DNA of 64,000 nucleotides from Hoplostethus atlanticus. Its lineage: Eukaryota > Chordata > Actinopteri > Trachichthyiformes > Trachichthyidae. Made by a program: the position numbers and the translations under genes. The notes below the pieces were generated by a model. The model had not been told where the DNA came from. It saw only the letters and a list, made by a program, of their open reading frames with translations, and did not search any database. This document shows positions 1 to 64,000 of this stretch, piece after piece. The stretch lies in assembly GCA_034670405.1 (NCBI GenBank), contig JAXDDX010000043.1, positions 2,821,501-2,885,500 of the forward strand, written 5' to 3'. Position 1 is the stretch's first letter. Each line of letters begins with the position of its first letter.

Positions 1-121
1 TAATAAGCTCACAAGAGAAAAACAAAAGGGAGGGAAATGTCGCTAAAACAATAACCTAACAACGCTAGTGAGATAATAAAGCCTTTTCCCTCTCAGCAAG
101 TGTGTGTGAGTGGTCCTGTAC

Positions 122-270
122 AGCTCGATGGGTAGAACATTACTACACACTAACACTGCCAGGGTTAGGGGTTTGATTCCCACCGGGGCCTCTCGTGCTA
201 GGAATGTATGCACTCATGATATTGTAAAGTGCTTTGTATAACAGCGAACCACCAAATGGTATATGCTGAG
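122..270 (+). mobile_element. tRNA-derived SINE
   Basis: A degenerate pol III A box (CAGCTCGATGGGTAGA) and B box (GGTTTGATTCC) lie about 45 bases apart. The tail contains TTGTAAAGTGCTTTGTATAA. Too diverged for a functional tRNA. Confidence 0.7.
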
Positions 271-1951
271 TAAATTGCGTGCGTGCATCAGAGGGGCTGA
301 TGGAGGGGAGCTGATGACAGGGGTCAGGGGGTCAAAGTCTCGGCCATGGAGCGGTACAATAGAGTAACAGGAACAGCAGCAGGGAGGAGCCGCAGAGAGG
401 GGGGAGGACAGAGGGAGGAAAGGAAGATAGGAGTCAACCGGGGTGAATCTGTCATTTCTATAGAAAGAAAAACTGAAAAACCGCCCTTGAAAAACAGCGG
501 GTTACTAGGGAGTAGCCCGTCCAGTCGACAACAATATGTCTAAAACCTAAAGGAAAGTATTAGAAAATGAAGTCAGCACAGATAATAGCGGTTAAATCAT
601 CTACTCTTCTTCTCTTCTTTTCTGAGGTCATTGAAGTGATGTCTTAAGGGGGGACATTAGATGCTTTATCTTGACATCTGAACCGGTTGAAACCATCCCG
701 ATCCGGTGGATTTACTGGTGGCCAGGGTGAGTCACGCCGTCTGTTAGCTGTGCCACGACTGGGTGCTTAGGAGTCTCTTAAAAACTTGAGAAGGGGTTGA
801 GAGCACTTGACAAGCGGGCTATTCCTCCTCCTCTGCTTTTGCCAACTCTTCATTTGGTGGGCTAATTTTCATTCCAGAGACTTGGTGAGGGGGTGGAGGG
901 GTGATTCCTCGAAGGTGTTATCTGACTACATCAACAACTCGCCTGCTTGTTGTGGCGGCTTAAAAGGAAGAAGGCACCAAATCCCATAAAACAGAAAGGC
1001 CGTGATGATAGAGAAACCAAAGAGAGAAAAAAGAAAATCATGGTCAGGGAAGGAACGAGCATGCAATTCCTGAATGAGGGAAGGTCTGGAAATAGGGAAC
1101 CGCTTAGTGAGGGGATAGAGAGAAAGAAAGAGATGGATGAAGAGGGTGAGGGTGAGACAGACTGACTGACTTTAGCGTCTAAATCCTGGGTAATGTGCAC
1201 CAGAGATCGTGAAACTGAGCTCTAATCGCTTCCGCCTGTCACATTAAATACAATTACCCCCGCACCTCAAAAATCCCTCACCACTTAGAAGAACCCAGTT
1301 ACTAATACATGCACTCTGCACCGCCATGTTCACGTCTGACATTCACAGAGGACCGGCGTGTTTGCGGTTTAAACTCCGCTCTCCACACTGGGCCTGCACC
1401 CAGCACAGAGGTATGTGTGAGAGAGCTGGAGTTTGACATGGAGGGCAGCAGGGAGAGAAGGAAGGGAGTCTGCTGTCTGCTTAATGACCCGGCGGTCAGA
1501 TCTTGTCTGGACGGTCTCACGCGAGAAATAAAAAAAGGTGTGTGTGTGTGTGTGTGTGGTGAGGAGTTGCTGGGTCATCTTGGCACCAGATTATTGGGGT
1601 TAGTGGGTGGGATGCCATATCTGAATTAGGTCCTGCCTCTCACCAAGATGGCCAACCTATCCAGAGCAAAATAACCAACAAATAATGCTGCAGCAGGGCC
1701 TGAGTGAATGGATGAATTAACCTAAAATAAAATCCTTAAGATGTCAAAAACACACATGCTTACAGCGTGGGGAAGGGTGCTTGAGATGGGCTTTACTTTG
1801 GGTAAATTGCAACACCTGTTAGTGTATTTGGACAGCAGTGTGTAAACAAGTGAGAAGGGATTGCTGGTTTCTTTCTGGCTTAGCGCAGGAGAATCGCTTT
1901 CTACTCCCGCCTGCATTCAAGGTATGTGTATACATGTGTAGTTAGGGCGTG

Positions 1952-1954
<3 letters not shown>

Positions 1955-2021
<67 letters not shown>
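1955..2021. repeat. (TG)n microsatellite
   Basis: About 33 uninterrupted TG units. Open frames that translate it as CVCV or HTHT are artefacts. Confidence 0.98.
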
Positions 2022-2022
<1 letters not shown>

Positions 2023-2624
2023 TCCCCATGTGATGATGTGCAGCTCTCTGGGACCTCACACACACAAACACATGCTGTATGCTTGTGTCCACAAACACCC
2101 ACATAGACACACAAACACAGAGGCTATGGGACAAACAGTAATCACTAGAGGGATACCAAGCGAGCCATATGGCTAGGAGCAGACCAGAGCCGGGCCAGAA
2201 CCAGAGCCAGGCGCTCATGCACCTTAGCATGATCTGTTCCAGAGACCAGAGACACACAGTGCACGGGTGGTCAACTGGAGAGGAGTGCTGAGTGTTTTTG
2301 CTCGAGTGGAAAGGAACTCAAATCACGTCAAGGCACACAGACACAAAACCTCAAACCTGTATGAGGTTTAGAGCACTTCACTTACATTACACACAGTGTA
2401 AGTAGGGATTTCTGTCTTAACATATTCCCCTGAGAAAGACGTATATATATATATATATATATGTATGTCTGGAACGAGGCATAGGGTCAGGCAGGAGCAG
2501 CAGCCTGGAGCACTAACAGGTTTCATGTCTGGTTCAACGACACTGTGACGAGGATGGATCCATTGCCTGTTGTGTTGGGTTAGTGTCTACGCAGCTACAT
2601 GAGCCCCTTACCAATCTACTGTCA

Positions 2625-33700
<31,076 letters not shown>

Positions 33701-33800
33701 GTTTGGCTTTCCCTCCTCAACTCCACGGTCCCGTTGCGACGTTGTGATTCCGTACGAGTTTTAGCAGAAAAATAAAGGAAAGGATAGCATCCGAGAAATA
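33701..33800 (-). promoter_or_regulatory. psmd1: psmd1 5' leader and promoter-proximal region
   Basis: The bases immediately upstream of the psmd1 start codon on the minus strand form its leader. I see no TATA box, as expected of a housekeeping proteasome gene. The exact transcription start cannot be placed from sequence alone. Confidence 0.35.
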
Positions 33801-36051
33801 CACTAGAGTGGAACAAACCGCAGCCGCTGCTAACTTCTTTTTGCCCAATAATGCAAGTCCCCTTCAAAAGGACCTGCGATTTGGACGACCTATTTTGTGC
33901 CTGATGAAAAAGATATTCAACTGCATTACATTATCCGCTGTATCTTGGTCGCTGGGCAAACCCGTATCAGATCAACAACTTATTCACACAGCAACCTATT
34001 CACAGAAGTTCCGGTTTTATTGAGGAGGAATTATATAAATAAATTACATAAACGTGTCCATTTATGAACCGGCGTCTCCAAAGCCGGTCTCCCGTGATTC
34101 AGTTCTTTTGCCTGTGCTTTCTGCACAGTACATTGTGGCCAGTAGGGGACTTGAACTTGATACACTACGCTGACACTTTCAAATTTTTATCAAAGGGCAT
34201 CAAGTTAATTGAAAATATATTCCAGTACAATTCGCGTGTTCTGTTGTGATTTCAACTAGACCTGTAGTTGCAGTATATAAATACTGTATATTAGCTGTAG
34301 TATAAATTAAAGCCTGTCGATAATGTAGACATTGGAAACGTGTAATGTAAATCATTTGTAAATCAGCTGTTTCTGGCCAATTTCATATTTTGGGATATAG
34401 CTTTTTTTTTTTTTTTACAATGCTTACCACATAGCACCTCATCGAGCTCAAAAGCTCAAAAGATTGTGGCTGTCATACAGATATATTTGACATATTTGAG
34501 AAAAGTCTTTAAGGTTCTGACCGACTTATTTGCCCTCTGAACCTACCCATATCCAAAGCTTTGAAAGTCAAGCCATCACCCCTTTCTCCATGACCTTCTT
34601 AACACATTATTGCTCACTCAAACAAACAATACACTTTAAATGTGTTATATTTATTTCCATTTATATGAATACACAGATGATAGTCACCTACACAAAATTA
34701 TAAATAAGTTAAAGGCAAACTGTTCAATTTCTAGGCTTATTAGTGCAATTGTCAGTACTGGTCATCTAAGGCACATGATATTTACATTCATAGGCTACCT
34801 TGATTCATACCACATTCAAACATAGAACCTTAATTTAAATGCTATGTTTCAATGACATAAACATACTGGTCTTACCGCACACTACTCTTATCCTGTACTA
34901 AGATAAAGGGCAATATGAGACAGGAAAAAAGAATGAGTGTCTCTAACTGCATGTCTATGTCAACAAATACTTTGAATATACTTGGTGTTGTAGATAGATG
35001 ATTTGACAAAGTATGACTAACTGATCAACAGGAAACATTTTGGCTTGTGAGCCATTTTAAACTGTCGTGTGTAGACTTGTCTGTGGCTAATCAAAGAATA
35101 TCTCAGCCAACATGGCAACAGATTGACACTCTTTAGCAGCAGATGTTGCTTGAGGCAAAGTTGTACGCCAACTGAACAGCAGGGATATCGAACACAGTGA
35201 AGCAACATGGCAACAGGTAGTATGAATCTTTAGCACCAGATGTTGCTTAAGGCCAAGTTTTGACTTAACAGTGCAAACACTGTCCACAGTGACTGGGGTG
35301 CGGCCATGGGTCACGTGTCGCCATATTAACTGTCCCTTCCAGCTGTTTCTCCATCCACGTGAGGTCCGGCGGACAGAGAATTGGTTTTCAGAGGAATCCC
35401 TTCCTCTTTACTTCCAGTGTCACCTGAAAAACAATCAAAACACAGTTATGTAGCCTTGTTGTCTGCCCTTGGGGTTAATGGAGAGAGTAAGACAAGGCAG
35501 TCTGGCTGCTGGTGGATTTGGGCATTTCCCTCATCCAAAGGCCCAATGAGTGAAGTGTTAATCTAATCCTACACACCATGGTGTCAGCCATGGATCAATG
35601 TGTATGCTATTAGGGTTAGAACAATATAATGGAGGTTCCTCCCTGACCACAGCTATATGAAAACTGTAAAACCTGCAATTGCATTTTAGTTTTTCATTTA
35701 ATTGTTCAATAATGTTTTTTATATCAATGAATTCTTTATTTTAAACGGCGTAATGTATTCCCACCACTGACTATGTGAGGTGAGTCCCCCTGTCTTAAAG
35801 AGCTGCTAGCACTACAAGAATTTCATTATTCTGGGTTTCAATGGAGAGTTTCAGTGTCCAAATGGTATGAATGCTATTTCAGGCTTTTCCACCCTGCCAA
35901 TAATTCAATTCTGGGGGAAACACAATACTCTGACTTATTTGGGCATAAAATAATACTAAATATCAACATAACAAAATATTGGCTATCAGCAGCTTCAGTA
36001 CAAAAATATCATGATCAGCATCGGCCTTTCATCATGCAATCAGTCAAAACC
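33801..36051. other. intergenic, psmd1 to C2orf72-like gene
   Basis: AT-rich unique sequence with the diverged direct repeat at 35108-35260. No exon, RNA gene or further transposon recognised. The interval 36,553-37,003 is similar. Confidence 0.6.
35108..35260. repeat. diverged direct repeat pair, about 55 bp
   Basis: 35108-35163 and 35203-35260 share AACATGGCAACAG, CTTTAGCA, CCAGATGTTGCTT/GCAGATGTTGCTT and AGGC(A/C)AAGTT. Intergenic. Confidence 0.75.
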
Positions 36052-36552
36052 TACACTATATACCTATATAGCTTGCTGGACATCCCATTCTAAAACCATG
36101 GGCATTAATATGGAGTTGGACCCCCCCCACTCTTTCCACAAGCTTTTGGAGTGTGTCTGTCATTCAGCCAAAAGAGCATTAGTGAGGTCAGGCAGTGATG
36201 TTGGATGAGAAGGCCTGGCTCGCAATTGGCATTCTGATTCCTCCCAAAGGTTCAATGGGGTTGAGGTCAGGGCTCTGTGCAGGCCAGTCGAGTTCCTCCA
36301 CACCAAACTGGTCTAACCATGTCTTTATGGACCTCGCTTTGTGCACAGGGGCTCAGTCATGCTGGAACAGCAAAGGGCCTTCCCCAAACTGTTGCCACAA
36401 TGTTGGAAGCGTCCAATTGGCTAAAATGTCTTGGTATCCTGTAGCATTAAGATTACCTTCACTGGAACTAAGGGGCCAAGCCCAAACCCTGAAGAACACC
36501 TGAACTCAATAACTAGTAGGGGTGTCCACTGACTTTCTGGCCATATAGTGTA
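36052..36552 (-). mobile_element. Tc1/mariner element, internally deleted, copy 2
   Basis: Same family as the copy at 12396, in the opposite orientation. The right inverted repeat is nearly intact; the left one has lost about 36 bases, leaving only TACACTATAT. The transposase remnant is broken. It shares the same N-terminal deletion as copy 1, so both come from an already deleted subfamily. It lies between psmd1 and the C2orf72-like gene. Confidence 0.9.
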
Positions 36553-36681
36553 TAAGCTATTACAAAAAGAGTGGCACCTTAGCCAAATGTCAGCATACTG
36601 TTAAAAGTAGGCCACACAAACAAACTGCCTATCTTCAGATGTAAGCAAGTGCCAAATATTTGTGGCATTTCTTTTAACCTG

Positions 36682-36780
36682 CAGGGAGTGCCAGCTGGGT
36701 GGGGTTTACTGCATCAGGACAGCTCAGATGGTGTCAGGGAAGTTGGCACATAAAAGTATACTAACTTTCAAATGCTGTCC
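36682..36780 (+). repeat. dispersed repeat, copy 1
   Basis: Contains CAGATGGTGTCAGGGAAGTT then GGCACA, shared with 40466-40540 in the same orientation. Family not identified. Confidence 0.6.
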
Positions 36781-37003
36781 TGTGATTGTCTAATCTTTCA
36801 GTCTCTCACTGCGTTGTCCTAAACGACAAAACCTACACAGCACACGGTCCGGTGTTAGTAATTGTTGGTTTATCATTTACAATTTGGAGTTGACGAGTGT
36901 TGATTGGAGAGTTGTTTGTGCACTCATAGAGCTGATGTGTTCAAAACCATAAAACGTGTTAACTCTTAACTCTGATGGGTGTGGCCTGATAGAGAGTTGC
37001 ATT

Positions 37004-37194
37004 TCAAATAGAGATTGGAAATGCCCCGGACCCGGACCCAGCTTCAGTCAGACCCAACCAGAATGGGATGGTGCCTCTACCTCTCTGCCTGCTGGTTGGA
37101 GAGCTGTTGGCCTGGCCTCTTATTCCTCGTCTGAGAGGCCAGGGCAAACACCGCAATGGCCAGAACAGCGGGTCCCCTCTATCGCTGGCGTTAT
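37004..37194 (-). CDS. C2orf72: C2orf72-like exon 2 (last)
   Basis: Phase-1 acceptor CTGCCTTTTCAG. The exon reads NASDRGDPLFWPLRCLPWPL, then a basic serine/threonine tail, and ends at a TGA at 37004-37006. A possible internal donor (CAGAG|GTAGAGG) could lead to a further exon, so the C-terminus is less certain than the start of this exon. Confidence 0.65.
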
Positions 37195-38866
37195 CTGAAA
37201 AGGCAGTTATAAGCATTTAACAATTTGGCAGCTTATCTAAGGGGCAGATTGTTTGATGAAAGCTTCTTTTGTTTCCAGGCCCATTGCAGCCAAGCCTGGG
37301 AAAAAGAAAAAAAAACGCACTTGTGTGCATAAATGTCTGGTCTTGTGAGTGTCATGGATTGACCTACATAATGGAGTACCCTACTAAGCCTTGATGGACA
37401 CAATAGTGGACTACCTAACAAAACAAACCACCCTAATACATGTATAACATTCCTAGATCTTACAGTGTGTCTGTGGTGCCAATAGTGAGTTTATAGTGAC
37501 TTAAAAACTTTAGGATTAATCTCCTTTGATATCACTATAATATCAATATCACTGTAGAGATTGATGGTGTGTCTGTGGTACTCAGTTGTAGATTTATAGT
37601 GAATTTATTCTCCTACAGTATCGCTATAATATTATTCAACTTCAAATTAGGGATTTATAATTTTGCTATATCTGTATATATACACAGCAGCCTTCCACAT
37701 TTTATTACAGGATTACTTTTTCATTGGGCTCCAGGGGTTGGGGGCCAGGAGGAAAGAATTTCCCTGCAGGTACTCATTTTCAAGGCATTGCAAATGCAGA
37801 CAGCAAACAAGCCTCTGCTCTGTTATCTATTTGACCCCTGGTCAGCTGAGGAAAAGTCAGGTTAGGCTGCCTTAGGTAGATATGCCATGTTCTATACCCA
37901 TTACTCTGTTTTCATGTACTTTTGTCTGTAAACATCCGATTTGCCATAACTGATTGATAATTGATTGTGTCATAAATCAGCATGTGCCTATTAGGCCTGT
38001 AAAGTCATGTTGAGGCTCGTTCGTGTTAAAGGGCTGTATATAAACTTGACTTGGCTCTGATTTGAAAGCACTTGAAAACATTTGAAAACAGTTGTTATTG
38101 CACCTGCTGTTTGAGACGAGTAGAGGACTTTGCAGGCGTTTCTCTTGATGGTGAGCACCGCGGCCTCTGTCTCTGGGACGAAACTGCCGACCCAGATTGT
38201 CTCTGGTGAGTGTTTGCGGAACACCGAGCGGATCAGGCGCTCCAGGAGTTCCGCGCACTGACGCGTCTCCGCGCTGTCCTGTGCGGCGCGTATTAATCCA
38301 AGCAGGGCCGGCCGGGCGCTGCTGGCACGTTTCGTACGCGCGCTCACGTCCTTCAAAATCTCTTTCACACACACTTCGTTTGAACTCTTCGCGAGGAACT
38401 CCTGTCTGAAGAGGAATATGATGATGGGAACGTCAATAGTTCGCTTCAGGCTGCAAATGTTGAGGCTGGACGTTGCGATCCTCTGAGCGTCTCCTTTCCG
38501 CCTTTTATCCCCCGCCGACGTGGCTCTCAATCCCAAATCCTTGGGCCTCGTTGACAGGGGAGCGTCTTTACACTGGACTGTCTCAGTCTTGCAACGAACG
38601 TCGCTTTCACTCGCAGCATCGCCGTGACTGCCCGGAGGAGAGGAGCGGAGATGCCCGTTTCCGCTGCTGTCGGCCGGACCGCCGCTGCTGTTAAACATAT
38701 CGCGGATGAACTCCTGCAATACTCCGGCGTCATCCTCCTCCTCTTCGGTTTTGCAGGCATCACTAACCAAATAGATCCTCTCCTTACCTCCGATCTGAGT
38801 GATCATCTGCTGAAACTCCGTCTCTTCTGCGGGCAGCGTGTCCTCCAGGCAGGCCGGGTCTGCCAT
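37004..38866 (-). CDS. C2orf72: C2orf72-like protein, two coding exons
   Basis: Uncharacterised vertebrate protein encoded next to PSMD1 in human. Exon 1 is 38104-38866 and starts MADPACLEDTLPAEETEFQQ. Exon 2 is 37004-37194, ends at a TGA, and is entered through acceptor TGCCTTTTCAG in matching phase 1. The join gives 317 residues. Visible blocks are a GGKERIYLVSDA strand, an acidic loop, VPIIIFLFRQEF, VKEILKDVSARTK, PALLGLIRAAQD, LLERLIRSVFRKHSPETIWV, KRNACKVLYSSQTA and, in exon 2, PLFWPLRCLPWPLRRGIRGQ, which I match to the CFSWGPWSRRK segment of the human protein as I remember it. An unspliced reading continues to 37991, but its tail after SSQTAG looks like intron and the donor CAG|GTGCAA lies at that point. 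Function unknown. Exon 1 is GC-rich and CpG-rich. Confidence 0.78.
38104..38866 (-). CDS. C2orf72: C2orf72-like exon 1
   Basis: An open frame of 254 codons plus one base, ending ...CAAACAGCAG|GTGCAATA. CpG content is much higher than in the neighbouring introns, consistent with a promoter-proximal CpG-rich first exon. The start codon is the first in-frame ATG. Confidence 0.85.
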
Positions 38867-39328
38867 GATGCCCGCGTATGCGCAATCACAGCTTTACGGA
38901 TCGTCTACAGAGAGATGGGTTCACTGACAAATCCATCCGCCGCCACCTCCCTGACCGCTCCTGACCCGTGGACGTGCAGAGAGACTTGCTCCTACTTGGT
39001 GGAAGGAAACACCAGCAGAGAGGGTGGGGATAAAAGCTCTGTGTTTATTTCTATTGGCCGCTGCGTTTTGGTAGGCGGGGCCATCTGCGACTAGAAGCGA
39101 ATACACTGCAGGCAACACAAGCCTTTTACAGGACAATTAAGTTACACTTTAATGCAATGGATAACATTACCTAAGTACAAGCTGATGATTTGATAATAAA
39201 AGTTCATAGACATGATAGCACCACCACCATAATGACATAATGCCACAATGTAGACTTATAAGCAGACAGAGTAGTGAACTGTTATCTCTTCTAAACAGGT
39301 CCTGGGCCAGGCTGTGGATAAGGAAGTC

Positions 39329-39406
39329 TCAGGGTGAGGTCACTCTCTTGATTCCCAATATCTGCATAGAAATGAGTCCATTCTCTCCGAGGTTGTAGAA
39401 GCCCAT
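39329..39406 (-). CDS. gene B exon 5 (C-terminus)
   Basis: Preceded by a long pyrimidine tract and acceptor (CTCTTTGTTTTTTCTCTGC then TTTGACAG-like TTTGACAAG). Phase 0. Encodes MGFYNLGENGLISMQILGIK plus five residues and a TGA. A possible AATAAA for this strand lies at about 39044-39049. Confidence 0.55.
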   Translation of the reverse strand: MGFYNLGENGLISMQILGIKRVTSP

Positions 39407-42127
39407 CTTGTCAAAGCAGAGAAAAAACAAAGAGAAGGCAATCATGAGCCCCAACTTCTGTAGCACAGGGCCTTCACTTGTGCACCTCAACACTTTTACT
39501 TGATTGTTAGTGCGTCCTTCAGTGCATGCCTTCTCAGTGAGTTCAAATGGCTTTCGCCCTAAAACCCAGAGTGAAGTGCCTTCATTGCAGTCTGCTCGGC
39601 TCCTGTGACTAATCCTTTAATCCACTCATGCCCGTTTCTTAATGTCAAGGCTCTGTCAATTTGACATTCCAGCGAGTTCATGAATTGAAATCTAAGTCAC
39701 ATAACCTCAACTAGCACTCTGCTATAGTCTGTGTGTGGGGTTGCCTTATTGTTTACTGATGAATGAATGATAAACCTGAGAGGCTGACCAAAACTAATAG
39801 ATAGGGTTCAGCCTTGGACCTTAGACTGGCTAATCATTGATTGATAGGTGTGTTGCCCCTCTGTCAAGAGCTATGTCACTGGCTCACAAGTGTCTTTTAT
39901 TTTGTAGTATCTCTCTTACTGCATCATAGCGTCAGTGCATTCAAACTGAAGTGGAATATTCCCGTTTGGATATCTAACATGTAACATCTCCCACATGCAC
40001 AGTAAATTGAGTTTTGCTGTTGTTGATTTTCATTTTTTTATATTTAGCCATGGTGATTCTACTTGTGCGGTAGATCAGAGCTCTGTAATCCAACCCTCCC
40101 CATCTCTTTCAGTCCCCTCACAGCAAATCCTCCAGTGTTAAGACATATTGGTTTTTTATTTACAATCATTTGGAGTGGACAACTTTGTGTGAACTTACGC
40201 CCTCGATAACATACTGACCTCTCCGTGCAGGTCAAGGAGGACCTGAGGGTCGAGGAACTCTGTTGGACCAGCGATTAAGACACGGAGACCTAAACGAACT
40301 GGGAAGAAAAGTGAACCAAATCGTATCATAATGTAAAAACAAGCCTGGATGGCCCTATCGTCCTTGAGTAAAAAGAAAAGCTGAAATCATCATTGTTGCA
40401 AACTTTTTACCAATACACCCTTCAGTCTTTTCTTCAGACCTGGGTCAAGCAGTAGCAGTTCATCTGCAGGGAGTGGTTTACAGAACCAGGACGGTTCAGA
40501 TGGTGTCAGGGAAGTTGGCACAAAACTATAAAAAGTGTTGAATTAACTCTGACTGATAGAAACACTGGCACAGTGTTGGGTTTTACTCTCTCACGGTTCA
40601 ATTAACACTTTTGCCACCGATCTGGCACCAGAGTAGGGTGAAACAAACAACAGAAAGTATTTGCAAATACTATTTGGCCCAGGTCAGCTTATCTTCAGTT
40701 CACTGATAACACGTCTTGATTTCATCATGCTACGTACAATGTGTCAAAGAGATGCGGCAATGTTGCACAACCTGTGATTTTCTTAGATGACAGCAGATCT
40801 CTTATAGAGGATATATGAGAGGCTGTCAATATCGTTGAAGGCAACATAGGACTGTTTCCCGGACTTCGGCTGTTATTCTGTGTCATGTTGGTGTCATGCA
40901 GGATCTGCAGTTGCATGGGTGAAACTGTGGACATCACACAACAGATGTTTTTATTATGACGTTTGGATTACAGCACCATTTAAAAAAAACAATATGTAAA
41001 AACCATGTTTATACTGTAAGAACATGGTGTCATCTAGGGCATTAACTTGGCATATTGCTGCTCTGACAGGCACAGAAAGCAGATGACATGATAACCTGTT
41101 GAGGAGGAATGCTGCTGGAGTGGTTGTCCCTCAGAGCTGGAAGCTGTTTCCGTCTCCCCCAGCGATGCAGCCGCCCTGGAATCTGAGACATTTCGCTTGG
41201 TGAATTAATCCTATTATTTGGATTCTCATTGTTAGTTGGGAAATGGAAACAAGATCTTTGAAACATGAGTGTGAGTTGAAATTTTAAACTTTCAATGACG
41301 TAGAAAAGCAACAAGTTGTTTAGTGTATTTTAGGTTAACCAGCTGAGTCATCCTGGCCAGCTTTATTACAGGAAAACTCTAAAACACATTCCAGGCTATT
41401 TACCTTTTTGTTGTATCCACTGTCCCTTAACCTGCCTCATCTACTTCTGCTTCAGTTACTGATTTCCTACATTTCCCAGAATGCTTTTCAACATACCCCA
41501 GAGAAGGGGCATGAACGTGTTGCTCTGTCAGCAGTGGGCATAATGGCATATAAATACAGCTGGTTAGCCACGTAGTTTGTGAACACTGGGGCGTGTCTAT
41601 GATCGTGGCCGTTGCATTCTGGTCTATTTAGGCTGCTGTCAGTGGAGAAATTGGCGTCTCTCCTCTTCTACGATGTGTGATTGTTGAACGTCGGTCTAGA
41701 AAGAAACCCTTGCTCTTTGATTCTGAGTGGCTGACATCAAAACCTGACATTTACCGTTGATGTTTTAGATCAATGAAACATTCTCTGATATCAAACTCCA
41801 TTGTAGCTGCTGGAAATAGAGAGAAATCCACCACCAAACAACTAAAAATCAATCAGTGTTTTTAGGTGGATTTTCCCTTTTCCCTTCCCTTCCCCTCACT
41901 TCGAGGCTTGATGATCATCATCACAACAACTATTATGTTACTATTATATATGGATGTCAAACAACATAAATCACATTCTTGGAAGAGATCATTTTACAAG
42001 ACAAGAACAATAACAGTATTGGGTTTTTACTTAAAACAAATTCCTTACCGACAAAGTAGGTTCCGAGAAGCAGTAAGTAAAGAAAGTGACCAAAACCACC
42101 AATGGCACAAGCTTTCCTCCTTGTCAT
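39329..42127 (-). CDS. gene B: novel 158-residue secreted protein, five exons
   Basis: Not recognised. Assembled from five minus-strand exons: 42049-42127, 41096-41182, 40772-40924, 40219-40298, 39329-39406. They total 477 nt with canonical GT-AG junctions and phases 1,1,1,0. Exon 1 is a signal peptide (MTRRKACAIGG, then FLYLLLLGTYFV). Exons 2-3 are Ser/Gln/Thr-rich (SLGETETASSSEGQPLQQHS) with possible N-glycosylation at NMT and NNS. Exons 4-5 encode a short hydrophobic/charged module (RLGLRVLIAGPTEFLDPQVL, then MGFYNLGENGLISMQILGIK) and a TGA. The mature part has no cysteine and no transmembrane helix. Exon count, phases and a weakly similar final module match gene A at 46151-52481, so the two look like tandem paralogues. 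An in-frame ATG upstream at 42187 would hide the signal peptide, so the inner ATG is preferred. Real splicing is inferred; transcript data would settle it. Confidence 0.6.
40219..41182 (-). CDS. gene B exons 2-4
   Basis: Exon 2 (41096-41182, 87 nt, acceptor GTCTCAG, donor CAACAG|GTTATC) and exon 3 (40772-40924, 153 nt, acceptor TGTCCACAG, donor CACAG|GTTGTG) are both phase 1-1 and could be skipped without shifting the frame. Exon 4 (40219-40298, 80 nt, acceptor TTTTCTTCCCAG, donor GAGAG|GTCAGT) runs from phase 1 to phase 0. The intron between exons 3 and 4 contains a dispersed repeat (about 40466-40640). Confidence 0.55.
40466..40640 (+). repeat. dispersed repeat, copy 2
   Basis: Shares CAGATGGTGTCAGGGAAGTT with 36682-36780, then continues into GTGTTGAATTAACTCTGAC and CAATTAACACTTTTGCC. 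In a gene B intron. Confidence 0.6.
42049..42127 (-). CDS. gene B exon 1 (signal peptide)
   Basis: Twenty-six codons plus one base: a basic start (MTRRK), a hydrophobic core (FLYLLLLGTYFV), then the donor GTCG|GTAAGG. This is the usual layout of a secreted-protein first exon with a phase-1 intron near the cleavage site. Confidence 0.6.
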
Positions 42128-43309
42128 GGTGAGCAGAGGACCAAATGCGGCTCGGGGGAGACTGTTCCAAATCTTTCTGGCATGCAATCTTATTACACAC
42201 CATTTTCACACAAAACACAATGGACCTGAAATAATAGGTGTTCGATTTCAACCACCATCCTTTGTCTCTGCTCTGTCTTTACAGGAGAGAACCTGAAAAA
42301 TGCTCTGACCTGGGGCAGAGGAAGGTCCAAAAAAGAAAACCTTATGAAACGTATTTACTTCAATATCAGAAAACAATCTGCACAGGAACACAAAGACAAC
42401 ATGAAGTTTTATTTTTTAGACTCATTTTTTAGTCTTTTCAAACAAATAGAAGAATAGAAACGTTATTTTGCTAAGGAAACGTAAGACGGATCAGATTCAG
42501 GTCATTGATTTGAAGGGTTTGTTAACATAGAGGTGAGGTAATATACTGTACATGGTTTGTGAAGAAGGAGGCAAAGCTTCTCCACTCCTAAGACCATTGT
42601 GGAAAAAAATATCAACTGTATACAATAAAACGTTTTTGCACCCTTTCAATTTTTCTAGGTTTTATTGCACTGATGCCTGAAATGACAACGCACTAAATCA
42701 GATATTTTTCACTTTGATTTTGATATAGTAACTAACAAAACACTGCTAAAAACAAAAGACTAATTAAAAATGGAAAACTAAAACATCTTGGTTGCAAGAG
42801 CCGACGTCTGGATGGGTCCTGAACAAGTTCTGTAGTGTGTGGGAATCACAGACGCCGATATCCAATGAAAGCTGAGAGCTCATAAGAATCTCCCTATATA
42901 CTTGAAATTTAAAACTTGTCCTACGATGAATGGAAGTTGAATAAGTTTTAGTTGAGGGATATAAAACGATTTCAAAGGCCCTTAATACAAAGACCACAAT
43001 CATGAAGTGGAGGAAATATGGCACCGCCAGAACAAAGATGGATGACGAGCAAGGAGGAAGCCATTCAGGGAAGCTACCCAGTGGCCAACAGCTACCTTAA
43101 ACTACAGGACTGTGTGGTGGAGTCTGGCCACATATCAACCATTTCACATATTGGCCACAGGTCTGGGCTGTGGGGTCGATTGACAAGATACTTCTCACTA
43201 AAAAGAACATCTAGTCCCATCTTAATTATCAATAGACACAGTCTCCCAGAACGAAAACGTCTTTGGTCCAATAAAACCATGGCAGAACTTCTTGGTCCTA
43301 ATATATATA

Positions 43310-43813
43310 CAGTACCAGTCTAAAGTTTGGACACACTTACTCATATTTTTTACTATTTTCCACATTTGAGAATAATAGTAAAGTCATCAAAACTATGAAA
43401 TAACACAAAAGGAATTATGCAGTGACCAAAAAAAATGTTAAACAAATCAAAACTATATTATATTTTAGATTCTTCAAAGTCGCCTCCCTTTGGCGTTAAC
43501 AAGCAAGAAATCCCACAAATTAACTTTTAAAGGCCACAGTCACTATGTGCCTTTAAAATGATGATTTAATCATTGTGGTTCAACATTCTCCACCTCTACA
43601 TTTCAAGTTCTAAATGAAAACTACTTGTTGGGGGTGGATTTTTTTTTAAATTTTGAAAATAGTTTTAGTTTTGAAAATAAATTCATACATAGGCATCAAC
43701 CTCACTATTTATATTTGTCTAAGAAACTAATTTCAAGCATTTAAGGATAAGCCTTTAAATCAAAATGTCTTTAAGATCATGAGAAACAGTCAGGTGTGTC
43801 TGAACTGGTACTG
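43310..43813. mobile_element. Tc1/mariner-type non-autonomous element
   Basis: Inverted ends CAGTACCAGTCTAAAGTTTG and, from the right end reversed, CAGTACCAGTTCAGACACAC, bounded by TATATATA. The inner sequence next to the left end (ATGAAATAACACAAAAGGAA and on) resembles a well-known fish Tc1 terminus. No transposase frame remains. Confidence 0.8.
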
Positions 43814-44551
43814 TATATATATAGCACTTTTCAAAGGTGCTATACAAACATAAGAGAGCAACAGAACCAACGTAAATGACAGAACACATCAATAAAAAAC
43901 AAAGTGTACAAATTAGTTTTAAGATGACGTTTATAACAGTGAACAGCGTTTGCAGACCAACATCAAGGGGAAGGCTGCTGTTTGGAGTTTCTCTTCAGTG
44001 GCAACAGGGTTTCTGGTCAGAAGGTAAAATGAATAACTCCACATACATATTTTGTCAACATGACACCAATCCAAAACAAACCAAGGATTGGTTGAAAAAA
44101 GGAACAACGGTATGGGATAGCCCAGTCAAGAGTCTACACAGGAGGCAATGAGAGAACAATGAGAGAAAATTCCTATGAGACTTATCCAAACAGATGTGCT
44201 GTTATCAAAGCAAAAGGGAGCCTCATTTCAGGCCTCAAGGATATAAAAACTAGAACATTTGAAAGGGTGTGTGGACTTTGATCTGCACTGCAGTTCAACA
44301 GAGAAGAACTATTTTCCAATGGCACATGGCTGAGAACCACTGACTTTAATGATATCAGTTTGAATACGTTTGGAATAAGTAGGAATAAGTTTGTCATTTA
44401 GGTTGCCCCTCTCCTTCCCCTTATTCCTGTGTTCATGCAGTCAGCGCAGATGGAGATCGTTTTCCTGGCTTCATAAGAAGCCATTTGCTGCCATTCATTT
44501 TTATACAGTAGGAAAAACAATTTTAACAGACTAGATAATATCAGTGCATGC

Positions 44552-45236
44552 ATTATGTTATGCTCTGCTTCCTGTCAGTCCCCTGACACCCACAGGAAGA
44601 AATACCAAAATGTACAAAATTAAAATGAAAATGTTCACGTTGTCAGCAGAGGGCGGCTTTAAGAGTAATGGCTGGGTTGGATTTCTATCTGGAAACAGAG
44701 GGTGCAGTAACACAATTCATCCAGTAGATGGCGCCAGGAGGCTTAAAGTGTGACGGTTCGGTAGTGACGTCATCAGCCTCTTCATACAGTTTTGCAGTCA
44801 ATGGTTGTTGGTAAATTTAATAATATAATATTTCAATGCATTTATAAAGTCTCTAAAATGTATAAATAAAAAAGTCTCAAGAATGTCAAAATGTATTGTA
44901 TTGTCGATGTAGAGGAATTGTTGAACACAATGTAAAATGTTTTGGTTTACAGTTTAAAAAAAATACAGTCTACATTATGAAATGAACCATTGGAATCTAC
45001 TATCTATTATCTGACTTCAGACAGCAGCGTGAGAACATAAAATACATGGAAAACACTATTCACCAGGTACTGCAGTACAACGAAAGTATTATAATATGAC
45101 CCAAACTTTCGTTGTACTGCAGTACCTGGTGAATAGTGTTTTCCATCACAACTTTACTGCAGACTTCCTGAAATCTGTCCAATCAGGACATCGTTTGAAC
45201 TGGAAAGCCTCCACTCAGCAGGTTTACCTTATTTAA
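44552..45236. repeat. 685-bp tandem duplication, copy 1
   Basis: Starts ATTATGTTATGCTCTGCTTC and is followed directly by a second copy at an offset of 685 bases. Contains a perfect inverted repeat (45046-45146). Confidence 0.95.
45046..45146. repeat. perfect 42-bp inverted repeat with 17-bp loop
   Basis: Arms 45046-45087 and 45105-45146 are exact reverse complements; the loop is ATTATAATATGACCCAA. A transcript of either strand would fold into a long hairpin. The arm contains the shorter palindrome GTACTGCAGTAC. Confidence 0.97.
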
Positions 45237-45929
45237 ATTATGTTATGCTCTGCTTCCTGTCAGTCCCCTGACACCCACAGGGAGAAATACCAAAATGTAC
45301 AAAATGAAAATGAAAATGTTCACGTTGTCTGTGAGGTCAGCAGAGGGCGGCTTTAAGAGTGATGGCTGGGTTGGATTTCTATCTGGAAACAGAGGGTGCA
45401 GTAACACAATTCATCCAGTAGATGGCGCCAGGAGGCTTAAAGTGTGACGGTTCGGTAGTGACGTCATCAGCCTCTTCATACAGTTTTGCAGTCAATGGTT
45501 GTTGGTAAATTTAATAATATTTCAATGCATTTATAAAGTCTCTAAAATGTATAAATAAAAAAGTCTCAAGAATGTCAAAATGTATTGTATTGTCGATGTA
45601 GAGGAATTGTTGAACACAATGTAAAATGTTTTGGTTTACAGTTTTAAAAAAATACAGTCTACATTATGAAATGAACCATTGGAATCTATTATCTATTATC
45701 TGACTTCAGACAGCAGCGTGAGAACATAAAATACATGGAAAACACTATTCACCAGGTACTGCAGTACAACGAAAGTATTATAATATGACCCAAACTTTCG
45801 TTGTACTGCAGTACCTGGTGAATAGTGTTTTCCATCACAACTTTACTGCAGACTTCCTGAAATCTGTCCAATCAGGACATCGTTTGAACTGGAAAGCCAC
45901 CACTCAGCAAGTTTACCTTATTTAAATTA
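45237..45929. repeat. 685-bp tandem duplication, copy 2
   Basis: Nearly identical to copy 1. Differences seen are an 11-base insertion near GTCTGTGAGGTCAGC, loss of a few bases in the ATAATATAAT tract and scattered substitutions. This is a recent event by its low divergence. Confidence 0.95.
45735..45835. repeat. second copy of the perfect inverted repeat
   Basis: Arms 45735-45776 and 45794-45835, same loop, inside duplication copy 2. Perfect pairing is kept. Confidence 0.95.
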
Positions 45930-46098
45930 GAGGAGCTGCTGTTGTAGGCCAATCAGGGTCCAGTATTGTGAGGACTTATTCTTCAAATTCATTCAGTAAA
46001 TACAATTTTTAAATAAATTACATTTCTTACATGAGGAACATTATTGTAATCACAGTACATTTGAAAACAAAACCATGAAATCTGAATGATTTGGGACC

Positions 46099-46104
46099 TT
46101 TAAT
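46099..46104 (-). terminator. candidate polyadenylation signal of gene A
   Basis: ATTAAA on the minus strand about 50 bases after the TGA. It is a common AATAAA variant, but it is only six bases long, so support is weak. Confidence 0.3.
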
Positions 46105-46150
46105 GGGGCAACTGGGTTACAGGGTGAATTGCTGACTGTCTCTTGATGCT

Positions 46151-47073
46151 TCATCGTATATCAGTGGGCTCATCCGTCTCCGGGGCGTGGTACCAGGGTG
46201 AAGTGGTGACCGGGCTGGGTGTGGAGGTTGGATGAGCACCATTCCCTTCTCCACACTGGGAACTGCTACATTGGACCACGCTTTTCACTGTCACTATCAC
46301 CGGTCCAAAGGCGTCAGGGGTTATCTGCCTGAGGGCCTGAAACAGAGGAGACCATAACGAGGATCATAACACATGCCATGACTGCTTTTATCGACGAACC
46401 CTGAAAGTCCCATGAGTGCATCTTGTTTTAGTATCGATGGTGTTAATACCATGCTTTTCCCTTTGAGCTACGCAGGAAGAGGGTTTATTGGGGAGATTGC
46501 TCTGTGTAATTGACTCTGAAATAACTCGTGGCTCCTAACAAATAGAACAACGGGCGGCTCAGGAGGTAGAGCGGGTTGGCCTCCAATCAGAAGATCATAG
46601 GTTCGATCCTCGGCTCCTCCAGTCCACATGTCGAAGTGTCCTTGAACCCCAAATTGCTCCCGATGGTCAGGCTAGCACCTTGCATGGTAGCTCACTGCCA
46701 TCGGCTGTGTGAATGAGAGGCATTTACTGTAAAGCGCTTTGGATAAAAGCGCTATATAAATGCAGTCCATGCAGACAAACAAGAAAAGGTCAAACCTTTT
46801 GAATGTAAAGGGCGATGGCATCTTCGCTCAGCTCGACATAGCTGGAAAGCTTCACTTCACATCGAGCAAAGACTGACTGGTCTGAGGAAGGACGATAATT
46901 GATAATCAAGATGAATTCATGTATGTGCTTGGACACATACATGCATGCATACTGGGAGTGTGTGTGTGTGTGTGTATAATATTGGCTTTATTAGAAATTC
47001 ACCATCAGACTATCAACATGCTCAAACAACATACCTGGAGCTGGAGCTGGAGCTGGAGATGATGCTTCAACCG
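46151..47073 (-). CDS. gene A exons 3-5 (PAPAP linker, C-terminal module)
   Basis: Exon 3 (47035-47073, 39 nt, acceptor TTTACAG, donor CCAG|GTATGT). Exon 4 (46796-46881, 86 nt, acceptor TTCCTCAG, donor AAAAG|GTTTGA). Exon 5 (46151-46336, 186 nt, acceptor CTGTTTCAG). Exon 4 starts VFARCEVKL. Exon 5 has ALRQITPDAFGPVIVTVKSV, two closely spaced cysteines (VQCSSSQC) and a PTSTPSPVTTSP stretch, ending TDEPTDIR. Three cysteines in the module suggest one or more disulphides. Confidence 0.65.
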
Positions 47074-50000
47074 CTGTAAAGTCAACATTTCTACATTAGT
47101 AATGCATATGACCAGCCAGCAAAACTGTTTTTTTGGCCTATTGGCTTCAGGATTACTAATCCAGCTAACTAATACAATGTAAATTGCTGAGCTGGCTGTT
47201 TCAAGCCGGCAGGGTCAGCCATCCCTATTGATGTTGAGACCAGGGTCCAACATGATCTCTATTCTCACCATTTGTCGGTTAGTACATCATTATTTTCATA
47301 TCTGAAGTGGACTTTTGTATGAATGTGGATTATGGCACAAGGATTGTTAAAGCACTCTTTGTGTATTGGTAAAAAATGTATGAATGGAAATAAACAACTA
47401 ACCAACACATAATGTCTTAGTTGAGGTTTTCTATGTATGATGATAAAAAATAAATGTCTTACTTGTCGCAACAACAACAGATGTCGTGGCCATTGTTGCA
47501 TTGACAGGTGGTGAGGTTGCGTTGATGGGTGATGAAGTTGCATTGATTGGTGGTGAAGTTGCATTGACAGGTGGTGAAGTTGCATTGAAGGGTGGTGAAG
47601 TTGCATTGACGGGTGCTGAAGTTGCATTGATGGGTGGTGAAGTTGCATTGATGGGTGGTGAAGTCGTATTGATGGGTAGTGAAGTTGCATTGACGGGTGC
47701 TGAAGTTGCATTGATGGGTGGTGAAGTTGCATTGATGGGTGGTGAAGTCGTATTGATGGGTAGTGAAGTTGCATTGAAAGGTGGTGAAGTCGCATTGACG
47801 GGTGGTGAAGTTGTATTGACGGGTGGTGAAGTTGCATTGAAGGGTGATGAAGTGGCATTGACGGGTGGTGAAGTCGTATTGATGGGTAGTAAGGTTGCAT
47901 TGATGGGTGGTGAAGTTGCATTGATTGGTGGTGAAGTTGCATTGACGGGTGGTGAAGTTGCATTGATGGGTGGTGAAGTTGCATTGATGGGTGGTGAAGT
48001 CGTATTGATGGGTAGTGAAGTTGCATTGAAAGGTGGTGAAGTCGCATTGACGGGTGGTGAAGTTGTATTGATGGGTAGTAAGGTTGCATTGACGGGTGGT
48101 GAAGTTGCATTGATGGGTGGTGAAGTTGTATTGACGGGTGGTGAAGTTGCATTGAAGGGTGGTGAAGTTGCATTGATGGGTGGTGAAGTCGTATTGATGG
48201 GTAGTGAAGTTGCATTGATGGGTGCTGAAGTTGCATTGATGGGTGGTGAAGTTGCATTGATGGGTGGTGAAGTCGTATTGATGGGTAGTGAAGTTGCATT
48301 GAAAGGTGGTGAAGTCGCATTGACGGGTGGTGAAGTTGTATTGATGGGTAGTAAGGTTGCATTGACGGGTGGTGAAGTTGCATTGATGGGTGGTGAAGTT
48401 GTATTGACGGGTGGTGAATTTGCATTGAAGGGTGATGAAGTGTCATTGACGGGTGGTGAAGTCGTATTGATGGGTAGTAAGGTTGCATTGATGGGTGGTG
48501 AAGTTGCATTGATTGGTGGTGAAGTTGCATTGAAGGGTGGTGAAGTTGCATTGACGGGTGGTGAAGTTGCATTGATGGGTGGTGAAGTTGCATTGATGGG
48601 TGGTGAAGTCGTATTGATGGGTAGTGAAGTTGCATTGAAAGGTGGTGAAGTCGCATTGACGGGTGGTGAAGTTGTATTGATGGGTAGTAAGGTTGCATTG
48701 ACGGGTGGTGAAGTTGCATTGATGGGTGGTGAAGTTGTATTGACGGGTGGTGAAGTTGCATTGAAGGGTGATGAAGTGGCATTGACGGGTGGTGAAGTCG
48801 TATTGATGGGTGGTGAAGTTGCATTGATGGGTGGTGAAGTTGCATTGACGGGTGGTGAAGTTGCATTGATGGGTGGCGAGGTTGCATTGACGGCTGGTGA
48901 AGTTACATTGAAGGGTAGCGAAGTTGCATTGACGGGTGGTGAAGTTGCATTGACGGGTGGTGAAGTCGCATTGATGGGTGGTGAGGTTGTATTGAGTGGT
49001 GGTGAAGTTGCATTGATGGGTGGTGAAGTTGCATTGAGGGGTGGTGAAGTTGCATTGATGGCTGGTGAAGTTGCGTTGACGGGTGGTGAGGTTGCATTGA
49101 TGGGTGGTGAAGTTGCATTCATGGGTGGTGAAGTTATATTGACGGGTGGTGAAGTTGCATTGAAGGGTGGTGAAGTCGCATTGATGGGTGGTGAAGTCGT
49201 ATTGATGGGTAGTAAGGTTGCATTGATGGGCGGTGAGGTTGTATTGAGTGGTGGTGAAGTTGCATTGATGGGTGGTGAATTTGCATTGAGTGGTGGTGAA
49301 GTTGCATTGAAGGGTAGTGAAGTTGTATTGACGAGTGGTGAAGTTGCATTGACGGCTGGTGAAGTCGCATTGATGGGTGGTGAAGTTGCATTCATGGGTG
49401 GTGAAGTTATATTGACGGGTGGTGAAGTTGCATTGAAGGGTGGTGAAGTCGCATTGACGGGTGGTGAAGTCGTATTGATGGGTAGTAAGGTTGCATTGAT
49501 GGGCGGTGAGGTTGCATTGATGGCTGGTGAGGTTGCATTGATGGCTGGTGAAGTTACATTGACGGGTAGTGAAGTTGCATTGACGGGTGTTGAGGTTGCG
49601 TTGATGGGTGGTGAAGTTGCATTGATTGGTGGTGAAGTTGCATTGACAGGTGGTGAAGTTGCGTTGGCGGGTGGTGAAGTTGCATTGACGGGTGGTGAAG
49701 TTGCATTGACAAGTGGTGAAGTTGAGTTAGCGGATGGTGAAGTTGCATTGAAGGGTGATGAAGTTGCATTTAAGGATGGTGAAGTTGCACTGACGGGGAT
49801 GGTTGAAGCTGAAATCCCCCTGACAGGCCCTTAAATGAAAATGAAAGGAAAATTTGCTGAAATATCAATCAATCAATCAAGTTTATTTGTATAGCACATT
49901 TCATACATGGAGGGAGACTTGTAGACTAGCAACAATATTTTTAATTCGATTCTCTGACACACTGGAAGCCAATGCAGGGATCTGAGAATTGGCGTTATGT

Positions 50001-52481
50001 GGTCAAACTTTTTCTTCTTTGTTAGTAGTCTAGCAGCAGCGTTCTGAATGAGCTGTAGCTGTCTGAGTGCCTTTTTAGGGAGACCTGAGAGAAGACCATT
50101 ACAGTAGTCTAGCCTACTGGTAATAAAGGCATGAATATGTTTTTCTAGGTCTTGATGTGACATGAAACCTCTGAGTCTTGCTATGTTTTTAAGGTGGTAG
50201 TAAGCTGATTTTGTCACTGACTTAATGTGGCTGTTGAAGTTGAGGTCTGAAGGAAATTTTGGCACATCCAGTCATTTACTTGCTTAATGCACTGGCACAG
50301 CAGGTCTATAGGACGATATTCATTTGGGGATAGAGCTATATAGATTTGGGTGTCGTCCGCGTAACAATGGTATGCAATATTGTTGTCTCGCATGGTTCGG
50401 CCTAACGGGAGCATGTAGAGGTTGAAAAGGCACGGTCCTACAATTGAACCTTGGGGGACCCCACAGGTCACATCAGTTAGCTCAGATACAAAGTTGCCAA
50501 GGGAAACAAAATAGTTCCTGTCTTGTAGATATGACTTGAACCAGTTTAGAACTGTGCCGGATAGTCCAACCCAGTTTTCCAATGTATCTAGCAGTATTAA
50601 TGGCACCAGGATTGAAATTTTCCCAGAGTCAGTGTTAAGGCGATTGTCATTAATAACTTTAATAAGAGCAGTTTCAGTGCTGTGAAGTTGTCATGGCAAC
50701 CAGATGAGACTAAAAAACTGTTAAGTTGTTGGAAGACAACTTTCTCAATCATTTTACCTATAAAAGGTAGATTTGATATTGGCCTGTAGTTGTTAATTAC
50801 AGAAGCATCTAGGCTCCCCTTTTTAGCAGAGGTTTAATGACTGCAGTTTTTAAGGCCTCTGGAAAGGTTCCTGATAAGAGAGAGCTGTTAACTATTTGCA
50901 ATATGTCTGTCGCCAGGCAGTCAAAAACATTTTTAAGAAAGCTTGTAGGCAGAGCATCAAAGCAGCAGGTGGATGGCTTAAGTTGACTCACCGTTTCCTT
51001 AAGAGATTTGTAATCAATACCATTAAACTGTGTCATTCTTAGTATATTCATGGGTGATCGCCACTTACGCTCAGCCTGAGTCTGAGGTAACCAGCATCCG
51101 TAAAGCCAGCACAGCTATTACATCTTTTCTGTCACACATTTTGTTTTGTTGTTCTTTTGTTTCTTACTACTTTCTGCCATTGTTGTTGTTGCTGTGACAG
51201 ATATCTCACCGCTGGCCACACCCACAGCAAATGGTACACACCCCAAAACATCCATAACATCCCTAAAAAGCCAATTTCAGGCAAATGGGGATTTAAGCAT
51301 GACCACACAGGGTCGCTGACAGACACAGACTGATACGTCTGATTCTTCAACTCCTGTGGCGGCTTTATGATTGCCGGTTACCTCAGCCTCAGTCTGTATG
51401 CTGTTGCAAAGTAGACAGCTCATGAGTGACAAGAGTGGCCAAACAGGTGGAGGAGGGCGGGGCTAATACACTTCTTGCCTCAATGTGAAAAGTTACATAT
51501 TATAGCTTAAAATAAGTTAGTGCCATTTTCACTTTGTATTTATGAGCAAAATGTCATTATGCCAATATGTCACTAGTGCAATCGGTTATCTCACGATGTC
51601 AAAACTTCAATATGCCATTATGTGCAAAACGTCAGTATGAGTGGTGTGTCTTCTGGGACAAAATGCTAACTGGACAAAGACAATCAAGACGTCGATTCAG
51701 ATCTGTGCATTATCCTATTTGTATGTATTGTAACTGGGGACAAGACATAGAATTTCTATTGTTCATTCCTTACTGTGCCATATGCATCCTATGTGTCATA
51801 TGTTGAAATGTCAATAGGCCGGGGACTGTGTGGGAGAGGGGCAAATTTAGCGTTTTAGCTCAGCTAAATTTAGCTTTTATTAGAATGTTATGATGTTTAT
51901 AGTGTCTCAGGTTTGCTGCTGCTACAACTGCATTTCCCTTAGATACATAAAGTGCCTATATATTTATCTGTGCATGTTTTCTAGGCATTTCTGAGCATGC
52001 ATGGTCCTCTTCAACACACACAGTTACACACATTCCCAGCCAATTTAAGGATTCACTTTTAGGGTATCACCACACTTGACAACAATATTAGTAACATACC
52101 ATGAGGCTGACGATAGGCTGGTTTGTAGAATTCAATGTCATTGTCCCACAAAAATTTTGATTAATCTAAATCTGTCCAAATTCTAATGGCACAGTAAAAA
52201 TTGGGTAGTAGCAAAGTAATGACAAAAGTTTCAAAACTTGCTCAAATTCTCAATACTTCAAAAAGACAGAATATGTTAAGAGAGATAAGGTGTTAATATC
52301 AATGACCTTCATGAAACTGTTATTTTTTCACATGGTGCCTAACTCATTTTATTTCATGTATGAAATTCTTCATACATGAAAGTAGAGAATAAAGACAAAC
52401 ATATGAAAGCCGATAACACAACCTACCTCTTGTTGTTAGCCCCAGTAGGACGAACAATGCGATAACCTGGACTGAATGCAT
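46151..52481 (-). CDS. gene A: giant NATSPP-repeat mucin-like secreted protein, five exons
   Basis: Not recognised. Five minus-strand exons: 52427-52481, 47463-49829, 47035-47073, 46796-46881, 46151-46336. Together they make 2,733 nt and 910 residues, with GT-AG junctions and phases 1,1,1,0. Exon 1 is a signal peptide (MHSVQVIALFVLLGLTTR). Exon 2 is about 109 tandem seven-residue units of type N-A-T-S-P-P-[V/I/F], nearly all with an N-X-T sequon and rich in Ser/Thr/Pro, so a heavily N- and probably O-glycosylated rod is expected. Exon 3 is VEASSPAPAPAP. Exons 4-5 encode a module running RCEVKLSSYVELSEDAIALY to FGPVIVTVKSVVQC, then a Thr/Ser/Pro tail and TGA. No transmembrane helix or GPI-like hydrophobic end is visible, so secretion is inferred. 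A TATATA sits about 85 bases upstream of the start and an ATTAAA about 50 bases after the stop. A role in mucus, egg coat or another surface layer is speculation. Confidence 0.68.
46550..46775 (+). mobile_element. tRNA-derived SINE, near full length
   Basis: A box in GGCTCAGGAGGTAGAGC, B box GGTTCGATCC, a body containing AAGTGTCCTTGAACCCC, and a tail TAAAGCGCTTTGGATAAAAG ending ATAAATGCAGTCCAT. It is the best-preserved SINE here, in the intron between exons 4 and 5 of gene A. Confidence 0.88.
47463..49829 (-). CDS. gene A exon 2 (repeat exon, 2,367 nt)
   Basis: Entered through TTTTCATTTAAG|GG and left through GCGACAA|GTAAGAC. The length, 2,367 nt, is an exact multiple of three. After a short unique start (PVRGISASTIPVSATSPS) the exon is repeat to VNATMATTSVVVAT at its end. 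No stop occurs in this frame. A second acceptor (GGGGATTTCAG) in the same phase would remove only a few residues, but its pyrimidine tract is poor. Confidence 0.7.
47496..49796. repeat. 21-bp coding minisatellite, about 109 units
   Basis: Imperfect head-to-tail units whose plus-strand consensus is GTTGCATTGACGGGTGGTGAA, varying mainly at the ACG/ATG/AAG triplet and at GGT/AGT. The period is exactly 21 throughout, so all frames keep their phase and several stay open. Variant blocks recur at spacings of 252, 273 and 336 bases (12, 13 and 16 units), showing higher-order duplication. The array forms nearly all of gene A exon 2. Confidence 0.97.
49862..51055 (-). mobile_element. LINE (L2/CR1-like) fragment with 3' tail
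   Basis: Broken reverse-transcriptase pieces lie on the minus strand: LNWFKSYLQDR, TCGVPQGSIVGPCLFNLY and YADDTQIYI at 50214-50606, a further upstream piece at 50809-51051, and the RT C-terminal region (SRLDYCNGLLSGLPKKALRQ) at 49873-50265. The low-coordinate end is the 3' end, with a (TTGA)n tail, as in fish L2-type LINEs. It is 5'-truncated, frameshifted and inactive, and sits in intron 1 of gene A. Confidence 0.9.
51062..51396. mobile_element. possible small inverted-repeat element
   Basis: CTGAGTCTGAGGTAACCAGC, then ATCCGTAAAGCCAGCAC (left), pairs imperfectly with the reverse complement of the right end, CTGAGGCTGAGGTAACCGGC, then AATCATAAAGCCGCCAC. The arms are about 38 bases and roughly 80 percent alike. 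Suggests a MITE in gene A intron 1, next to the LINE. No target duplication confirmed. Confidence 0.5.
52427..52481 (-). CDS. gene A exon 1 (signal peptide)
   Basis: Eighteen codons plus one base encode MHSVQVIALFVLLGLTTR, a clear hydrophobic signal sequence, followed by donor AGAG|GTAGGT. Phase 1 agrees with the acceptor at 49829. Confidence 0.68.
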
Positions 52482-52561
52482 CCCTATGCCTTTGTAGGCT
52501 CAGGTGGGATTTTGAGCTGCACAATAGAACAGTTTTCTGGTCTGTGAGGAAGTGGGTGTCA

Positions 52562-52569
52562 AGTATATA
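52562..52569 (-). promoter_or_regulatory. candidate TATA box of gene A
   Basis: A TATATA-type box read on the minus strand, about 85 bases before the signal-peptide ATG. It would place transcription start about 55 bases before the ATG. Inferred from position and sequence only. Confidence 0.4.
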
Positions 52570-52867
52570 CCGGCTGAGAAGTGGGAGTTGTCATGCCATT
52601 TTTTTTGTGACACCTCTGCACTGGAAATTCCAAACAAGAACTTGCGCGTGTGTTTTGTACAGCATGTGAACCACTTTGTCACTGACCCGACCTCTGTGTT
52701 TGAAATGGCAAAGAAGATTATGTTCAAAGTTTCCCCGTGACAAGCTGACATAGGCTGCCGACTTCAGTTCCCAGACGTACAGCATGAAAAAAAAAGAGAC
52801 TCTCACTAAATTAAAGAAACTTTTATTGGTTCCTTCATTTAAACTTGCCAATGGCATTCATACCATT

Positions 52868-52868
<1 letters not shown>

Positions 52869-52911
<43 letters not shown>
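52869..52911. repeat. (GT)n(GA)n microsatellite
   Basis: A GT run passes into a GA run, about 0.4 kb upstream of the gene A start. Confidence 0.97.
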
Positions 52912-52912
<1 letters not shown>

Positions 52913-53251
52913 AAAACAATGAGAGAAATGGGGGCAGAGAAATTTGTCCAAATAGAAGTGATTTGCCCCGGTTCTTGTTTTCTAGTTTTCTAAATGTATA
53001 TTTCCATGGTGGTATAGCACAGTGATCAGCAGAGCAACGAGGTAGCTTGTACCTTATAGCAGAAAGACAATTAACAAGACAGATGGTCTGATGCAGTCAA
53101 AACATGGCACCTGATACGGTCATCAATACAAGTAGGGCATAACCGAGGTCTAGTCTTTTCTTCATGGATTTCTTTTTGTAACTTAGTCAGTAATCAAAGA
53201 TGTAATCAGTTTTTGAATAGATGCTGAACAAGGCAGCCATACAGGAGTCAC

Positions 53252-53940
53252 ATGAAGAGTGTACCTGACTGGTTCAACCATATTGTAGCCCTGAGGGAGC
53301 GACTTGCAGTAAATCCATGCAGTGTTAATGGTAATAGTTGTTATATGGAAATAGTGTTCAGGATTACAATCTCAAAATCGATAGTGGGGCGAGCTGTTCA
53401 CCGACAGAACCACTACATACGTTTTATTCTGGTTCAGCTGTATTTCAGCTGTACAAAGCCGTCCTGGGACAGCTACCAATTTACTTAAGCACTTTACTTT
53501 TTCAACCTAGAGGTGGACATTACAATCTGAGATCAAAAAATTATATCTTATATCATGTCTCAACTGTGAGAACAGAATTTGGGAAACACGCCTTCAGCTA
53601 TGCTGCTCCACTTTCCTGGAACATATTACAAAAAGGATTTGAAGCTGGATTCCCTTATTAGAATCGACCTTTTTAAAGAACAAATTGGACACCTGCTTGC
53701 CATGGAGTGCTCATGTCTTTAATTCTGTTTTTTTCTATTTTAATTTTGAAGACACTTGCTCTACTTTTTTACTGTGTACTTTTACTGTCTTGTTTTTATT
53801 TGCGTTTGTTTGTAATGTTAATTGTTTTATATGTGAAATTATTTGTATGCTGCCTTCTTGGCCAGGGCCCACTTGAAAAAGAGATGGAAATCTCAACGTG
53901 ATTACCCTGGTTAAATAAAGGATAAATAAAAAAATAAAGA
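53252..53940 (+). mobile_element. LINE 3'-end fragment
   Basis: The plus strand encodes the C-terminal part of a non-LTR reverse transcriptase (YKAVLGQLPIYLSTLL, HYNLRSK, FSYAAPLSWNILQKG), followed by a 3' untranslated region with CTTGAAAAAGAGATGG and an A/T-rich AAATAAA tail at about 53910-53940. 5'-truncated. Confidence 0.82.
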
Positions 53941-54334
53941 AATTGCAACATGTTGAATTTGTTTACAGTGCGTGACAAGTTGACTTGTCACCTGTCATTC
54001 CTGCTATGAAGGTAATTGATGCCACAGAGACTCATGAGGGAAATACCTTTAGCCACTTAGAGAGGAAAGCACAATTAAGAAAGGCCTCCATAAACAACGC
54101 GAAAGCTCCTGTGTAGAACATTTACCTCAATATATCATTCTCAAATACATTTTTATACCATAGTGTAATGGCTGTGGTAAATGAGAGCATTGGCTATCAC
54201 CGCTCCTCGTTTTATGCAGTTAAACTATACTATGTCACTGTGAACATCCATGCATTAGCATTGTGTGTAACTGTCGTGAAAACTTTGCGAGGTAGCACAA
54301 AATGTATTGCGAAGGAACGCAAAAGTAGCTAAAA

Positions 54335-54660
54335 AAAATTCCCCATCATGACCCTTAAAGGGGAATTCCGGTGTTTTTAAACCTGGGCTCTATTTTTACA
54401 AATTTGTCATTTATACCGCAAAATAGGTACAAAACGTTTTGTAATTGCTCCGGTAGATCACCTCAGTCAGCAGTTGCGAAACAGGCTGCAATGACTGCAA
54501 CGTAATCCGCAAGTGCGCAGATCAAAGTACGTCCACTAAAAGTTGTTTTTGCCACTGACAGGCTCAGATTGTTATTGGAAGTGTCTGACAACATTACGGA
54601 AAGGAACTCTACAGAGATAGACCTTGGGAAACACTGCCAATAAATGAACCACCACAAAAT
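54335..54660. repeat. fish interspersed repeat fragment
   Basis: AAAGGGGAATTCCGGTGTTT then TTAAACCTGGGCTCTATTTT resembles a widespread fish DNA-repeat terminus. The family name and other end were not determined. Confidence 0.4.
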
Positions 54661-54869
54661 TGTCGTTCTGGTTTAACTACATTTCAGTCTGGAGGGGAGC
54701 AACTGCCAGTCACTGCAGTGTTGTGTTGATGGTTCAAATTTTAAATTGTTTAAGATTACATTCTCAAAATTGGGTTAAGGATATATGAATTGCTCCAAAT
54801 GTTTTACGCTTTAAATGTTTTACATACAAAATGTTGTATGTGTAGTGTACAGTAGTATATATGGCCTGC

Positions 54870-55028
54870 TGTTATGTCCTGCACTGTCAGGTTGCACTGT
54901 ACTGAGGTCTTGTCTCTGTAAAATGTGCGTCAGTATGTTCAATGAAATTGTGTGTGGTCAGTATGTGTCTGCGCTGATTCCTCCAATCCAAGACAAATTC
55001 CTGCACATTGTATTTGGCAATTAAACTG
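54870..55028 (+). repeat. dispersed retroposon-tail repeat, copy 4
   Basis: It shares with 8890-9020, 26540-26695 and 31240-31430 an order of short blocks: a TGT/CAGT-rich body, then AAATTCCTGCACATT, then a GCACTTGGCAATTAAA-like end and GACTCGGA/GATTCTGA. This looks like the 3' part of one retroposon family. Confidence 0.55.
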
Positions 55029-55045
55029 ACTCGGATTCCCTTGGA

Positions 55046-55160
55046 TGGCAGGGTGGCCTAATGGTCAGAGGACTGGAAGGCCAGAGATTCAACCCCCTGT
55101 CCAAGTGTCCCTGAGCAAGGCACTGCACCCCTAACTCCTCATATATGTGGATCTGAGTAA
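55046..55160 (+). mobile_element. tRNA-derived SINE fragment
   Basis: GTGGCCTAATGGTCAGAGGA resembles an A box, GAGATTCAACCCC a weak B box, and AAGTGTCCCTGAGCAAGGCA the body shared by fish SINEs. It is directly joined to a retroposon-like tail upstream. Confidence 0.65.
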
Positions 55161-56672
55161 GAGCTTAATGCTTTGGATGTTAAAGACTCTTATATCTTTC
55201 TGTCTCATGCTGTGGATGTCACTTTTTTGGAGTAGAGCTCTAAAAACATGCATGCGGGTATGGGGTTTGTCCACAAGAGAGCGGTAGAGAGAGAGTTACC
55301 CTGAGTTGTCCTACTATGTGCAGGTTGTGATATCACTTTGGGCAGTGGCCAAGTGGTTGCCCAAAGGTATTGGCCACATCATCAGACCTCTGCCAGGTGA
55401 TTATTGGATTTCAGTGGTTATATCTCTACATCAGGGATGGGCATCAGGGATGGGCAACAGGGATGGGCAACAGGGCAAGAGTATCCGAGGAGGGAATACA
55501 TTTGAATTAGCAAACTGAGGGAACAGAAAGAAAATCCACACTGTGTGATTTTTTTTTATCAACACGCTTCCAAAATTGGCGATTAGAGCTGATACTGTTA
55601 TAAAATCCTCACTGTTGGGTACAACGCCATGCTTTTAAAAAGAGGACTGGAGCTTATTTGTTAGTATTTATCTTAGCACATTTGAAATTGAATTTATTGA
55701 GAATAGCCTATAGATGGCAGGATTGTATAATACTTGTGGACTGCAGCCTTGAAGACTTGAAGATACCAACTAAGCAGAAATGATGCTGTTAAATGAATGT
55801 TGATACTGCAAAATTAGTGATGTCAAATGTTTTGAGCTTACTAGGGGATGAATCAGAAATGCAACGCTTTCATTTCTTTAAACAAGGCCCGTTGAAGTGA
55901 TCGCTTGTGCATACGTAGCCCACTAGATGGCAGTGTCTTAACATTGAAAGTGATTTTTTTGTGTTGAAACTGAACATAGCCCAGCCAAGTCCCCAGTGCT
56001 GCCACCCAAGAGGCAAACACTATGGCCTGTATATTATTAGACACATCACCAACACCGCAGCGCATTCTAGGAGTCAGTGGATACCAGAGGGGAAGAAAAC
56101 ATTCACTCATTATCACCATGTCAAAATAAATAAAATTCCTTTGGGAATGGCGAACGAGTGAGTCGGATGTGCGCTCCTTCTCCGAGCCAACTCCCCTTAG
56201 TTTGCGGTGTAATCGCTGCAGGATGACATACCACTCATGGAGAATGTCATGGGTGTTTATGGTCACCGCACCGCCATCTGCTCAGGCTTTACGGCAAGAG
56301 GACGGTTTAGCTGTTGATTTGTGCGCTGATGGGCACAAACGAATCCAACCACACAGACGTCACTGAGATTCCCTTCCGAAGATGTTTTCCGGGGTTCACG
56401 GTCTAGTCCGTGTCTCAGTCACACGTCAACAGGCCGGCCCAGTGAATGCCGAGGATACTTGGGGGAGGTAACTGAGTATGGTGGATTTACACTTGTACAC
56501 TCGCTGGCAGGGGCGCTGCTTAGGAATAGTCAGGAATCTCACACCCGGTGCCCCCCCACCCCAGCCTCTCTGAAGGGCCGCCTTCTGCTTAGGGCCCCCT
56601 GAAAGCCCAGCAGCACCCCTGCTCACTGGGAGAACGGTACTCGCCCTGGCTGGGGCTGCACATATACACATA

Positions 56673-56815
56673 TACACTGGTACAAAATATTAGGAACACC
56701 TGCTGTTTCCGTGACATGGACTGACCTGATGAATCCATGTGGAAGCTGTGATCCCTGATTGATTTCACCTGTTCAAGCCACTTCAGTCACGTTAAAAAGC
56801 CCTGAGATATTCTGT
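56673..56815. mobile_element. Tc1-type terminus fragment
   Basis: The stretch with ATTAGGAACACCTGCT, then GACCTGATGAATCCATGTGG, resembles the end of a Tc1 family common in fish genomes. No matching second end was found, so it is a truncated fragment. Confidence 0.55.
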
Positions 56816-59800
56816 AAGTTTACATGCACACTAACAATTCAACCTTAACCTGATTAAGACAATACTCCGACTATTGAAACTGTCATAACCCCATTACCAC
56901 CTACATTTCTGCACAAACTTTCGATGGCAGTCAGATTTCTCATGCGTTTTTCACGCTGCCACTATCAAAGGTCGCCAGACAGTAACAAGGGTGTTGTATT
57001 TACAGCCTGGTGCAGTGGAGTGGTGAGCAGTACACAGAGTATTAAATTAATCTGTGCTTTATTAGAGAAATCACTTCTAACCATGTAAAGGCGGTAAAGG
57101 AGATATTGCGTTGAGCTGGTTACTCCCAGTGTGGGCGTATTAACGTACCCAGTGATTCTTTAAAAACAGCAACTGGTCATCTTTTGTCCACTCAGTGTTT
57201 ACTGGTTGGAGATGTGCAGATTAACAGCTTGGTAACGGCTATTAGACATCCATCATGCACCTTGTTATTCTACTGTTCTCCACCATGTTGTTGTCATTTA
57301 TCTACTTGCTGGACGTCTTGTTATTTTTTGTTTGGACAGTTCAATGGTGATACTCAACCTACTATCCAGTGACACTAAAAGGTCCACTGAGTTTCAGGTG
57401 AATAGTGTGAAAAGTGGTGTATGCAAGCAAGTGACACTTTGTTGAGCACCTGATCACCTGATAGTTGAGCATCAACATTGATCCAAATAAAGTGACCTCC
57501 AAGTACACATAGAAAGTCTGGAAACAGTCAGAGGTCACTCTGACTCTGAATCTTTGGCTGATAAATCAATACGGATCTCTCTCAGCAAATCAAATCAATA
57601 TTGTAATTTTGAATTCTGTTGCACTTAAAAACCTCCAGCGCTCTGAACCAAAACAAAAAGACTAAGTGTCCTCCAGGCTACTTTCCGTCCCTCCTCTCTC
57701 CAGGGTTGAGACATTTACAAAGCCAAACAAATAGGCCACAGTAAGCAACATATCCAACCCAGTGGGCCTGGACACAGAGGGCTTGTCCAGAGAAGGGGGG
57801 TGGGGGGTGGGGGGAAGGAGTCAATTTAAGGGGATGGAGAGGAGAGAAAGAAAGAAGGAGGGGGAGCACAGATGGTAACACCTTGAATACGTCAGATTAA
57901 ACCCACAGTGCAGGCCAGGTCAAAGGTCAGCGGAGGTGACAAGCTCCACAGACCTGAATGGAAACCCCCAGTAGGGAGCGGAGAGGTAACTGAACTACTT
58001 GGACCAATAACCGAAATATATAAGTCGACCTCTGAGTCATTCTGTACTCGAACAGATGTGAGAAATGACTTTTAGGTCTGTACTCTTGTTTTGGGATTTA
58101 GAAGTTTTAGCAAAGTTTCGTCAGCAGCAGCGGGATCTGCCAAGTTCAGTGAAACAGGCTCCAATAACTGGATAACAAATCATCTGTAAACCTTGGTGTG
58201 ATAATGATCCATCAAATGACCTCCAAGGAGCATGCCCACACTTTTTAGTGAACTACTTTTGTTGTTTTACTTGAGGAATTTTCAAAATAAGTTACCGAGG
58301 TAGCGGTGATAAAACGTCTCTGTAACCCTCCTCTGTTTGTGAGGGGGAAACTGTGTCCTTATACTTTTGTGTTTAAGTTTGACCGTTTCTTCCTGATCAA
58401 AATCTTTCATTTCATCAGATGTCTGTATGAGTTTCATTATAGACTAGAGACAATCTTCCAGACCTTTCAAGTGTAAGTCTTTTCCTGTCATCATTCTCGG
58501 CAATTTCAGGCAACAAGACTTGGAAGCACACAGAGACGCCCGAAAACCCCAATAGTCTGCCACTGGATTTTGTAAGGAATAAGAAATTGTGCAGCGATGA
58601 AACATTTCCACTAGAAAACCACGACACTACGCCGTAGCTATGGCAACGGCCTTGTTTGAAAGTGAATGTATATTTCATTTTGCCATCTCAACATTTTAAA
58701 AGGATGAAATGTTAGAGGACCTTCAGCTGCGAGGGAGAGAGTTGGAGTTTTATGATGCAAATCGCTCAGACAAAAGAGCTGGTTTTGAAATGCAGGCCTC
58801 GGCCGCATTAATTGAATTATCTCTTCTGAACGGCGGGCGTGGAGCCACGTGAAGAATGGAGTCGTGGAAAACAGAAAAGGCAGCAGCCCTGGCCAACCTT
58901 CCCCGCAGCAGCAAAATATTTGGACAGTCACTTTGTGTTTTTCAGTGGTACATAGCCGGAGAAATGATGCTATGAAATGAATGCACAACTATTGACTGAA
59001 GAAGGTGTTGATTGCAGAAGCCTTCAGCTGCCTGGCATGTGTTGCATCCACAGCCCACAGAGAGAAAGAGTGAGAGTGCGCTAGAGGATACATGTAGCTA
59101 GACTGCTAATTTACCAATTACTATCACTAATTGCCGCCTCCCGAGGAGAGGTTAAGGAGAGGAGTCAGCGCCGTTGACTGGCTCTCTGCCACCATGTCAT
59201 CCATCCTGGGGCCTAATCAAGTTATCATATCAACAAATCTCCCATCAGGGGCCCCACGTCTGACATTCCCAGAAAGACACCCGGAGGGGGCCGACAAATT
59301 TCTAGCAGCAGGACGCCGGGGGCCGGGAGTCGGCCTGCCAGGCGGCCATGAAAGGTACCTGCAGCCTCCGGTCGAGCTCCCCTCTGGGGACGACGCTCAC
59401 GCTGGGTACCACGGGGGTCGGCTCCGGCCCCGCTGCCCTGCACATCTATGGGAGTTAGCATGAGAACCAGGGAATAGAGGAGGGGCGTTATTTAGCACCG
59501 CGCACAATGGGTCTAGGGGCAACACAATGTGGTGTCCATGCAGAGTGTGGAGGGGCGAGCGGGGACCCCCTGTGGCTGTGAGAGGGGACAGGGGGTCAGG
59601 GGTTTTAGGGGCGCCTTGGCCTCGCCTAGGGAGAGGGTTAATGTACTGTTAGTCTGGGGTCAGGGACGCACCTCCACACTCATACATCACCACTGACAGC
59701 ACCAATCACTGATGACCACCGGCACCAATCCTCTGTCGTAAACACATTGGTGCTATAGCTAAATGACTCTCCACAGATCCCTGCGTCCAGCTGGATCACT

Positions 59801-60154
59801 GTTGGTCTGTCTGTCTACACAACTGAGTTTTTTTTTTTTCAAAACAGTGTTAAATGCTTCACAAACAATAAATAAACAAAAGGAAAAATATGAAAACTAC
59901 TAGGTGCCTCATGTATGTGTGATGACATTTTCCAGGAACACCAATGTCACGTCTCTCCGACGGGCCCGGCCGACGAGCAGGGCTGTGTTTGTGTTTCTCC
60001 TGCTGACGCTGCATGGAGGCAACGAGAGCAAGCATTCCCCGGAGGCACCGGGGTGTCAAGATAAGGAGATAGGGGCGGGTCCTGGCTTATCGCAGACCCA
60101 AATGTTTGACATGGTCTTTCACTATCCCATCCTCTGGAACCCCCCCCCCCACCC

Positions 60155-60156
60155 CC

Positions 60157-60188
<32 letters not shown>

Positions 60189-60256
60189 ACCAAACCTCCA
60201 GAAACACACATACACATGCACCTACAGACACATGGACACACACACACACACACACC
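60155..60256. repeat. CA-rich microsatellite pair
   Basis: Two (CA)n runs, about 60157-60188 and 60237-60255, preceded by a C-rich tract. Confidence 0.95.
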
Positions 60257-61408
60257 GCCTTATGACTCGCACCCGTATCAACAATGCTGATAGCTGAGAT
60301 GCCATCAAAGGTTTGTGTTTTTGGTCGGCGATGAGATTTTTATCCGGCTGAAGTGCTGAGAGCCGGTGAAGAGGAGCCTCTGACCCGGCGGCTCGTTACT
60401 CCCTCTCGTGGGTCCATTAATCGAATTACCTATTCATCGAAAAGTGGAGAGTGCACCGAATTAGCCTCTCCGCTCTGCTACCTCTCAATGTTAAGAGCCT
60501 CCTTAATAGCGTGTTGACTGGTTTCCATTGTAGCCGGCTCTCCCCGGGCCCGTGAGAGTGGAGGGCCAGGCAGGCCAGGGGGGGACGGGGCAGGGCAGGT
60601 ATGGAGCAGCCCAGAGGGGGGCTGACCTTTGACCGTGTTCTGGAGAGGGACTCGGGCCCATCCAGCTACACAATACTTCCAGGACACAGCCCTCAGTGGC
60701 TGCCTGCTGCTCCCCACAATGAAGCCCTTTGGCTGGGTCTCTCCGGGCAGAAAGACCCCCCGGAGCTCTGGCTGCCAACCGGAGGTCTTTCACCGCTTTT
60801 CTCGCCTCTCTCCCTCCGGCCCTCGCTCAGAAAGAGAGGAAAAACTCAATAACAGAGAAGATACAAGGGGAACAATGGTCTTTAGAGGGCATCTTAACCC
60901 GCAACAAACAGTGTCAACATCTGTGGGGAGCGGATAGCTAGATAGACACTGTGTCCGCCGCCGAGAGAAAGGGCCCTTTCCTTGTGGGCAGCCCAACTGA
61001 AAAGGCTACAGTGTTGTTTTGTCGTGTATGAGAGGGATTTGGTCCCCGACTCTTTTCAGCGGCGGTTGAACTGCGCCGCGGTGCCGGCGAGGCGATTTTG
61101 TCTCGCTGGAGAGCCGGGGCGAAAGATGAAGTAAAGCTTCAAGAGCCGGGCCTTTCTTCCCATGGCCCCGCTGCTTTGGAGGGGTGAAAAAGATTATTGT
61201 CGTACACATCAAGTAAAAAAATGCATCAAAGTCGGCGGGGAGTGTGGCCCGGATTGAGGGAGCGAAGGGTTGATGTTGCGACGAGGGGCGGGGTGGGGGG
61301 CTGAACACGGACACATGGTGTGTATAGCGTGTGTGAGGCGGCCACACACAAGCCCAGACGCGTGGGAGTGTATTGGATTCTCATGGGCTGTCTGGGATAC
61401 ACACTGTC

Positions 61409-61432
61409 CCTCTCTCTCTCTCTCTCTCTCTC
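61409..61432. repeat. (TC)n microsatellite
   Basis: About 12 TC units. A run of 17-18 C follows at about 61712-61729. Confidence 0.95.
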
Positions 61433-63127
61433 GGGCGTGTGGTCTCCTCTCATGTGAACACACCGCCCCAACATAAAGGATCTCTTCATCTCCCTCGGTA
61501 CTCTCTCGCATCCCGATGTGAAAAGGATCATTCACTGGTTTCTTTCCTCGTCTGATTCCCACTCATCCCAATTTATCAGTTACCGCCAATTGGGCCTAAC
61601 TGGGAGCTTGTGGGAATCCAGGTGCTTATCATTAATTGTGCTTGGTTGTGGTTTTGCGAGGAGGAACGACGTGTCATGTTGCTGCATGTCTGTGAGGGCT
61701 TCACCAAACCATGCCCCCCCCCCCCCCCCTCCTGCCCCCTATATACTGGATCCAGACACACACAGCTACATCCAGGCAGGCAGGCCTGTGGTGAAGCTGC
61801 TCCAGATCGTCTTTTGTCGTGCCAAAATGTACAGTAGCAAACGACTTTGGTCCGGTGATGTTTTAACGTCGCTGCACATCGATTCAGCAGTTTCATACTT
61901 CTGCTGTTTTCCCACAGACGTTTATGTGCTTGGTCAGATTATGCCAATATTGTGATATCATGAATGGCTCTGTACTTGGGTGGGATAAGTATATAGTTTC
62001 ACGTTTCAATGAAAATAGATGCACTGGACGAAAACCAAGTCAAAGAAAAAACAACTAATGACAAACAAAGACGGTCCTGGTCTGACGGTATCATCGGAGA
62101 TCTGGATCCTCGGGGTGGGGGGGGAAACCGCTTCCCTGAAAACCCGGTTGCCTCAACAAACGCAGCCCTGTGTTGCGCTTCCTGTCAGACGTTTGAGACG
62201 TGACACAAATAGATACAGTCATGCCGCCATCAAAGTCACAAGTCTTGTGGTTGCCTAAGCTGAGAGGGAGAGAGCTTGAGTTTGGTTTGTGTGCTCTTTC
62301 CTCTCAATAGGCCGAGGACACGAGAAGACTTCAAATCTTAACTGATGTTGAAAACGCGTTGCATCACACAACGATGGATTTCACTGATTTGGTCTTAAGC
62401 TCACATTACACATCAGATTACTTTGACCAGTCCAGTCAAAACAAACATGGAGGCCAGACTTGCTCCTGGGTTGAACCTGTGATCGGGGTGGGTGAGATCA
62501 CACTACCAGTTAAACGGAAAATCAACCCTAAACCACTTTACCGTTCTTTACTGTTGGTGGTGTACTTCGCTGCCATGCCATGTTGTGATATTTACAGCGC
62601 AACGCAACGGGAACCATCGGGTTTTGGTGTCAGCTTTCCATTTTGTTCAACAATAAGAAATCCATCACGGATGAGGAAGCGATACCAACTGACAGTCACT
62701 AGCCTCAGTAGACCAGAGAGCTACAGGACATGATGCGTTGGGTTTTTTCAACTGAAAAAAACACATTGTTCCTCTTACGTTGCTATTGTTATTGCTCTCT
62801 GCTGATTGATGATAGCATCACAGCGTGGACAGAAAGAGCGACTCTAAAGCTTCATGTAAAGGCACCAGCCCTTATCTGCTCTGCTTGCTGCCACCTCTGT
62901 GAGGAGTGACGTACGGGTCCGGGACAGACGCCAAGCTACCGTGGGCGCCAAAAACCGTGTCAGGTGAATGATGCAAGATTTACTTATTGTCATGGCAACG
63001 CTGACAAATTCTGATCTGCGTGTTCAAGTACAAGTCGCATGTAGGTCGCGTGCCCAAGGATCCGATATGGACCACACATCCATGTCCTCCTCCTCACACT
63101 GATCAGAAGACATCAGATCCGCGACGT

Positions 63128-63190
63128 CCTGGTGACTCAGTCGGCTAAATTGCACGCGATGTCCTGGGTTCAAATCTGACCCAGGACCTT
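63128..63190 (+). mobile_element. tRNA-like SINE fragment
   Basis: GTGACTCAGTCGGCTAAATT (A-box-like) and GGGTTCAAATCTGACCC (B box in a T-arm-like hairpin) are spaced as in a tRNA head. The acceptor stem is not convincing, so a SINE head is more likely than a tRNA gene. Confidence 0.55.
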
Positions 63191-63301
63191 TTGAACTGTT
63201 TAACAAAATGCAAGATGTGGTTTTAACAAAGAAAACATCTGTGTAACATGTGAGGTAAAAATCTGGATTGGGACACTTCCAGCTGCTGTGTTAATAAAGC
63301 C

Positions 63302-63331
63302 TAAGACACACAGACAGGCAGACAGACAGGC

Positions 63332-63364
<33 letters not shown>
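63302..63364. repeat. (ACAG)n / (GCAG) microsatellite
   Basis: Tetranucleotide CAGA/CAGG units, about 15 copies. Shadow frames read CLSV. Confidence 0.97.
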
Positions 63365-63891
63365 GTGTAACACACTCAAGGCGGGAATCAGGACGTCCCT
63401 GTTCCTGTTACACGGGGGATAAGAGGATGGACACTCCAACAAGTGAAAAGCTTGTAAAAGAAAACACTCTCTTTAAGGAGCATCGTCCCGCAGGGGGGGC
63501 GCAGGGGGGGGGGGGAGTGAATGCCGGCAGCTAGCATCTTTAGCTTGCCAGTGAACCAGTCTGTAATGTTCATTAGCTGACCTGGGGAGAGAGTGGGGGA
63601 CGTGGGCGGGGGGGACACCTTTGTTCCCTCACCCTGTAGCCAGGAGAGCTCCAGTAACATTAGATATGGCTGACCTGAAGCGAATGTCGGCCTCGGCGAG
63701 AGAGAGAGAGAGTGGGGGACAAGGAAGGGGAGGAAGGGGAGGGAAGGGGAGGGAAGGGGAGGGAAGCGATGCCCTCCAAACTGATAATCTCTTGTACTCC
63801 TTCCCCCATGGTGCTCCTCATTTCCAACACCACCTCCCTCCCCTCGCTGGTTAAGCTACTTATCGTCAAATTACAATTATTGCTGCGGAGC

Positions 63892-63914
63892 CCCCCCCCC
63901 CCCCCCCCCCCCCA
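63892..63914. repeat. poly-C tract
   Basis: About 23 consecutive C. Other G/C homopolymers lie at 4139-4154, 7599-7614 and 60139-60153. They are prone to length error in sequencing. Confidence 0.95.
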
Positions 63915-64000
63915 CAACACACACATATACCTCCTCATCACCTTGTTGCCCCCCTGCCATCACAGGCACTGGGGAGGGCCTGCTGATGAAGTGCCCCTAA

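Follow-up and report, generated by a model that had tools for sequence, protein, structure and literature searches.

Sequence comparison confirms that an unnamed, secreted-type gene on the minus strand of the window, the 64,000-nucleotide stretch of Hoplostethus atlanticus DNA that we analysed, is real. This gene, which we call gene A (52481-46151), joins a signal-peptide exon to a Ser/Thr/Pro-rich repeat exon, and its predicted architecture of signal exon, giant repeat exon 2 and small C-terminal module places it with the SEA-type mucin-like glycoproteins of fish. We consider it fairly probable that gene A encodes a secreted mucin-like glycoprotein that has no SEA domain and would carry an extended brush of N-glycans, one for every seven residues.

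The five exons of gene A (55, 2367, 39, 86 and 186 nt, all on the minus strand) could be rejoined into 910 codons with intron phases 1,1,1,0, reproducing the layout given in a preliminary description of this DNA. Exon 1 (52427..52481) encodes the signal peptide MHSVQVIALFVLLGLTTR and ends in phase 1 at a donor scoring among the best 0.5% of the window's GT sites. A pattern scan finds TATATA, TATA-box-like as a consensus match only, on the same strand 88 nt 5′ of the start codon (52564..52569). Exon 2 (47463..49829) holds a GPVRGISAS leader and an array of 108 heptads of the form N-x-T-S-P-P-x. The proposed exon 3 (47035..47073, 39 nt, phase 1-1) is putative, exon 4 (46796..46881) supplies the first half of the C-terminal module and ends in phase 0, and exon 5 (46151..46336, tblastn E 9.6e-7) supplies the second half, a Cys-containing tail and the stop. 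The sequence ATTAAA on the minus strand 47 nt past the stop (46099..46104) is a candidate poly(A) signal as a consensus match only. Six of the eight splice sites fall within about the top 2% of AG or GT sites in the window; the weaker ones are the exon 3 acceptor (top 22%) and the exon 4 donor (top 15%). Without exon 3 the frame is still open, yielding 897 aa. Intron 1 contains a LINE-type reverse-transcriptase remnant (49873..51114, minus strand) that lies outside the protein; its ORF at 50214-50690 matches RVT_1 in Pfam (E 2e-12), and the two flanking ORFs, which have no Pfam match, were assigned by eye.

The predicted product has a peptide mass of ~89 kDa before any sugar is added and three cysteines in its C-terminal part. 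Inspection of exon 5 by eye reveals no hydrophobic stretch that would suggest a transmembrane or GPI anchor, and a transmembrane segment and cytoplasmic tail are likewise absent from gene A by eye. The 21-bp array is open on the opposite strand too, over 795 codons, and a long open frame alone is therefore no proof of the gene. We accept gene A as real because it has a homologue.

The homologue, P0002, is a 530-aa protein of Centroberyx affinis (order Beryciformes) that was deposited as uncharacterized. A search with the full-length gene A protein found 18 proteins at E <=1 among 7991 scored: 14 are assigned to fish by name, one has a truncated organism name, one is a cubilin-like protein of abalone and two are unnamed. 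An earlier search with a shortened gene A found no homologue and was insensitive, since it missed P0002 despite a length in range. The N-termini of the two proteins are alike (MYSVQFILLFGLLLGQTARGPLRGISA in P0002 vs MHSVQVIALFVLLGLTTRGPVRGISA in gene A), and identity in the C-terminal module plus tail reaches 51% across 79 residues (single-comparison E 3e-21). When exons were compared with P0002 one at a time, none of 2000 shuffles reached the score of exon 1, 4 or 5 or that of the beginning of exon 2; exon 3 gave no match, its score being reached by 729 of 2000. P0002 thus resembles gene A in its signal peptide, GP[VL]RGISA leader, Thr-Ser-Pro heptads, C-terminal module and tail, and it too has no C-terminal hydrophobic segment by eye. 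A profile search found the module in P0002 only among the 18 matches. The preliminary description had presented gene A as a secreted gene with a Ser/Thr/Pro-rich repeat exon and had called for a counterpart in another fish; for gene A, P0002 provides that counterpart and supports the gene at exons 1, 4 and 5 and where exon 2 begins.

Unlike gene A, P0002 has a SEA domain, which lies between its repeats and the module (Pfam E 1e-10). In a model folded with nine relatives, residues 321-420 of P0002 have a block-mean pLDDT of 84-95, and the best PDB matches to the modelled SEA domain are those of MUC16 (E about 1e-6). Residues 428-530, module included, have pLDDT <50, as does most of the remaining model, so that no confident fold can be given for the C-terminal module. 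Pfam and PDB searches of the gene A module and of the module proposed for gene B, its neighbour on the minus strand, found nothing credible, and Rfam gave no match at gathering threshold. The module has a strand-helix-strand look, and the idea that it is half a SEA domain was tried and rejected at hhalign values of 0.78% against the SEA N half, 0.12% against the C half and 0.54% against the whole domain.

A SEA profile made from 30 segments of nine relatives and run on the six-frame window gave no match above chance (best E 0.58). We found no SEA domain before the C-terminal module of gene A, where the candidate intron, intron 2, is only 389 bp long. The SEA domain is probably missing from gene A through in-frame loss. 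It is an established rule for extracellular modules that a phase 1-1 exon can drop out in frame, and since phase-1 introns surround the site, a phase 1-1 SEA exon could have been lost in frame between them. This reading takes its direction from a single relative, P0002; the data would also agree with gain of the SEA domain in Centroberyx or with a faulty prediction of P0002.

SEA domains are precomputed for 11 of the 18 matches, and 5 of these 11 end hydrophobic by eye. Seven are fish multi-SEA mucin-like proteins with no functional name among the matches listed (P0001, P0003-P0006, P0008 and P0016). Five of the seven (P0001, P0003, P0004, P0005 and P0016) are like gene A in having runs of at least seven sequons at 7-residue spacing; they differ as a group in having two to six SEA domains or segments and no gene A module, and hydrophobic ends are seen by eye in five of the seven. 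Four fish receptors with GPS and 7tm_2 domains (P0007, P0010, P0011 and P0014, the first two named ADGRG2) also have stalks of N-x-T heptads, but they are seven-transmembrane proteins and they too are without the gene A module. N-x-T heptads are dominant in P0001, P0003, P0004 and P0005, whereas Ser leads the heptads of P0002 (18 of 31 pattern matches, with Asn in 6) and of P0006 (9 of 20). Given this split among relatives, Asn and Ser are both candidates for the ancestral residue at heptad position 1.

These relatives bear on whether gene A might be a decayed or partly unmodelled membrane- or GPI-anchored multi-SEA mucin, such that exon 5 is not its true end, or a pseudogene. Such a state would account for heptads resembling those of gene A in multi-SEA fish proteins whose C-termini are hydrophobic by eye (P0001, P0003, P0005, P0006 and P0016), for the absent SEA domain and for the LINE remnant within intron 1. 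However, P0002 shares exon 5 and ends as gene A does, with no hydrophobic tail by eye, while gene A itself keeps a frame free of stops, strong sites at most of its splice junctions, a conserved sequon in its array and an ATTAAA 3′ of its stop. We judge a decayed or anchored mucin to be quite unlikely and retain the soluble, secreted product as the preferred reading.

By descent, the family that appears nearest to gene A is that of the SEA-type mucins. Passages of PMC9578598 describe a giant PTS-repeat exon 2 in the SEA-type membrane mucins MUC3/12/17. Gene A likewise has a giant Pro/Thr/Ser tandem-repeat exon 2 behind its signal exon, and the structure nearest to the SEA domain of P0002 is that of MUC16; the membrane mucins differ in having a SEA domain, for which gene A shows no match above chance, and a transmembrane segment and cytoplasmic tail, which gene A lacks by eye. 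The preliminary description knew of no named family with this layout. Gene A does remain unnamed, and a literature search by topic, covering titles, abstract starts and selected passages, returned no paper naming it, but it now joins the fish SEA-domain mucin-like proteins.

In the array of gene A, base changes avoid the sequon. A 21-bp unit is present in ~110 tandem copies, and 108 heptads, counted in register from the first NATSSPF, span ~750 residues. These repeats are nearly but not fully identical, with 45 distinct heptads as DNA and 28 as peptide, and 106 of the 108 contain one N-glycosylation sequon, N-x-S/T; a 107th sequon lies in a partial unit just after them. The resulting 107 potential sites in 910 residues amount to 11.8 per 100 aa, compared with 1.4-8.1 per 100 aa in the 13 of 18 database matches measured, and the longest run at exact 7-residue spacing comprises 44 sequons. 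At the Asn codon, none of the 108 units is changed at the two non-degenerate bases vs 5 changes at the third base; at the Thr codon, the corresponding figures are 2 of 108 units and 15 changes. Altogether 2 of 193 base differences destroy a sequon, against ~39 expected from random placement on like bases, and the minimum in 5000 random trials was 21 such changes. Column permutation of the sequon gave P 0.001 for all units, 0.002 for distinct units and 0.006 for distinct events, values that are rough because the array is homogenised by concerted evolution and its copies are not independent.

A synonymous excess over the whole unit was also looked for in the array, with a null result: the coding frame shows no rise in the synonymous fraction (0.321 vs 0.308, P 0.44), and the constraint is thus visible on the sequon alone. 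P0002 contains 9 sequons to the 107 of gene A, so that not every member of the family need carry an N-glycan brush.

From these features we propose how the gene A product could act. The signal peptide would direct it into the secretory pathway, where oligosaccharyltransferase would glycosylate much of the heptad array. A Pro-rich array with a sequon at each seventh residue is unlikely to fold compactly, and the heavily glycosylated Pro-rich backbone would be expected to stay extended and hydrated as a stiff brush. With no SEA domain and, by eye, no membrane anchor, the product would be freely released, and its C-terminal module and three cysteines may tether it to, or link it with, other components of the matrix. 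The brush could then serve as a coat with a steric, lubricating or hydrating role. If glycosylation of the array follows the prediction, the sequons would form an N-glycosylation platform of great density and regularity, surpassing in density the 13 database matches measured. Such a platform would show in a natural setting how far sequons at close spacing get filled, in a family whose heptad sequon residue varies by species (Asn in this fish but mainly Ser in Centroberyx).

Mammalian mucin repeat arrays carry O-glycans. A more far-reaching version of our proposal, which we put forward tentatively and hold to be possible rather than likely, is that gene A is an N-mucin: a soluble protein that has dropped SEA and whose 108-heptad array has been selected for an N-glycan sequon at every seventh residue, giving an N-linked rather than an O-linked brush. 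Together with the heptads of the multi-SEA and ADGRG2-like proteins, this would make the device widespread among fish. An antifreeze-glycoprotein idea for gene A was dropped, since the repeats of antifreeze glycoproteins are Ala-Ala-Thr.

The nearest functional parallel to gene A may be the hyosophorin of fish eggs. Passages of PMC3528131 and PMC6983019 define hyosophorin by a carbohydrate content of 80-90%, location in the cortical alveolus and cleavage on activation, and a passage of PMC12753239 proposes it as a substrate of an ovary-enriched acid PNGase. According to PMC3528131 and PMC6983019, hyosophorins resemble gene A in being built of a short tandem peptide, with an N-glycan on the unit in medaka and flounder and, in cod, on a like peptide. 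Gene A could be imagined as a hyosophorin-type cortical-alveolus glycopolyprotein, made in the oocyte with one N-glycan per short repeat, released at egg activation and cut into glycopeptide units. The one sequon per heptad of gene A would suit this, as would the medaka unit, a nonapeptide with one large N-glycan (in the title of a cited paper), and a cod egg sialoglycopeptide that starts Ala-Ser-Asn(glycan)-Gly-Thr-Gln-Ala-Pro (in a passage of PMC6983019). However, the gene A heptad is rich in Pro and Ile/Val, and its relatives are SEA-domain mucin-like proteins. The cod unit has a different sequence from the gene A heptad, and the likeness here is one of repeat layout. We consider an egg glycopolyprotein unlikely and continue to favour a secreted relative of the SEA-type mucins.

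Gene B had been proposed as a five-exon gene at 39329..42127 on the minus strand, sharing with gene A its exon phases, a signal-peptide exon and descent by tandem duplication. Its chain can be written as described, with 158 codons and phases 1,1,1,0, but it is unsupported in that structure and as a relative of gene A. Splice sites are good at exons 1 and 4 and fair at exon 5; those of exon 2 fall in the top 35% and 20%, and those of exon 3 in the top 12% and 41%, of AG/GT positions in the window. The middle exons, with sites at background level, are therefore poorly founded. A chain search found 27 feasible patterns among the 81 phase patterns tried, with 1,1,1,0 ranking 9th, and the best 1,1,1,0 chain, which places exons 2, 3 and 5 differently and enters exon 4 at a different acceptor, scores 17.3 vs 5.2 for the chain first proposed. 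Of the locus, 10 of 60 shuffles give any 1,1,1,0 chain; 5 reach 5.2 and none reach 17.3, the maximum being 12.4. Among 72 real 3-kb controls, 25 give a 1,1,1,0 chain, 7 reach 5.2 and 1 reaches 17.3; 3 reach 23.3, the score of the top chain at B when all patterns are allowed. Since better exon chains are found at B than in most controls, this locus may hold some other gene.

It is highly improbable that genes A and B are diverged tandem duplicates with a common small extracellular module. The two are on the same strand 4 kb apart, exon 1 of gene B resembles a signal peptide, splice sites of gene B are good at exons 1 and 4, the two modules are similar by eye in hydrophobic pattern, and the better chains at B exceed all 60 shuffles and are reached by few controls (1 of 72 for 1,1,1,0 and 3 of 72 for any pattern). 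However, these better chains use other exons and phases. The two modules align with a score of 16 vs a shuffle mean of 19.3 (P 0.90), and their exon 5 parts alone score at the mean (P 0.45); across the parts of the module, P ranges from 0.45 to 0.90. The HMM-HMM comparison that had been suggested as a check, run with HHalign, returned a probability of 0.19%. DNA matches between the two loci extend over 11-25 bp only (best E 0.05), and a profile of the gene A and P0002 modules detects, at E <1, nothing in the window but the two module exons of gene A itself. Gene B exons match P0002 no better than shuffles do: the scores of exons 1, 4 and 5 were reached by 558, 769 and 175 of 2000. A protein search with gene B as query found no homologue, a weak negative in view of the like search with shortened gene A that missed P0002. 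Phase-1 introns are common in extracellular genes, so that shared phases, as proposed for A and B, prove little. We conclude that gene B as a duplicate of gene A is not supported: the shuffle tests, the profile and DNA comparisons and the ranking of splice chains led us to reject the tandem-duplication link, and our analysis corrects the pairing of the two genes.

The neighbours noted in the preliminary description are present. The window contains minus-strand pieces of psmd1 (PC_rep, RPN2_N) and an exon resembling C2orf72, whose DUF4630 match is weak and falls short of the curated Pfam threshold. On the plus strand we also observe a 7tm_1 receptor, which we take to be htr2b-like.

Using alternative exon chains, we were able to build five-exon models at 39250-42250 that score above the chain proposed in the preliminary description for gene B. 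The score of the best of these chains with intron phases 1,1,1,0 was equalled or exceeded by 1 of 72 control stretches, and that of the best with any phase pattern by 3 of 72. Since such better chains are rarely equalled or exceeded in the controls, a gene other than the proposed gene B may lie in this region. Directly upstream of the proposed exon 5 of gene B, and in the same frame, 39404-39490 reads LQKLGLMIAFSLFFLCF, a possible membrane segment. Its alignment to the hydrophobic tail of P0016, a fish multi-SEA mucin-like protein, is weak, with an E value of 5.2 that is at chance level.

Between genes B and A, we observed a head-to-tail repeat of ~690 bp (44552-45929) whose copies are 97% identical. 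As read from the sequence, each copy contains a palindrome-like segment, which gives the repeat the appearance of a hairpin element that has been duplicated. The first intron of gene A contains the remnant of a LINE reverse transcriptase (49873-51114, minus strand, as gene A), with an RVT_1 match in one of three ORFs. A 423-bp stretch is present in opposite orientations at 12396-12817 and 36132-36552 with 97.6% identity, the first copy overlapping a Pfam DDE_3 transposase match.

N-x-T heptads closely resembling those of gene A occur in the stalks of four receptors from fish (P0007, P0010, P0011, and P0014), which combine a GPS with a 7tm_2 domain and two of which are named ADGRG2. A separate 7tm_1 receptor exon, which we take to be htr2b-like, lies on the plus strand at 21435-22184, flanked by apparent minus-strand psmd1 exons that were tested against Pfam at 26-32 kb only and judged by eye at 4.7-5.0 kb.
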